From: Methylobacter sp. BlB1
GTDB taxonomy: Bacteria > Pseudomonadota > Gammaproteobacteria > Methylococcales > Methylomonadaceae
Direction: 5' to 3'
Length of the DNA stretch: 64,000 bases
Assembly (NCBI RefSeq): GCF_015476545.1
Contig: NZ_JADMKV010000001.1
Location: forward strand, 124,001-188,000
In this document: piece by piece, positions 1 to 64,000 of the stretch
Position numbering within the stretch: the first letter of the stretch is position 1
Layout: the number at the start of each line of letters is the position of its first letter
Notes under the pieces: generated by a model
The model's input: only the letters and a program-made list of their open reading frames with translations
Database searches by the model: none
What the model was told of the DNA's origin: nothing
Made by a program: the position numbers and the translations under genes

Positions 1-1331
1 TGGCGCAGGCAAAGCCATCTATAGAAGGCCTCGAGGCCGCGCTGGACCGTTATTTTCCAGCGCTGTCCGATGAAATCGACTGGCAGCGAGAGGCTGCTAA
101 GATGGCGCTTACGCGGGGATTTTGCATTATTACCGGAGGACCCGGTACGGGCAAGACGACGACGGTGGTCAGGATTCTGGCCTTAATGCAGGAACTGGCC
201 TCAGAGCCTCTGCATATCGCCTTGGCGGCACCGACTGGCAAGGCGGCCATGCGTCTGCAGGAATCGATAGGCATTAACAAAGCGTCGCTGCCATGTGATG
301 AGTCCGTCAAGCGGCTCATTCCTGAAAAAGTGACAACACTGCACCGCTTGCTGGGCGCCATGCCGCCGTCTCCATATTTTCGCCATAATGCCGACAAGCC
401 GTTGATTCATGATCTGGTTGTGGTCGATGAGGCGTCCATGGTCGATCTGGCGCTGATGAGCAAGCTGGCCGATGCGCTAAAGCCCGGCGCCGGCCTGATT
501 TTGCTTGGCGATAAGGATCAGCTTGCTTCGGTCGAATCGGGAGCCGTGCTGGCTGATCTGACGGCGATTTTGCCGGACTGCACGCTGGAACTGAAGAAAT
601 CGCACCGGTTTGACGAGAACATCAAGAAGTTGGCGACCGCCGTAAATCAGCAGCAGGCTGATGTCGCCTGGCAGGCGCTGCAGAGTGGGGATAAAAATAT
701 AACGCTGCTGGACCAGGATCCTGTCGATTATGTGGCGGGGAGACAGACCGACTATCTGCGACTGATCAAGGCCGCAGCGTCCTTTGACGAAATCTATCGC
801 GCCTTCAGTCACTTTCAGGTGCTATGCGCCAACCGGCATGGCAAAAACAGCGTCGCCGAGATCAATCATCTGGTCGAGCAAAAACTCGTTGCGCAAAAAT
901 TGATCAATGTATCTGGGCTTTGGTATGTCGGGCGGCCAATCATGGTCACGCAGAACAATCCTGCCTTGCAGCTTTACAATGGCGATATCGGTATCTGTCT
1001 GCCTGACAATGATCAGGAAGGAAAACTGATGGTGTTCTTCCAGCGGGCCGATGGCAGCGTCAAAAAATATCTGCCCGCGCGCGTGCCGCATTGCGAGACC
1101 GTGTTTGCGATGACGATACACAAAAGCCAGGGCTCTGAGTTCGAGGAGGTGCTGATTGCTTTGCCTGATGGGGTTAATCCAGTGTTGACGAAGGAATTGC
1201 TTTACACGGCTATCACCCGGGCCAGAAAAACGGTCAAACTGGTAGCTGATGAGGCAGTGTTCGTGGCGACTGTTGGTCGGAGGGTTGAACGTATCACCGG
1301 TCTGGTCGATAAATTCAAATCTGATCTATAA
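1..1331 (+). CDS. recD: RecD, exonuclease V alpha subunit (5' end outside window)
   Basis: This is the 3' part of recD, the 5'-to-3' helicase subunit of the RecBCD recombination and repair nuclease. The reading frame is open from base 3, so the true start lies upstream of the window. Visible helicase motifs are Walker A GGPGTGKTTT (about 135-165), Walker B VVVDEAS (about 418-440), a late TIHKSQGSEF motif and the C-terminal LYTAITRARK motif typical of superfamily 1B helicases. The frame ends at a TAA at 1329-1331. It converges on ispB with a stem-loop between them. recB and recC would be expected upstream but cannot be seen. Confidence 0.93.
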   Translation, partial: AQAKPSIEGLEAALDRYFPALSDEIDWQREAAKMALTRGFCIITGGPGTGKTTTVVRILALMQELASEPLHIALAAPTGKAAMRLQESIGINKASLPCDESVKRLIPEKVTTLHRLLGAMPPSPYFRHNADKPLIHDLVVVDEASMVDLALMSKLADALKPGAGLILLGDKDQLASVESGAVLADLTAILPDCTLELKKSHRFDENIKKLATAVNQQQADVAWQALQSGDKNITLLDQDPVDYVAGRQTDYLRLIKAAASFDEIYRAFSHFQVLCANRHGKNSVAEINHLVEQKLVAQKLINVSGLWYVGRPIMVTQNNPALQLYNGDIGICLPDNDQEGKLMVFFQRADGSVKKYLPARVPHCETVFAMTIHKSQGSEFEEVLIALPDGVNPVLTKELLYTAITRARKTVKLVADEAVFVATVGRRVERITGLVDKFKSDL

Positions 1332-1355
1332 GATTGATAGGCTGTATGCGCCGAC

Positions 1356-1380
1356 GCTGTGCTTAGAAGCTAAGCACAGC
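1356..1380. terminator. Stem-loop between convergent recD and ispB
   Basis: A perfect 10-bp inverted repeat (GCTGTGCTTA / TAAGCACAGC) encloses a 5-base loop. It lies between the recD stop and the ispB stop. No T-run follows on either strand, so intrinsic termination is an inference from position and stem strength only. Confidence 0.5.
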
Positions 1381-1396
1381 CCTGCCATTTCTGGCA

Positions 1397-2401
1397 TTAA
1401 TAATTGCGTTGAACGGAAAACTTAGCCAATAGAATCAGTGCGTTTTTGTATTCCGAATCGGGCAGGATGCTTAATGCATCGATCGCTTTTTGCGCTTCTT
1501 CATCGGCGCGCTGCTCGGTATAATCAATCGCTTTAGTGCTCTTTACGACGGCATAAACTTCACTGAAGGCATCACGATTGCCGTTCTTGACCGCATCGAT
1601 CACGATGCTGGCTTCACTGTCATCGCCGTGCTGAATGGCATAAATCAATGGCAAAGTCGGTTTGCCTTCGGCCAGGTCGTCGCCGAGATTCTTGCCTAAT
1701 TCCTCCTGATTGGCCTTGTAATCCAGCGCATCGTCGATAAGTTGAAAAGCGATGCCGAGATGTTGGCCGTACTTGGCCAAGCCCTCCTCCACTTCTTCGG
1801 AAGCATTGGAGATAACGGCGCCCAATCGGGTTGCGGCGCTGAACAGGATGGCGGTTTTTCTGGAGATGACTTCGAGATATTTTTCTTCGGTGGTTTCGGG
1901 GTTATTGCAGTTCAAAAGCTGAAGAACCTCGCCTTCGGCAATGGCGGTTGTCGTTTTGGACAGAATTTCCATAACGCGCATATTGCCCGTGCGCACCATC
2001 ATTTCAAAGGCGCTGGAGTAGAGGTAATCGCCGACCAGGACGCTGGCGGCATTGCCCCAGACCGCATTGGCCGACTCTTTACCGCGCCGGCGGTCTGAAT
2101 CGTCAACCACGTCATCGTGCAGCAGTGTCGCGGTATGGATGAATTCAATGACGGCGGCGAGCACCAGATGATTGCTATTGACATCGCCCAAAGCCTTGGC
2201 TGCAAGCAGCAGCAGCATCGGGCGCAGTCTTTTGCCGCCGTTGCCGATAATATAATGGCCGACCTGATTGATCAGGATAACATCGGAACTTAACTCGTTA
2301 ATGATGAGCTGGTCGACCGCCTTGGCTTCAGAGATGGTTAAATTCTTGATCGAATTAAAATCAATGGGCGCTGATGCGTTCGATGTGGATTGTGATGCCA
2401 T
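1397..2401 (-). CDS. ispB: Polyprenyl (octaprenyl-type) diphosphate synthase
   Basis: A trans-isoprenyl diphosphate synthase of 334 residues, expected to make the long polyprenyl tail of ubiquinone from farnesyl diphosphate and isopentenyl diphosphate. The family signatures are all present: GKRLRP (about 56-61), the first aspartate-rich motif DDVVDD (about 96-101) followed by a basic RRR stretch, and the second, LIDDALDY (about 221-228). The gene is divergent from rplU, the arrangement also seen in E. coli, which supports ispB over other prenyl synthases. Chain length cannot be fixed from the sequence alone. Confidence 0.93.
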   Translation of the reverse strand: MASQSTSNASAPIDFNSIKNLTISEAKAVDQLIINELSSDVILINQVGHYIIGNGGKRLRPMLLLLAAKALGDVNSNHLVLAAVIEFIHTATLLHDDVVDDSDRRRGKESANAVWGNAASVLVGDYLYSSAFEMMVRTGNMRVMEILSKTTTAIAEGEVLQLLNCNNPETTEEKYLEVISRKTAILFSAATRLGAVISNASEEVEEGLAKYGQHLGIAFQLIDDALDYKANQEELGKNLGDDLAEGKPTLPLIYAIQHGDDSEASIVIDAVKNGNRDAFSEVYAVVKSTKAIDYTEQRADEEAQKAIDALSILPDSEYKNALILLAKFSVQRNY

Positions 2402-2581
2402 TATTTAGTGCTGCGTGTTTAGGTTATTTTTCATGATGATAGCTATGAAATACAAAGCCGTTAAGCTATTATAACTTAATACAAAGTTAATCGCCCATGC
2501 TATTGAATAAACTATAGTGGTGTCAATAGCCTTCTTGTGTTATTTTATTGCGAGAATATTAGGGGTCGGTTGATTTTAAAT

Positions 2582-2610
2582 TTGACTTGACTTAGTTTTA
2601 AAAATAAAAT
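2582..2610 (+). promoter_or_regulatory. Sigma-70-type promoter for rplU-rpmA
   Basis: TTGACT (2582-2587), a 17-base spacer and TAAAAT (2605-2610) form a near-consensus promoter in the 255-bp gap between divergent ispB and rplU. A second overlapping TTGACT starts at 2587. The predicted start near 2617 would leave a leader of about 40 bases before rplU. Confidence 0.65.
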
Positions 2611-2656
2611 TGTCTGTTCACTTTAAACAGATTAATGCTTGATGGAGCTTGCGCAG

Positions 2657-2968
2657 ATGTATGCGGTAATTCAAACAGGTGGTAAACAGTACCGAGTAGA
2701 AGAAGGTACGACCTTAAAAATAGAAAAACTTGAGCTTGGAACAGGCGACAGCATTGAATTCGATAAAGTGCTGATGGTTCAGTCAGGCGGTGATGTTAAA
2801 GTTGGCTTGCCTTTCATCGAAGGCGGCAAAGTGACAGCGACTGTTTTGTCTCAAGGTCGGCATAAAAAAGTTAAGATTATTAAATTCAGAAGACGTAAGC
2901 ACCATATGAAACACATGGGGCATCGTCAATACTATACAGAAGTCCAGATTACTGGCATTTCTGCTTAA
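2657..2968 (+). CDS. rplU: 50S ribosomal protein L21
   Basis: L21 is an early-assembly protein of the large ribosomal subunit that binds 23S rRNA. The ATG at 2657 gives 103 residues beginning [17 protein letters not shown], the same length as E. coli L21. An in-frame start 18 bases upstream is possible but would add residues not seen in the family, and a GGAG lies about 9 bases before the chosen ATG. The basic stretch KFRRRKHH near the C-terminus is typical of the family. rpmA follows after 16 bases, so the two are almost certainly cotranscribed from the promoter at 2582-2610. Confidence 0.97.
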
Positions 2969-2984
2969 TATTTAGGAGTTACAG

Positions 2985-3242
2985 ATGGCTCATAAGAAAG
3001 CGGGCGGTAGTACGCGTAACGGACGCGACTCTAATGCAAAAAGATTGGGTGTTAAACGTTTTGGCGGTCAAGTTGTGACGGCGGGCAGCATTATTGTGCG
3101 CCAACGTGGAACGCATTTTCACGCAGGCGACAATGTCGGTTGCGGAAAAGATCATACATTGTTTGCAACAACTGACGGTAAAGTGCTTTTTCAGGTTAAA
3201 GGTCCTAACGGCCGTAAATTTGTCAGTGTAGTTGCTGCATAA
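2985..3242 (+). CDS. rpmA: 50S ribosomal protein L27
   Basis: L27 lies near the peptidyl-transferase centre, where its flexible N-terminus contacts tRNA. The 85-residue product starts [16 protein letters not shown], which matches the conserved N-terminus of mature gammaproteobacterial L27 with no extra leader to be cleaved. It is preceded by the Shine-Dalgarno sequence TTTAGGAG. It follows rplU in the usual order and is succeeded by a rho-independent terminator before obgE, so the ribosomal pair may be expressed more strongly than the genes downstream. Confidence 0.97.
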
Positions 3243-3279
3243 AACTTACAAGCCGCACAGAGCGGTAGTATGGTTGTCT

Positions 3280-3317
3280 AAAAAAGCTCCGCTCGTTAAT
3301 AGTGGGGCTTTTTTTGT
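3280..3317 (+). terminator. Rho-independent terminator after rpmA
   Basis: The arms AAAAAGCTCCGCT and AGTGGGGCTTTTT pair with one mismatch and small internal differences around a short loop. The 3' arm runs into a T-rich tract (TTTTTTTGTTTTT). It lies between rpmA and obgE and could attenuate read-through into obgE-proB. Confidence 0.75.
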
Positions 3318-3355
3318 TTTTATCGGTAAGTAAGTTTTTAAATGCGGCGGCGTGA

Positions 3356-5501
<2,146 letters not shown>

Positions 5502-5512
5502 GGCGGCCAAAT

Positions 5513-5549
5513 AAAAAGGCCGCAACTCGTGGGAGTTCGGCCTTTTTAT
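5513..5549. terminator. Bidirectional terminator between proB and rpsT
   Basis: AAAAAGGCCG and CGGCCTTTTT form the outer stem and AACTC/GAGTT extends it inside. A-runs and T-runs flank both sides, so it can work on either strand. It separates the convergent genes proB and rpsT. Confidence 0.85.
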
Positions 5550-5570
5550 TTAGTAAGACTAAAGCTTTTA

Positions 5571-5834
5571 TTAAGCGATAGATTTTACTTTTGAATTCAG
5601 TCTGCTTTTGCTGCGTGAGGCTTTATTCTTGTGGATAAGGCCTTTGTTTACTGCTGAATCGATAATGGGCACAACGGTCTTGAAGGCGGCTTGCGCTTTT
5701 TCTTTGTCGCCCGCGTTAACTGCGGCAATAACTTTTTTTACGAACGTGCGTAAATTGCTGCGTTGTCCTGCGTTGCGAATACGGCTTTTTTCCGCTTGTC
5801 GCGCACGCTTTTTAGCTTGTGCTGTATTAGCCAT
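5571..5834 (-). CDS. rpsT: 30S ribosomal protein S20
   Basis: S20 is a small basic primary-binding protein of the 30S subunit. The ATG at 5834 gives 87 residues starting [20 protein letters not shown], the standard S20 N-terminus and length. A longer frame to 5903 would add 23 residues not seen in the family. The product is rich in Lys, Arg and Ala, as expected. It is transcribed divergently from murJ, a pairing widespread in gammaproteobacteria, and ends at the shared terminator with proB. Confidence 0.96.
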
Positions 5835-5934
5835 AATTTCTCGATTTTTGCTATGTGAGTTAATAAGACCGCATATTATCTTTTTAAATGGTATCATTGT
5901 CAAAAAAATAATGAATTAACAGCGAGGAGCAGTA

Positions 5935-7488
5935 TTGAGCGGACAGCTTTTTAAATCAACTGCCGTTGTGGGCAGTATGGCCATGATTTCGCGTCTATTG
6001 GGGTTTGTCCGGGACATGCTGATAGCGCGGCTTTTCGGCGTTAATCCGGCAACCGATGCATTTTTTGTCGCCTTTAAAATTCCGAATTTTCTGCGGCGCC
6101 TGTTTACTGAAGGGGCTTTTGCCCAGGCTTTTATTCCAGCGCTATCAGACCAAAAGGAGCGCGGCAGCCAGGCGGCGTTAAAGCAATTCGTCGACAGGAC
6201 GGCCGGAAGCTTGGTACTGGTTTTAATGCTGGTCACGATTCTCGGCATGGTTGCTGCACCTGCGCTCATTACTTTGTTCGCTCCCGGCTTTATCTGGCAA
6301 GGATCTCAGCATGAACTGGCCGTGCAGATGCTGCGGATTACTTTTCCATATTTGTTTTTTATCTCGTCGGTGGCGTTTGCAGGCAGTGTCTTGAATGCGC
6401 ACGGCAAGTTTGCCATTCCGGCCTTGACGCCGGCTTTGCTGAATATTTGCATGATCGCTGCCGCAATCTGGCTGGCGCCTCTGATGGCCGAGCCGGTTGT
6501 GGCATTGGCGTGGGGAGTCTTCATAGCCGGCGTAGTGCAATTGTTGTTTCAGATGCCGGCCTTGATGCGCTTAGGTCTGCTCCCGCGGCCGAGATTCGAT
6601 TTTAATGATGTAGGCGTCAAGCGCATGATGGGGTTCATGCTGCCGGCGATTCTCGGCGTTTCAGCCACGCAGATCAATTTGCTGCTGGATACATTGATGG
6701 CTTCGTTTTTAGGCGCCGGCAGCGTTTCCTGGTTGTATTATTCAGACCGTCTGGTGGAGTTTCCGCTGGGTATTTTCGGCATTGCCGTGGCTACAGTTAT
6801 TTTGCCGAGCTTGTCGAAAAATCATGCCGCCGACGATGCGAGGGCTTTTTCGAATTCATTGGATTGGGGGCTGCGCCTGGTTTTATTGATCGGCATGCCG
6901 GCCATGGTCGGGCTGCTGATGCTGGCCGAACCGATTTTATCGACACTGTTTCAATACAAGGAATTTGGCGCTGACGATGTGCAGTTGGCCGGGCAGAGCC
7001 TCATGGCGTATTCAGCCGGATTGTTGGCATTTATTCTGATTAAAGTGTTGGCGCCTGGTTTCACTTCCCGGCAAGATATGAAAACGCCGGTCCGTTATGG
7101 GTTATATGCTATTGCCGCCAATATCATTTTAAACGCTGCGCTGATGTTTCCTATGGCGCATGCGGGGATCGCTTTGGCAACATCCCTGAGCGCGTTTTTA
7201 AATGCTTTTTTACTGCTTGGCAAACTGTTGAAAGAAAAGGTTTATCGGCCGGCCGAAGGATGGGCATTGTTTTTGGTCAGGATACTGTTGGCAAGTGCGG
7301 TAATGGCAGCCGCCTTGTATTATTCTGTTGACGTCAGTCAATGGGGGCAGTGGGATTCCATGGACAGAGTCATCAATTTGATCGTATGGATTGCGATAGG
7401 GTGTGCAATTTATGCGTCGACATTAGTCATGACCGGTTTAAGGTTCAAGCATTTAGTCGGCTGGCATGACAGTAACGTATTGCAATAG
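5935..7488 (+). CDS. murJ: Lipid II flippase MurJ
   Basis: MurJ (formerly MviN) moves lipid II across the inner membrane for peptidoglycan synthesis. The 517-residue hydrophobic protein has about 14 predicted membrane segments and the conserved early motif KIPNFLRRLFTEGAF (about 46-60), whose arginines are needed in the family. The start is a TTG at 5935 preceded by GAGGAG at good spacing; no ATG lies nearby. rpsT on the other strand and ribF-ileS-lspA downstream match the common rpsT-murJ-ribF-ileS-lspA order. Confidence 0.95.
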   Translation: MSGQLFKSTAVVGSMAMISRLLGFVRDMLIARLFGVNPATDAFFVAFKIPNFLRRLFTEGAFAQAFIPALSDQKERGSQAALKQFVDRTAGSLVLVLMLVTILGMVAAPALITLFAPGFIWQGSQHELAVQMLRITFPYLFFISSVAFAGSVLNAHGKFAIPALTPALLNICMIAAAIWLAPLMAEPVVALAWGVFIAGVVQLLFQMPALMRLGLLPRPRFDFNDVGVKRMMGFMLPAILGVSATQINLLLDTLMASFLGAGSVSWLYYSDRLVEFPLGIFGIAVATVILPSLSKNHAADDARAFSNSLDWGLRLVLLIGMPAMVGLLMLAEPILSTLFQYKEFGADDVQLAGQSLMAYSAGLLAFILIKVLAPGFTSRQDMKTPVRYGLYAIAANIILNAALMFPMAHAGIALATSLSAFLNAFLLLGKLLKEKVYRPAEGWALFLVRILLASAVMAAALYYSVDVSQWGQWDSMDRVINLIVWIAIGCAIYASTLVMTGLRFKHLVGWHDSNVLQ

Positions 7489-7603
7489 CGCTTTGCTGAA
7501 ATCCTAGGGTTTCTTGTCGGATTCATGCATTTCGCCGGATTTATGTTTTGAGTTCTCATGAAGTTACCCATGATAGAATAAAGAATTTTGATTTGTCACA
7601 TTC

Positions 7604-8545
7604 ATGCGTTTAATTAGAGGCCTGTCTCATTTGGAACCGTTGGAAAACGGTTGTGTGTTGACTATCGGGAATTTTGACGGCTTGCATTTAGGCCACAGGG
7701 CCGTGATTGATAATCTGGCGACGCGCGGTAGGGCGCTGGGTCTGCCGGTTATCGTGATGATTTTCGAGCCGCAGCCGCTGGAATATTTTCTGGGAAAAAA
7801 TGCGCCGTCCCGATTGATGCGCTTGCGGGAGAAAGTGATCCAGTTTTTAAAGCTGCCCGTTGATGATTTACTGATATTGCGCTTTAATCAACAGATTGCC
7901 AATTGTGACGCCGAACAGTTCATTTCGGATATTTTAATCAAAAAACTGAATATCAAGCATTTGGTTGTCGGGGATGATTTTCATTTCGGCAAAGACCGGC
8001 GCGGCAATTTTGCCATGCTGAAGAAAGAAGGCCAGGCGTTCGGTTTCGAAGTTGAAGATACCGGATCTTATTATGTAGACGGTCAGCGCGTAAGCAGTAC
8101 CCTGATCAGGGACGCGCTGGGCGCCGGTGATCTGGTTAAAGCCGAGAGACTGCTGGGACGCTGTTATTCCGTATGCGGACGGGTTGCGCATGGCGATAAG
8201 CGGGGCAGGACGATCGGTTATCCGACCGCCAATATACGTATGTTTAGAAAAAATACGCCTGTGGTCGGCGTCTATGCCGTTACCATGACCGGCATAGACG
8301 GCCAAGAATTCGAAGGGGTAGCGAATGTCGGGACGCGGCCTACGGTCGATGGCGGCTCAAAAGTGATATTGGAAACACATTTGTTTGATTTTAATAAAGA
8401 AATTTACGGGCGTTACGTGGAAGTGCATTTTAAGCGGAAGATCAGGGATGAGATGCGTTTCCGGTCGCTGGATGAACTTAAGGCTCAGATCGTAAAAGAT
8501 GTGGCGAATACTAAAAAGATTTTTGCTGAATTAAGAAACGTATGA
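7604..8545 (+). CDS. ribF: Bifunctional riboflavin kinase / FAD synthetase
   Basis: RibF phosphorylates riboflavin to FMN and adenylylates FMN to FAD. The N-terminal nucleotidyltransferase half carries [10 protein letters not shown] (about 22-31) and the SSTLIRDAL motif. The C-terminal riboflavin-kinase half carries GYPTANI (about 205-211) and the EVHF region. At 313 residues it has the usual bacterial length. Its stop overlaps the ileS start as ATGA, indicating translational coupling. The 115-bp gap upstream contains no clear terminator. Confidence 0.96.
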
Positions 8546-11373
8546 CGATGGACTATAAAAAAACACTGAATCTACCTAAGACTGCCTTCCCGATGAAGGC
8601 CAATCTGGCGCAACGCGAGCCGGAGCGGTTAAATAAATGGCAGGAGGCCGGCCTGTATCGCAAAATCAGAGAGCAGTTTGCCGGCAGTCCCAAATTCATT
8701 CTGCACGATGGCCCCCCCTACGCCAATGGTGAAATTCATATCGGCCACGCAGTCAATAAAGTCCTGAAAGATATCATTGTCAAATCGAAAACGCTGAGCG
8801 GTTTTGATGCGCCTTATGTGCCGGGCTGGGATTGCCACGGCCTGCCTATCGAATTGATGGTGGAAAAGAAAGTCGGCAAGGCCGGCGTTAAAGTATCTCC
8901 GGCGGTTTTTCGCAAGGCCTGCCGCGAGTATGCAGGCAAGCAGGTCAATATTCAGAAAGAAGCGTTTGTGCGTCTCGGTGTACTGGGTGATTGGGATAAC
9001 CCGTATTTAACGATGGATTATGCCTTTGAAGCCGATATCGTGCGTGCATTGGGAAAAATCAGCGCCAAAGGGCATTTGACCAAGGGCGCCAAGCCCGTGC
9101 ACTGGTGCACCGATTGCGGCTCGGCGCTGGCCGAAGCGGAAGTCGAGTACGAAGACAAGCATTCGCCGGCCATCGATGTGCGTTTCCAGGTTATTGATGA
9201 AGAAGCGTTTATGGCGAGCTGCCATCATGTCCCCGAGCATGATGGCGAGGGGCCTTTATCGGTCGTTATCTGGACCACGACGCCGTGGACACTGCCGGCC
9301 AACCAGGGCGTTGCCTTGAATCCCGATCTTGACTATGCCGTGGTTCAGTGCGAGAAAGACAGCAAAAAAGAGCGCCTGGTCATAGCTGAAGTCCTGCTTA
9401 AGGATGCGATGTCGCGCTATGACGTCGAAAACTACCATGTTATTGCCTATTGCAAAGGCGCGTCGCTGGAACATCAGTTGCTGCAACATCCTTTTTATGA
9501 CCGTCAGGTACCGATTATCCTCGGCGACCATGTCACGACCGATGCCGGCACCGGCGCCGTGCATACGGCGCCAGGGCACGGTCAGGACGACTATGTGGTC
9601 GGCCAAAAATACGGTTTGCCGGTCGACAATCCGGTCGGCAACGATGGCGTTTTTCTGCCTAATACCGAACTGTTCGCCGGCGAGCATGTGTTCAGTGCCA
9701 ATGATCATGTGGTGGCGGTGCTCAAAGAAAAAGGCAAGCTGGTGCATGAGGAAGCCATCCTGCACAGTTATCCGCATTGCTGGCGCCATAAAACGCCGAT
9801 TATTTTCCGGGCTACGCCGCAATGGTTTATCTCGATGGATAAAAACGGCTTACGCGAGCAGGCGCTGAATGAAGTCAAGCGGGTAGCCTGGATTCCGGAA
9901 TGGGGTCAGGCGCGTATTGAAAGCATGATGGAAAACCGGCCTGACTGGTGTATTTCGCGCCAGCGCACCTGGGGCGTGCCAATTGCCTTTTTTGTCCATA
10001 AAGAAACCGGCGAACTGCATCCACGCACGCCTGAACTGATCGAGCAAGTGGCTCAACGCATCGAGCAAAAAGGCATAGAAGCTTGGTTTGAACTGGAGAA
10101 GGAAGAGTTGCTGGGCGAGGAAGCTTCATTATACGAGAAAATGACCGATACGCTGGATGTCTGGTTTGATTCCGGCGTTACCCATGCCTGTGTTCTGGAG
10201 AGACGCCAGGAATTGGCTTTCCCGGCCGATCTGTATCTGGAAGGTTCAGATCAGCATCGCGGCTGGTTCCAGTCATCGCTGCTGGCTTCGACGGCCATGA
10301 ATGATGTGGCGCCTTATGAAGCCGTGTTAACACACGGTTTTACTGTGGATGCGGAAGGCAAGAAAATGTCCAAGTCCAGAGGCAATGTGATCGCGCCGCA
10401 GGAGGTCATGAAGGAACTGGGCGCCGACGTCTTGCGCTTATGGGTAGCGTCGACCGATTATCGCGGCGAAATGTCAGTGTCCGATGAAATCCTTAACCGG
10501 ACCTCGGACGGATACCGTCGCTTGAGAAACACGGCCCGGTTCCTGCTGTCGAATCTGGACGGCTTCGATCCTGCCCGGCATCTGGTCGAGGCGAAGGACT
10601 TGCTGGCCCTGGATCGTTGGGTCGTGGATAGGGCCTATGCGCTCCAGGAAGAAGTTAAGGCCGCTTACGAAAGCTATCAGTTTCAGCTTATTTTCCAGAA
10701 AGTGCACCATTTTTGCGTGATCGATCTGGGCGGCTTTTATCTGGATATCATCAAGGACCGTCAATATACGGCCAAAGAAGATTGTTTGGCCAGACGTTCT
10801 GCTCAAACGGCCATGTATCACGTGCTGGAAGCGCTGACTCGCTGGCTCGCGCCCATCATCAGCTATACAGCCGATGAAATCTGGAATTATATGCCCGGCG
10901 AGCGCAGTGAATCGATATTTCTGGAAACTTGGTATCAAGGCCTGTGCAAACTGGACGACGAGGCTGCGATGAACCGCGAGTTCTGGCAGAAAGTCATGGC
11001 TGTCCGAACTGTCGTCGGTAAAGAGCTGGAAAAGAGCCGGGCGAAGGGAGAGATAGGCGCTTCGCTCAATGCCGAGGTCGAACTGTATTGCAATGCGGAT
11101 TATTTTGATGCTTTGAACCGCTTGACCGATGAGCTGCGCTTTGTTTTTATTACTTCAAATGCCACGGTAATGGCCGATCAGGTTTGTCCTGATGATGCCG
11201 TTCAAACCGAGATTGACGGCGTCAAGTTAAAAGTTGTTGTGTCCGGGCATAAAAAATGCGTGCGCTGTTGGCATCAACGTCAGGATGTGGGGTCGCATGC
11301 CGATCACCCTGAACTTTGCGGTCGCTGCGTTGAAAACGTGGCTGGCGCTGGCGAAAACCGACAATTTGCGTGA
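8542..11373 (+). CDS. ileS: Isoleucyl-tRNA synthetase
   Basis: This class I synthetase charges tRNA-Ile and edits misactivated valine. The 943-residue protein contains the HIGH signature (66-69), the CP1 editing domain with [16 protein letters not shown], and KMSKS (608-612). A C-terminal zinc finger is made of CVRCW and CGRC, so this is the bacterial type with a C-terminal Zn site. Length and domain order equal those of E. coli IleS. It is coupled upstream to ribF (ATGA) and downstream to lspA by a 4-base GTGA overlap. Confidence 0.98.
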
Positions 11374-11858
11374 GTACTATGTTGAAATGGTTATGGTTGT
11401 CATTATTGGCAATAGCTCTGGATCAGGGCAGTAAGCTCATCATCGATAGTTCGATGCAGCTTTACGAGTCTATCCCGGTCATGCCGTATTTTAATCTGAC
11501 TTATCTGCATAACCCCGGAGCGGCTTTCAGCTTCCTGAGCGAAGCGGGCGGCTGGCAGCGCTGGTTTTTTGCAGGGTTAGCCATTGTGATCAGTGTAGGC
11601 ATTACTGTCTGGCTGGCCAGATTGAAAAAACATGAGACCTTGCTGGCTGCCGCGCTGGCGCTGGTTCTGGGTGGTGCGATCGGTAACTTAATTGACCGGT
11701 TGTTGTATGGTTATGTTATCGATTTTCTCGATGTGTATTATGATTCTTGGCACTGGCCGGCCTTTAATATCGCCGATTCGGCCATTACGCTGGGCGTGGT
11801 TCTGATGCTTGCCGAATCATTTGGCATTGGGCAGTCCAAGCATGCTGAACAGGCATAG
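11370..11858 (+). CDS. lspA: Lipoprotein signal peptidase (signal peptidase II)
   Basis: LspA cleaves the signal peptide of diacylglyceryl-modified prolipoproteins at the inner membrane. The 162-residue protein has four hydrophobic segments and the aspartyl-protease motifs [10 protein letters not shown] and NIADSAIT, whose Asp residues form the catalytic pair in the family. An early DQGSK motif is also conserved. The start is GTG at 11370, overlapping ileS; an ATG nine bases later is an alternative. Likely substrates in this window include LpoA, DolP and the DUF3465 lipoprotein. Confidence 0.95.
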
Positions 11859-11873
11859 ATCGCCGCCGGGCTA

Positions 11874-12419
11874 TTAGGTATTCAATAAACTGAACAGTTT
11901 TTGCCAATCAAACGATGCGCCCGGATCGGTTTTTCGTTCGGGCGCAATATCGCTATGTCCTGTAATGCGATCTGTCGATAGCTGCGGATAGGTCTCAAGC
12001 AGCAGGCGAATCACTGCCGCCAGTTGCAGGTATTGTGCGTCTGTGTACTCGATCAGCTCGGTGCCTTCAAGTTCTATGCCGATGGAGAAATCATTACACC
12101 TCTCCCGGCCTTCATAAACCGATTTCCCGGCATGCCAGGCGCGCTTGTCAAAAGGTACATACTGCACGATTTCTCCCGTCCGCCTGATCAATAGATGTGA
12201 GGATACCGTCAGCTGATAGATGTCTCTGAAATAGGGATGCTTGTCCGGGTCGAGCTGATTGCAGAAGAGCTGGTCAATATAAGGCGTGCCGAATTCGCTC
12301 GGCGGCAGACTGATGCAGTGTATGACTAGTAAGGAAATATCCGTAGCATCGGTTCTTGCGTCAAAGTTTGGCGAAAGGAGACGGGTAATGTCAGTCAGCC
12401 AATGACTATCTATTTTCAT
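11874..12419 (-). CDS. ampD: 1,6-anhydro-N-acetylmuramyl-L-alanine amidase AmpD
   Basis: AmpD is the cytoplasmic zinc amidase that removes peptides from anhydro-muropeptides during cell-wall recycling and so controls beta-lactamase induction where AmpR is present. The 181-residue product has no signal peptide. Likely zinc ligands are His34 (LLVIHCIS), His155 and Asp165 (TGHSDIAPERKTDPG), with the family's spacing. FSIGIELEG lies in the core. The following genes, DUF1631 then nadC, reproduce the order known in Pseudomonas. No ampE is present beside it. Confidence 0.93.
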   Translation of the reverse strand: MKIDSHWLTDITRLLSPNFDARTDATDISLLVIHCISLPPSEFGTPYIDQLFCNQLDPDKHPYFRDIYQLTVSSHLLIRRTGEIVQYVPFDKRAWHAGKSVYEGRERCNDFSIGIELEGTELIEYTDAQYLQLAAVIRLLLETYPQLSTDRITGHSDIAPERKTDPGASFDWQKLFSLLNT

Positions 12420-12549
12420 GAAATTTATAGGGGAAAAAACGGAAATAGAGCACAGAATTCACGATAAAAATGCGTATTATCTGTCAAAATAATAATTTAG
12501 GTATAGTCTTGGTTTGGCAAAGACTGATCATTTATTTTGCGGAAGAAAC

Positions 12550-14628
12550 ATGGCTATGAACATACGGCAATACACAGACATTAGCAAAAGCACATCGAAT
12601 GATGCCGAAATTCTAGCTAAATTCAGATCGATTTTTTATCAATACATCGAGCCATTGGTGGATGATTGCTGTATGCGGATTGATTTCGAATTCGGGCTGC
12701 AATCAGGAAAAGATCGCGAGAAAACGGATTATAGAAAGCAGTTGGAGCACGTTCAGGCGGTTCGAAGAAAAATAAAGCAAAATTACTTACTTAAGGTGAG
12801 CGATGCTTTCCATTTTACCTCTCAAAAGACGGTAAAAAATCCGGATCAGAAAATAAATATGGCCTCTGCCTCGCTGGCTAGCGATGCTATGGTAGAGGAA
12901 AGTCATGTAGTTGCTTCCATTATCCGCGACTGCGAGCATTCTTTTCAAGGGCAGTTGCATCAGATGAACAGGCAACTCTCAATCAAGATGGGAAAACAAG
13001 TCTTTTCTGACCGTAATAATCCGGCTTCACCGGCAAATCTGGCTCATGCTTTGGCCGAGGTGATTAATCCACTGAAATTAACCACCAAGTTTCGGGTTGC
13101 TGTCTATAAATCATTTGAAGATCATGTGTTTAGCCAGCTAGGCTTTATCTACGGCGAATTGACCAGGCGGCTCGATTCAGAGTGTGAAATAGTCTCATAC
13201 GATGTCAGTGAAATTAGGGAAGCGTCTGAACCTTCTATCGCAAGCAGTGAATCGATAAGCCGAGATTTTCAGATATTACAGAAAAAACTGGATCGGTGGC
13301 GTTCAATGTACACCCCGTCAGCTTATGATTTAATTCCGAAATCCGAAAGTGCAGCCACCTATGAGCATTTTGAAATAATACACGCGCTGGAAATTCTTGG
13401 TCAGCTTTATGCTTTCGAGGATGCTGATCGGGAGATCGGAAGCCCGCTGAAATGGCGAGTCATTAAAAAGCTTGAAGAGCTAAATTTCAGCGGTGATATC
13501 AAGGCATTGGCCAAATGCGATGAAGATATTCTGGATTTAGCGGCTTTGATTTTTGGAGAAATTAACAGTGACGATACGCTGACAAGCACTGTAAAGTCCG
13601 CCTTGCTCCAGTTGGAAATACCTTGGGCTGCGGTTGCATTGGGACAATACAGCGTCTTTACCGGTATAGAGAATCCTGTCAGGCGCTTATTGAATGATTT
13701 GTTTGCTGCCGGGCAATTTTTAAATCCGGCTGATCATAGTGACCGCCTGATTTACGAGCGCATTGTCGACGTCATAAAGCTTATAACCAGAGAAAATGGA
13801 TCTGGGCATGTTCATTGGGCAAATGAGGCAAGCGATTTTGGGCGTTATCTGGAAAAACAAAAGCAGCGGGTTCAGATTCTTGAAGATCGCTCCAGACAGT
13901 TAATGCAAAATAAAGAATCGCTGGAGCTGAGCAAAAAAGTCGTAGCCAAGACTATTGATGACAGCATACAGGGAAAGGAATTGCCGGCAGTCATAGCCGA
14001 CTTTCTGCATGATGTCTGGCAACATGTTTTGCTGGTCGATCACGTGCGTAGAAATGAAGAGCCGGAACTTTGGATAAAATCGGTACGGGCCATGGAAGAG
14101 TTGGTGGTCAGCGTATTGCCTCCGAGAGATGATGATGAAAAAAAACGGATATTAAAATTTTTGCCCGGCATGATCAAAGAACTGAGATACGGACTGGATC
14201 GAATTTCATACGATAAAAACGCACAGTCACGCTTCTTTAAGGATCTTGCGGTACGGCATATCATCCTGATGGATAGTAAAGATAAAAAAAGAGAGCTGGG
14301 TAGTGTTGTTAAAGCCAGTCCGGTTGTGGAACAGGGCGCGAGCATCAAGCCTGAAGTCATCGTGGATGAGTGGAGCGAGCAGGTAAAAGATATACTTGAA
14401 AACAGCTGGGCAGCTTTCGGTTCCGAGTTGGAACGGCAATGGGGCAAGCTGATATGGAAAAGTGCGGAAACGGAAAATATGCTGTTTGTCGGCAAAAATG
14501 GCGCAAAAATGCTTGAAGTTAAAGTCCATGAATTGGCTGAAAAATTTAGACAAGGGCAGGCGGCTATTGTAACCTTGGATGAGAGATCCATCGTAGAACA
14601 AGCGCTTTCCAAATTAGACAGGTTATGA
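12550..14628 (+). CDS. DUF1631 family protein of unknown function
   Basis: A 692-residue, mostly helical, charged protein with no signal peptide or membrane segment, resembling the DUF1631 family. Members have sometimes been labelled thymidine phosphorylase, but no phosphorylase motif is visible. The ATG at 12550 is preferred because GGAAG lies just upstream; an in-frame start at 12514 is possible. Coiled-coil-like stretches rich in Glu and Lys occur around residues 440-480. The position between ampD and nadC matches Pseudomonas, so it is a conserved resident of the locus. Its stop overlaps the nadC start (ATGA), suggesting coupling. The role is unknown. Confidence 0.8.
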   Translation: MAMNIRQYTDISKSTSNDAEILAKFRSIFYQYIEPLVDDCCMRIDFEFGLQSGKDREKTDYRKQLEHVQAVRRKIKQNYLLKVSDAFHFTSQKTVKNPDQKINMASASLASDAMVEESHVVASIIRDCEHSFQGQLHQMNRQLSIKMGKQVFSDRNNPASPANLAHALAEVINPLKLTTKFRVAVYKSFEDHVFSQLGFIYGELTRRLDSECEIVSYDVSEIREASEPSIASSESISRDFQILQKKLDRWRSMYTPSAYDLIPKSESAATYEHFEIIHALEILGQLYAFEDADREIGSPLKWRVIKKLEELNFSGDIKALAKCDEDILDLAALIFGEINSDDTLTSTVKSALLQLEIPWAAVALGQYSVFTGIENPVRRLLNDLFAAGQFLNPADHSDRLIYERIVDVIKLITRENGSGHVHWANEASDFGRYLEKQKQRVQILEDRSRQLMQNKESLELSKKVVAKTIDDSIQGKELPAVIADFLHDVWQHVLLVDHVRRNEEPELWIKSVRAMEELVVSVLPPRDDDEKKRILKFLPGMIKELRYGLDRISYDKNAQSRFFKDLAVRHIILMDSKDKKRELGSVVKASPVVEQGASIKPEVIVDEWSEQVKDILENSWAAFGSELERQWGKLIWKSAETENMLFVGKNGAKMLEVKVHELAEKFRQGQAAIVTLDERSIVEQALSKLDRL

Positions 14629-15464
14629 CAGAACAATCAAAAATCGCAGAAGTAAAACCTTTTCTTGATGAAGATATCGGTTCGGGCGATATTACAGCGG
14701 AAATCATTCCCGAAACAACGCATGCAGAAGCCGAGGTCATTACCCGTGAGGCCATGGTGCTCTGCGGCCGTGCCTGGTTTGATGCGGTATTCAAGGCATT
14801 AAATCCCGGCGTCAACATTGATTGGCTAGTGAGTGAAGGCGATAAGGTCGATAAAGACACGCTCCTTTGCAGGCTCAGCGGTCCGGCCAGAAGCCTGTTA
14901 ACGGGAGAACGTACCGCGTTGAATTTATTGCAGACTTTGTCAGCTACGGCAACAGTCGCCAAGCAATACGCGGAAGCTGTCGCCGGCACCGGCTGTAAAG
15001 TGCTGGACACCCGCAAGACCATGCCAGGACTCAGGAATGCACAGAAATACGCGGTTGCCTGTGGCGGCTGCCATAATCATAGAATTGGGCTGTATGACGG
15101 CGTATTGATCAAGGAAAATCATATTATGGCGGCAGGCTCCATAGCCAAGGCTGTTCAGAGCGCGCGTGCCAAAACATCGGTTCCTGTCGAAGTGGAAGTT
15201 GAATCCATGCAGGAGCTGGAAGAGGCTATCGCGGCCAAGCCCGATCGCATTATGTTGGACAATTTTACCCTCGAAGACATGCGGGCAGCGGTAGCGCTGA
15301 ATGCCGGGGCTATAGAGCTGGAAGCGTCGGGTAATATCGGCCTTGACAATATACGCACGATTGCCGAAACGGGAGTCGATTATATTTCCATCGGCGCGTT
15401 GACTAAAAATGTCCGCGCCGTTGACTTGTCGATGCGCATTAAACTGGTAGCCGGCAATGATTGA
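14625..15464 (+). CDS. nadC: Nicotinate-nucleotide pyrophosphorylase (carboxylating)
   Basis: NadC converts quinolinate and phosphoribosyl pyrophosphate to nicotinate mononucleotide in de novo NAD synthesis. The 279-residue protein shows the family signatures LLTGERTALNLLQTLSATAT, DTRKTMPGLR, CGGCHNHRIGLYDGVLIKENH, EVEVESMQE and the C-terminal GVDYISIGALTK. It begins inside the stop of the DUF1631 gene, and its own 3' end overlaps the flavin-reductase gene by 8 bases, giving a three-gene unit. nadA and nadB are not in the window. Confidence 0.96.
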   Translation: MTEQSKIAEVKPFLDEDIGSGDITAEIIPETTHAEAEVITREAMVLCGRAWFDAVFKALNPGVNIDWLVSEGDKVDKDTLLCRLSGPARSLLTGERTALNLLQTLSATATVAKQYAEAVAGTGCKVLDTRKTMPGLRNAQKYAVACGGCHNHRIGLYDGVLIKENHIMAAGSIAKAVQSARAKTSVPVEVEVESMQELEEAIAAKPDRIMLDNFTLEDMRAAVALNAGAIELEASGNIGLDNIRTIAETGVDYISIGALTKNVRAVDLSMRIKLVAGND

Positions 15465-15951
15465 AGATCCTGACAAGCTGTTCAAGCAAATCAGTCATGG
15501 CATCTATGTCATAGGCGTCAGTGACGGAATACATCAAAACGCCTTTACGGCGGCTTGGGTTATGCAGGTTTCTTTTGATCCGCTGCTGCTGGCGTTGAGC
15601 ATTAATCCCCAGCATTATTCCTATAAGCTGCTGCAGGCGGGCGGCATCTGTACCGTCAATGTTCTGGGGCAGGATCAGCAGGCCATTGCCGAGCATTTCG
15701 GCCGCTCCGGCCTCAAAGACAAGATGGCCGGTTATCAGTGGCTGACAGGCAAAACCGGAGCGCCGATATTATCCGAAAGCCTTGCTTATTTTGACTGCGA
15801 AGTCAGTCATTATACTGAGGCGGGCGATCACAAAATCGCGGTCTGCAGAGTCGTTGGCGGAGCGGCGCTGAATCAAGGCCAGCCGCTGTTATATGTCCAG
15901 ACCGGCGATATGGACGGCAGCAGCGAGCTTTATGCGGAAAGCGCTGAATAA
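15457..15951 (+). CDS. Flavin reductase-like FMN-binding split-barrel protein
   Basis: A 164-residue protein of the flavin-reductase-like split-barrel family, which bind FMN and often supply reduced flavin to a partner. The N-terminal part (SHGIYVIGVSDG, then AFTAAWVMQVSFDPLLLALSI) and the later GGICTVNVLGQDQ fit the family. No partner monooxygenase is adjacent, so substrate and role are unknown. It overlaps nadC by 8 bases and is probably translated from the same mRNA. It converges on dolP; the 91-bp gap has no clear terminator. Confidence 0.8.
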   Translation: MIEDPDKLFKQISHGIYVIGVSDGIHQNAFTAAWVMQVSFDPLLLALSINPQHYSYKLLQAGGICTVNVLGQDQQAIAEHFGRSGLKDKMAGYQWLTGKTGAPILSESLAYFDCEVSHYTEAGDHKIAVCRVVGGAALNQGQPLLYVQTGDMDGSSELYAESAE

Positions 15952-16042
15952 AAGTTGTAAGGCAGATCAGTGACAGGACTACGCCGAGCGGCTAATTTTG
16001 TGGTATTGGTCCAGCGCCGCGTTAAAGCCGATGGCAATCGCC

Positions 16043-16603
16043 TCAGTCAATATATTCATATTTTGTGACGATTTTTCTGACGCCAGCGGTCTGCCGGGCC
16101 GCTTCTGTGGCTGCCGCGCCTTCATTCTTGTGCACCAGCCCCATCAGGTAAACTACACCGTTTTCGGTGACTACTTTGACTTCTGTGCCGTTGAATCCGG
16201 GTATCGTATTAATGGAAGCCAGTGCTGCTTTCAAGTTTGCGGTAATTATCGCATCATTAGCGCGTGCTTGCTCTGAACTGGGCTTGGCAAGCAGTACGGC
16301 ATTGTGTATCTGTTTTATGTTAGGAATGGTTCGGACTATGGCAATGATTTTATTGCGCAAGCCCGCGCTAGGGGCTTCACCCGTAACCAGGGCTATGCCA
16401 TTGTAAGCTGTGACATTTACGTGGCTTTTCTCTTCTATTTCTTCATCGGCTCTTAATGCTTGGGATGCATTGGCTTCTATGGATTGATCCATCAATACGA
16501 TATCGCCGTGGCGGCGTTCATTGATTGGTTTGCCGGTTGTCGCGCAACCGTTCACGGACAGGCCGATAACGAGCAGCAGAGATAGCAACAGATGATTTTT
16601 CAT
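16043..16603 (-). CDS. dolP: BON-domain outer-membrane lipoprotein (DolP/YraP-like)
   Basis: DolP is an outer-membrane lipoprotein that supports envelope integrity and, in E. coli, localises to division sites. The 186-residue product has a signal peptide ending in a lipobox (SVNGC, Cys20). Two BON domains follow, at about 40-105 and 112-183, with VNVTAYNGIALVTGEAP and VKVVTENGVVYLMGLV as the characteristic strands. It is the last gene of the minus-strand block lpoA-yraN-diaA-dolP, exactly as in E. coli, only 3 bases after diaA. Confidence 0.9.
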   Translation of the reverse strand: MKNHLLLSLLLVIGLSVNGCATTGKPINERRHGDIVLMDQSIEANASQALRADEEIEEKSHVNVTAYNGIALVTGEAPSAGLRNKIIAIVRTIPNIKQIHNAVLLAKPSSEQARANDAIITANLKAALASINTIPGFNGTEVKVVTENGVVYLMGLVHKNEGAAATEAARQTAGVRKIVTKYEYID

Positions 16604-16606
16604 GGA

Positions 16607-17559
<953 letters not shown>

Positions 17560-17570
<11 letters not shown>

Positions 17571-19464
17571 GCTCGTCCATCGGCAACAATGCCTGCGTGG
17601 GCTGATTTTCATGCGTGGGAGATATATTGATAGTGTCGATCAGTTCAGGCCGTCCATCCATGAATTTGGCGCAAGCCAGTTCGCGTTTAATGCGCCCGTC
17701 AGGCATCAGTGACAAGATTCCGGTGGCTCCGGAGTAGGGGGCGATGTCGAGCTTATCCAGTTGGTCGATCAGGCCATAGGCATCGATACCCATGGCGATC
17801 AGGCGCAAATAAGGACTGGTAAATTGTCTCCAGATGTCTTGCAGAGCGCTCATGCTGAGGCCGTCCTGGCTGGAGCCGAGCAGCCAGGGCGTATCGCAAA
17901 ATGTTATCTTGTTGAGGTCCTGGTCCAGCGCCGGATCGGGCTGGCCACTGTAGACAGCCGGCAACGCGTAAATGGGCAGATTACCGGCTTGATAGTATTG
18001 CAATTGCGGATTGATCAGGCGCGCTTCGCCAGTGTAAGCGCTTAGCAGGAGTGTATCGGCATCCTGCCGTTGCCTGGGAGTATAGGTCAATGAGGGCACC
18101 AATTGGCTAATTTTATGATAGCGGCCCTCGCTTTCATCGATATTTAGCAGCTTTTTGATGGCTGGGGAAAAGTCGGTGGACTTTGGATTATAGCTTTGCA
18201 ACTCAAGAATTGAGCCGCCGACTCCCTGCCAGTTTTCTGTGAAAAAATTGGCTATGCGTTTGCCCTGATCGTTTTCCGGAATCAGCAATAAGGCTTTTTG
18301 GTGGCCGTCCAGCCAGGCCTTATGGGAAATCTGTTCAACGTCATCCATCGGGCTGAGGCCGAACTGGTAGAGATTGTGTTTCAGCAGTCCCGGAATGTGG
18401 TTTAAAGCCAGTACGGGAACGTCAAATGCAACAGAGTCCGCAAGGCTTTGAATGTGTTCTTTATTTAGCGGGCCGACAATGAATTCCGCTCCGTCAGTGA
18501 CCGCCTGATTATATAAGTCGGCTGGGGTTGACTGTTCAGTATCGTAAAAGCGGACAGTGGGTTTTGAGCCATTGCTGTCCTGGCGAGCGTAGGCGGCCAT
18601 AAAACCGGCGCGTATGGCCTTGGCGGCTTGAGCGAAAGGGCCTGATTCGGGAAGTAAAACGGCGATCGATAGGGACTGTCTGTCTGCGTTTTCGGCCCTG
18701 TTTTTCAGTAAGTAAGAGTTGGCCGGATGTCCTGGAAAAATTTCGCGCCATTTTGCCAATCCGGCATCAAAAGCGGCTGGGTCTTGCTCCTTTAGTTTTA
18801 ATACGCTGGCCAAGGATAGCCATCCGGCCAGTTCATCCTTTGCCTCATGCGATTGCGCCTGCAAGGCGGGTTCTGGCATTAGGCTTAATGTTTCAAGAAT
18901 GACTGCATGGTTGTCGTCGCGCTCATCAGGCGGGTTTAATAACTTGCTCAACTCGATTCTGGATCTGACGCTATCCAGCAGGCGGCCGGTTAATGAAAAC
19001 GCAAAGGCCTGTGATTGAAAATATTTGATTCTATTTTCCGGACTTAGCTGCTGGGCTTGAATTAACTCCAGTCTGCCGAGGGCCTGTTCGGCCTCACCGA
19101 CATTGAGCGCAATCTGGGCATAAATCAGATTCAGCTGGCCGCGTTGCTGGACAGACAAGGCGGCAGGATCAAGGTCATCGGCGAGTTTTTGCGCTGTATC
19201 ATGATTGCCGGCTTGAATCAGGGCGTCAATAGCCTGCAGTTGGTGCTGGCTTTGTTCGGGAGACAGTTCGCTGGCAGGTTGCTGGTATAATGGCGGTGCC
19301 GGTTCGGTTAGGGGGGCTTGCATGACAGGGGTAGTCTGCCCTTGAGGCTGGACATTATTGTCAGGCAGCATGGCGCAGCCGGAAAAAAGCCATAAGACCG
19401 GAAGCGAGACATAGAGTAATAGCGGCTTATACCTTGGCCGTATCTTAAAATCAGAAGTTTTCAA
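17560..19464 (-). CDS. lpoA: LpoA, lipoprotein activator of penicillin-binding protein 1A
   Basis: LpoA is an outer-membrane lipoprotein that reaches through the periplasm to stimulate the transpeptidase PBP1A. The 634-residue product has a signal peptide with lipobox LFSGC (Cys30), a helical N-terminal TPR-like half (about 80-260) and a C-terminal periplasmic-binding-protein-like domain (from about 270, LSIAVLLPESGPF). This is the two-domain layout and length of E. coli LpoA. It is divergent from rsmI with only 13 bases between the two starts, as in yraL/yraM of E. coli. Confidence 0.92.
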
Positions 19465-19477
19465 GTGAGAAAGTCCA

Positions 19478-20323
19478 ATGTCAAGTCAATGCGGCAAATT
19501 ATATGTTGTTGCTACGCCAATAGGTAATTTAGCAGATATTACCTTTAGAGCGGTGGAAATATTAAAACAGGTTGATTTAATTGCCGCGGAAGACACCCGG
19601 CACGTCAAAATGCTGTTACAGCATTATGGCGTCAGCAATAAAGTGGTGTCACTGCATCAGCACAATGAGGATACGGCTTCGGCCGGTCTGCTGGAAAAAA
19701 TGAGACAGGGTCAATCAATCGCGCTGGTTTCAGATGCCGGTACGCCGCTGCTAAGCGATCCGGGTATGCCGTTGGTGCGCATGGTGAAAGACGCGGGGCT
19801 GGAAGTGTCGCCGGTGCCGGGCGCTTGCGCATTGATCGCCGCATTGTCGGCGGCAGGACTGCCGGTTACGAAATTTTCTTTCGAAGGCTTTTTGCCCAGA
19901 ACTTCATCGGCGCGGCAGGCGTTTTTTCATGAAAAACTGATGTGCCCGACCACCTGGGTATTTTATGAGTCCAGCCATCGGATTCTGGCCTCGTTAAAAG
20001 ACATGGCAGAAGTATTGCCGTTGGATCGTCAGATCGTCATTGCCAGAGAATTGACCAAACTGCATGAAACCATTGTAAAGACTCATTTGGGCAAGGCGTT
20101 GGAGTTGGTCGAGAACGACGAAAATATGAGAAAGGGCGAGTTCGTTGTCATTGTCGATGGTGCGGTCGTGGATAAAAAAGAACAGATTATTACCCCAGAG
20201 CAGCAGAAACTGCTGGCTGTGTTATTGCGGGAATGCTCTATTAAAACCGCCGTCGCGATGGCTGTGGAAATCACCGGCGTTAGAAAAAAATTGCTATACC
20301 AGGCCGCGCTGGATATGCAATAA
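19478..20323 (+). CDS. rsmI: 16S rRNA (cytidine-2'-O)-methyltransferase RsmI
   Basis: RsmI methylates the 2'-O of C1402 in 16S rRNA using S-adenosylmethionine. The 281-residue tetrapyrrole-methylase-fold protein shows YVVATPIGNLADIT near the start, AEDTRHVKMLL, VSDAGTPLLSDPG and PGACALIAALSAAGLP, all characteristic of RsmI. It is divergent from lpoA, the standard pairing. The start of the upstream copy of a 76-bp duplication coincides with the last bases of this gene, so the gene's 3' end formed one unit of that repeat. Confidence 0.95.
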   Translation: MSSQCGKLYVVATPIGNLADITFRAVEILKQVDLIAAEDTRHVKMLLQHYGVSNKVVSLHQHNEDTASAGLLEKMRQGQSIALVSDAGTPLLSDPGMPLVRMVKDAGLEVSPVPGACALIAALSAAGLPVTKFSFEGFLPRTSSARQAFFHEKLMCPTTWVFYESSHRILASLKDMAEVLPLDRQIVIARELTKLHETIVKTHLGKALELVENDENMRKGEFVVIVDGAVVDKKEQIITPEQQKLLAVLLRECSIKTAVAMAVEITGVRKKLLYQAALDMQ

Positions 20324-20470
20324 GTAAAAACGCTTAGTTTATCCGTTAATGGTATTCGTCAAGGTACTGGTTGAATAAGTGTGACAGATTAAGCAATACG
20401 TAAAAGCACTTAGGTTATCCGTTAATATCATTCGTCGAGGCAGTCAGTGAACAAGTGTGGTAAACTATGC
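20319..20470 (+). repeat. Imperfect 76-bp tandem duplication upstream of rnpB
   Basis: Two consecutive 76-bp units, 20319-20394 and 20395-20470, align from end to end without gaps. Shared blocks include TTATCCGTTAAT, ATTCGTC and AAGTGTG. The first unit begins at the rsmI stop codon, and the second ends four bases before the RNase P RNA. The second unit contains GTGTGGTAAACTATG, where TAAACT could be the -10 of the rnpB promoter; the first unit has GTGTGACAGATTAAG instead. The pattern suggests a duplicated promoter segment whose upstream copy has drifted. Confidence 0.75.
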
Positions 20471-20473
20471 ATT

Positions 20474-20823
20474 GAAAGAGTCGGCTGAACAGTCGCTGTT
20501 TTATCGCAAGATAAAATGGAGGAAAGTCCGGGCTCCATTGGGCAGGGTGCCAGGTAACGCCTGGGGGGCGCGAGCCTACGGAAAGTGCCGCAGAAAATAT
20601 ACCGCCAGCCTTCGTGGCTGGTAAGGGTGAAAAGGTGCGGTAAGAGCGCACCGCGCAACTGGTAACAGGAGCGGCAGGGTAAACCCCACCCGGAGCAAGA
20701 TCAAATAGAGGAACAGACGCGTGGCCCGCGCGGTTCCTGGGTAGATTGCTTGAGCTGCAAGGTGACTTGCAGCCCAGATGAATGGCTGTTCTAGACAGAA
20801 CCCGGCTTACAGGCTGACTCTTT
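20474..20823 (+). ncRNA. rnpB: RNase P RNA (bacterial type A)
   Basis: The catalytic RNA that removes 5' leaders from tRNA precursors. Highly conserved blocks match E. coli M1 RNA: GAGGAAAGTCCGGGCTCC, GGCAGGGTGCCAGGTAACGC, GGTAAGGGTGAAAAGGTGCG, CACCCGGAGCAAGATCAAAT, GGGTAGATTGCTTGAG and AGACAGAACCCGGCTTAC. The 5' AAAGAGTC pairs with the 3' GACTCTTT to close helix P1, which sets the ends to within a few bases. A T-rich tail (TTTCTTTTGTTT) follows P1 and probably ends transcription. Its position between rsmI and the mra cluster is common in gammaproteobacteria. Confidence 0.96.
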
Positions 20824-21117
20824 CTTTTGTTTAAGCCTCAAATTTTCGAGAGGTTGAATTCATAAACATTTTTGAAGTTGAAGTTGTATGAAAATGTTCG
20901 GTAAATATTGCCGCAGTTCCTTCCCATTTCTTCCTGCTATCACCGATAAAGCCTGCCGAGCTTAAGGTGTCTTACGTTTAAAGTATTACTACCATAATAT
21001 CAATTAACTTTCTGATAAAGCATAAGATTTATTTGAAGGTATTTTATGCGTTTCAACCTGACATTCAAGGTTACGTAAGTCATTGTCAAAAAAGAAAGAT
21101 TATTAATGAAATCCTCC
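20824..21117. other. Intergenic stretch between rnpB and the mra promoter
   Basis: About 290 bp without a recognised gene. It holds an 8-bp inverted repeat AACATTTT / AAAATGTT (20865-20872 and 20891-20898) with an 18-base loop. A 10-codon frame, MRFNLTFKVT, starts near 21046 behind GAAGG. Neither is supported well enough to call a feature. Confidence 0.5.
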
Positions 21118-21146
21118 TTGACTCAAGCTGGTTTGAAAACTATAGT
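21118..21146 (+). promoter_or_regulatory. Sigma-70-type promoter of the dcw cluster
   Basis: TTGACT (21118-21123), a 17-base spacer and TATAGT (21141-21146) make a strong promoter. Predicted transcription start near 21153 places the MraZ repeats immediately downstream. It would drive mraZ-rsmH-ftsL-ftsI and onward, corresponding to the Pmra promoter known from E. coli. Confidence 0.75.
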
Positions 21147-21155
21147 GAATTATAG

Positions 21156-21190
21156 TGGTGAAAAGTGGAAAAAAATGGTTTTTTTGGGAA
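21156..21190 (+). promoter_or_regulatory. MraZ-box operator: four TGG repeats at 10-bp spacing
   Basis: TGGTG (21156), TGGAA (21166), TGGTT (21176) and TGGGA (21185) recur one helical turn apart, separated by A- or T-tracts. MraZ of E. coli and other bacteria binds direct TGGGN-type repeats spaced by about 5 bases upstream of its own gene. The site sits between the predicted transcription start and the mraZ start codon, so autorepression of the dcw operon is the natural reading. Confidence 0.75.
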
Positions 21191-21203
21191 TTCGAGGTAA
21201 ATC

Positions 21204-21671
21204 TTGTTTCGAGGTATCAGCTCAATCACGCTTGATGATAAAGGGCGTCTTGCCATTCCAACACGCTATCGTGAGGAATTGCAGGAGTGCTGCGATCGTC
21301 AGATGGTTGTGACAGTTGCCGTGGATGAGCGATGTGTCGGAGAACACGGCTGTTTATGGCTGTATCCACTGCCTGAATGGGAAAAGCTCGAACAAACGAT
21401 CAGTAAATTGCCTACCTTGAATAAAATGGCCGGCAAGTTAAGACGTTTCGTTATTGGCAATGCTTCCGAGTGCGATATGGACGGGCAAGGGAGGTTGTTG
21501 TTGCCGGAAAAACTCAGGACGTATGCGCGCATGGACAAGAAAATTGTTTTAGTTGGCCAGCTTAATAAGTTTGAAATCTGGAACGAAGAGGCATGGACGG
21601 CAAAAGAAAATGAATGGCTCAATGGCGATGATGACGAAGGGTTGGAAGATCTAGGGTCATTATCCTTTTAA
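21204..21671 (+). CDS. mraZ: Transcriptional regulator MraZ
   Basis: MraZ is a ring-forming SpoVT/AbrB-like DNA-binding protein that represses the dcw operon. The 155-residue product holds two copies of the domain: FRGISSITLDDKGRLAIPTR at the start and ASECDMDGQGRLLLPEKLR in the second half. Both carry the DxxGR signature that contacts DNA. Translation appears to start at TTG 21204, preceded by TCGAGGTAAATC; an upstream in-frame ATG is absent. A MraZ-box array lies 15-50 bases before the start, so autoregulation is likely. Confidence 0.94.
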   Translation: MFRGISSITLDDKGRLAIPTRYREELQECCDRQMVVTVAVDERCVGEHGCLWLYPLPEWEKLEQTISKLPTLNKMAGKLRRFVIGNASECDMDGQGRLLLPEKLRTYARMDKKIVLVGQLNKFEIWNEEAWTAKENEWLNGDDDEGLEDLGSLSF

Positions 21672-21687
21672 GACGGGAGATTTGTTA

Positions 21688-22614
21688 GTGAAACATTTGC
21701 CCGTTATGTTTGCGGAAGCTCTGCAACAGTTGGCGATTAAACAAGACGGCATCTATCTGGATTGTACATTCGGTCGAGGCGGCCACAGTCAGGGGATCTT
21801 GGAACAATTAGGTCCATCCGGACGCTTGCTGGCTTTTGACCGCGACGCTGATGCGGTTAACTCCGAATATGCAAAGGCCATGCTTCAAGATAAGCGATTT
21901 CAGTTGATACATAACTGTTTTTCCGAGCTGGAAAACATAGTCACCAGCGAAAGTCTGGCGGGGCATGTCGACGGGATTCTGATGGATTTGGGTGTGTCAT
22001 CCCCTCAACTGGACAATCCTGAAAGGGGGTTCAGTTTTCTGCGCGACGGACCCTTGGACATGCGCATGAATGGGAATGCCGGAGTATCGGCAGCGCAATG
22101 GCTGGCGACTGTTGATGAGCAGGATCTCGTCAAGGTTTTGTTCGAATATGGCGAGGAACGCTTCGCGCGACGCATAGCCAGGGCTGTCATCGAAAGACGA
22201 GCCCAATCGCCTGTGGCAACTACCGGACAATTAGCCGCGCTTATTGAAGAGGCCGTGCCGATCAGAGAAAAGCATAAGCATCCTGCAACGCGTACCTTTC
22301 AAGCCATACGCATTGAAATCAACAGGGAATTGGATGAGTTAAAAGACGTCCTGCAGCAATCGGCGCGGGTTCTGAAGCCGGGCGGACGATTGGTAGTGAT
22401 CTCTTTTCATTCGCTGGAAGACAGAATCGTAAAGCGTTTTATCAGGGACGAGTCCGGAGCTAAATATGATCCCGGCAAGCTGCCTGTCAAGGAAGCCGAT
22501 ATTGATAAAGGCCTTTTTAAAAAAGTAGGCAAGGCGTTAAAAGCCGGTAAGCAGGAGACTGCGCAGAACCCTAGGGCGCGCAGTGCAATCATGCGGGTAG
22601 CAGAGAGAATTTAA
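21688..22614 (+). CDS. rsmH: 16S rRNA (cytosine(1402)-N4)-methyltransferase RsmH
   Basis: RsmH (MraW) adds the N4 methyl to C1402 of 16S rRNA, the same base whose ribose is methylated by RsmI encoded near 19.5 kb. The GTG at 21688 gives 308 residues; GGGAG lies 8 bases before it, whereas the TTG at 21682 is too close. Motifs are YLDCTFGRGGHSQGIL (SAM binding), DGILMDLGVSSPQLD, FSFLRDGPLDMRM and VISFHSLEDRIVKRF. It is the second gene of the dcw cluster and directly abuts ftsL. Confidence 0.96.
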   Translation: MKHLPVMFAEALQQLAIKQDGIYLDCTFGRGGHSQGILEQLGPSGRLLAFDRDADAVNSEYAKAMLQDKRFQLIHNCFSELENIVTSESLAGHVDGILMDLGVSSPQLDNPERGFSFLRDGPLDMRMNGNAGVSAAQWLATVDEQDLVKVLFEYGEERFARRIARAVIERRAQSPVATTGQLAALIEEAVPIREKHKHPATRTFQAIRIEINRELDELKDVLQQSARVLKPGGRLVVISFHSLEDRIVKRFIRDESGAKYDPGKLPVKEADIDKGLFKKVGKALKAGKQETAQNPRARSAIMRVAERI

Positions 22615-22887
22615 GTGGCGACGAATCGGATTGTAGGTATGGCGGTTCTGCTGATAATGCTTCTGGTATCGGCGCTGGCGGTGATTTATAGCAAATATTA
22701 TTCGCGACTGATCTTTATCGAGATTCAGAAACAGGAAAGAGCCTTGGATCAGTATGAAGTGGAATGGGGACAGTTGCAGTTGGAACTGACGACTTTAACG
22801 GAACAGAATCGGGTTGAGTTAGTCGCGCGGGAGCAATTGAAATTGGTCATGCCGTTACGGGAAAAGATTATTTACATAAAACCGTAA
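22615..22887 (+). CDS. ftsL: Cell division protein FtsL
   Basis: FtsL is a small bitopic protein that joins FtsQ and FtsB and helps activate FtsWI at the septum. The 90-residue product has one membrane segment (about 7-27) followed by a leucine-zipper-like coiled coil (about 30-75). It starts with GTG directly after the rsmH stop and ends directly before the ftsI ATG. Sequence conservation in this family is low, so position and topology carry the call. An ftsB gene is not in this cluster, as is usual. Confidence 0.93.
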   Translation: MATNRIVGMAVLLIMLLVSALAVIYSKYYSRLIFIEIQKQERALDQYEVEWGQLQLELTTLTEQNRVELVAREQLKLVMPLREKIIYIKP

Positions 22888-24615
22888 ATGTTAGATTTTC
22901 AAGACAACAGGAAAACAAGCGCGCAAACCGGCGATTTCTCCGGCAGAAGAAAGTTCGTCATGGTTTTCATGATGAGTTGTATGGCGGTATTGGTCGGACG
23001 AGCGGTTGATCTGCAGGTACTGAATAAACAGTTTCTGAAAGACCAGGGCGATATGAGGCAGGTGGATGACGTATCGGTATCGGCCTATAGAGGCATGATC
23101 AAAGATAGAAACGGCGAACCTTTGGCAATCAGTACGCCTGTGCAATCCATATGGGTGAATCCCAAGGAGCTTAAGTTCGCTGCGAAAGATCAAGTCCGGC
23201 AAATGGAAAAACTGTTGGGCCTGCCGGATGGCAAAGTAACCGAACTGCTCAAAGAGGATACTACGCGGCAATTCGCGTATATCGCTCGCCGGATCAATCC
23301 CGGATTGGCGGATCAGGTAAAAGAGTTAAAACTGACCGGTGTGTATTTCGAGCGCGAATTCAAGCGTTTTTATCCTACGGGCGGCGTTTCGGCGCATTTG
23401 GTGGGCTTCACCAATGTGGACGATATCGGGCAGGAAGGGCTTGAAGCAGGGTATGAAAAAGCCTTGAAAGGCACTCCGGGCAGCAAGCGGGTCATCAGGG
23501 ATGGGCAGCGTCGCATTATTGACGACATTGAAAATATTAAAGAACCGGTTTCGGGAAAAAATCTAGAGTTAAGCATTGATCAGCGCATCCAGTATCTGGC
23601 GTATCGGGAATTGCAGCTGGCCGTTGACATGCATAAAGCCAAATCAGGCACCTTAGTGGTATTGGATGCAAAAAACGGAGAAATTCTGGCGGCAGTGAAT
23701 CAGCCGTCTTTCAATCCGAATACCCGCAAGAATCTAAAAGAAAGCTTATACAGGAACCGGGCAATGACGGATGTCTTCGAGCCGGGTTCGACAGTTAAGC
23801 CTTTAGTAGTCGCGGCGGCTTTGGACGGCGGTTACGTCCGCCCCGATGAGGTTTTCGAAACCAACGGCATGTTTCGGGTCGGACGCCATCTGGTCAAGGA
23901 TGTGCATAATTACGGCACCATGACTTTGACAGACGTGCTGAAGAAGTCCAGCAACGTGGCGGTTAGTCAGATGGCGTTGGAAATGCCGCCGGCCTATTTC
24001 TGGGGCCTATATGACAAACTCGGGTTTGGGACGGCGACCGGAGCCGGTTTTCCAGGTGAAGCCAGCGGTAGTCTGCTCGATTATCACAAATGGCATCCTT
24101 TTGAGCAGGCGACCTTGTCGTTCGGTTACGGTTTGAATGTAACCGCTGTGCAATTGGCAAGAGCTTATACGGCACTGGCCGACGATGGCATTCTGCATTC
24201 GGTCAGTTTATTGAAACGGGATGAAGATGAAGATATGCGGCGCGTGTTCTCAGCCAAGACCGCCAGGCGCGTCAGGGCGATGATGGAAACCGTAGTTACG
24301 AAAGACGGCACCGCTTATGAGGCCAGAGTCGATGGCTACAGAGTCGCCGGTAAAACCGGAACGGCAAAAAAAGCCGGGGCCGGAGGCTATGTTGATAAAG
24401 CCTATCAGGCTGTTTTTGCTGGCATGGCGCCGGCTAGCGACCCTAGGCTGATTATCGTGGTCATGATTGACGAACCTTCCGCCGGTCAATATTACGGTGG
24501 CATAGTTTCCGCTCCGGTGTTTTCCAAAGTCATGGCTGGCGCATTGAGAGTGCTGGGCGTAGCGCCAGACCAGGAAGACACCATGCCGGTGCTGCTGACG
24601 CAGAAAGCCTCATGA
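22888..24615 (+). CDS. ftsI: Peptidoglycan transpeptidase FtsI (PBP3)
   Basis: FtsI is the septal class B penicillin-binding protein that crosslinks peptidoglycan with its SEDS partner FtsW, encoded about 5 kb downstream. The 575-residue product has an N-terminal membrane anchor (about 24-42), a pedestal domain and a transpeptidase domain. The active-site triad is STVK in FEPGSTVKP, SSN in KKSSNVAVS, and KTGT in AGKTGTAKKA. It overlaps murE by 4 bases (ATGA). Confidence 0.97.
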   Translation: MLDFQDNRKTSAQTGDFSGRRKFVMVFMMSCMAVLVGRAVDLQVLNKQFLKDQGDMRQVDDVSVSAYRGMIKDRNGEPLAISTPVQSIWVNPKELKFAAKDQVRQMEKLLGLPDGKVTELLKEDTTRQFAYIARRINPGLADQVKELKLTGVYFEREFKRFYPTGGVSAHLVGFTNVDDIGQEGLEAGYEKALKGTPGSKRVIRDGQRRIIDDIENIKEPVSGKNLELSIDQRIQYLAYRELQLAVDMHKAKSGTLVVLDAKNGEILAAVNQPSFNPNTRKNLKESLYRNRAMTDVFEPGSTVKPLVVAAALDGGYVRPDEVFETNGMFRVGRHLVKDVHNYGTMTLTDVLKKSSNVAVSQMALEMPPAYFWGLYDKLGFGTATGAGFPGEASGSLLDYHKWHPFEQATLSFGYGLNVTAVQLARAYTALADDGILHSVSLLKRDEDEDMRRVFSAKTARRVRAMMETVVTKDGTAYEARVDGYRVAGKTGTAKKAGAGGYVDKAYQAVFAGMAPASDPRLIIVVMIDEPSAGQYYGGIVSAPVFSKVMAGALRVLGVAPDQEDTMPVLLTQKAS

Positions 24616-26087
24616 ACATGAAGCTGAAGGATTTATTAGCGGGGCTTTCGCTCGTCGACGATGAATTGACGATTACGGGTTTGGCGCTGGATAGCCGAGC
24701 GATAGTCAAGGGCAATGCATTTATTGCCCTGAATGGGTCTGCGCAGCACGGATTGATGCATGTCGCTCAGGCTATTGCAAATGGCGCTTGTGCTGTGATT
24801 TTTGACCCGGCCGGGCAGGGTAGGCAATTGGCGGAAGGGGGCGGCGATATTTCAGCCATTCCGGTTGACAATCTGGGATTGCGGTTGGGTGAAATCGCCG
24901 CGCGTTTTTACGGTGACCCATCGCAACGGCTCGATGTTATCGGTATTACCGGAACGAATGGAAAAACCTCGTGCAGTCAGTTTTTAAGTCAGCTTATGGA
25001 TGACTGCGGCATTATCGGGACACTGGGCTGGGGCGAGTGGGGCAGGCTCAATAAAACCCTTAACACGACGCCCGACGCCCTGGCTGTTCAGCACATACTG
25101 GCTGAGCTGGCAAAGGCTAAAAAACAAACGGTTGCAATGGAAGTTTCGTCGCACGGTTTGGAGCAGGGCCGCGTTAACGGTGTACGTTTTAAAGGCGCCG
25201 TCTTTACCAATATCAGCCGCGATCACCTCGATTATCACGGTTCGATGGAGGCTTATGTCGAGGCCAAGCTGGCATTATTGCACAAGCCGGGACTGGCTTT
25301 CGCGGTAGTGAATCTGGACGATGAGTACAGCAAACAAATTATAGCCGCAACGCCTGATTCGGCTGCCGTATGGGGATTTAGCGCCAAAGGGAAAACAGAA
25401 GGCCGCGGCGAAAACGTGAATGCAGAACACATCCTGCATCAAGCCGGCGGCATCGAGTTTGACGTGCGTTGGCGGCACGAGCAGCGGCGCGTCAAGGTGC
25501 CGTTATACGGCGATTTCAATGTAGAGAACGTTCTGGCCGTGTTGACCGTCATGCTGGCGATGGGGCTTACATTGACAGATGCTGCTGACAGGTTGAAGCG
25601 CCTCGAGCCGGTGGCCGGGCGCATGGAGCGCTTGGGCGGAGAGGATGCCCCTCTGATTTTTGTCGATTATGCCCATACGCCGGATGCGCTGGACAAGGTG
25701 TTATCCAGCGTCAGGAAGCATTGCAAAGAGGCTTTATGGGTGGTTTTCGGTTGCGGCGGCAACAGAGATATCGGCAAGCGTCCGCAAATGGGAGCCTACG
25801 CAGAACATCGGGCAGACTATGTGATTGTTACGGATGACAATCCGCGTTATGAAAATGGACTCGATATAGTAAATGACATATTGGCTGGTTGCAGTTCAGG
25901 TAAGGTTGAAGTGATCCAAAACAGAGAACAGGCGATACAAAAAGCGATAGCTAGTGCGGGCGCAAACGATTGTATCGTGATTGCCGGTAAAGGCCATGAG
26001 CAGTATCAGGAGATCAATGGTGTAAAAATACCGTTCAGCGACAATCAAGCGGTGATTGACGCATTAAAAGCGAGAGCGGCGCAATGA
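24612..26087 (+). CDS. murE: UDP-MurNAc-tripeptide synthetase MurE
   Basis: MurE adds the third residue to UDP-MurNAc-L-Ala-D-Glu. The 491-residue ligase has the ATP loop GITGTNGKTSC and VMEVSSHGL-like AMEVSSHGLEQGRV. The motif DDNPR (in VTDDNPRYENG) marks specificity for meso-diaminopimelate rather than lysine. Start and stop overlap ftsI and murF by 4 bases each, so it is embedded in the coupled operon. Confidence 0.97.
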   Translation: MNMKLKDLLAGLSLVDDELTITGLALDSRAIVKGNAFIALNGSAQHGLMHVAQAIANGACAVIFDPAGQGRQLAEGGGDISAIPVDNLGLRLGEIAARFYGDPSQRLDVIGITGTNGKTSCSQFLSQLMDDCGIIGTLGWGEWGRLNKTLNTTPDALAVQHILAELAKAKKQTVAMEVSSHGLEQGRVNGVRFKGAVFTNISRDHLDYHGSMEAYVEAKLALLHKPGLAFAVVNLDDEYSKQIIAATPDSAAVWGFSAKGKTEGRGENVNAEHILHQAGGIEFDVRWRHEQRRVKVPLYGDFNVENVLAVLTVMLAMGLTLTDAADRLKRLEPVAGRMERLGGEDAPLIFVDYAHTPDALDKVLSSVRKHCKEALWVVFGCGGNRDIGKRPQMGAYAEHRADYVIVTDDNPRYENGLDIVNDILAGCSSGKVEVIQNREQAIQKAIASAGANDCIVIAGKGHEQYQEINGVKIPFSDNQAVIDALKARAAQ

Positions 26088-27481
26088 TGGCGATGAGATT
26101 AAGCGATATTGCCCGCTGTGTGCACGGACAACTCGTCGGGCAGGACACAGCCATCTCATCGGTCAGTATCGATACCAGAGCCATCAAGCTCGGACAGCTC
26201 TATGTGGCAATCAAGGGACACAACTTCGACGGCAATGATTTCGTCGATCTGGCCGAGCAGGCCGGAGCCGCCGCGGCCATTGTGAATAAAGGAGTCGCGC
26301 CGACAATGTCTCATATAGTCGTCGATGATACACGTCTGGCATTGGCTGAACTGGCCGGCGCCTGGCGCCGGAAGGCATCAGTTTCGGTAGTCGGCCTGAC
26401 CGGCAGCAATGGCAAAACGACGGTCAAGGAAATGGTGGCAGCCATATTGGGCGTCAATGATCCGGTATTGTTTACTCAGGGCAACCTGAACAATGAAATC
26501 GGGGTGCCTTTGACTTTGCTTCGGCTCGAAGAACGGCATCGCTATGCCGTGGTCGAGATGGGGGCAAACCATCCCGGAGAAATTGCCTATACCAGCACCC
26601 ATGCCCAAGCCGATGTCGTGATCATCACGAATGTAGGTGCGGCACATATAGAAGGTTTCGGCAGTCTGGACGGTGTCGCGCGGGCGAAGGGCGAAATTAT
26701 CCAGACGCTTAAAAATGACGGCATTGCCGTGTTGAATCACGATGATGCCTATTTCGACTATTGGAAAGCCATAGCCGGAGCCAGAAAAACCGTGTCATTC
26801 GGTTTAAATGACGGAGCCGACGTGACTGCCCGGGCAATCAGGACGGAAATCCGCACTAATGAGAGTTCCGATTCGAGTGGTACAGCTTCTGCCGAGTTTA
26901 TAACCGGTTTTGAGTTAGTCACGGCTCAGGGTTCTCTGAATGTGAACTTGAAACTGGCAGGACGGCACAATGTCCTTAATGCGCTTGCGGCGGCGGCGGC
27001 CTGTCTGGCTTTAGGCGTAGGCCTGCAACAGATCAAGCAGGGGCTGGAAGGCGTAAAACCGGTGACGGGCCGTTTACAGCCGCTGATGGGCCGGCAGCGC
27101 AACATCATCATCGATGATACCTATAATGCGAATTTTGCCTCACTGAAGGCGGGACTGGAGGTGCTGAAAGGCATGCCAGGCGAACCCTGGGTTGTCCTGG
27201 GGGCTTTTGGCGAATTGGGGCCGGAGAGCAAAAAAATACATGAAGAAATGGGCGAACTGCTTAAAGCCAGTGGAGTCGTGCGTCTGTTGGCTACAGGTGC
27301 CGATACCCGAAATACTGTGCGGCTTTTTGGCCCGGGAGCTACTTTTTTTGAGACCCAGAATGAGCTGATCGATGCATTAAAACAAGAACTTAAAGGCAAC
27401 GAATCGGTTTTGATCAAAGGGTCGAGAGCGCAGCGCATGGAAAATGTAGCTGCAGCTCTGGTTGAAAATTTCAGGATTTAG
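26084..27481 (+). CDS. murF: UDP-MurNAc-tripeptide-D-alanyl-D-alanine ligase MurF
   Basis: MurF attaches D-Ala-D-Ala to complete the UDP-MurNAc-pentapeptide. The 465-residue protein has the Mur-ligase ATP loop GLTGSNGKTTVKEM and GNLNNEIGVPLTLL, the latter being the MurF-type signature after the central domain begins. DDTYNAN is also conserved. Its substrate dipeptide is supplied by DdlB from the same cluster. It starts in the murE stop (ATGA), and mraY follows after 3 bases. Confidence 0.97.
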   Translation: MMAMRLSDIARCVHGQLVGQDTAISSVSIDTRAIKLGQLYVAIKGHNFDGNDFVDLAEQAGAAAAIVNKGVAPTMSHIVVDDTRLALAELAGAWRRKASVSVVGLTGSNGKTTVKEMVAAILGVNDPVLFTQGNLNNEIGVPLTLLRLEERHRYAVVEMGANHPGEIAYTSTHAQADVVIITNVGAAHIEGFGSLDGVARAKGEIIQTLKNDGIAVLNHDDAYFDYWKAIAGARKTVSFGLNDGADVTARAIRTEIRTNESSDSSGTASAEFITGFELVTAQGSLNVNLKLAGRHNVLNALAAAAACLALGVGLQQIKQGLEGVKPVTGRLQPLMGRQRNIIIDDTYNANFASLKAGLEVLKGMPGEPWVVLGAFGELGPESKKIHEEMGELLKASGVVRLLATGADTRNTVRLFGPGATFFETQNELIDALKQELKGNESVLIKGSRAQRMENVAAALVENFRI

Positions 27482-27484
27482 AAG

Positions 27485-28567
27485 ATGTTAGTTTATTTGG
27501 CAGATTATTTAATGACATTCGAAGGCGGCTTTCGGGTTTTTCATTACCTGACATTTCGCGCCATTCTCGGAGCATTAACTGCGCTGATGATTTCCTTCAT
27601 CGTCGGGCCGGTGATGATCAGAAAACTAAGCCGCAACAAGATCGGGCAGAGTGTTCGTGAATGCGGTCCGCAAACGCACTATGAAAAATCGGGCACTCCT
27701 ACCATGGGCGGAACCCTGATTTTGGTGGCGATTGCCATCAGTACTTTGCTGTGGGCCGATCTCGGCAATCGCTATATCTGGGTCATCATGCTGGTCACCA
27801 TGGGCTACGGCGTTATCGGATTCGTCGATGACTATCGGAAAGTGGTTCGCCGCAACAGTGACGGCTTATCGGCTAAAGCTAAGTATTTCTGGCAGTCCGC
27901 CATCGGGCTGGTGGCCGCAGTTTTTCTGTACAAAACAGCCGTGCTGCCGGCGGAAACGCAATTCATCGTGCCTTTTTTCAAGAGCGTCATGCTCGATATG
28001 GGCTGGATGTATGTGGTGTTGGCCTATTTCGTCATTGTCGGCAGCAGCAATGCCGTTAACTTAACCGACGGTCTGGATGGATTGGCCATTATGCCGACCG
28101 TCATGGTGGCTTCCGGGCTGGGAATTTTTGCCTATCTGTCCGGGCATGTGACGTTTGCCGAATATCTGGCGATTCCTTATTTGCCTAATGCCGGGGAATT
28201 GATTGTATTTTGCGCCGCTTTGGTGGGCGCCGGATTGGGTTTTTTGTGGTTTAACGCTTATCCCGCGATGGTGTTTATGGGCGATGTAGGCGCGCTGGCG
28301 CTGGGCGGAGCTTTAGGCGTATTGGCAATACTTGTTAGACAAGAAGTTGTGCTGATGATTATGGGCGGTGTTTTCGTCATGGAAACGGTATCCGTGATTA
28401 TCCAGGTTGCCTCTTTCAAGACGACAGGGAAACGCGTTTTCCGTATGGCACCGATTCATCATCATTTTGAGTTGAAAGGTTGGCCCGAACCTCGGGTTAT
28501 CGTACGTTTCTGGATCATCACCGTGATCTTGGTGCTGATCGGTCTGGCAACTTTGAAATTGAGATAA
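27485..28567 (+). CDS. mraY: Phospho-MurNAc-pentapeptide transferase MraY
   Basis: MraY transfers phospho-MurNAc-pentapeptide to undecaprenyl phosphate, giving lipid I in the inner membrane. The 360-residue protein has about ten membrane segments. Conserved loops include [15 protein letters not shown] (the Asp pair), [10 protein letters not shown] and the C-terminal [13 protein letters not shown]. The last loop with its three histidines is a hallmark of the family. Length equals E. coli MraY. Confidence 0.97.
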
Positions 28568-28572
28568 AGAAA

Positions 28573-29946
28573 ATGGATAAGACAGCGATTACAGAATTGT
28601 TAAAAAAGAATTTTGCGCTGGATCCACACAGCGCCAAGGTTTTAGTGGTCGGCCTTGGCGTAACAGGAATTTCAGCGGCACGTTATTTACAAAATCTGGG
28701 CATTAAGTTCGCTATCGTCGATAGCCGGGCTAAACCGCCGCTATTGGAGGAATTCTCCCAGCAGATGCCTGACGCCGCGGTTTTTACCGGCGGATTTGAT
28801 GAAGCGGCTTTTAAGGTGGCTACGCATCTGGTCGTCAGTCCCGGTGTGTCGCTTAATGAGAACGCTATTGTCAAAGCCATTGCCAATGGCGCGAGAGTCG
28901 TCAGCGATATTGATCTGTTTGCCTGCTCTGTTGATGTGCCAGTTGTTGCGATTACCGGTTCCAACGGTAAAAGCACCGTGACAACCATGCTCGGCGAAAT
29001 GGCGAAAGAAGCCGGCAAACGCGTGGGCGTAGGCGGAAATCTCGGGACGCCGGCTCTGGATTTGCTAGAGCAGGATGCGGAACTGTATGTGCTGGAGCTT
29101 TCAAGTTTTCAGCTGGAAAGAACCACTGTTTTCAATGCAGCGGCTGCTACCGTGCTTAATGTATCGGCGGATCATCTGGACAGGCATGCCGATATGGCCG
29201 GCTATGCTGTGGAAAAGCGCAGGGTTTTCGACGGCAATGGCGTTATGGTCATTAATGTTGATGACCCTGTTGTCAATGCGATGAAAGATGCAAACAGAGA
29301 AGTGCTCACATTTTCTATCAACAGCATGAAGGCGAATTTTTACCTTGCAGCAAAAGACGGCAAGGAATATCTGATGCACAATGACACGACACTGATGCCT
29401 CTGGCCGAATTGCCGCTTGAAGGTCGGCATAATGCGGCAAATGCGCTGGCCGCTCTGGCATTAGGCGTAGCTGTCGGATTGGATGAGCAGGCCATGTGCC
29501 GGGCATTGCAGAAATTTAAAGGGCTGGCGCACCGCATGCAGCGCGTCGCTGAAATACGCGGCGTCACTTGGGTCAATGATTCAAAGGCAACCAATATCGG
29601 TGCCTGCGTGGCGGCTTTGCAGGGGTATGACCGCAAAGTCATTCTGATTGCCGGGGGCGATGCCAAAGGAGCCGATATGAATGAGCTGATGCCCGTCATC
29701 AAAGAAAAAGCCAAAAGTGTCGTGTTGATGGGTAAGGATGCGGGACTGATCGAGCAGGCGCTCAATGGCTGTGTACCCGTTTATTCTGCTGAAAATATTT
29801 TTCAGGCGGTGCAGATTGCCGCCAATCTTGCAGATGCCGGTGAAAGCGTATTGCTTTCTCCAGCTTGTGCCAGTCTTGATCAGTTTAAAAATTATCAGGA
29901 TCGCGGTGAGAAATTCACTAAAGCGGTGCTGGAGCTGGTTGCATGA
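28573..29946 (+). CDS. murD: UDP-MurNAc-alanine-D-glutamate ligase MurD
   Basis: MurD adds D-glutamate to UDP-MurNAc-L-Ala. The ATG at 28573 gives 457 residues; an upstream in-frame start at 28480 would overlap mraY heavily and is rejected. The N-terminal domain shows VVGLGVTGISAARYL, the ATP loop is ITGSNGKSTVTTM, and the C-terminal part contains WVNDSKATN. It lies 5 bases after mraY and overlaps ftsW by 4 bases (ATGA). Confidence 0.96.
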   Translation: MDKTAITELLKKNFALDPHSAKVLVVGLGVTGISAARYLQNLGIKFAIVDSRAKPPLLEEFSQQMPDAAVFTGGFDEAAFKVATHLVVSPGVSLNENAIVKAIANGARVVSDIDLFACSVDVPVVAITGSNGKSTVTTMLGEMAKEAGKRVGVGGNLGTPALDLLEQDAELYVLELSSFQLERTTVFNAAAATVLNVSADHLDRHADMAGYAVEKRRVFDGNGVMVINVDDPVVNAMKDANREVLTFSINSMKANFYLAAKDGKEYLMHNDTTLMPLAELPLEGRHNAANALAALALGVAVGLDEQAMCRALQKFKGLAHRMQRVAEIRGVTWVNDSKATNIGACVAALQGYDRKVILIAGGDAKGADMNELMPVIKEKAKSVVLMGKDAGLIEQALNGCVPVYSAENIFQAVQIAANLADAGESVLLSPACASLDQFKNYQDRGEKFTKAVLELVA

Positions 29947-31118
29947 GCGATCGCGCGAAAACGCCGCGGACCAGGCGACTGCATTTTGATCCGTTGTTGC
30001 TAGCGACGTGTACGAGCCTGCTGCTGATCGGTTTCATAATGGTGACGTCATCATCATTGCATTTAGGCGTAAAAATGGCCGATGACAGCCTGCATTATCC
30101 GATCAGGCAGCTGATACACATCGGCCTTGGATTATTCCTGGGTGCCGGCGTTATGGCGGTGCCCATGCAAACGTGGGAAAAATGGGGGCCGTGGCTGTTC
30201 ATAACGGGCTTGCTGTTGCTGGTGATTGTGCTGGTGCCCGGCCTCGGCATAAGGGTCAACGGCAGCGTACGCTGGTTGTCATTAGGCGGTTTGCGCATAC
30301 AGGTGTCGGAAGTCGTTAAATTCTTCGCCGTTATCTATATGGCGGGCTATGTTACTCGGCATGAGCAGTCTTTGCGCGAGTCAGCTTACGGGATTGTAAA
30401 ACCTTTGGCGCTGTTTTCGTTGGCTTGCCTGTTATTGCTGATGGAGCCGGATTTTGGTTCGTCGGTAGTCATTTTATGCATCGCCATGGGCATTATGTTT
30501 CTCGCCGGTGCCAGATTGTCGCAATTCATTATTCTGCTGGCCGTAGTGGCCTTGCTGGCCGTCTTGCTGGTTTATTTTTCGCCTTACCGTCTGGTCCGGG
30601 TGACCAGTTTCATGAATCCTTGGGCCGATCCGCTGAATACGGGATTTCAGTTGGTGCAGGCGCTGATTTCTTTTGGGCGCGGCGAATGGTTGGGCGTGGG
30701 ACTCGGCAGCGGCATACAGAAATTATTCTATTTGCCGGAAGCGCATACCGACTTCCTGTTTTCAGTGATTGGCGAAGAGTTGGGGCTGCTGGGCGTAGTG
30801 ACTGTCATCGGCTTGTTTTCGTTACTGATATGGCGGACTTTTCAGGTGGCTGTCGAGGCAGAAAAGGCAGGGCAAAAATTCTCGGCTTTTGTTGCCTATG
30901 GGTTGGCCATCTGGTTTGGTTTTCAGTCGTTCGTCAATATGGGGGTCAACATGGGCATTTTGCCGACGAAGGGGCTGACTTTGCCGCTGATGAGTTACGG
31001 CGGCGGCAGTATGATGATTATGTGTTGCGCGGTGGCGCTGCTGTTTCGCGTGCAGAGCGAAGTTTATGAAATTAATGCCAACAGGCCTAAAGGAAAGTCG
31101 GAATGGGCAAGCGCATAG
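29943..31118 (+). CDS. ftsW: SEDS peptidoglycan glycosyltransferase FtsW
   Basis: FtsW is the SEDS-family glycan polymerase of the divisome, working with FtsI. The 391-residue protein has about ten membrane segments. Conserved stretches are FMNPWADPLNTGFQ, PEAHTDFLFSVIGEELG and the C-terminal PTKGLTLPLMSYGGGSM, typical of FtsW rather than RodA. It couples to murD by ATGA and overlaps murG by 16 bases. Confidence 0.95.
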   Translation: MSDRAKTPRTRRLHFDPLLLATCTSLLLIGFIMVTSSSLHLGVKMADDSLHYPIRQLIHIGLGLFLGAGVMAVPMQTWEKWGPWLFITGLLLLVIVLVPGLGIRVNGSVRWLSLGGLRIQVSEVVKFFAVIYMAGYVTRHEQSLRESAYGIVKPLALFSLACLLLLMEPDFGSSVVILCIAMGIMFLAGARLSQFIILLAVVALLAVLLVYFSPYRLVRVTSFMNPWADPLNTGFQLVQALISFGRGEWLGVGLGSGIQKLFYLPEAHTDFLFSVIGEELGLLGVVTVIGLFSLLIWRTFQVAVEAEKAGQKFSAFVAYGLAIWFGFQSFVNMGVNMGILPTKGLTLPLMSYGGGSMMIMCCAVALLFRVQSEVYEINANRPKGKSEWASA

Positions 31119-32158
31119 TCATCATGGCCGGCGGGACCGGCGGTCATGTGTTTCCGGCCTTGGCGGTCGCACAGTCGCTGGCGGAAAAAGGCTGGCAGGT
31201 CAGCTGGCTGGGTACGCGGAAAGGCTTGGAAAGCCGTGTCGTTCCCGAGAATGGCATTGAGATTGACTGGCTGTCGGTTTCGGGCGTGCGCGGCAAAGGC
31301 ATCATGGCCAAATTAAAAGCCGTATTGACATTGGCAAAGGCTTGCATGCAGGCATTACGAGTCTTGCGGCGACGTAAACCCGACGTGGTGCTGGGCATGG
31401 GCGGATTTGTTGCAGGGCCAGGCGGACTGATGGCAAAACTGTTGGGCATACCTTTGATCATTCATGAGCAGAACCGTGTACCCGGTACGACAAACCGGCT
31501 GTTGGCAAAAATAGCCAATCGCATACTGGAGGCTTTCCCCGACAGTTTTAACAAGGAGGTGAAGGCTGAATGCACAGGCAATCCACTTCGGAAACAGTTT
31601 TTAAACCGGCTCGATGACCGCGGCAGGCGGAGCAATCAGGCTGTCCATATCCTGGTCGTGGGCGGCAGCCAGGGTGCCCAGGTATTGAATGAGGTTGTTC
31701 CGGAAGCGGTCAGGCAACTGAAAGATGCGCAGATCAAGCACCAGACCGGCACGGTCATGTTCGAGCAGGTCAAAAGCCGATATGAAGCTTTGGGCATTAA
31801 TGCTGACGTAAGCGCTTTCATAGATGATATGGTGGCGGCCTATCAATGGGCTGATATGGTGATTTGCCGGGCCGGCGCGATGACCGTCAGTGAAGTCGCA
31901 GCTTTGGGGGTGCCGGCTATTTTTGTACCGCTGCCGCATGCCATTGACGATCATCAAACAGCGAATGCCCGCTATTTAACCGATGCCGGCGCCGGAATCT
32001 GCTTGATGCAGAAAGACTTGAATGCCTCAACGCTGGCAGAACAAATAACAAGAATGCTGAAACAACTGGATGTAATGAGTAGAACTGCAAAACAATGCGC
32101 CCGCCTGGATGCGACTGAAGTCGTTGCCGGCTATTGCATGGCCGAGGCCGGCTTATGA
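31103..32158 (+). CDS. murG: UDP-GlcNAc-lipid I N-acetylglucosaminyltransferase MurG
   Basis: MurG adds GlcNAc to lipid I to form lipid II on the cytoplasmic face of the membrane. The 351-residue GT-B enzyme shows the first glycine loop [14 protein letters not shown], then [34 protein letters not shown] and the UDP-GlcNAc region [18 protein letters not shown]. It overlaps ftsW by 16 bases and murC by 4. Its product is the substrate flipped by MurJ, encoded near 6 kb. Confidence 0.97.
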
Positions 32159-33606
32159 ATTTCCCTAATGTACAGATGCCGACCCAGGTGTTAGGCAAAA
32201 TCGACCGGATACATTTTGTCGGCATAGGCGGTACCGGCATGAGTGGTATCGCAGAAGTTTTATCCAATCTGGGCTATAAAGTCTCAGGTTCGGACATAAA
32301 AGAAAGCTCGGTCACGCAAAGGCTGGCCGGCTTGGGCGTAACCATCAATATCGGACATAAGCGCGAAAATGTTGCAAAAGCGGATGTGGTTGTTGCCTCA
32401 AGCGCCATAGACCGCAGCAATGAGGAAATCGACGAAGCGTATCTGAACAGAATACCGGTGATTCCGCGGGCGGAAATGTTGGCCGAGTTGATGCGCTTCA
32501 GGTTCGGCATTGCCGTAGCGGGCACGCACGGCAAAACCACCACGACCAGCCTGACAGCCAGCATGCTGGCCGAGGGCGGACTCGATCCGACTTTCGTCAT
32601 CGGCGGCCGGCTGAACAGCGCGGGCAGCAATGCCAAGCTGGGGCTAGGGCATTATCTGGTTGCCGAGGCCGATGAGAGCGATGCGTCATTCCTGTATTTA
32701 CAGCCGATGATGGCAATCGTCACCAATATCGACCAGGATCATATGGCGACTTACCAAGGCAGCTATCAGCGATTGAAGGAAACGTTCATTGAGTTTCTGC
32801 ATCATTTGCCTTTTTATGGTTTGGCGGTCATGTGCATGGATGACGAAGGCGTCAGAGAAATTCTGCCGCACATCTCCAAGCCGGTAACCACTTATGGCGT
32901 GCATGCCGATGCCGATGTGCGAGCAATCAATATTAAACAGGAAGGCATGCATACTTCTTTTAAAGTGATTCGCCGGGGCGATCATCCGCCGCTGCAGGTC
33001 ACCTTGAACATGCCCGGCTGGCACAATATGCTCAATGCGCTTGCGGCTATCAGCATCGCGACCCATCTGAATGTCGATGATGAGGCGATCATCAACAGCC
33101 TGGGCGCATTCAAAGGCGTCGGCAGACGGTTTCAAATTCAGGGCGATCTGGAAATCGCCGGCGGGCAGCTGACATTCGTTGACGACTATGGCCACCACCC
33201 GCGCGAGATTGCCGCAACACTGGAAGCCTTACGGCAGGCCTGGCCGGACAGACGTTCGATTGTTATTTTTCAGCCGCACCGCTATACGCGTACACGGGAC
33301 TTGTTTGAGGATTTTGTCAAAGTCCTTTCTACCGTTGATGTACTGATTCTGATGGATGTTTATGCGGCAGGAGAAGCGGTTATTCCCGGCGCAGATGGAA
33401 GAGCATTAAGCAGGGCTATTCGCTTGCGCGGCCAGGTTGATCCGGTATTCGTCGAAGACTGGGAAGATCTGCCGCAAATACTGGCCGGCATCGTAAAGCC
33501 TGATGACGTGATTTTAACAATGGGGGCCGGCAATGTGGGGCAAGTCGCCACGCAATTGCCGCAGCTGCTATCGGACGCTTTCGGGTCAATAACTTGTCAG
33601 GATTGA
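32155..33606 (+). CDS. murC: UDP-MurNAc-L-alanine ligase MurC
   Basis: MurC adds L-alanine to UDP-MurNAc, the first peptide-stem step. The ATG at 32155 lies in the murG stop (ATGA) and gives 483 residues; a frame from 32134 also exists but overlaps more. Signatures are [17 protein letters not shown] at the N-terminus, the ATP loop [13 protein letters not shown], and [16 protein letters not shown] with [12 protein letters not shown] in the C-terminal domain. Confidence 0.97.
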
Positions 33607-34517
33607 AAGAAGAAAGATTGGATCTTGCGATGAAAGGGCGATTGTTAAATCACGAAAAACTGGCGAAATATACCAGCTGGCGAGTCGGCGGACCGGCTGA
33701 CCGGTTATATATGCCATTTGATCGACAGGATTTGATAAATTTCATAGCGGAACTGTCTAATGTGGAAGGCACAGCTTCAGGACCAGTATTCTGGATGGGA
33801 CTGGGCAGCAATTTGCTGATCAGGGATGGCGGCATACGCGGCACGGTCATCAATACCAAAGGCCGGTTGAAAGAAATGAGATTGACCCCGGATGGGTCGA
33901 TTTATGTCGAGGCCGGCGTTCCTTGCGCGCATGTGGCGCGCTTCTGCGCGGAGCAAGGACTTGTCGGTGCCGAGTTTCTGGCAGGCATACCAGGAACGAT
34001 GGGCGGCGCCCTGAAGATGAACGCCGGCGCCTTTGGCGGCGAAACCTGGAATATTGTTAAAAGCGTGGACATGTTGAATTCGAAAGGCCAGGTTCATATC
34101 CGGCTGCCTGAGGATTTCGAGATTAGCTACCGTTCGGTGAAAGGCTGTGACGATGAATGGTTTCTGGCGGCGCATCTAACGCTGCAGCAAGGCGACACAG
34201 CAGAGAGTATGCAGCGCATAAAAGGTTTGCTGGAAAAACGGGCGCAAACGCAGCCGACCAACCAGCCGAGCTGCGGATCGGTATTTAAAAATCCGCAAGG
34301 CGACTATGCGGCAAGGCTTATAGAGCAGACCGGTTTAAAGGGCTATGCCATAGGCGGCGCCTGCGTGTCGGAAAAACATGCGAATTTTATTATTAATACC
34401 GGCACGGCGACGGCTGCCGATATCGAAGCCTTAATTAATTATGTTCAGATTAAAGTAATGGAAAGTCAGGGGGTTGAGTTGCAGACTGAAGTTTGTATGG
34501 TAGGCGTAGCATTATGA
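33594..34517 (+). CDS. murB: UDP-N-acetylenolpyruvoylglucosamine reductase MurB
   Basis: MurB is the FAD enzyme that reduces enolpyruvyl-UDP-GlcNAc to UDP-MurNAc. The frame from TTG 33594 gives 307 residues. ATG 33630 would give 295 and is a reasonable alternative, since neither start has a strong ribosome site. Conserved are [50 protein letters not shown] and [10 protein letters not shown]. This is the shorter type related to Caulobacter and Legionella MurB rather than the E. coli type. It couples to ddlB by ATGA. Confidence 0.94.
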
Positions 34518-35446
34518 AGCCGTTGAAGATTAAAGAGGCGCGAGAATTCGGCCGGGTTGCCGTGTTGATGGGCGGGGCTGCCGCTGAAAGAGAAGTTTCA
34601 TTGAAAAGCGGCGCCGCCGTGTACGACGCTTTAAAGCGCCAAGGCATTGATGCAATCGCCATTGATGTGACAGGCAATCCCGTAGAAGCACTGGCCGGGC
34701 TTAAGGTTGACCGGGTATTCAACATCATTCATGGACGGGGAGGTGAAGACGGCGTGCTTCAGGCGGTTCTGGATGTGATGGGCATCCCCTATACCGGCAG
34801 CGGCGTTCTGGCCTCGGCATTGAGTATGGATAAACTCCGAACCAAGCTGTGCTGGCAGGGTTACGGATTGGTCACGCCCAAATGGTTCTTGCTGAAAGAT
34901 GAACATGATCTGGACGATTGCATAGCACAGTTGGGCTTCCCGGTTATTGTGAAGCCGGCTCAGGAAGGCTCCAGCATAGGCATGAGCAAGGCATCCAATC
35001 GCGATGAGCTGCAAAGAGCGCTGAAAACGGCGGCAGAATTCCGTTGCGATGTCTATGCGGAGTCTTGGGTGGCAGGCAAGGAATATACGGTTGGTGTATT
35101 GAACGGCGAGGCATTGCCGGTCATACGCCTGGAAACGCCGCATGCGTTTTATGATTATGAAGCGAAATACAAGGCCACCACGACTCAATATCACTGTCCA
35201 TGCGGCTTGAACCAGGACGACGAGTTGCAGTTGCGTGATCTGGCCGTGAAAGCCAGCCAGGTGCTAGGCGTTAAAGGATGGGCAAGACTCGATGTGTTTG
35301 TCGATGATGCCGGACAATATCAATTGATTGAGATTAATACCGTACCGGGCATGACGGATCACAGTCTGGTGCCGATGGCGGCTAAACAGGCCGGCATTGA
35401 TTTTGATGAATTGGTTTGGCGGATATTGGAAACCAGTATCGGCTAA
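34514..35446 (+). CDS. ddlB: D-alanine-D-alanine ligase
   Basis: This ATP-grasp ligase makes D-Ala-D-Ala, the dipeptide used by MurF. The ATG at 34514 sits in the murB stop (ATGA) and gives 310 residues; the longer frame from 34493 is rejected. Motifs are VAVLMGGAAAEREVSLKSG, IHGRGGEDGVLQ, MDKLRTK, PVIVKPAQEGSSIGMSK and the C-terminal EINTVPGMTDHSLVP. The Y/F choice controlling D-lactate use was not evaluated. It ends in TAATG overlapping ftsQ by one base. Confidence 0.96.
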   Translation: MKPLKIKEAREFGRVAVLMGGAAAEREVSLKSGAAVYDALKRQGIDAIAIDVTGNPVEALAGLKVDRVFNIIHGRGGEDGVLQAVLDVMGIPYTGSGVLASALSMDKLRTKLCWQGYGLVTPKWFLLKDEHDLDDCIAQLGFPVIVKPAQEGSSIGMSKASNRDELQRALKTAAEFRCDVYAESWVAGKEYTVGVLNGEALPVIRLETPHAFYDYEAKYKATTTQYHCPCGLNQDDELQLRDLAVKASQVLGVKGWARLDVFVDDAGQYQLIEINTVPGMTDHSLVPMAAKQAGIDFDELVWRILETSIG

Positions 35447-36249
35447 TGAATAAATACGCGGTAAGAATTCTGGCGGCCGCATTATTGCTGACAGGTTTGA
35501 TCTGGCTGTACAGGCAGGATGTCAAGAGCTACGGCTCCGACACGATGCCCATTAAATACGTCAGGATAGAAGGCGTCTTTCAATACCTTAGCAAGGATGA
35601 GATAAAAACGGCGCTGCAGCCGCTGGTTATGACCAGTTTTTTCTCAGCGGATATGCAGGCGATACACGAAGCTGTCGCGCAACTGCCATGGGTGCAGACC
35701 GCTACGGTTAAACGGGTCTGGCCGGATGCGATTGACATAAAAGTATATGAAAGGAAACCTTATGTACGATGGGGGCAACACAGCCTGTTGAATGAAAGAG
35801 GCGAATTGTTTACTCCGAAGAATGTAGAACAATTTCAGACATTGCCTATGCTTGTAGGGCCGGAGCAGCAACACAGGAAAGTTCTGGAAATAATGAAGGG
35901 CATTAAAACAGTGCTGGCGGATCAGTCTATGGAGTTGGCCGAGTTTAGCATCGATGACCGGTGGGCATGGAAAATCAGGCTGGCAACCGGTATGGAGATA
36001 CTGCTGGGACGAAATGAGCCGTTAAAGAAACTGCAGCGTTTCTTGAAGACGCTGGCCGTATTTGGGCCAGAGCAGGTTGATGCAATGGCTGTGGTTGATT
36101 TGAGATATCCCAATGGCTATGGCGTTTCATGGAAACCCGGAACTGCTGAAATTGACTGGAAAAAAATTGCAAACCCCGAAAACGAAACAGATGGGCGATT
36201 AGAAAAGGCGACACAGAGTAAACAAAATGGCGAAAAAAACAGAGCGTAA
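35446..36249 (+). CDS. ftsQ: Cell division protein FtsQ
   Basis: FtsQ is the bitopic scaffold that joins early and late divisome proteins. The ATG at 35446, overlapping the ddlB stop by one base, gives 267 residues. There is one membrane segment (about 6-22), a POTRA domain starting KYVRIEGVFQYLSKDEI and a beta domain with LPWVQTATVKRVWPDAI and ERKPYVRWG. It overlaps ftsA by 23 bases. The C-terminal tail is charged (Glu, Lys, Gln, Asn) and probably disordered. Confidence 0.94.
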   Translation: MNKYAVRILAAALLLTGLIWLYRQDVKSYGSDTMPIKYVRIEGVFQYLSKDEIKTALQPLVMTSFFSADMQAIHEAVAQLPWVQTATVKRVWPDAIDIKVYERKPYVRWGQHSLLNERGELFTPKNVEQFQTLPMLVGPEQQHRKVLEIMKGIKTVLADQSMELAEFSIDDRWAWKIRLATGMEILLGRNEPLKKLQRFLKTLAVFGPEQVDAMAVVDLRYPNGYGVSWKPGTAEIDWKKIANPENETDGRLEKATQSKQNGEKNRA

Positions 36250-37453
36250 TTTAATAGTCGGACTGGACATTGGGACTTCCAAGGTCGCTGCTATTGTGGG
36301 TGAGCTTACCGGTGAAGGCAGAGTAGAAGTCATAGGCATCGGCTCAACAGCGTCGCGCGGACTGAAAAAAGGTGTAGTCGTTAATCTTGAATCGACCGTG
36401 CAATCCATACAGCGGGCCGTGGAAGAGGCTGAATTAATGGCAGGGTGCCAGATCAGGTCCGTATTCGCAGGCATTGCAGGCAGCCATATCAGAAGTCTTA
36501 ACTCTCATGGCATCGTGGCGATCAAAGACAAGGAAGTGACTCAATATGATATCGACAGGGTCATTGATTCCGCCCGCGCAGTCGCTATCCCTGCCGATCA
36601 GAAGATTATTCATATTCTGCCGCAGGAATTTGTCATTGATCTCCAGGAGGGCATTAAAGAGCCTATCGGCATGTCAGGCATACGTCTGGAAGCGAAAGTT
36701 CACATGGTCACGGGCAGCGTCAGCGCCGCCCAGAATATCATCAAGTGTATCCGCCGTTGCGGGCTTGAGGTTGAGGATATTGTGCTGGAACAGTTGGCGT
36801 CATGCAATTCGGTGCTGACCGAAGATGAAAAGGAACTGGGCGTCTGTTTGATTGATATCGGCGGCGGCACTACGGATATCGCTATTTTTGTCGATGGCGC
36901 GATCAAACATACGGCCGTCATTCCGATAGCCGGCGATCAGGTCACCAATGACATTGCCGTTGCCTTGCGCACGCCCACCTTCAATGCGGAAGAGATCAAG
37001 CAAAAATATGCCTGTGCATTAACGCAATTAGCCAATATTGATGGCGTCATTGAAGTGCCCAGCATCGGCGACAGGGCTCCGCGCAAGATTTCGGTGCAAA
37101 GTCTGTCAGAGATTATAGAGCCACGTTATGAAGAGCTGATGCTGCTGGTACAGGCGGAACTGAGGCGCAGTGGATATGAAGAATTGATTGCCGCCGGAGT
37201 TGTCTTGACCGGCGGCAGTTCAAAAGTGATGGGATTGATCGAACTGGCGGAAGAAATTTTTCATATGCCGGTCCGCATGGGTATCCCGCAAAATGTGACT
37301 GGACTAACCGAAGTTGTGAGAAATCCAGTTCACTCAACAGGGGTCGGTTTATTAATGTATGGAAAAGAGCATCAGAGCGGCGACAGAATCATTGATTCCG
37401 AGAGTTCTGGATTGTTTTTAAAAATAAAGAGTTGGTTTCAGGGTAATTTTTAG
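36227..37453 (+). CDS. ftsA: Cell division protein FtsA
   Basis: FtsA is the actin-like ATPase that anchors FtsZ filaments to the membrane. The 408-residue protein has VGLDIGTSKVAAIVGE as phosphate 1 motif, the inserted 1C subdomain (SHIRSLNSHGIVAIKDKEV), IDIGGGTTDIAIF as phosphate 2 and VVLTGGSSKVMG as the adenosine motif. The C-terminus SGLFLKIKSWFQGNF is the amphipathic membrane-targeting helix. It begins 23 bases before the ftsQ stop, and ftsZ follows after 32 bases. Confidence 0.97.
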   Translation: MAKKTERNLIVGLDIGTSKVAAIVGELTGEGRVEVIGIGSTASRGLKKGVVVNLESTVQSIQRAVEEAELMAGCQIRSVFAGIAGSHIRSLNSHGIVAIKDKEVTQYDIDRVIDSARAVAIPADQKIIHILPQEFVIDLQEGIKEPIGMSGIRLEAKVHMVTGSVSAAQNIIKCIRRCGLEVEDIVLEQLASCNSVLTEDEKELGVCLIDIGGGTTDIAIFVDGAIKHTAVIPIAGDQVTNDIAVALRTPTFNAEEIKQKYACALTQLANIDGVIEVPSIGDRAPRKISVQSLSEIIEPRYEELMLLVQAELRRSGYEELIAAGVVLTGGSSKVMGLIELAEEIFHMPVRMGIPQNVTGLTEVVRNPVHSTGVGLLMYGKEHQSGDRIIDSESSGLFLKIKSWFQGNF

Positions 37454-37485
37454 TATTCGTAGGGTTTATTTAAGGGGCAGCGAAA

Positions 37486-38646
37486 ATGAAATATGAATTA
37501 ATGGATATGTGTACTGAAACGGCCAATATCAAAGTTATTGGTGTTGGCGGCGGTGGCGGTAATGCGGTCAATCACATGATTGACAGTCACATTGAAGGTG
37601 TGGAGTTTATCTGTGCGAATACCGATGCGCAGGCTTTGAGAAGATTGAATGTCGGTACGATTATCCAGTTGGGCGTTGAGTTGACTAAAGGCCTTGGCGC
37701 AGGCACTAATCCGGATATCGGAAGACAGGCGGCGGAAGAAAATAAGGAACGCATCAGAGAAGTGATTGAAGGCGCGGACATGCTGTTTTTGACTGCGGGC
37801 ATGGGCGGAGGCACCGGTACGGGGGCTATTCCGGTTATTGCAGAAATTGCCAGAAGTATGGGGATTCTGACTGTGGCGGTCGTGACTAAACCCTTCCTGT
37901 TCGAAGGCAAGAAAAAGTTGGCGGTTGCGGAAAGAGGCATTAAAGAACTCGAGCAATATGTCGATTCATTGATCACGATTCCGAATCAGAAGTTGCTGCG
38001 GGTACTGGGCAGCAGCGTCTCTCTGGTCAATGCATTCAAGGCGGCCAACGGCGTATTGCTGGACGCGGTGCAAGGCATTACTGAACTCATCGTGCATCCG
38101 GGCATGATCAACGTGGACTTTGCCGACGTCAGAACCGTCATGGCCGGCATGGGCGCCGCGATCATGGGGACAGGATCGGCAACAGGCGAGCATCGTGCCC
38201 GCGAAGCGGCTGAAAAAGCCATTGCCTGCCCATTGTTGGAAGATATCAATTTACAAGGCGCAAGAGGCATTCTGGTCAATATTTCTGCCGCCGATATGGG
38301 TATTGCCGAGTTTGACGAAGTCGGTAATATTGTCCATGAGTTTGCTTCCGAAGATGCAATCATCAAGATCGGCACCGCTATTGATCCTGAGCTGGGCGAT
38401 GAAATTAAGGTCACTGTCGTCGCGACAGGCATGGGATTGGCGGCGTCATCAGCTAAAGGGGGGCCGGTTAAACTGGTACAGAAAGCGGCGGCTGGCGAGG
38501 TCGACTATGGCGTACTCGATAAACCGACCGTCATACGCCAGAACAGGCCTGAAACCAGGGAAAATCGGTTCGGAGCGCAACCTAAAAAAGATATCGATCT
38601 GGATTATCTGGATATTCCGGCTTTCCTGAGACGGCAGGCCGACTAG
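37486..38646 (+). CDS. ftsZ: Cell division GTPase FtsZ
   Basis: FtsZ is the tubulin homologue that forms the cytokinetic ring. The 386-residue protein has IKVIGVGGGGGNAVNHM near the N-terminus, the tubulin signature GGGTGTGAIPVIAE, and NVDFADVRTVMAG as the T7 loop. The C-terminal conserved peptide DYLDIPAFLRRQ binds FtsA and ZipA in the family. AAGGGGCAGCG precedes the ATG. A second ATG at 37501 could serve as start. The linker before the C-terminal peptide is short. Confidence 0.97.
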   Translation: MKYELMDMCTETANIKVIGVGGGGGNAVNHMIDSHIEGVEFICANTDAQALRRLNVGTIIQLGVELTKGLGAGTNPDIGRQAAEENKERIREVIEGADMLFLTAGMGGGTGTGAIPVIAEIARSMGILTVAVVTKPFLFEGKKKLAVAERGIKELEQYVDSLITIPNQKLLRVLGSSVSLVNAFKAANGVLLDAVQGITELIVHPGMINVDFADVRTVMAGMGAAIMGTGSATGEHRAREAAEKAIACPLLEDINLQGARGILVNISAADMGIAEFDEVGNIVHEFASEDAIIKIGTAIDPELGDEIKVTVVATGMGLAASSAKGGPVKLVQKAAAGEVDYGVLDKPTVIRQNRPETRENRFGAQPKKDIDLDYLDIPAFLRRQAD

Positions 38647-38728
38647 ACGGAAAGTCGACTTAATCTCTTTTTTGGCCTGGTTGTGGTAGAATTCCTGTTT
38701 TGCCCCTTAATTCGGCGTCCTTTATTTT

Positions 38729-39652
38729 ATGATTAAACAGCGAACTTTAAAAAATACAATCAGGGCTACAGGCGTAGGGCTGCATACGGGCGATAAAGTG
38801 TATTTGACTTTACGCCCTGCAGAACCGAATACCGGTATTAAATTTCGCCGCGTTGATTTAGATGAGCCGGTTGTCATTGATGCTTCACCGGAAAATGTCG
38901 GCGAAACAATGCTTTCAACAACGCTGGTTGCAGGTGACGTAAAAATTTCAACCATAGAACATCTGCTTTCGGCGTTTGCCGGATTGGGCATCGATAATGC
39001 GATTATCGATGTCAGTGCTGCGGAAGTTCCTATCATGGACGGAAGCGCCGGCCCTTTTGTGTTTTTGCTACAGTCGGCCGGGGTTGAGGAGCAGGATAGT
39101 CCAAAACAGTATATTCGCATAAAGCGCAGCATCAGAGTTGAAGACGGTGATAAATGGGCGGCTTTCGAGCCATTTGAGGGTTTTAAGGTGACGTTTACCA
39201 TCGATTTTGAGCACCCGGCATTTGATGAGCGCGTCAAAACTGCAACAATGGATTTCTCGTCCACGACTTTTGTGAAGGAAGTAAGCCGAGCCAGAACCTT
39301 CGGTTTCATGAAGGATATCGATATGCTCCGGCAAAATAATCTTGCGTTGGGAGGCAGTCTCGATAACGCCATCGTGGTGGATGACGATAAGATTCTCAAT
39401 GAGGATGGCTTACGTTGTGCGGATGAGTTCGTTAAGCACAAAATTCTTGATGCGATCGGCGACCTGTACCTCCTGGGGCATAGTTTGATCGGTGCCTTTA
39501 CCGGTTATAAGTCCGGGCATGGACTGAACAACAAATTATTGCGTACTTTATTGAATGATAAAGACGCGTGGGAAATGGTTACGTTTGATGAAGAAGAAGA
39601 CGCGCCGATTTCCTTCATGCGCTCCGCGCAATCACCGCGGTCCGCTGCATAA
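38729..39652 (+). CDS. lpxC: UDP-3-O-acyl-N-acetylglucosamine deacetylase
   Basis: LpxC is the zinc deacetylase that commits UDP-3-O-acyl-GlcNAc to lipid A synthesis. The 307-residue protein has [20 protein letters not shown] (zinc His) and [17 protein letters not shown], which supplies the other His and Asp ligands and the catalytic His. Thr/Ser-rich [18 protein letters not shown] is also typical. The 82-bp gap from ftsZ includes TGGTAGAAT (38684-38692), a possible extended -10, so lpxC may have its own promoter as in E. coli. Confidence 0.97.
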
Positions 39653-39663
39653 AGTCCGCTTCG

Positions 39664-39688
39664 GGCTATCCGGCATCGTCGGATAGCC
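39664..39688. terminator. Stem-loop between convergent lpxC and dciA
   Basis: A perfect 9-bp inverted repeat GGCTATCCG / CGGATAGCC with a 7-base loop lies 11 bases after the lpxC stop and overlaps the last codons of the opposing gene. No clear T-run follows, so terminator function is inferred from position. Confidence 0.5.
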
Positions 39689-40130
39689 GCTGCAGCGTTG
39701 CGCTTAACTTCAGCAACGCCTGCTTCAACTGATTATCCGGAACATTTAGGCCCAGGTTCCGGATGATTTCAATTTTGTCCTTTGCTGGCACATTGGCTCT
39801 CCTGATGGGTTTTTCATAAAGGCTTTTCTGCTCGGTAAGGATTTTAACCTGCATAAGGGCGACAGGTTCTCGCGTGATTGGCGCAACAGCGGCAAGAATG
39901 GCTTGGCTATAAAAGCGCAACTGTGATGCCCAGGCCGCAGAATCCGTATAAATCAGCAATTTCTTATCGTTTATTACGCAATAGCGCGCCTGTTTTGCCA
40001 AGGCTTCCGGCAGTGCCTCTCGAATGTGTTGCAGAATCTGACGTTGCTGCTCGATCCGGCTGTAAAAATGGGCAATGGCCCGGTTTGGAAACGATAGCGC
40101 CGCTTTAAATGCGACTGGTTTTTTAGCCAT
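39666..40130 (-). CDS. dciA: DUF721 protein, DciA-like helicase loader
   Basis: The 154-residue basic protein matches the DUF721 family, whose member DciA is needed to load the replicative helicase DnaB in bacteria that lack DnaC. Visible family features are the N-terminal basic half with an LPxxLAxxARYCV strand, a KKLLIYTDSAAWASQLRFY strand-helix, and VKILTEQ. The gene lies beside lpxC and, apart from the hydrogenase insertion, near secA, as in Pseudomonas. Orientation is opposite to lpxC. The helicase-loader role is inferred from the family. Confidence 0.82.
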   Translation of the reverse strand: MAKKPVAFKAALSFPNRAIAHFYSRIEQQRQILQHIREALPEALAKQARYCVINDKKLLIYTDSAAWASQLRFYSQAILAAVAPITREPVALMQVKILTEQKSLYEKPIRRANVPAKDKIEIIRNLGLNVPDNQLKQALLKLSATLQRLSDDAG

Positions 40131-40159
40131 GTATGTGTGAAAAGGTTCTTACAGGAATG

Positions 40160-40188
40160 TTGGATTATTTAAGAAATTATCATATAGT
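40160..40188 (+). promoter_or_regulatory. Candidate sigma-70 promoter of the hox operon
   Basis: TTGGAT (40160-40165), 17 bases and TATAGT (40183-40188) lie in the 109-bp gap between divergent dciA and hoxF. The leader to hoxF would be about 45 bases. No sigma-54 (-24/-12) element of the kind that drives hydrogenase genes in some proteobacteria was seen. Confidence 0.5.
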
Positions 40189-40239
40189 GACAAAGAAGTT
40201 CATTTTCTCATACTGTAAATACGCAACCAGGCGGATAAA

Positions 40240-42024
40240 ATGAAACAATTCATTCAGGATCTTGCAGAAAAACACAACAACCAGGAAAAACAGCTGCTTC
40301 AGATCCTGCGAGAGATTCAGGCCTGCTACCATTATATCCCGGAACAGGCGATAGAACAGTTATCCGGATTATTGTCCATTCCCCGGACGCGAATCACCGG
40401 CGTAGTCGAATTCTACAGCTTTTTGCACTTGACCCCCAGGGGGCAGTATGAACTGCTGATCAGCGATTGCATTACCGACCACATGCGGGACAAAAAAGAC
40501 CTGACCGGTTATTTGGCAGAAAAACTGAACGTGGCTGTCGGCGCGGTGCGTAAAGACGGCTTGGTTAGCCTCGATAACACCTCCTGTACGGGCATGTGTG
40601 ATCAGGGCCCTGCCGGCATGGTTAACGGCTATGCCTTAACCCGTCTGGACCGGGACCGGATTGACCGGATCGCTGATTTGATCAATCGCCGGGAGCCATT
40701 GGCTGCGTGGCCGGCTGATCTGTTCTATGTCGACGACACTGTAGCCAAGCCAGGGCTTTTATTAAAACAGCCCATTATGCAAGGCGCCGCGCTCAGAGCG
40801 GCCTTTAAAAGAGGTCTGAAAGCCACGCTGGCGGAAATTGAGCAATCCGGTTTGCGAGGCCGAGGCGGAGCCGGTTTCAAGACGGCCATGAAATGGGCGT
40901 TTTGCACCGGTGAAGCTCAGAGCGAGCGCTATGTCGTCTGTAACGCCGATGAAGGCGAGCCCGGCACATTTAAGGATCGAGTGCTGTTGAATTCCTTTGC
41001 ACATCAGGTCTTTGAAGGCATGACCCTGTGCGCAGCGATTACCGGCGCCAGGCAGGGCTTCCTGTATTTGCGCGGCGAGTATCTGCACCTCTATGACCGT
41101 TTACAGGAAATCTTGCATCAACGCAGACAGGCTGGCCTGCTAGGAAGCAATATTCTCAGGGAGGGGCTGGATTTTGATATCGACATCCACCTCGGCGCTG
41201 GCGCTTATATCTGCGGTGAAGAATCGGCACTGATCGAATCGCTGGAAGGCAAGGCGGGCATTCCGCGCAACCGCCCGCCTTATCCCGTTACGCACGGGTA
41301 TCTCGGCAAGCCGACGGTAGTCAACAATGTCGAGACATTTTTTGCCGCGAGCGCGATTGCCGTCAATGGCGCCGACTGGTTCACACAGGTTGGAACGGAG
41401 AAATCAGCGGGTACGAAAATTCTCAGCATCAGCGGGGACTGCGCCAGACCCGGCATCTATGAATATGCGTTCGGCACAACCATTCAGACGGTATTGAATG
41501 ATTGCGGTGCGATGGATGTGCTGGGCGTGCAGATGGGCGGTCCTTCCGGCACGTTTATTTCCAACCAGGAATTCGACCGCAAGCTGGCTTTCGAGGATCT
41601 GGCAACCGGCGGATCAGTCATTATCTTTAACGAAAGCCGTAACATTTTCGATATCGTCCATAACTTCACGCACTTTTTTGCGCATGAAAGCTGCGGATTT
41701 TGCACGCCATGCCGGGTTGGAACTTCGTTATTGAGGAAGCAGGTCGCTAAAATTCATGAAGGGCATGGCTCGGCCGGCGATGTCGCGGCCCTTGAAGAAT
41801 TGGGCCGGCTGATCAAGGGCTACAGTCACTGCGGCCTGGGGCAAACGGCCGCCAATCCGGTGCTGACGACTTTGGAGCGCTATCCTGAGCTGTATCAGAA
41901 CAAATTGAAGAAAATCAGTTACGAGCCGGGATTTGATCTGGATGGGGCGCTGGATATCGCCAGACGCCTGGCTCAGCGCGATGATGCCGCGGCTCATTTA
42001 TCTCAGGTGGGGGATCATGACTAA
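40240..42024 (+). CDS. hoxF: NAD-reducing hydrogenase diaphorase subunit HoxF
   Basis: HoxF carries the FMN- and NAD(H)-binding site of the soluble bidirectional [NiFe]-hydrogenase HoxFUYH. The 594-residue protein fuses a NuoE-like domain (about 1-150) to a NuoF-like domain (about 160-594), as in Ralstonia eutropha HoxF. Visible sites are GLRGRGGAGF (about 204-213), NADEGEPGTFKDR, GAYICGEESALIESLEG and the 4Fe-4S ligands Cys485, Cys488, Cys491 and Cys531. In the NuoE-like part Cys77, Cys116 and Cys120 are seen, but the position five residues after Cys77 is Met, so the usual four-cysteine 2Fe-2S set is incomplete. It overlaps hoxU by 8 bases. Confidence 0.94.
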   Translation: MKQFIQDLAEKHNNQEKQLLQILREIQACYHYIPEQAIEQLSGLLSIPRTRITGVVEFYSFLHLTPRGQYELLISDCITDHMRDKKDLTGYLAEKLNVAVGAVRKDGLVSLDNTSCTGMCDQGPAGMVNGYALTRLDRDRIDRIADLINRREPLAAWPADLFYVDDTVAKPGLLLKQPIMQGAALRAAFKRGLKATLAEIEQSGLRGRGGAGFKTAMKWAFCTGEAQSERYVVCNADEGEPGTFKDRVLLNSFAHQVFEGMTLCAAITGARQGFLYLRGEYLHLYDRLQEILHQRRQAGLLGSNILREGLDFDIDIHLGAGAYICGEESALIESLEGKAGIPRNRPPYPVTHGYLGKPTVVNNVETFFAASAIAVNGADWFTQVGTEKSAGTKILSISGDCARPGIYEYAFGTTIQTVLNDCGAMDVLGVQMGGPSGTFISNQEFDRKLAFEDLATGGSVIIFNESRNIFDIVHNFTHFFAHESCGFCTPCRVGTSLLRKQVAKIHEGHGSAGDVAALEELGRLIKGYSHCGLGQTAANPVLTTLERYPELYQNKLKKISYEPGFDLDGALDIARRLAQRDDAAAHLSQVGDHD

Positions 42025-42733
42025 AACCATTACGATTGACGGCAAGACCATCCCTTTCGAAGAGGGGCAGACCATTATGGAGGCCGCGGCTGCGGCCGGC
42101 GTTTATATCCCGCATTTGTGCCATCATCCGGAATACGCGCCGCACGGCAGCTGCAAGCTGTGCTCGGTCTCCGTGAATGGCCGGTCCTGCACTGCCTGCA
42201 CATTCCCGGCCATGGAAGGGCAGGAAATACTCAATGACACCAGGGAACTGAATGACAGCCGGCGCAGAATCACACAAATGCTGTTCGTGGAAGGCAATCA
42301 TTTATGCCCGGGCTGCGAAAAAAGCGGCAATTGCCAGTTGCAGGCCGTCGGCTATTACCTGAATATGCTCGACAACCATTTCCTGCACTTCTTTCAACCG
42401 CGTCAACTGGATGCTTCGCATCCCGATGTGCTGGTCGATCGCAACCGCTGCATTTTTTGTACGCTGTGCGTGCGTGCCAGTCATAGGGATGGCAAGGACG
42501 TGTTCGCGATCAGCGGCCGCGGCATCAACAAGCGGCTGATTTTCAATTCCGAGAGCGGCCTGTTAAAGGACACCGATCTGGACGTCAATGATCGGGCCGC
42601 GCATATCTGTCCTACTGGGGCCATTCTGATCAAACGCACCGGATTTACTGTCCCGATCGGCGAGCGCCTGTTTGACGACAAGACCATTGCCGAAACCAGT
42701 CTGGATTATGAACGGGGTAATCATGACGGATAA
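42017..42733 (+). CDS. hoxU: NAD-reducing hydrogenase diaphorase subunit HoxU
   Basis: HoxU is the electron-transfer subunit between HoxF and the hydrogenase module, equivalent to the N-terminus of NuoG. The ATG at 42017 overlaps the hoxF stop by 8 bases and gives 238 residues. Its cluster ligands are visible: a 2Fe-2S ferredoxin set (HLCHHPEY, GSCKLC, SCTAC), a His-Cys set (NHLCPGCEKSGNC) and a 4Fe-4S set (NRCIFCTLC with a later HICPTG). The order and size match HoxU of group 3d enzymes. It overlaps hoxY by 11 bases. Confidence 0.94.
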   Translation: MTKTITIDGKTIPFEEGQTIMEAAAAAGVYIPHLCHHPEYAPHGSCKLCSVSVNGRSCTACTFPAMEGQEILNDTRELNDSRRRITQMLFVEGNHLCPGCEKSGNCQLQAVGYYLNMLDNHFLHFFQPRQLDASHPDVLVDRNRCIFCTLCVRASHRDGKDVFAISGRGINKRLIFNSESGLLKDTDLDVNDRAAHICPTGAILIKRTGFTVPIGERLFDDKTIAETSLDYERGNHDG

Positions 42734-43262
42734 AGTCAAAGTAGCAACCGTGTCGCTGGCAGGCTGTTTCGGCTGCCATATGTCGCTGCTCGATATTGAT
42801 GAACGCATAGTGCAGCTGGCTGATCAGGTTGAATTCATCCGCTCGCCGCTTACCGATATAAAGCGCTGCACCGATTGCGATATAGGTCTGATCGAGGGCG
42901 GGGTGTGCAACTCGGAAAATGTTCATACACTACGGGAATTTCGCAAGCACTGCAGGATTCTGGTAGCTGTCGGCGCCTGCGCCATTAACGGCGGCCTGCC
43001 CAATTATAGAAATTATGTGCCGCTGGAAGAATGTCTGGGGGAATCTTATCTGGACGGGATCGGCGTCGAGAACCCGCATATCCCCAATGATCCCGAGCTG
43101 CCTTTGTTACTGGACAAGGTGTATCCGGTGCATGAAGTCGTCAAGATTGACTATTTTCTACCGGGCTGCCCGCCTGCGGCTGATGTATTCTGGAAATTCC
43201 TGACCGATCTGCTGGAAGGGCGCGACCCTGCACTGCCTTATGAATTGATCCACTACGACTAG
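42723..43262 (+). CDS. hoxY: NAD-reducing hydrogenase small subunit HoxY
   Basis: HoxY is the small subunit of the hydrogenase dimer and holds the single cluster next to the [NiFe] site. The ATG at 42723 gives 179 residues, much shorter than membrane-bound hydrogenase small subunits, and there is no twin-arginine signal, as expected for a cytoplasmic enzyme. The ligands of the proximal 4Fe-4S cluster are placed in AGCFGCHMS (Cys15, Cys18), VGACAINGG and PGCPPAAD. hoxH begins directly after its stop. Confidence 0.93.
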   Translation: MTDKVKVATVSLAGCFGCHMSLLDIDERIVQLADQVEFIRSPLTDIKRCTDCDIGLIEGGVCNSENVHTLREFRKHCRILVAVGACAINGGLPNYRNYVPLEECLGESYLDGIGVENPHIPNDPELPLLLDKVYPVHEVVKIDYFLPGCPPAADVFWKFLTDLLEGRDPALPYELIHYD

Positions 43263-44771
43263 ATGCCTATGTACGATTATTTGGAAACGGCCGAAAATCC
43301 GGAAAACCTGAAGCGCGTTGCCATCGATCAGGTTTCGCGCGTCGAAGGGCACGGCAAGATCACCTTACTGCTGGATCAGGACAACAAAGTCAAACAGGCC
43401 CGGCTGCATATCGTCGAATTCCGGGGCTTCGAGCGTTTCATGCAGGGCCGGCCTTACTGGGAGTTTCCGGTTATCGTGCAGCGCCTGTGCGGCATTTGTC
43501 CGATCAGCCATCAATTGGCCGCCGGCAAGGCCATCGATCAACTGGTCGGCGTTGATCCGCAGAATTTGCCGCCTGCCGCCGACAAGCTAAGGCGCCTGCT
43601 GCACTTCGGGCAGGTGCTGCAGTCCCATGCCTTGCATTTCTTTTATCTGGCCAGTCCGGATTTGCTGTTCGGCTTTGAAAGCGATCTCAATAAGCGCCAC
43701 ATTGTGGCCGTACTGGAAGCCTATCCGGATATCGGCCTGCAGGGCATCAAGCTGCGCAAATACGGTCAGGAAGTCATCCGCATGATCTGCGGCAAACGCA
43801 TACATGGGACGGGGGCCATTGCCGGCGGCATGAACAAGTCCTTGACTCAGACAGAGCGTGACTACCTGCTGCAGGATATCGATCAGATAATAGCTTGGGC
43901 GGCAGGCGCAGTAGAACTGGTTAAAAAGGTGCACGGCTCCAACCTGCCGTATTACGATCAGTTTGCCGCGATACGCAGTAATTATCTGGGCCTAACCAGG
44001 CCTGACGGCGCGCTGGAGCTTTATCATGGCGGCTTGCGCGCCAGGAACGATAAAGGCGAGACCATCATCGATCATGTAGACTATTGCCGATATAACGACT
44101 ATATCCATGAAGAAGTACGTTCATGGAGCTATATGAAATTCCCTTATCTATTGGCGCTGGGCAAGGAGAACGGTTGGTATCGCGTAGGTCCTTTGGCTCG
44201 CGTCAATAACTGCGATTACATCGATACGCCGTTAGCGGAAACTGCGCGGCTGGAATTCAAGGCGTACGGCGGTGAAGCCATGGTGCACAGCACGCTGGCT
44301 TATCATTGGACGCGCATGATCGAAGCCCTGCATTGCGCCGAACGCATCAAGGAACTGCTGAACGATCCTGAAATCATGAGCCACGATCTGGTTGCGAAAG
44401 GTGAGAAACGCTGTGAAGGCATTGGCGTGATCGAGGCGCCGCGCGGCACATTGTTTCATCATTACCGTGCCAACGAAGACGGTCTTGTCACCAAGGTGAA
44501 TCTGATCGTTTCGACCACTAGCAACAATATGGCCATGAATGAGTCCGTGCGACAGGTCGCGTCAGAGTATCTGTCCGGTCAGGAATTGACGGAGCCGTTG
44601 TTAAATAATCTGGAGGTCGCCGTTCGCGCCTATGATCCCTGTTTGTCCTGCGCGACGCATGCCGTCGGAAAAATGCCGCTGCAGCTGGAATTGATCGATG
44701 TAGAAGGCAAGCTGATCGATAGGCTGGTCAGGCACAGCGACGGTGAATTCGAGCATAACCTGGATGGTTAA
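43263..44771 (+). CDS. hoxH: NAD-reducing hydrogenase large subunit HoxH
   Basis: HoxH carries the [NiFe] active site that oxidises or produces H2. The 502-residue protein contains the L1 motif RLCGICPISH with Cys76 and Cys79, and the C-terminal L2 motif DPCLSCATH with Cys460 and Cys463, the four metal-binding cysteines. All are present, so the active site looks intact. Maturation in the family cuts after the His of the last motif; here that would remove 36 residues, a fairly long tail. The matching protease gene hoxW overlaps its 3' end by 8 bases. Confidence 0.95.
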   Translation: MPMYDYLETAENPENLKRVAIDQVSRVEGHGKITLLLDQDNKVKQARLHIVEFRGFERFMQGRPYWEFPVIVQRLCGICPISHQLAAGKAIDQLVGVDPQNLPPAADKLRRLLHFGQVLQSHALHFFYLASPDLLFGFESDLNKRHIVAVLEAYPDIGLQGIKLRKYGQEVIRMICGKRIHGTGAIAGGMNKSLTQTERDYLLQDIDQIIAWAAGAVELVKKVHGSNLPYYDQFAAIRSNYLGLTRPDGALELYHGGLRARNDKGETIIDHVDYCRYNDYIHEEVRSWSYMKFPYLLALGKENGWYRVGPLARVNNCDYIDTPLAETARLEFKAYGGEAMVHSTLAYHWTRMIEALHCAERIKELLNDPEIMSHDLVAKGEKRCEGIGVIEAPRGTLFHHYRANEDGLVTKVNLIVSTTSNNMAMNESVRQVASEYLSGQELTEPLLNNLEVAVRAYDPCLSCATHAVGKMPLQLELIDVEGKLIDRLVRHSDGEFEHNLDG

Positions 44772-45264
44772 GCCGGTCCTGCTATTCGGCTATGGGAATC
44801 TCAGCCGCGGCGACGATGCCCTGGGGCCGCTGTTGCTGGAGTTCGTTGAATCCCATTTGGACCTGGACAATATCGATATATTATCCGATTTTCAGCTGCA
44901 GATCGAACATGCGCTGGATCTTGAGAACAGAGCTTTGGTTTTGTTTGTCGATGCGTCCGTATCCTGCGCGAAAGCATTCGATTTTGCCGAACTCAGTCCG
45001 GCACGCGACAAAAGCTACAGCACACACGCACTGAATCCTTCCGCGGTTCTGGCCGTGTATCAGGATGTCAAGAAACAAACGCCGCCGCCGTGTTTCCTGC
45101 TGAGCATTAGAGCGCAGCAATTCGAATTCGGCTCCGGATTGAGCCTGGAAGCTGAGGTTTGCTTAACGCAGGCCAGTCAGCTTGCGGCACTGTTATTGAA
45201 TAATCCGGCGCTCGGTTTTTGGCGGCGGCAGGCAACGTCATGCAAGGAAGAGAGTCATGCATGA
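44764..45264 (+). CDS. hoxW: HoxW-type hydrogenase maturation protease
   Basis: HoxW is the endopeptidase that trims the HoxH C-terminus after nickel insertion. The ATG at 44764 overlaps the hoxH stop and gives 166 residues; a GTG at 44743 is in frame but would overlap more. The family features FGYGNLSRGDDALGP (conserved Gly and Asp) and LFVDAS, with a later YSTHALNP and LSIRAQQFEFG, are visible. It is the fifth gene of the operon and overlaps the start of the broken hypA. Confidence 0.9.
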   Translation: MVKPVLLFGYGNLSRGDDALGPLLLEFVESHLDLDNIDILSDFQLQIEHALDLENRALVLFVDASVSCAKAFDFAELSPARDKSYSTHALNPSAVLAVYQDVKKQTPPPCFLLSIRAQQFEFGSGLSLEAEVCLTQASQLAALLLNNPALGFWRRQATSCKEESHA

Positions 45265-45521
45265 GATGTCATTGCTTGAAAATGTGCGGGAAACGCTGGA
45301 AAAAACATGCTAAAAGCCAGGCCACCAGGATGATACTGGAAATCGGCAAGTTGTCCTTTTGTAGATCCGGCCGCCTTGCGGTTTGGTTTCAATATGATCA
45401 TGAAGGGCTCGCTCAATATGCCGGACAGATTAATCCAGCCTTTCAGATCATCAAGTTATCGGCGGCCAAAGGCGGTTATTTCTTCGATCGGCTGGCCCGG
45501 AATATCAAGTCGGCGTCGTAA
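45257..45521 (+). pseudogene. hypA: Degenerate hypA (nickel-insertion accessory gene)
   Basis: HypA delivers nickel to [NiFe]-hydrogenases together with HypB. Here the family's start is plain: MHEMSLLENVRETLEK at 45257, overlapping the hoxW end, but TAA interrupts after 18 codons. The continuation appears in a second frame as ILEIGKLS (about 45333-45356), a third as ALRFGFNMIMKGSLN (45373-45417), and again the second as GGYFFDRL near the end. At least three frame changes are needed. The remnant is about 88 codons against about 113 for the family, and the zinc-binding CxxC pairs are missing. The gene cannot make a working HypA. Its position after hoxW matches the hyp genes of the R. eutropha operon. 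Confidence 0.75.
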
Positions 45522-45557
45522 GCGGCTGACTATCTGGAAAAAGATTGATTTAATAAA

Positions 45558-45586
45558 TTGACATGCCTGGAATGCCCATATAGAAT
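45558..45586 (+). promoter_or_regulatory. Promoter and long leader of the cold-shock gene
   Basis: TTGACA (45558-45563), 17 bases and TAGAAT (45581-45586) form a near-perfect promoter. The predicted start near 45593 leaves a leader of about 150 bases before the ATG at 45743. Long leaders that refold at low temperature are a known feature of cspA-type mRNAs. Confidence 0.7.
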
Positions 45587-45742
45587 GACCGTTAGCTCGA
45601 AATACGATTTACCGCATGTTTATCTTTACGAAGTTCTTCTGTAGTTGCTCGTCCTGTTTATCATTAAGTAATTCTTCATTTCCCAGCTCCACCGGCCTTA
45701 ACAGGCTAAATTACTAATTTTTATTTTAATAGGATTGCAATT

Positions 45743-45952
45743 ATGGCTTCCACTACTACCGGTACCGTTAAATGGTTTAACTCTGAAAAAGGCTTCGGCT
45801 TTATTCAACAAGAAAACGGCCCTGATGTATTTGTTCATTTTCGTAACATTAACGGCTCCGGCTTTAAATCCCTTGATGAAGGCCAAAGAGTACAGTTTGT
45901 TGTGACTCAAGGCCAAAAAGGCCCGCAAGCAGAAGAAGTAACTATCATCTAA
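45743..45952 (+). CDS. Cold-shock domain protein (CspA family)
   Basis: A 69-residue single cold-shock domain that binds single-stranded RNA and DNA and acts as an RNA chaperone. The RNA-binding motifs are KGFGFIQ (RNP1, about 16-22) and VFVHF (RNP2, about 29-33), and the chain starts with the typical TGTVKWFN. It is a stand-alone gene with its own promoter, a long leader and a strong terminator. Which paralogue it is (cspA, cspD, cspE) cannot be decided from the sequence. Confidence 0.95.
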
Positions 45953-45959
45953 TTTGCGT

Positions 45960-45998
45960 AAAAGCCGTAGCAGTCAAAAGGCTGCTACGGCTTTTTTA
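45960..45998 (+). terminator. Rho-independent terminator after the cold-shock gene
   Basis: AAGCCGTAGCAG and CTGCTACGGCTT form a perfect 12-bp stem with an 8-base loop and a TTTTTT run. The A-run on the 5' side lets it also serve the opposing DUF3465 gene. Confidence 0.9.
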
Positions 45999-46021
45999 TG
46001 CCCGTTTATTAAAGCAGCAAG

Positions 46022-46537
46022 CTACTCATATCTCCTGCCGTTATAGGTTAGCCATCCTCCTTCATGCTGGCCTTGCGGATCATGATGCGTCCAGTGAATG
46101 ACGCCGCCTTTATTGTTCCACTCATACTCGCCGGAGAAGCTGATCATTGATCCTTCGCTGATGCCCTCGACTTTGGGCGCTAGATCGATGTTATGCGCAA
46201 TCAATACGGACTGGCCGGAACTTAACCGCACGATAAAGCGCTGATGCCGCGAGCCGTTGGTATCGTCCGGCAGTATTTTGACAATCGTGCCGGCTTGTCT
46301 GACTTGTATGTTGCTGCGCTGGTTTTCGAAAGCGTCAGTTAGGGTATTTAGGTCGGTAAAGTCTTGAACATCGCTTTGTCGGCTTTCAAAATCACCTGTT
46401 AGGCTTTTTAGGCCGGTAAGACCGTTTTTATCAGTTGAGGCTGGCTTATTTTCACAACCGGGCAGCAGCATGCCTGCGCCGCCGGCAATCAAAAAAGCCA
46501 AGGCTGCTTTTCTGATCAAGGCTTTAGTCGAGCGCAT
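46022..46537 (-). CDS. DUF3465 lipoprotein
   Basis: A 171-residue predicted lipoprotein with lipobox LLPGC (Cys28). The C-terminal half (about 85-171) matches DUF3465: VKILPDDTNGSRHQRFIVRL, IAHNIDLAPKV, EYEWNNKGGVIHWTHHDPQG. The conserved His and Asp residues could bind metal or nucleic acid, but the function is unknown. Between the lipobox and the domain, a segment repeats FESRQSDVQ and FENQRSNIQ about 26 residues apart. Its ATG shares one base with the purN stop, so it is probably translated on the same mRNA. Confidence 0.8.
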   Translation of the reverse strand: MRSTKALIRKAALAFLIAGGAGMLLPGCENKPASTDKNGLTGLKSLTGDFESRQSDVQDFTDLNTLTDAFENQRSNIQVRQAGTIVKILPDDTNGSRHQRFIVRLSSGQSVLIAHNIDLAPKVEGISEGSMISFSGEYEWNNKGGVIHWTHHDPQGQHEGGWLTYNGRRYE

Positions 46538-47121
46538 TACAGCTTTCCCTCAACGATATCCTTAAGCGTTTCCAAGTAGAGATCGCCTTCCGTTGCCTGT
46601 ACGCGGGCACGCAAAGAAGCGACCGTGTCGTCAGGCAAAACCGGTACATGGCTCTGCTTGAGTACGGGACCTTCGTCATAGCGCTCGTTGATCAGATGCA
46701 CGGAGGCGCCGGAGACCGTGTCGCCCGATTTCAGCACGGCTTCATGGACGCGATCCCCGTAGAGGCCGTGGCCGCCGTGCTTCGGCAATAGCGCCGGATG
46801 TATGTTCAGGATATGCCCGTTAAAGCGCGTCAGCGTATGCGGGCCGATTTTTTTCATATAGCCCGACAGCACGACCAGATCGGTCTGGGCCTCAGTCAGC
46901 GTGTTCATAATCGCCAGGTCTTCGCTTTCCGGATCGGGATGCGTTTTGGCATTGATCAGATGCACGGGGATATGCTGTTCCTGACACCAGCGCAATATGG
47001 CTGAATCTGAATTGTTGGTGATGACCACGCCCAATTCGGCGGCCAAGGCTTTTTGCTCAATGGCGGCGATGATATGTCTGGCGGAAGAGCCTCCGTGCGA
47101 GGCGATAAAACTGATTTTCAT
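46537..47121 (-). CDS. purN: Phosphoribosylglycinamide formyltransferase (PurN-like)
   Basis: PurN transfers a formyl group from 10-formyl-tetrahydrofolate to GAR in purine synthesis. The 194-residue protein has the formyltransferase core VVLSGYMKKIGP and ILNIHPALLPKHGG, holding the catalytic Asn and His, and GASVHLINERYDEGPVL with the third catalytic residue, Asp. The N-terminal phosphate loop is ASHGGSSARHI, unlike the SGNGSN of E. coli PurN, so it may be a variant or a related formyltransferase. purM, the usual neighbour, is absent. Confidence 0.82.
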   Translation of the reverse strand: MKISFIASHGGSSARHIIAAIEQKALAAELGVVITNNSDSAILRWCQEQHIPVHLINAKTHPDPESEDLAIMNTLTEAQTDLVVLSGYMKKIGPHTLTRFNGHILNIHPALLPKHGGHGLYGDRVHEAVLKSGDTVSGASVHLINERYDEGPVLKQSHVPVLPDDTVASLRARVQATEGDLYLETLKDIVEGKL

Positions 47122-47955
47122 GAGTATTAGTCGTTATTAAATTAATCAAAAAAGTAAGTTCGGCATATTCTAAGCAATTGTTCGCCGCTTAATAAGTCCA
47201 AAATGCAGCGGATGTTCAGCATCGTTCTCAGCGCAGTTAGACCTTGTGCGTGTGCGCATTTTGCCTGTCCTATGTGGCAGGACGGGTACTAACGGATGGC
47301 TGCACAAGCTCGCCAGCGTTTCTTCTGCTTGCGCTTTGGCCATCGGCATTGATGGGTAATGTGGTCTCGCTGCTTTCGAAATGCTGCCCAGTTGTCATAG
47401 CTAATTCTATCAGGACTGGTCTGACCTCTGTGTATTAAAAGATCGGCATCGGCAGACGGGCCGATAATTTGGCCGGTATTTTTCATGGTTGTTGCCGGTG
47501 CATGATGCTATATCCAGGGCCGCAGTGGCAGCAACGGATGAACGGATGAGCGATGAAATCGGCTGGCTGAATCGAAAATATACCGCACGCGATCCTGATG
47601 GGTCGCGATACCGGGCAGCGATTTTATTTCGGCCAACGGCGGGCCTGATGCTTCAGATTGTGCAGGAATGTCTGTTGCTGTTAGGGAGTACCCTCAATCG
47701 CTATGGTTAAGCTCCTGCTGGTATTGGCAATCCCCAGCCTTCTGGCTCGTGCTGCCGGGTAAGGGGCGCAACAAAAGGGCGGAATCCCGGCACTTGAACG
47801 AAACCTTTTAGATCAATCCGTAAATGTTCCTTGTTGATATTCAAAGTTTTGACCCCATAGTTTAAGGGTGTTTTTAACTGTAACTAAAAAATTAGACAGT
47901 ATATAATCCAACGCTTTGAATCAATTTTTTACTAAATACAACACCGGAAAAAAAT
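47122..47955. other. Gene-poor region upstream of secA
   Basis: About 830 bp with no convincing gene. Short open frames occur (for example 47489-47710 on plus and 47289-47486 on minus), but none has a recognisable motif and most lack a ribosome site. At 47703 a 19-codon frame, MVKLLLVLAIPSLLARAAG, resembles a signal peptide and then stops. TATAAT at 47902-47907 is a possible -10 for secA. The stretch looks like decayed DNA. Confidence 0.5.
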
Positions 47956-50664
47956 ATGCTCGGTAAGCTGGTTAGATTAGTTGTAGGGAGCCGTAACGAC
48001 AGGCTTATAAAGAACAAAAGGAAGTTGGTCAAAAAGATCAATGCATTAGCTTCTGAATACGAAAAATTATCTGATGAAGCCCTAAGAGGCAAAACGCAGG
48101 AGTTTCGTGACCGTCTGGCGCAAGGCGAAAAGCTCGATAACCTGCTTCCTGAGGCATTCGCAACAGTCAGAGAGGCGTCCACACGCGTTTTTGGCATGCG
48201 TCATTTCGATGTACAGCTGATCGGCGGCATGATTCTGCATGACGGCAAAATTGCTGAAATGAAAACCGGTGAAGGTAAAACCCTGATGGCGACTCTGGCA
48301 GCTTATTTGAATGCGTTGCCAGGACGCGGCGTGCATGTCGTGACCGTCAATGACTATTTGGCCAGGCGCGATTCCGAGTGGATGGGGCGCCTGTACGGCT
48401 TTTTGGGATTGACGACCGGCGTCATCGTCAGCCAGCTTGACAGCCGTGAGCGGCGCCAGGCTTATGCATCCGATATCACCTATGGAACCAACAACGAATT
48501 CGGCTTTGACTACCTGCGCGACAACATGGCGTTCAGCCTGGAGCAGAAAGTTCAGCGCGATCTGCACTTTGCCATCGTCGACGAGGTGGACTCGATTCTG
48601 ATCGATGAAGCCAGGACGCCGCTGATCATTTCCGGCCCTACCGAGGAAGGCACCGAGATTTATGTCAAAACCAATGAGATCATACCGTTCCTGACCAAAC
48701 AGGAAAAAGAGGGCGAGAAAGGCGATTACTCGGTCGATGAGAAAGTCCGCCAGATTTATTTGACTGAAGAAGGCCATGAGCGCATAGAGCGTTTGATGGT
48801 CGAACATGGCCTGATGGCCGAAGGCAGCAGTCTTTACGATGCGGCCAACATCCGCCTGATGCATTATCTGAACGCATCGTTGCGAGCGCATGTGCTGTTT
48901 CAAAAAGACGTCGATTACATCGTCGCCAATAACGAAGTCATCATTGTCGACGAATTCACCGGCCGTATCATGCCGGGTCGGCGCTGGTCCGAAGGTTTGC
49001 ATCAGGCGATTGAAGCGAAAGAGCGGGTCACAATCCAGAATGAAAACCAGACGTTGGCTTCGATTACGTTCCAGAATTATTTCCGTTTGTACCATAAGCT
49101 TTCGGGCATGACCGGTACGGCTGATACGGAAGCGTTCGAGCTGAACAAGATTTACGGCCTGGAAGTGGTCGTGGTGCCCACACACAGACCTATGGTCCGT
49201 AAGGATCTGGGCGATGTTGTCTATCTGACTGCACGCGAAAAATATGAAGCCGTAGCCAAAGATATCCAGGCTTGCGTCGAGCGCGGACAGCCGGTTCTGG
49301 TCGGCACGACGTCGATCGAGAACTCGGAACGGTTGTCGGGGTTGCTGAAAAAGCAGGGCATCAAGCACGAAGTGCTCAATGCCAAACAGCACGAGCGCGA
49401 GGCGCATATCGTTGCGCAGGCAGGTATGCCCGGCGCCGTCACGATAGCGACCAACATGGCCGGACGCGGTACCGATATCGTGCTTGGCGGCAATCTGGAG
49501 GCGGAGCTGGCCGCTTTGGGTGAGGATGCGGCTGAGGACGAAAAGGAAAGCATACGCGGCGCCTGGCTGGACAGGCATGAGCGGGTTATTGAAAGCGGCG
49601 GTCTGCACGTGATCGGTTCGGAGCGTCATGAATCGCGCCGTATCGACAATCAGTTAAGGGGGCGCTCCGGACGTCAGGGCGACCCGGGGTCTACACGTTT
49701 TTACCTGTCGCTGGAAGATGATCTGATGCGTATTTTCGCCTCGGAGCGTGTAGCGGGTCTGATGCAGAAATTAGGCATGGGCGACGGTGAGGCAATCGAG
49801 CATCCCTGGGTAACGCGTTCCATCGAAAATGCCCAGCGCAAGGTCGAAGCGCGTAACTTCGATATTCGCAAGGAAATTCTTGCCTATGACGATGTCGCCA
49901 ATGACCAGCGTAAAGTAATCTATGAACAGCGTAATGAGCTGATGGCGGCGGCAGACGTTTCCGATATTGTTTCAGCGATACGCGAAGATGTCGTCAATGA
50001 CGTCATTACACAGTATATTCCGCCTAAGACTATGGAAGAGCAGTGGGATATAAAAGGTCTGGAGGAACATTTGCATCAGGAGTTCAACGTTCAAATTCCG
50101 GTGCAAAAAATGCTTGATGAAGATAAGGCTCTGCAAGAAGCAGTCTTGCGCAATCGCATTATCGATATTCTGGAACAAAACCATAAAGAAAAAGAACAGC
50201 AGATTTCCAAGGAAGTCTTACAGCATGTTGAAAAATCAGTCATGCTGCAAGTACTGGATAACAGCTGGAAAGAACATCTGGCCGCGATGGACTACCTGCG
50301 TCAGGGCATTCACTTGAGAGGCTATGCGCAAAAAGATCCCAAGCAGGAATACAAGCGTGAAGCCTTTCAGATGTTCACTGCGCTGCTCGATCATATAAAG
50401 CATGAAGTCATCACTATTTTGGCAAAAGTTCAGGTCCGTCAGGAAGAAGATGTGCAGGCTCTTGACGAACAGATGCAGGCGCCGAAAGAGATGCATTTCG
50501 AGCATGCGGAGGCTTCGGCTCTGGAGGAGCCGCCACTGGAAGTTTCGCCAGAGGAGAAGCCCGCACAGCCTTTCGTTCGTGCCAGCGATAAGGTTGGTCG
50601 TAATGATCCTTGTCCTTGCGGGTCAGGCCTGAAATATAAGCAATGTCATGGCAAGTTAAGTTGA
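47956..50664 (+). CDS. secA: Preprotein translocase ATPase SecA
   Basis: SecA is the motor that pushes unfolded preproteins through SecYEG. The 902-residue protein contains [13 protein letters not shown] (Walker A), [28 protein letters not shown] (Walker B), the preprotein-crosslinking domain, [16 protein letters not shown] and [10 protein letters not shown] in the second motor domain. The C-terminal zinc and SecB-binding tail is [14 protein letters not shown]. Its chaperone partner SecB is encoded about 4.3 kb downstream. The ATG at 47956 is followed by the usual [15 protein letters not shown]. Confidence 0.98.
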
Positions 50665-50700
50665 TTCTTTAGATAAACCGCTTCCGGCAGTTAGGCAAAC

Positions 50701-50757
50701 TGGCCGGAGAACCCGGGATAATGTGTTCGAATAACATATTACCGGGTTCTCCGGCCA
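50701..50757. terminator. Long inverted repeat after secA
   Basis: TGGCCGGAGAACCCGG at 50701 pairs perfectly with CCGGGTTCTCCGGCCA ending at 50757. The inner part (GATAATGTG against AACATATTA, around TTCGAA) continues the pairing imperfectly, giving arms of about 27 bases. TTTTGTT follows on the plus strand and AGTTTG on the minus strand. It probably terminates secA and possibly a small minus-strand transcript. Confidence 0.8.
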
Positions 50758-50800
50758 TTTTGTTATAAATAGCTAAGCTCCTGCTGATCTGAAAAATCCC

Positions 50801-50869
50801 TTAAAAATAACCATGCCCATGAGGCCGAGGCTTGATCAGGGTGTGTTTAATGGTTAACATCGATTTCAT
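50801..50869 (-). CDS. Possible 22-residue peptide, function unknown
   Basis: A short frame reads MKSMLTIKHTLIKPRPHGHGYF on the minus strand. Its ATG (50869) is preceded by GAGGAA five bases away, an almost ideal ribosome site. It is followed, after about 45 bases, by the strong hairpin at 50701-50757, so it has the outline of a tiny transcription unit divergent from glgP. The C-terminus is rich in His, Pro and Gly. No family was recognised, and a chance frame cannot be excluded. Confidence 0.3.
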   Translation of the reverse strand: MKSMLTIKHTLIKPRPHGHGYF

Positions 50870-50894
50870 ATAAATTCCTCAAGTATTAAGAATT

Positions 50895-53402
50895 ATGCCG
50901 AATAGAAGTTTCAAGAAAAGTAAACCCGCTCCAGCCATTACTACGCTTCCGGACTTAGGAATGGATAAAGAACACTTGGTGGCCGATTTTAAGCATTATT
51001 ACGGGCACAGGCTTGGCAGAGACGAGCATTGCAAATCGCCGCATTATGCCTATGAAGCGCTGGCTATGGTTGTCAGCGATCGGCTTATAGTGCGCTGGAA
51101 GGAAACCTATAATGCATACAGGGATGAGGATTGCAAAAGAGCGTTCTATTTGTCCATGGAGTTTTTGATGGGACGTACATTAAGCAATGCCATGCTTAAT
51201 CTAGGCATTAATAATGCAGTCGATAACGCCATGTATGAATTGGGGCTGGAGCTTGAAGAACTGATTGACAGCGAACCGGATGCAGGTCTCGGCAATGGCG
51301 GCCTGGGGCGTCTGGCGGCGTGTTTTATCGACAGCTGCGCGACATTGCAGCTGCCTGTGACCGGATATGGCTTGCGTTATGAATATGGCATGTTCTCCCA
51401 GGATATCGTCAATGGAGAACAGGTGGAAAAACCGGACCATTGGCTGCGTAACGGCAATGTCTGGGAGATTGAGCGTCCTGAGTATACACATCGCATCAAA
51501 TTCGGCGGACGCACTGAGACCCATACCGATGAGCTCGGCAATAAAAAGGTTTATTGGGTCGATACCCATGACATATTGGCTGTTCCGTTTGATACGCCGA
51601 TTCCTGGCTACCAGAACGGCACAGTCAACACGCTGCGTTTATGGAAGGCCACGGCAACGGAAGAGTTTGATTTGCAGGAATTCAATGCCGGCGATTATGC
51701 GGAATCGGTTGCGGCCAAGAATACGGCCGAAAATATCACCATGGTGCTGTATCCGAACGATGCCAATGAAAACGGCAAGGTTCTGCGTTTGCGCCAGCAA
51801 TACTTGCTTGCCTCGGCAAGCTTGCAGGATGTGATTGCCAACTGGGTCGGACGGCACGGCAACGATTTCTCGGAATTTGCGGCGAAAAATTGTTTTCAAT
51901 TGAACGATACCCATCCGAGCATAGCGGTTGCGGAATTAATGCGTCTGCTGATCGACATGTACGGCCTGGACTGGGATGAGGCCTGGCATATTACCCGCAA
52001 CACGATGGCATACACTAACCACACGCTCTTGCCGGAAGCGCTGGAGCGGTGGTCGGTTGATTTGTTCAAGCAATTATTGCCCCGCCTGATGGAAGTCATT
52101 TTTGATATCAATGCCCATTTTCTGGCAGAAGTATCGGCACGTTGGCCCGGCGATATAGATCGGTTGGCGCGCATGTCGCTGATTGAGGAAGGCCCTCAAC
52201 AACAGGTCAGAATGGCCTATCTGGCGATAGTCGGCAGCTATTCAGTCAATGGTGTTGCCGAGTTGCATTCAAAGTTGCTGCAACAAGGCTTGTTTCGGGA
52301 CTTTTATGAGCTCTGGCCGGAGAAATTCAACAATAAAACCAATGGCGTAACGCCGCGCCGCTGGCTGGCGGGCTGTAATCCGGAACTGGCGCAGTTGATT
52401 ACGGGAGCCATAGGCGATGGCTGGTTGACCGATTTGTCTTTATTGAAAAATCTGAAGCCGTTTGCCGACGACAAGACGTTCCGCGAACGCTGGTATCAGG
52501 TCCGGCAAAATGCCAAGGAAAGGCTCATCAATTATAAAAAGCAGGAACATGATATCGATCTGGATGCGGATGCTTTATTTGATGTGCAGGTAAAGCGAAT
52601 TCATGAGTATAAGCGTCAATTGCTGAATGTACTCCATGTCATTCATCTGTATGACCGCATTAAACGCGGTGACACGGCAACCTGGACCAATCGCTGCGTG
52701 TTGATCGGCGGCAAGGCCGCACCGGGCTATTACATGGCGAAAAAGATCATAAAGCTGATCAATAATGTTTCCCATGTCATCAACAGCGATCCCGATATTG
52801 GCAATAAGCTGAAGCTGGTCTTCATGCCTAATTACCGGGTGTCGGCCATGGAAAAAATCTGTCCGGGCACTGATTTGTCAGAGCAGATTTCAACGGCCGG
52901 CAAGGAAGCCTCGGGCACCGGCAATATGAAGTTCATGATGAACGGAGCTTTGACGATTGGTACTTTGGATGGGGCCAATATCGAAATTCGGGAAGAAGTC
53001 GGGCATGAGAATTTCTTCCTGTTCGGTTTGACAGAAGCGCAGATTGAAGAATTGAGCCATCATTATGACCCTGCTTCAATCATCAGCCAGGATGAGGATC
53101 TGCAGCGTGTTATGAATCTGCTGGAGTGCGGGCACTTCAACCAGTTCGAACCGGGCATCTTTGACGATATCATTGCATCGGTTAAAAGTCCGCACGACCC
53201 GTGGAAGACTGTTGCCGATTTCCGCAGCTATGTCGATGCCCAGAACCGTGTGGAAGATGCTTATCGGGATAAGGATCATTGGATTCGCATGAGCATCCTG
53301 AATTGCGCGGCCAGCGGTAAATTTTCCACGGACAGGACGATTGCCGATTACAATGACAATATCTGGAAACTGACGCCGGTCAGCGTAGGCAATAAAGATT
53401 AA
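50895..53402 (+). CDS. glgP: Glycogen/starch/alpha-glucan phosphorylase
   Basis: GlgP removes glucose-1-phosphate units from alpha-1,4-glucans, using pyridoxal phosphate. The 835-residue protein shows EPDAGLGNGGLGRLAACF, QLNDTHPSIAVAEL, NKTNGVTPRRWL and KRIHEYKRQLLN. The PLP-lysine segment is EASGTGNMKFMMNGA with Lys679. It starts with ATG at 50895 and ends one base before trmL. No other glycogen gene is adjacent, so its physiological partner is not visible. Confidence 0.97.
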   Translation: MPNRSFKKSKPAPAITTLPDLGMDKEHLVADFKHYYGHRLGRDEHCKSPHYAYEALAMVVSDRLIVRWKETYNAYRDEDCKRAFYLSMEFLMGRTLSNAMLNLGINNAVDNAMYELGLELEELIDSEPDAGLGNGGLGRLAACFIDSCATLQLPVTGYGLRYEYGMFSQDIVNGEQVEKPDHWLRNGNVWEIERPEYTHRIKFGGRTETHTDELGNKKVYWVDTHDILAVPFDTPIPGYQNGTVNTLRLWKATATEEFDLQEFNAGDYAESVAAKNTAENITMVLYPNDANENGKVLRLRQQYLLASASLQDVIANWVGRHGNDFSEFAAKNCFQLNDTHPSIAVAELMRLLIDMYGLDWDEAWHITRNTMAYTNHTLLPEALERWSVDLFKQLLPRLMEVIFDINAHFLAEVSARWPGDIDRLARMSLIEEGPQQQVRMAYLAIVGSYSVNGVAELHSKLLQQGLFRDFYELWPEKFNNKTNGVTPRRWLAGCNPELAQLITGAIGDGWLTDLSLLKNLKPFADDKTFRERWYQVRQNAKERLINYKKQEHDIDLDADALFDVQVKRIHEYKRQLLNVLHVIHLYDRIKRGDTATWTNRCVLIGGKAAPGYYMAKKIIKLINNVSHVINSDPDIGNKLKLVFMPNYRVSAMEKICPGTDLSEQISTAGKEASGTGNMKFMMNGALTIGTLDGANIEIREEVGHENFFLFGLTEAQIEELSHHYDPASIISQDEDLQRVMNLLECGHFNQFEPGIFDDIIASVKSPHDPWKTVADFRSYVDAQNRVEDAYRDKDHWIRMSILNCAASGKFSTDRTIADYNDNIWKLTPVSVGNKD

Positions 53403-53403
53403 G

Positions 53404-53874
53404 ATGTTTCATATCGTCTTGTATGAGCCGGAAATTCCTGCGAATACCGGCAATATTATTCGTTTATGCGCGAATACGGGCGTTCAACTGCATTTGATTA
53501 AACCGCTGGGTTTTGAATTGGATGATAAAAAACTGCGCCGTGCGGGTCTCGATTATCATGAGTGGGTTGATGTCAGGGAACATGATTCCCTGGCCGCCTT
53601 CATGGATAGCGTCAGGCCTGAGCGCTTGTTTGCGCTGACTACCAAGGGGCGGCAAGTCTACAGTGAGACGGCTTTTCAGTCCGGGGATGTTTTTTTGTTC
53701 GGGCCTGAGACAAGAGGTTTGCCTGAGGCTGTTCTGGCGGGACTTGCTACCGACAGGCGCCTGTATTTGCCTATGAGGGCGGAAAGCCGGAGCCTGAATT
53801 TGTCCAATACCGTATCAATTGTCTTGTACGAGGCTTGGCGGCAGATGTCTTTTTCAGGCGCGCTGATAAAGTAG
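53404..53874 (+). CDS. trmL: tRNA (cytidine/uridine-2'-O)-methyltransferase TrmL
   Basis: TrmL methylates the 2'-O of the wobble base 34 in two leucine tRNAs. The 156-residue SPOUT protein starts FHIVLYEPEIPANTGNIIRL, then LHLIKPLGFELDDKKLRRAGLDY, and has the knot motif LFGPETRGLPE and RSLNLSNTVSIVLYEAWRQ. It follows glgP by one base but is more naturally linked to the gpsA-secB group, which is its neighbour in E. coli too. It converges on gpsA. Confidence 0.95.
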   Translation: MFHIVLYEPEIPANTGNIIRLCANTGVQLHLIKPLGFELDDKKLRRAGLDYHEWVDVREHDSLAAFMDSVRPERLFALTTKGRQVYSETAFQSGDVFLFGPETRGLPEAVLAGLATDRRLYLPMRAESRSLNLSNTVSIVLYEAWRQMSFSGALIK

Positions 53875-53878
53875 AGGT

Positions 53879-53901
53879 CCCTGCTCAGCCGATGAGCAGG
53901 G
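53879..53901. terminator. Stem-loop between convergent trmL and gpsA
   Basis: CCCTGCTC and GAGCAGGG form a perfect 8-bp stem with a 7-base loop, four bases after the trmL stop. No T-run follows, so it is a likely but unproven terminator for the convergent genes. Confidence 0.5.
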
Positions 53902-53967
53902 CGGTGCGATAAAAGTCAGTGGATGAACTGTCAATTGATTTTTAATGCTGTTCCTGTGAGGGCGGCA

Positions 53968-54966
53968 TTAAGACTCGGATTTTTGCTCGCGCGCCAGCAG
54001 ATTCTCCACTGCCGTCAGTGGCGGCAAGCCTTCGTATAAAACCTTATAGGTCTGTTCAGTGATAGGCATCTCTATGCCATATTTTTGAGCCAGCAGGAAC
54101 GTTTCCTTTGCGGCTGAAACGCCTTCAATTTCCTGGCCGATTTCCCGGGTTGCCGTCGCTCTGTCTTTGCCTTGACCCAAAGCCAGGCCAAAGCGCCGGT
54201 TTCTGGACTGGTTGTCTGTGCTGGTCAGAATAAGGTCACCCAAGCCAGCCAAACCCATGAAGGTTTCCTGTTTGCCGCCAAGTTTGACGCCTAGGCGGAT
54301 GACTTCGGTGAGTCCTCGTGTAATCAAGGCTGCCCGTGTGTTGGCGCCAAAACCAAGGCCATCGGCAATGCCAGTGGCAATAGCTAGAACGTTTTTTACA
54401 GCGCCTCCTACTTCCACGCCAATCAGATCGGAACTGGTATAGGCACGGAAACGGCCGCTGTGCAGAATATCGGCTAATTGGTTGGCGAAGTTCGGCTGAA
54501 ATGATGCGATCGTGACGGCGGTGGGCAGATCGGCGGCAACCTCGCGTGCAAAGGAAGGGCCTGAAAGGACGGCTGCAGGCGTTTGTGCAGAAAAGACTTC
54601 AGCCACTATTTCATGCAGTAATGCGCCTGTTTGCGGGTTAAAGCCTTTGGTAGCCCAGGCAATTTTTACATCATCGGATACATAAGACTTGAGCTTGATC
54701 AACGTATCTTTAAAGGCATGGCTGGGCACTGAAACGAGTATCAGGTTGCTGAATGCAGCAGCTTCAGCCAAGTCCGTTGTCACGGAAAGCGTTTCCGGAA
54801 AAGGCAAGCCAGGCAGATAGCGGGCATTTTGCCGATCTCTTACCAGATTTGCGATATGATCCGGATTGTGGCCCCATAACAGTGTTTGACAACCGTTTCT
54901 GGCAGCCAGAATCGCAAGCGCCGTTCCCCAGGAGCCGGCGCCCAGAACAGATATTTTTTTATTCAT
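53968..54966 (-). CDS. gpsA: Glycerol-3-phosphate dehydrogenase [NAD(P)+]
   Basis: GpsA reduces dihydroxyacetone phosphate to sn-glycerol-3-phosphate for phospholipid synthesis. The ATG at 54966 gives 332 residues starting MNKKISVLGAGSWGTALAIL; a frame extending to 55044 would run into secB and add an unrelated N-terminus. The dinucleotide loop is GAGSWG, and the catalytic Lys lies in GGAVKNVLAIATGIADG. GLAGLGDLILT is also conserved. It lies 7 bases after secB, as in E. coli. Confidence 0.96.
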   Translation of the reverse strand: MNKKISVLGAGSWGTALAILAARNGCQTLLWGHNPDHIANLVRDRQNARYLPGLPFPETLSVTTDLAEAAAFSNLILVSVPSHAFKDTLIKLKSYVSDDVKIAWATKGFNPQTGALLHEIVAEVFSAQTPAAVLSGPSFAREVAADLPTAVTIASFQPNFANQLADILHSGRFRAYTSSDLIGVEVGGAVKNVLAIATGIADGLGFGANTRAALITRGLTEVIRLGVKLGGKQETFMGLAGLGDLILTSTDNQSRNRRFGLALGQGKDRATATREIGQEIEGVSAAKETFLLAQKYGIEMPITEQTYKVLYEGLPPLTAVENLLAREQKSES

Positions 54967-54973
54967 ATTCGGC

Positions 54974-55444
54974 TTAGTTGACGGACTCAGAGCTGGGGGC
55001 TTGATTTTGTACGTGTTGCAGGTGTTGTGCGTACAATGCGTCAAAGTTTACCGGCGCCAGCAGCAATTGCGGAAAACCGCCTTTTGCCACGAGATCGGAA
55101 ACGACTTCCCGCGCATAAGGGAAAAGGATGTTGGGGCAGAAGCTGCCAACCATCGGGCCCATTTCCTGGTCGTTAAAGCCATTCAAGGCGAAAATGCCGG
55201 CCTGATTGACTTCAACAAGATAAGCTGTTGTATCGCCGCTTTTAACGGTGATGGTAATGGTAAGCGCTACTTCATAAAGCGAATTCTCCAACGTTTCAAC
55301 ATGCGTGCTGAGATTGAAGTCGACGGAAGGCTCCCATTTCTCGATAAATACTTTAGGTGAATTTGGGGTCTCGAAAGAAATATCCTTGGTATAGATCTTT
55401 TGAATGGAAAATTGTTTTTCTACGGTTTTATTTTCTTCGGCCAT
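54974..55444 (-). CDS. secB: Protein-export chaperone SecB
   Basis: SecB is the tetrameric chaperone that keeps preproteins unfolded and passes them to SecA. The 156-residue protein has FSIQKIYTKDISFETPNSP, VEVNQAGIFALNGF and LCPNILFPYAREVVSDLVAKGGFPQL (here beginning FCPNILFPYAR), all signature segments. It is transcribed with gpsA. The glutaredoxin gene grxC that lies between rhodanese and secB genes in E. coli is missing here. Confidence 0.97.
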   Translation of the reverse strand: MAEENKTVEKQFSIQKIYTKDISFETPNSPKVFIEKWEPSVDFNLSTHVETLENSLYEVALTITITVKSGDTTAYLVEVNQAGIFALNGFNDQEMGPMVGSFCPNILFPYAREVVSDLVAKGGFPQLLLAPVNFDALYAQHLQHVQNQAPSSESVN

Positions 55445-55516
55445 GAGGAATTATTGGTTAGTTTTATAGAGTAATCGTGAAATTTACGAGTTTGCACAAG
55501 CCGTTTGCTTAAAAAA

Positions 55517-55966
55517 TCAGGCGGCAGCCTTATTTTTGCCGGGTATCTTTATGGGTAATTTATAATCGCCTTCCCAGGACTGCATGCCGCCGGTAATGAC
55601 GAATACCTGTTCAAATCCTGCCTTGCTCAGTATTTTGCCGGCAGAAGCTGCGCGTGCGCCAGTTTGGCAGGCTATAAGAACAGGCTTTCCCTTGTGCGGC
55701 GCCAGTTTTGAGAGATGTTCCGGCAGTTTGCTTAAAGGCGTGTTGATGGCGTTCTCAATATGACCTTGAGTAATCTCGTTCGGTTCGCGCACATCGATAA
55801 CAACAGCCTCGCCGTCATTCATTTTGGCGACAGCCAATAAAGGCGAAATGTACTTGAATTTTTTGAATGCCGTGTCAAAAAATTCCTGTATTAATAAATA
55901 GGTCACTACAGCCAGCGCAAGAGATAAGATGTAGTGATTTAAAATGAATTCTAAATAGCGGTCCAT
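55517..55966 (-). CDS. Membrane-anchored rhodanese-domain protein (YibN-like)
   Basis: A 149-residue protein with one N-terminal membrane segment (about 10-28) and a rhodanese domain (about 50-140). The active-site loop is CQTGAR with Cys100, so it can form a persulfide. VIDVREPNEITQGHIENAINTP is the characteristic first half. It occupies the position of E. coli yibN upstream of secB-gpsA, and an ArsR-family gene precedes it by 36 bases. It probably handles sulfane sulfur at the inner membrane; the substrate is not known. Confidence 0.9.
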   Translation of the reverse strand: MDRYLEFILNHYILSLALAVVTYLLIQEFFDTAFKKFKYISPLLAVAKMNDGEAVVIDVREPNEITQGHIENAINTPLSKLPEHLSKLAPHKGKPVLIACQTGARAASAGKILSKAGFEQVFVITGGMQSWEGDYKLPIKIPGKNKAAA

Positions 55967-56002
55967 AATAAATCGGTGTTGAATAAATGAAAGGAAAATA
56001 AA

Positions 56003-56317
56003 TCAGTTGATGGAACAGAAGACGTCTTGCATCATTTTGATAAGCTGCAGCATGCGTTCGTCGTCGATGTAGTAATAAACACGGTTGGCTTCCTTTTTAT
56101 GGCCGAGAATGTTTTTTTCCCGAAGAATGGCCAGATGTTGGGAAATATTGCTCTGGCTGGTTCCAACCTGTTCTACAATATCTTGCACGCTGACTGAATT
56201 AGTGCCAAGCACGCACAAAATTTTCAAACGCAATGGATGCGACATTGCCTTTAAGCAGCGCGCCGCTTTGGTGATGTCGGGGTCATTATATAAAATGTAC
56301 TCGTCTTTAGTTTCCAT
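56003..56317 (-). CDS. ArsR-family repressor, YgaV/BigR/SqrR-like
   Basis: A winged-helix protein of 104 residues from the ATG at 56317; the frame is open to 56392, but the extra 25 residues are not family-like. The HTH is TSQSNISQHLAILREKNIL (about 53-71). The metal-site motif of ArsR/SmtB sensors (CVC) is absent. Instead there are Cys35 in LKILCVL and Cys101 in QDVFCSIN, the positions of the cysteine pair that senses persulfide in SqrR, BigR and YgaV. The next gene encodes a rhodanese, which fits a sulfur-responsive switch. The sensing role is an inference. Confidence 0.85.
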   Translation of the reverse strand: METKDEYILYNDPDITKAARCLKAMSHPLRLKILCVLGTNSVSVQDIVEQVGTSQSNISQHLAILREKNILGHKKEANRVYYYIDDERMLQLIKMMQDVFCSIN

Positions 56318-56599
56318 AGGACTGCTTAATGTTGCTGGGTTGTCTGAGTCTAATTCTAAAAAAAGAACCCACGAAGAATTATTTATACACATCTATTAAC
56401 GTGTATTACTATAATGACGACTTGCTTGCGAATTTTTATCAAGTTGCCAAATCAAAAAATTAGTAAATCTAACAAAATGATACCCCATTTTCAATCATTT
56501 TGGGTAATGAAGAAACAAAACAACATTTCCACTGATTGCGAGTCTAAAAGCAGTCGGTTGCAGTGAGTTTCTGCTTAAGCGTACGGAGATAAATAAAGA

Positions 56600-58144
56600 A
56601 TGTTAAATCGGCCAAAGCCTTTGGTATTACTGATCCTTGACGGGTTCGGTTATTCGCAGGACAAAGAATATAATGCGATTGCAATGGCTAATACGCCCTG
56701 CTGGGATAGACTGCAGCGCGATTATCCCATGACTTTGCTGAATTGTTCCGGAAATGTCGTGGGACTGCCTGACGAGCAAATGGGAAATTCGGAAGTGGGG
56801 CATCTTCATATCGGAAGCGGTCGTTATGTGCCTCAGGATTTATCATTGGTCAATAATGCCATAAAAGACGGCAGTTTTTTTTCAAATCCGGTGCTTTGTC
56901 GAGCCGTAGATATCGCTAAAGAGTCAAACAAGGCGTTACACATCCTGGGTTTATTGTCTCCAGGCGGCGTACACAGTCACGAGGACCAGATTCTGGCGAT
57001 GGTTGAACTCGCCGCCAGGCGCGGCTTGAGTAAAATTTATATGCACGCATTTTTGGATGGGCGAGATGTACCGCCTAAGAGTGCCGCGTCATCGTTGCAA
57101 TTGCTGGAAGCAAAATTCGCTGAATTGGGCGTGGGACGCATAGCCTCGATTACCGGACGGTTTTATGCCATGGATAGAGATAATCGTTGGGAGCGCGTAA
57201 AAGGCGCCTATGATTTAATCGCAAAAGGCGAGGCGAGTTTTTATGTCGATTCGGCCATGGAGGGTTTGGAGTCGGCTTATAGCAGAGGAGAAACTGACGA
57301 GTTTGTTTCCCCGACTGCTGTTTTGGGGGGCAATCATCAGCCCATAGTTCTGGACCCTGATGATTCCATTGTTTTTATGAATTTCCGCGCGGATCGTGCG
57401 CGTGAAATCAGCCGGGCTTTAACGGAAATAAATTTTGATGCTTTTGACAGAAGCCATGAACCTCATAAGGGCTATTTCGCAACTTTAACCGAGTACCATC
57501 AGAATTTTGATTTCGACGTGGCTTTTCCTTCCATTGATATAAAGAATAGCTTGGGAGAAGTGCTGTCCAATTTAGGCATGAGACAGTTAAGGTTGGCTGA
57601 AACTGAAAAATATGCACATGTCACTTTTTTCCTGAATGGTGGCATAGATACGCCTTTTTCTGGAGAAGACAGAATATTAGTGCCGTCTCCCAAGGTCAAA
57701 ACGTATGACCTGCAGCCTGAAATGAGTGCGCCGGCAGTGACCGATCATTTGGTGGAAGCCATTACGGGCGGAAAATACGATGTGATAATCTGCAACTATG
57801 CCAATTGCGACATGGTGGGGCATACCGGCGTGATCGACGCAGCCATTAAGGCGGTTGAAGCCGTGGACGCTTCATTGCAGCGCATAGTGGACGCATTGCT
57901 GACAGTGGGCGGACTCCTGTTGTTGACTGCTGATCATGGTAATATCGAACAGATGGTTGATAAAGAGACAGGGCAGCCTCATACCGCTCATACTACCAAT
58001 CCAGTGCCTCTGGTCTATGTAGGCGGCGACAAGCCATTAGCCTCTGGCGGCAGTTTGTCTGATTTGGCGCCGACTATGCTGGCTATTTTAGGCATTGAGC
58101 AACCCGTTGAAATGACTGGTAGATCGCTTCTTAAATCTGTTTAA
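56600..58144 (+). CDS. gpmI: 2,3-bisphosphoglycerate-independent phosphoglycerate mutase
   Basis: GpmI interconverts 3- and 2-phosphoglycerate using two metal ions and a phosphoserine intermediate. The 514-residue protein starts LVLLILDGFGY, with the catalytic serine in GNSEVGHLHIG (Ser64). Other conserved parts are HAFLDGRDVPPKS, ITGRFYAMDRDNRWER, NFRADRAREISRA, NYANCDMVGHTG and LTADHGNIEQM. envC and ctpA follow, the same order as in many gammaproteobacteria. Confidence 0.97.
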   Translation: MLNRPKPLVLLILDGFGYSQDKEYNAIAMANTPCWDRLQRDYPMTLLNCSGNVVGLPDEQMGNSEVGHLHIGSGRYVPQDLSLVNNAIKDGSFFSNPVLCRAVDIAKESNKALHILGLLSPGGVHSHEDQILAMVELAARRGLSKIYMHAFLDGRDVPPKSAASSLQLLEAKFAELGVGRIASITGRFYAMDRDNRWERVKGAYDLIAKGEASFYVDSAMEGLESAYSRGETDEFVSPTAVLGGNHQPIVLDPDDSIVFMNFRADRAREISRALTEINFDAFDRSHEPHKGYFATLTEYHQNFDFDVAFPSIDIKNSLGEVLSNLGMRQLRLAETEKYAHVTFFLNGGIDTPFSGEDRILVPSPKVKTYDLQPEMSAPAVTDHLVEAITGGKYDVIICNYANCDMVGHTGVIDAAIKAVEAVDASLQRIVDALLTVGGLLLLTADHGNIEQMVDKETGQPHTAHTTNPVPLVYVGGDKPLASGGSLSDLAPTMLAILGIEQPVEMTGRSLLKSV

Positions 58145-58151
58145 CCTGTGA

Positions 58152-59408
58152 ATGAGAAAAAAGATAGTTTTTTGTTTTTTGCTGAGCGCATTTATAAGTC
58201 AGGCTGTAGCCGATGTTTCGCAAAAAAGCAAGGAACTGGATGATGTTCAATCTGATATCAGGGCCGTCGAGCAAAATATGGAACGTATCCAGCAGGAAAA
58301 AGATACGTTAAACGCTCAATTGGCAGACATTGAAAGAAAATATGGAGAGGCAGTCGCTTTATTGAAAGAGCTGCAAGAACAAATTGATCAGAAGCGGCAA
58401 AATCTGAGTCAGACCCAGCTGAACATACAGAACTATCAGGACGAAGTAAAAAAACATAATAAAGAACTGGCAGGTCAGATAAAAGCAGCCTACGCGATGG
58501 GGCAAAAAGAAAAGCTGAAGCTAATGCTGAATCAGCAAGACCCGGCCTTATCAAGCCGGATGATGATATATTACAATTATCTTAATAAGGCTCGCTTAAA
58601 GAAACTGGCGGACATTGACGAGGCCTTGAGGCATCTGAGTCAGCTGGATAAACAAAAAATAGAAGAAACTGAACTTTTAGAACAAAAACTGGAACAAAAG
58701 AAGGCAGAGCAAACAGCTTTGGCTGATGTCAGAAAACGGAGAAATGATGTACTGACGCAATTAAGTCGGGATTTTTCCTCAAATGAACAGCAATTAAATA
58801 GCTTGAAAGAAAGCGAAAATGAGTTGATGGCTTTGATTGCCTCATTGCAGGGAGAAAGAACCGATGAGTTCGCTCTTGATGCCGACCAGGCAGGGTCTGC
58901 CAGAAATGAAGAAGATCTTCTGGCTCTTAAGAGCGATTCGGTTGATGACCAGGATGGAGCTGCTGAAATTAAGGCGGATTTTTCCAAACTTAAAGGTGAC
59001 TTTTCCTTACTCAAAGGCCGATTGCCTTGGCCAGTCGAGGGGAGGTTGGCGCAGAAGTTCGGCAGCCCGCGCTCGGAGGGGCTTTGGGATGGCGTATTGA
59101 TCGAGGCTCGAGAAGGTACCGAAATACATGCCGTCACCAAAGGAGAAGTCGTCTATGCGGAATGGCTCCGGGGTTACGGTTTGTTGACTATCATTGATCA
59201 TGGCAAGGGGTATATGTCCCTTTACGCTTTCAATCAGAGTCTTTACAAGCGTGTCGGTGAATGGGTGGAAGCGGGTGAGATTATCGCTTCCGTAGGGCAG
59301 AGTGGCGGGCGTAGCCAGCCGGGGTTATATTTTGGGATACGCAAGCAAGGCAAGCCGGTCGATCCTCTTGAATGGTGTCGGAAAGTAAGCCAGGATCAAG
59401 TTAGTTAA
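58152..59408 (+). CDS. envC: Murein hydrolase activator EnvC
   Basis: EnvC activates the amidases AmiA and AmiB during septal splitting. The 418-residue product has a signal peptide (about 1-20), a long coiled coil (about 22-110 and 150-240) and a C-terminal LytM domain (about 300-410). The LytM domain is degenerate: the usual zinc ligands are replaced (YAFN where YAHL is usual, and LYFGIR where LHFEIR is usual), as in E. coli EnvC, so it regulates rather than cuts. It follows gpmI by 7 bases. Confidence 0.93.
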   Translation: MRKKIVFCFLLSAFISQAVADVSQKSKELDDVQSDIRAVEQNMERIQQEKDTLNAQLADIERKYGEAVALLKELQEQIDQKRQNLSQTQLNIQNYQDEVKKHNKELAGQIKAAYAMGQKEKLKLMLNQQDPALSSRMMIYYNYLNKARLKKLADIDEALRHLSQLDKQKIEETELLEQKLEQKKAEQTALADVRKRRNDVLTQLSRDFSSNEQQLNSLKESENELMALIASLQGERTDEFALDADQAGSARNEEDLLALKSDSVDDQDGAAEIKADFSKLKGDFSLLKGRLPWPVEGRLAQKFGSPRSEGLWDGVLIEAREGTEIHAVTKGEVVYAEWLRGYGLLTIIDHGKGYMSLYAFNQSLYKRVGEWVEAGEIIASVGQSGGRSQPGLYFGIRKQGKPVDPLEWCRKVSQDQVS

Positions 59409-59454
59409 TCATTGGATAATATTTTAGGAAATCGTATTCGGAGTTTTAAGATAC

Positions 59455-60780
59455 ATGCTAAAAAAGAAGAGCGTTTTTATATTGTTCCTGGGCATTATGC
59501 TGGGTGTTTTGGTAGGCACCTGTGGCAGCGTCTTTGCTGATCGGGATAATGCAGAGGTTGCCACTGATACTGAAGCACTGCCATTCGAAGATTTGCGGAC
59601 ATTCACGGAAATTTTTGGTCGGATCAAGCGGGATTATGTAGAACCTGTTTCTGATAAAAAATTACTGGAAGATGCGATTCGCGGCATGTTATCTGGGCTT
59701 GATCCTCATTCGGCCTATCTCATTGCAGAAGAGTATCAGGAGTTAAAGGAAGGTACTACAGGGCAATTTGGCGGCCTGGGTATAGAGGTAACGATGGAAA
59801 ACGGCTTCGTTAAAGTGGTTTCGCCAATTGACGATACGCCTGCTCAAAGAGCGGGTATAAAAACCGGCGATCTTATTGTCCGGCTTGATGATCAGCCGGT
59901 TAAAGGCATGTCTTTGAATGATGCAGTCAAAATCATGCGAGGTGAGCCGGGCAGCAAGATTTTACTCACGGTTGTGCGAGAAGGGGAGGAAGCGCCTCTG
60001 AAAATAATCATAACCAGAGACATAATAAAAGTTAAAAGTGTAAAAAGCCGGATGCTGGAAAAAGACTATGGCTATGTGCGTATCAGCAGTTTTCAATCCA
60101 GAACCGGAGAAAGCCTTAAAGAAGCTATCGCCGACCTGAAAAAGGAAAATGCGAGCAATTTAAAAGGATTGGTGCTGGATCTAAGAAATAACCCCGGAGG
60201 CGTATTGAATGCGGCTGTGGAAGTGAGCGATGCGTTCATTAAAAGCGGGCTTATCGTTTATACAGAAGGGCGTATTGAGAATTCTGAGATGCGATTCAAT
60301 GCTTCTCCTGATGATATTATCGAAGGCGCGCCAATTGTCGTGCTGATTAACGCGGGTTCTGCGTCGGCTTCTGAGATCGTAGCCGGAGCCTTGCAGGATC
60401 AAAAACGAGCGGTAATCATCGGTGAGAAATCGTTCGGTAAGGGATCAGTTCAGACTATATTGCCTACAAGCAATGGCGCGGCAGTTAAGTTGACTACTGC
60501 GCGGTACTACACCCCTTCAGGAAGATCTATTCAGGCTGAGGGTATTGAGCCGGATATTGCTTTGGCTCGTGTAAAACTGGAGTCAGTGGATAAGTCGGAA
60601 TTCACGCCTGTGAAAGAATCAGATTTGTCGCATCATTTAACGAATGGCAACAAACGTAAAGATGAGAAAACGAATGTAGAGCAGACGGAAAAGGTTAAAG
60701 AAGAAATCCTGGAGCTCAAAGATTATGCAGTACATGAAGCACTGACCTTATTGAAAGGCATCAGCATCATGCATAGATAA
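59455..60780 (+). CDS. ctpA: Carboxy-terminal processing protease (S41 family)
   Basis: A periplasmic serine protease of the CtpA type that trims proteins from their C-termini. The 441-residue product has an N-terminal signal or anchor (about 5-25), a PDZ domain (about 90-175, with GLGIEVTMENGFVKVVSPI) and the S41 catalytic domain. The nucleophile is Ser304 in AGSASASEIVAG and the general base is Lys329 in KSFGKGS. EnvC-adjacent CtpA proteins in some bacteria act on cell-wall hydrolases, so a link to EnvC is possible. A strong terminator follows. Confidence 0.93.
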   Translation: MLKKKSVFILFLGIMLGVLVGTCGSVFADRDNAEVATDTEALPFEDLRTFTEIFGRIKRDYVEPVSDKKLLEDAIRGMLSGLDPHSAYLIAEEYQELKEGTTGQFGGLGIEVTMENGFVKVVSPIDDTPAQRAGIKTGDLIVRLDDQPVKGMSLNDAVKIMRGEPGSKILLTVVREGEEAPLKIIITRDIIKVKSVKSRMLEKDYGYVRISSFQSRTGESLKEAIADLKKENASNLKGLVLDLRNNPGGVLNAAVEVSDAFIKSGLIVYTEGRIENSEMRFNASPDDIIEGAPIVVLINAGSASASEIVAGALQDQKRAVIIGEKSFGKGSVQTILPTSNGAAVKLTTARYYTPSGRSIQAEGIEPDIALARVKLESVDKSEFTPVKESDLSHHLTNGNKRKDEKTNVEQTEKVKEEILELKDYAVHEALTLLKGISIMHR

Positions 60781-60810
60781 TCATTAGTCTGGTTTGATAT
60801 TCTGATAAAA

Positions 60811-60848
60811 AACCGCCCTTTAGGCGTTGCCTAAAGGGCGGTTTTTTT
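60811..60848 (+). terminator. Rho-independent terminator after ctpA
   Basis: AACCGCCCTTTAGGC and GCCTAAAGGGCGGTT form a perfect 15-bp stem with a two-base loop, followed by TTTTTTT. It closes the gpmI-envC-ctpA unit. Confidence 0.92.
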
Positions 60849-60862
60849 ATGCCAAAATTTAA

Positions 60863-61057
60863 AGCCATAAAAATTCTGAAAAATTTTGCCAGTACAGATT
60901 GGCGGCGCTCAAAGATACGCTGGCGATTTTATGTTTGAACGAAGCGTATTCGCAGCATAACACCCGGATGATCGAGTCGGTTGGCGGAGGGCTGGATGGG
61001 GCCGAGGATGTGAAAAGGCCAGGTGGGCATGATGATGCCCACCTGGCTATATTTTAA
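60863..61057 (+). other. Open frame without a clear start, possible gene fragment
   Basis: A 64-codon stretch is open on the plus strand, with a protein-like part LAALKDTLAILCLNEAYSQH. No good start codon or ribosome site was found, and no family was recognised. It ends inside the 61018-61047 hairpin. It may be the remnant of a lost gene or a chance frame. Confidence 0.25.
61018..61047 (-). terminator. Terminator of the cysI-DUF934 unit
   Basis: GCCAGGTGGGCAT and ATGCCCACCTGGC form a perfect 13-bp stem with a 4-base loop. On the minus strand it follows the DUF934 stop and is succeeded by CTTTTC; on the plus strand by TATATTTT. Confidence 0.8.
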
Positions 61058-61509
61058 TTGGTGGATTTTTGATAACTGACTGTAAAGTCATTTAGCGTAG
61101 ACAAAGCTGCAGGCAGGTCTTCAGTTTTTTCAAGACTGAATGCATTGATACCGACACGTGATAAATAAAATACCTGGTCCGGCATATAGTGTCCTGTCGC
61201 TCTGATTTCGCCTGTATATTGATAGCGATTTCTAAGTAGCCATGCATGAGAAAATGCGCGCCCGTCAGCAAAAGCAGGAAAGTTCAGTTCAATCAATTCA
61301 ATTTTTTTCAGGTCTTCGGCAATGTTGTCAACCGAGTCAGAGGGTTCTAGCCTAACGCCTACCTTTCCATCATGATGCAACAGTTGCTGCTGCTTGTCTT
61401 TATTCCAGCGAGCCAGTGAAACGCTGATGTTGCCGGTCTTTAGTTCGGCGTCATCAGAAATATAATTCCAGCTGTCATCAATGATCTGCTTGTCTTTAAT
61501 TATCTGCAT
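61054..61509 (-). CDS. DUF934 protein linked to sulfite reductase
   Basis: A 151-residue protein of the DUF934 family, commonly found beside cysI in proteobacteria and presumed to help sulfite reduction. Typical features are IIDDSWNYISDD near the start, ISVSLARW, the core LIELNFPAFADGRAFSHAWLLRNRYQYTGEIRA (read in pieces) and YLSRVGINAF near the end. No cofactor motif is visible. It overlaps the cysI stop by 14 bases, indicating coupled translation. Confidence 0.88.
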   Translation of the reverse strand: MQIIKDKQIIDDSWNYISDDAELKTGNISVSLARWNKDKQQQLLHHDGKVGVRLEPSDSVDNIAEDLKKIELIELNFPAFADGRAFSHAWLLRNRYQYTGEIRATGHYMPDQVFYLSRVGINAFSLEKTEDLPAALSTLNDFTVSYQKSTN

Positions 61510-63148
61510 AGACTTCTTCTTTGAATGGGGCGATTCCGACCCGTTTTACCATGTCCAGGAATGATTCATCGTCCAGGCGCTGTTTGACATAGACGTCAAG
61601 AATAGTCGTCACCACTTTGGCTACCTGGTCTTTGGCAACAGCGGGACCTAATCGTTCGCCAATTGCGGCTTCATTTTCCGAAGATCCGCCTAGCGTTAAT
61701 TGATACCATTCAACGCCTTTTTTATCAACGCCCAGGATGCCGATGTGTCCGACGCTTTGGTGCGCACAGCCGTTCATACAGCCGGACATGTTGATTTTTA
61801 CATCACCTATGTCATGGATGTAGTCCATATCATCCAAGGCCTCATTGATTTCTTTGGCAATGCCGATGGAGCCGGCATTGGCCAGTGAGCAAAAGTCAAG
61901 GCCGGGACAGCAGATCATGTCGGTTACAGTGCCAATGTTAGGCGTGGCCAGTTTCAGCGCGTCCAGTTTCTGCCATAGTGAGAACAAATCCACTTGCTTG
62001 ACATCGGCGAATACCAAGTTCTGTCTGTGGGTGCTCCGGATCAGTCCGAAACTGTATTGATCCGCCAGGTCTGCAACCGCATCAAGCTGCGTATCTGTCA
62101 TATCGCCGGGAGGTGAGTCCGGGGCTTTAAGCGACAGGAAGGTAATGCGATACCCTGGTACCCTGTGGTTAAGGGTGTTATGTTTAACCCAGGTGGCGAA
62201 GGCTTTGTTTTCCTGTTGATGCTGCGCAAAGCTGGCGTCTTCCGCGGCGTTGGAATCGTAGGCAGGCGGGGTAAACTGGGCTTTTATCGCTTCAATCCGC
62301 TCGGCGCTAAGTTCCAGATTGTCCCTAATCTGCAGCCATTCTTCCTCAACTAACTTGGTAAACTCTTCCAGTCCGGTTTCTTTAACCAGAATCTTGATGC
62401 GCGCTTTATATTTATTATCGCGGCGCCCATATAAATTATATATGCGCAATATGGCTTCCAGATAAGACAGCAAATGCTTCTTTTCCAGGTAAGGCCTTAT
62501 CACTTGGCCGATAATAGGGGTACGGCCTAAGCCGCCGCCAACGAGCACTTGAAAGCCTACTTCACCTGCATCGTTTTTGACTAGATGCAAGCCTATGTCA
62601 TGAAATTGAGTGGCGGCCCGGTCAAGTTTGGCGCCGCTGACTGCAATCTTGAATTTGCGCGGCAGATAGGCGAATTCAGGATGCAAGGTAGTCCACTGCC
62701 GAATGATTTCACAATAAGGACGAGGATCTTCAAGCTCGTCAGTGCAAACGCCAGCCAAGTGGTCTGAAGTCGTGTTTCTCAGGCAGTTGCCGCTCGTTTG
62801 GATGGCGTGCATCTGAACACCGGCCAGTTCTTCGAGAATGTCGGGAATTCTTTCTAGCTGCGGCCAGTTAAATTGGATATTTTGACGGGTCGTAAAATGA
62901 CAATAGCCTTTGTCGTATTCGCGCGCAATATGCGCCAGTTTGCGAAACTGTTTGGAGGAAAGCAGGCCATAGGGTCCGGCTATTCGCAGCATTGGAGAGT
63001 GAGTTTGAATATAAACGCCATTCATTAATCTCAATGCGCGAAATTGATCGTCAGATATTTCGCCTTTTAAAAAACGCTCTGTTTGCCTTCTGAACTGGGC
63101 TACGCGTTCTTCAATAAGAGTTTGGTCGTCTTCGTTATACTGATACAT
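61496..63148 (-). CDS. cysI: Sulfite/nitrite reductase hemoprotein (CysI-like)
   Basis: An assimilatory reductase that uses siroheme and a 4Fe-4S cluster, most likely reducing sulfite to sulfide. The ATG at 63148 gives 550 residues starting MYQYNEDDQTLIEERV; the longer frame to 63187 is less like the family. The substrate side is marked by FTTRQNIQFNW and QTSGNCLRNTT. The cluster cysteines are in CCPGLDFC and SGCMNGC, the latter coordinating siroheme. The pairing with DUF934 supports sulfite over nitrite. No flavoprotein CysJ gene is adjacent. Confidence 0.92.
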   Translation of the reverse strand: MYQYNEDDQTLIEERVAQFRRQTERFLKGEISDDQFRALRLMNGVYIQTHSPMLRIAGPYGLLSSKQFRKLAHIAREYDKGYCHFTTRQNIQFNWPQLERIPDILEELAGVQMHAIQTSGNCLRNTTSDHLAGVCTDELEDPRPYCEIIRQWTTLHPEFAYLPRKFKIAVSGAKLDRAATQFHDIGLHLVKNDAGEVGFQVLVGGGLGRTPIIGQVIRPYLEKKHLLSYLEAILRIYNLYGRRDNKYKARIKILVKETGLEEFTKLVEEEWLQIRDNLELSAERIEAIKAQFTPPAYDSNAAEDASFAQHQQENKAFATWVKHNTLNHRVPGYRITFLSLKAPDSPPGDMTDTQLDAVADLADQYSFGLIRSTHRQNLVFADVKQVDLFSLWQKLDALKLATPNIGTVTDMICCPGLDFCSLANAGSIGIAKEINEALDDMDYIHDIGDVKINMSGCMNGCAHQSVGHIGILGVDKKGVEWYQLTLGGSSENEAAIGERLGPAVAKDQVAKVVTTILDVYVKQRLDDESFLDMVKRVGIAPFKEEVYADN

Positions 63149-63185
63149 GGATAGTGTATTTGTTATGCCTGTCGGGCCCGTATTC

Positions 63186-63204
63186 AAGAATGATTATCAT
63201 ATAC
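63186..63204. promoter_or_regulatory. Candidate Fur box upstream of cysI
   Basis: Read on the minus strand, these 19 bases agree with the Fur consensus (GATAATGATAATCATTATC) at about 14 of 19 positions, including the continuous core ATGATAATCATT. The site lies 38 bases before the cysI start and about 100 bases before nhaD. CysI carries siroheme and an iron-sulfur cluster, so iron control is plausible but unproven. Confidence 0.4.
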
Positions 63205-63302
63205 TGCGAGCCATAAAATGACAAAGTTTATTATATGGTGGTAGTATTACCGGTTAAGATTCGGTCAGTGTTTATTAACTACTAAAAAATTAGGGGGTTA
63301 TT

Positions 63303-64000
63303 TTGTTGCGGTTTTTCTTTCTTCTATTATCGATACTGGTATTGCCCGAAATGGCGATGGCAGCCGAAAAAATTGAAACACTTGGGCTGACGGGGACGGA
63401 GCGTGGCATTTACACGGTTCTGATCTTTATTATCGCCTATGGGTTTGTTATGGCTGAGGAATTTACGCATATGCGTAAGTCCAAGCCGGTCATTCTGGCA
63501 GCTGGCATTATTTGGGCACATGCTGCTGTTTTAGCGTCTCAAGCAGGCGTTTCAGCACAAGATATGCACGAAGCTTTCGAACACAATTTGAAAGAATACG
63601 GTGCATTGATGTTATTCCTTTTAGTTGCGATGACTTATATCAACGCAATGACGGAACGGAATGTGTTTGAAGCCTTGAGATCCTGGCTGGTAAGAAAACA
63701 GTTTGGATACCGTCAACTGTTTTTGATTACTGGCGTGATTACTTTCTTTTTGTCCGCTATAGCGGATAACCTGACGGCCGCATTATTGGTCGGAGCGGTA
63801 GTTATGGCGGTAGGTGCTGATAATGCGAAGTTTGTCAGCCTTGGCTTCATTAATATTGTTGTTGCGGCTAATGCGGGCGGCGCTTTCTGTCCTTTCGGCG
63901 ACATTACTACGCTGATGGTCTGGCAGGCAGAATATGTCCAGTTCTTCGACTTCTTCAAGCTTTTCATACCTTCAATGGTGAACTACGGCGTTCCAGCGGC
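63303..64000 (+). CDS. nhaD: NhaD-type Na+/H+ antiporter (3' end outside window)
   Basis: The 5' part of a sodium/proton antiporter of the NhaD family in the ion-transporter superfamily. About 232 codons are visible and open to the window end. There is an N-terminal hydrophobic leader ending near PEMAMAAEK, then several membrane segments. Family-like stretches are NAMTERNVFEALRSWL, SAIADNLTAALLVGAV, and NIVVAANAGGAFCPFGDITT. The start is TTG at 63303 or 63306, behind AGGGGG; no upstream ATG exists. It is divergent from cysI. Confidence 0.9.
   Translation, partial: MLRFFFLLLSILVLPEMAMAAEKIETLGLTGTERGIYTVLIFIIAYGFVMAEEFTHMRKSKPVILAAGIIWAHAAVLASQAGVSAQDMHEAFEHNLKEYGALMLFLLVAMTYINAMTERNVFEALRSWLVRKQFGYRQLFLITGVITFFLSAIADNLTAALLVGAVVMAVGADNAKFVSLGFINIVVAANAGGAFCPFGDITTLMVWQAEYVQFFDFFKLFIPSMVNYGVPA

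Follow-up and report, generated by a model that had tools for sequence, protein, structure and literature searches.

The hox operon and the region behind it

The window (the whole stretch of 64,000 nucleotides that was analysed) carries the genes hoxF-U-Y-H-W in this order, all five of them open (Table 1). Judged from their sequences, they are predicted to encode an NAD-reducing [NiFe] hydrogenase with NAD-linked H2 turnover. HoxU was matched by the NCBIfam model PRK07569 with 156.6 bits (cut-off 333), and the N-terminus of HoxF by the HoxE model PRK07571 with 64 bits (cut-off 224). HoxH keeps both CxxC pairs of nickel ligands, CGIC at 76 and CLSC at 460, and its C-terminal tail is present beyond the second pair. 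A preliminary description of this DNA had called the five genes intact, which agrees with their open frames, the ligands of HoxH and the score of HoxW. The end of hoxW overlaps the start of a hypA remnant by 8 bases.

Table 1. Features of the hox operon, of the hyp scar behind it and of the adjoining region
Feature	Position	Strand	Description	Basis
hoxF	40240..42024	+	diaphorase subunit, fused NuoE-like N-terminal domain, intact	Pfam 2Fe-2S_thioredx and Complex1_51K
hoxU	42017..42733	+	intact	NCBIfam HoxU model, match below its cut-off
hoxY	42723..43262	+	small hydrogenase subunit, intact	Pfam Oxidored_q6
hoxH	43263..44771	+	[NiFe] large subunit	Pfam NiFeSe_Hases
hoxW	44764..45264	+	maturation protease, intact	TIGR00072 hydrog_prot, 73 bits, cut-off 47.45
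hypA remnant	45257..45414	+	codons ~1-56 over three successive frames, TAA after codon 18	blastn, tblastn
hypB remnant	45414..45521	+	C-terminal end, frame ending at TAA 45519-45521	blastn, tblastn, synteny
cspA-type leader of next gene	45591..45742	+	right of the scar, outside the hyp locus	RF01766

Remnants of hypA and hypB

The preliminary description had read a broken hypA from three segments, each in a different frame, and these were found where it had placed them: MHEMSLLENVRETLEK occupies 45257-45304, the stretch 45306-45356 includes the ILEIGKLS strand, and ALRFGFNMIMKGSL falls inside 45361-45414. The early stop codon was present as described, and the loss of the zinc CxxC region was traced to a deletion, with hypB sequence following from codon ~56 on. 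MHEMSLLENVRETLEK keeps the MHE start of the HypA N-terminus, the His2 of which is taken to be nickel-binding in HypA. HypA (PF01155) is recognised by one continuous frame of ~113 codons and by a zinc site with two CxxC pairs; the remnant has neither. The HypA identity of the three segments was tested by tblastn together with shuffled sequences. On 45201-45560, the hox-linked HypA of a related locus (L018) gave a colinear tblastn chain of 83.2 bits; the best of 1000 dinucleotide shuffles of this stretch reached 30.0 bits, and 0/1000 attained the score of the HypA chain. The comparison argues for shared descent of the remnant with HypA. The 100-aa open reading frame that spans the scar matched no Pfam family.

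The whole interval 45257-45521 had been assigned to hypA in the preliminary description. This holds for 45257-45414, while 45414-45521 is the in-frame 3' end of hypB. In blastn comparisons with two related loci (L030 and L035), window positions 45250-45413 corresponded to the 5' part of hypA, and 45413-45481 to the 3' end of hypB, located ~0.87-0.9 kb farther downstream; a third locus (L038) gave the same layout in broken pieces. With hox-linked HypB sequences as queries, tblastn matched the hypB piece at E values of ~1e-7 to 2e-6; in the alignment to the L021 HypB (E ~1e-7), QYAGQINPAFQIIKLSAAKGGYF of the window pairs with NYARQVNPNIQIIQLSATKGDNF. The GTPase domain of HypB (TIGR00073) is absent, and the last codons alone are left. 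In the shuffle test of the hypB piece alone, 4/1000 shuffles reached its chained score of 34.3 bits, the highest being 42.7 bits. This piece is thus within chance when taken by itself, and its assignment, the weaker of the two, draws mainly on synteny and on a sister genome (G003), the hypB piece of which was matched at E values of 2e-34 and 3e-35. The alignments identify the locus as a hypA::hypB fusion formed by a deletion of ~0.9 kb, in which hypA lost its zinc-binding half and hypB all but its 3' end. The loss of hypB and the fusion scar were missed in the first reading of the sequence.

The locus in related genomes

The same-genus set comprised the genome of the window (G000) and three others (G001, G002 and G003). 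Comparison of the locus in these close relatives, as the preliminary description had proposed, revealed a scar in common with G002, another junction in G003 and no recognisable hypA or hypB remnant behind hoxW in G001. G002, an assembly of 3 contigs with 92% identity across the region, has the junction and frame changes of the window, with a stop at hypA codon 6 where the window has TAA after codon 18. In G003 (L097), 3' of hoxW, codons 1-6 of hypA continue in frame with the C-terminal third of hypB, beginning at VTEGDDKP, and this fusion is open for 96 codons. Because G003 keeps a part of hypB that is absent in the window, and the window keeps a part of hypA that is absent in G003, neither deletion derives from the other under vertical descent. 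Under the same premise, the junctions indicate at least two hypA/hypB deletions since the common ancestor. Yet another junction is seen in a Methylobacter MAG (L015), where hypA codons 18-50 lead into hypB from Phe-Asp-Val, a triplet common to hypA and hypB. In the intact loci L021 and L030, both genes carry TTTTGATGT at the place of this junction, and slippage between short direct repeats is therefore plausible at L015.

The stretch downstream of hoxH was surveyed at 79 loci (up to 4 kb past hoxH, with several loci per genome in some cases and a few stretches shorter than 1 kb). A full or nearly full hypA was found at 15 of them. Scar pieces besides that of the window were present at L015, L096 (G002) and L097 (G003), and hypB alone was kept at L103 and L182, both from G030. 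In the latter genome (L182, L176), hypB directly follows hoxW, hypA is gone there, and the sole HypA of the genome is a hox-type copy elsewhere; hypA and hypB can thus part company.

At L021, the same two genes as in the window, labelled lpxC and dciA on the assumption that these names apply, are followed by hoxFUYHW, hypA and hypB, neither hyp gene being broken. In the Methylococcaceae bacterium of the window, too, the hox operon very probably once had the order hoxFUYHW-hypA-hypB, which relatives have kept.

A HypA tree of 64 rows was calculated from few columns, which left many forks open; G051 and G072 (HypA below the score filter) and ten later-surveyed genomes were omitted, and six HypA-less genomes have no row. 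The spliced hypA remnant was placed in a 20-row clade with 19 hox-type HypA (support 99/83). Its grouping with the four working HypA of the genus was rejected (p-AU 0.0197, for a group named after the tree had been seen). The other HypA comprise a mainly hypC-neighboured lineage (15 rows, 100/100) and forms that are hup-neighboured or unplaced. In five cases (G030, G079, G091, G092 and G094), a hox-type HypA is located at a distance from hoxW. The working HypA of the window's genome shares 45-52% identity with hox-type HypA from relatives.

A second, complete hyp gene set

The preliminary description had considered that maturation might be provided by another hyp set elsewhere, and a genome-wide profile search located one: contig C122 of G000 carries intact hypA, hypB, hypC, hypD, hypE and hypF, all above the NCBIfam cut-offs. 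The HypA encoded there is the only one above the cut-off (127 bits vs 28.9), five weaker matches lying below it, and in a count covering HypA, HypB, HypD and HypF each was found once in the genome. The set adjoins a second [NiFe] hydrogenase, whose small subunit scored above the TIGR00391 cut-off; its large subunit reached 756 bits with Pfam and 928 bits with the best NCBIfam model, below the cut-off of 1101. Accessory genes for HybE, HupH, HyaE, a protease, cytochrome b and HupE are present, and from gene sets of this kind the enzyme is presumed to be an uptake hydrogenase. The gene label hupK is likewise a presumed one. G001, G002 and G003 all carry this cluster, and the flank on its hypF side is the same in each.

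Within this hup-hyp cluster (L007, G000:C122 36000-55000; counterparts L165-L167), dS to G003 and G001 was 0.20-0.48 for most genes. Three genes were exceptions with 0.55-0.69, and genes of the window region had 0.32-1.37 in the same comparisons. Arrival of the cluster after the species split was considered in view of these low values, but the hypF-side flank is shared by all four genomes of the genus, which makes presence before the split the simpler assumption. Later homologous exchange between species, or codon constraint, could lie behind the low dS.

Copy number of HypA and HypB

The survey of copy numbers was based on 46 of 80 HoxH loci (from Methylococcales or likely so) and on 40 of 61 genomes; seven genomes, identified by identical contig coordinates, were common to both, giving 79 genomes selected by a HoxH match. 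The 40 genomes consisted of 30 and ten more with hoxH matches, the match in G047 being short. HypA was found in 73 of the 79 genomes, once in 72 and twice in G071, and the same figures (73/79, once in 72, twice in G071) were obtained for HypB above the cut-off; second HypB-like matches at ~77-85 bits fell below the cut-off of 121.2 and were excluded from the count. The exception, G071, has two HypA, two HypB and two HypD on 711 contigs. HypD, sought in 69 of the 79 genomes, gave a match in 65 and a score above the cut-off in 64.

The sole HypA was the hox-linked copy in 14/69 genomes; in five more, among the ten later-surveyed genomes, coordinates alone place a HypA no farther than 1.3 kb from the hoxH match. 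HypA was located away from hoxW in 50 of the 64 HypA-bearing genomes among these 69, so that it is common for a hox operon to have no hypA of its own.

Among the 79 genomes, no HypA was found in G006, G011, G029, G073, G090 and G093, and the same six had no HypB above the cut-off. G006, G011 and G029 are 96-100% complete and had been chosen for HoxH, and yet lack HypA and HypB above the cut-offs; G006 and G011 (L189, L190) keep HypC, HypD and HypE. HypF had no match in G006 and G090. Between hoxW and hypE of G006 (L181, 7305-14172) lies an open reading frame that is presumed, by eye, to encode a sugar kinase-like protein. The use of HypA-less genomes as proof that HypAB is dispensable was rejected, G073, G090 and G093 being MAGs or a symbiont draft in which assembly gaps are possible; many of the surveyed genomes are MAGs, which makes absences soft. 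For G006, G011 and G029, an assembly gap and a HypAB-free nickel loading are both possible.

Sequence evolution of the hox genes and of the scar

In the four genomes of the genus, hoxF, hoxU, hoxY, hoxH and hoxW contain no stop in the aligned stretch (hoxW of G001 was aligned over 160 of 165 residues). All 30 pairwise dN/dS values of the hox genes were between 0.035 and 0.121, with 0.055-0.100 for hoxF. Between the window and G002, 47 of 279 aligned sites of the scar differ (JC 0.19), and a further 6 columns are gaps. This divergence is similar to the dS of genes in the window region, which lies at 0.04-0.46 and mostly at ~0.2. By position, the differences in the scar number 21, 17 and 9, with no excess at third positions. 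The Hox enzyme is retained without decay, and the scar drifts like neutral DNA. These values do not support the second possibility raised in the preliminary description, progressive loss of the enzyme.

Positions 45560-45743 are far better conserved than the scar, with 181/184 bases identical to G002, 175/183 to G003 and 163/178 to G001. The leader of the cold-shock gene there was matched by the Rfam cspA thermoregulator model RF01766 at 45591-45994 (E 1.9e-11); the score of 49.5 bits falls short of the gathering score, 78.

Interpretation of the scar

This locus shows ordinary pseudogenisation, unusual only in its recurrence and in the one-pair pattern. Very probably, the HypAB pair dedicated to the Hox enzyme became redundant and disappeared more than once, and HoxH is presumably loaded by the pair encoded next to the second hydrogenase. 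As the sequence shows, a deletion of ~0.9 kb brought the 5' half of hypA up against the final codons of hypB, and the remainder was disrupted by frameshifts and a stop. With a complete hypABCDEF set beside the second hydrogenase, the hox-linked pair may have become spare and its loss cheap, and separate losses in sister species, visible in their differing end states, may have had the same cause. Maturation would then begin with insertion of the Fe(CN)2CO group into HoxH by HypCDEF, followed by nickel loading through HypA and HypB of the other set, and end with trimming of HoxH by its own HoxW. HypA and HypB form a complex that delivers nickel to the large subunit, and high nickel can bypass both, according to PMC12134894. 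The same source states that bacteria with several hydrogenases can have HypA paralogues, which may confer specificity (PMC12134894); since HypA paralogues can be hydrogenase-specific, the working HypA might serve HoxH poorly. The six of 79 genomes that lack HypA and HypB are not explained by redundancy.

That hypA and hypB are really intact and were broken by an assembly or sequencing error is highly improbable. The window does come from a draft assembly of 227 contigs, but the occurrence of the same junction and frame changes in the independently assembled G002 argues against sequencing error, the scar has drifted between the two genomes like neutral DNA, and nothing above the HypA and HypB cut-offs was found genome-wide except the copies on C122. 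Decay of the whole Hox enzyme, with hypAB as the first part to go, has somewhat more in its favour and is still improbable: the divergence of hoxW exceeds that of hoxF, hoxU, hoxY and hoxH (dN up to 0.119; dS 0.46 vs 0.26-0.32 between G000 and G002), but the absence of stops, the low dN/dS in all five genes and the retained ligands of HoxH in the window speak against decay, as does the frequent location of HypA away from hoxW. There is hardly any likelihood that the fused remnant is a functional small protein and not a pseudogene. A frame of 100 codons spans the scar in the window, and the fusion in G003 is in frame; however, the spanning frame is lost in G002 through a gap, the divergence looks neutral, no Pfam family was matched, and G001 has no recognisable remnant.

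A different account of the one-pair pattern, considered rather unlikely, is that these methanotrophs are pressed to keep one HypA-HypB pair of any lineage, hox-, hup- or hypC-neighboured, although several have more than one hydrogenase. If so, the scars would reflect more than the passive disappearance of a spare copy: two divergent pairs might interfere, for instance through mixed HypA-HypB complexes, and one would displace the other repeatedly. Selection can maintain a hydrogenase operon that lacks nickel chaperones of its own, given another hyp set, and hox operons without an adjoining intact hypA should not be called dead on that ground alone. Repeated independent erosion, together with one HypA in 72/73 genomes, offers a natural test of the interchangeability of HypAB between hydrogenases. 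No title on hypAB loss in methanotrophs was present among the literature matches listed.

Comparison with known systems

The membrane-bound hydrogenase of Cupriavidus necator (Ralstonia eutropha) presumably has its own pair, hypA1B1. The preliminary description had placed hypA2-hypB2-hypF2 behind the soluble-hydrogenase genes of this organism, as does the gene table in PMC3702609 with the order hoxFUYHWI-hypA2B2F2. According to this source, the arrangement is like that of the window, with NAD-reducing hydrogenase genes followed by hypA and hypB, but the hypA2B2 pair of C. necator works, whereas the hox-linked pair of the window is a deletion scar (PMC3702609). The same source describes functional overlap in the maturation of the soluble and the membrane-bound enzyme, and a moderate effect, partly restored by nickel, when HypA2B2 was omitted in an E. 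coli expression system (PMC3702609).

In other Methylococcaceae with hox-linked hypAB (e.g. L021, L030 and L018), the genes occupy the same place behind hoxW and are of the same HypA lineage as the remnant; there they are intact and encode the sole HypA found in the genome, whereas the window has a scar. Escherichia coli, with HypA and its paralogue HybF, resembles the present case in having HypA paralogues together with more than one hydrogenase, according to PMC12134894. It keeps both HypA and HybF, whereas a single HypA is the rule in the present survey (72 of 73 genomes with any HypA).
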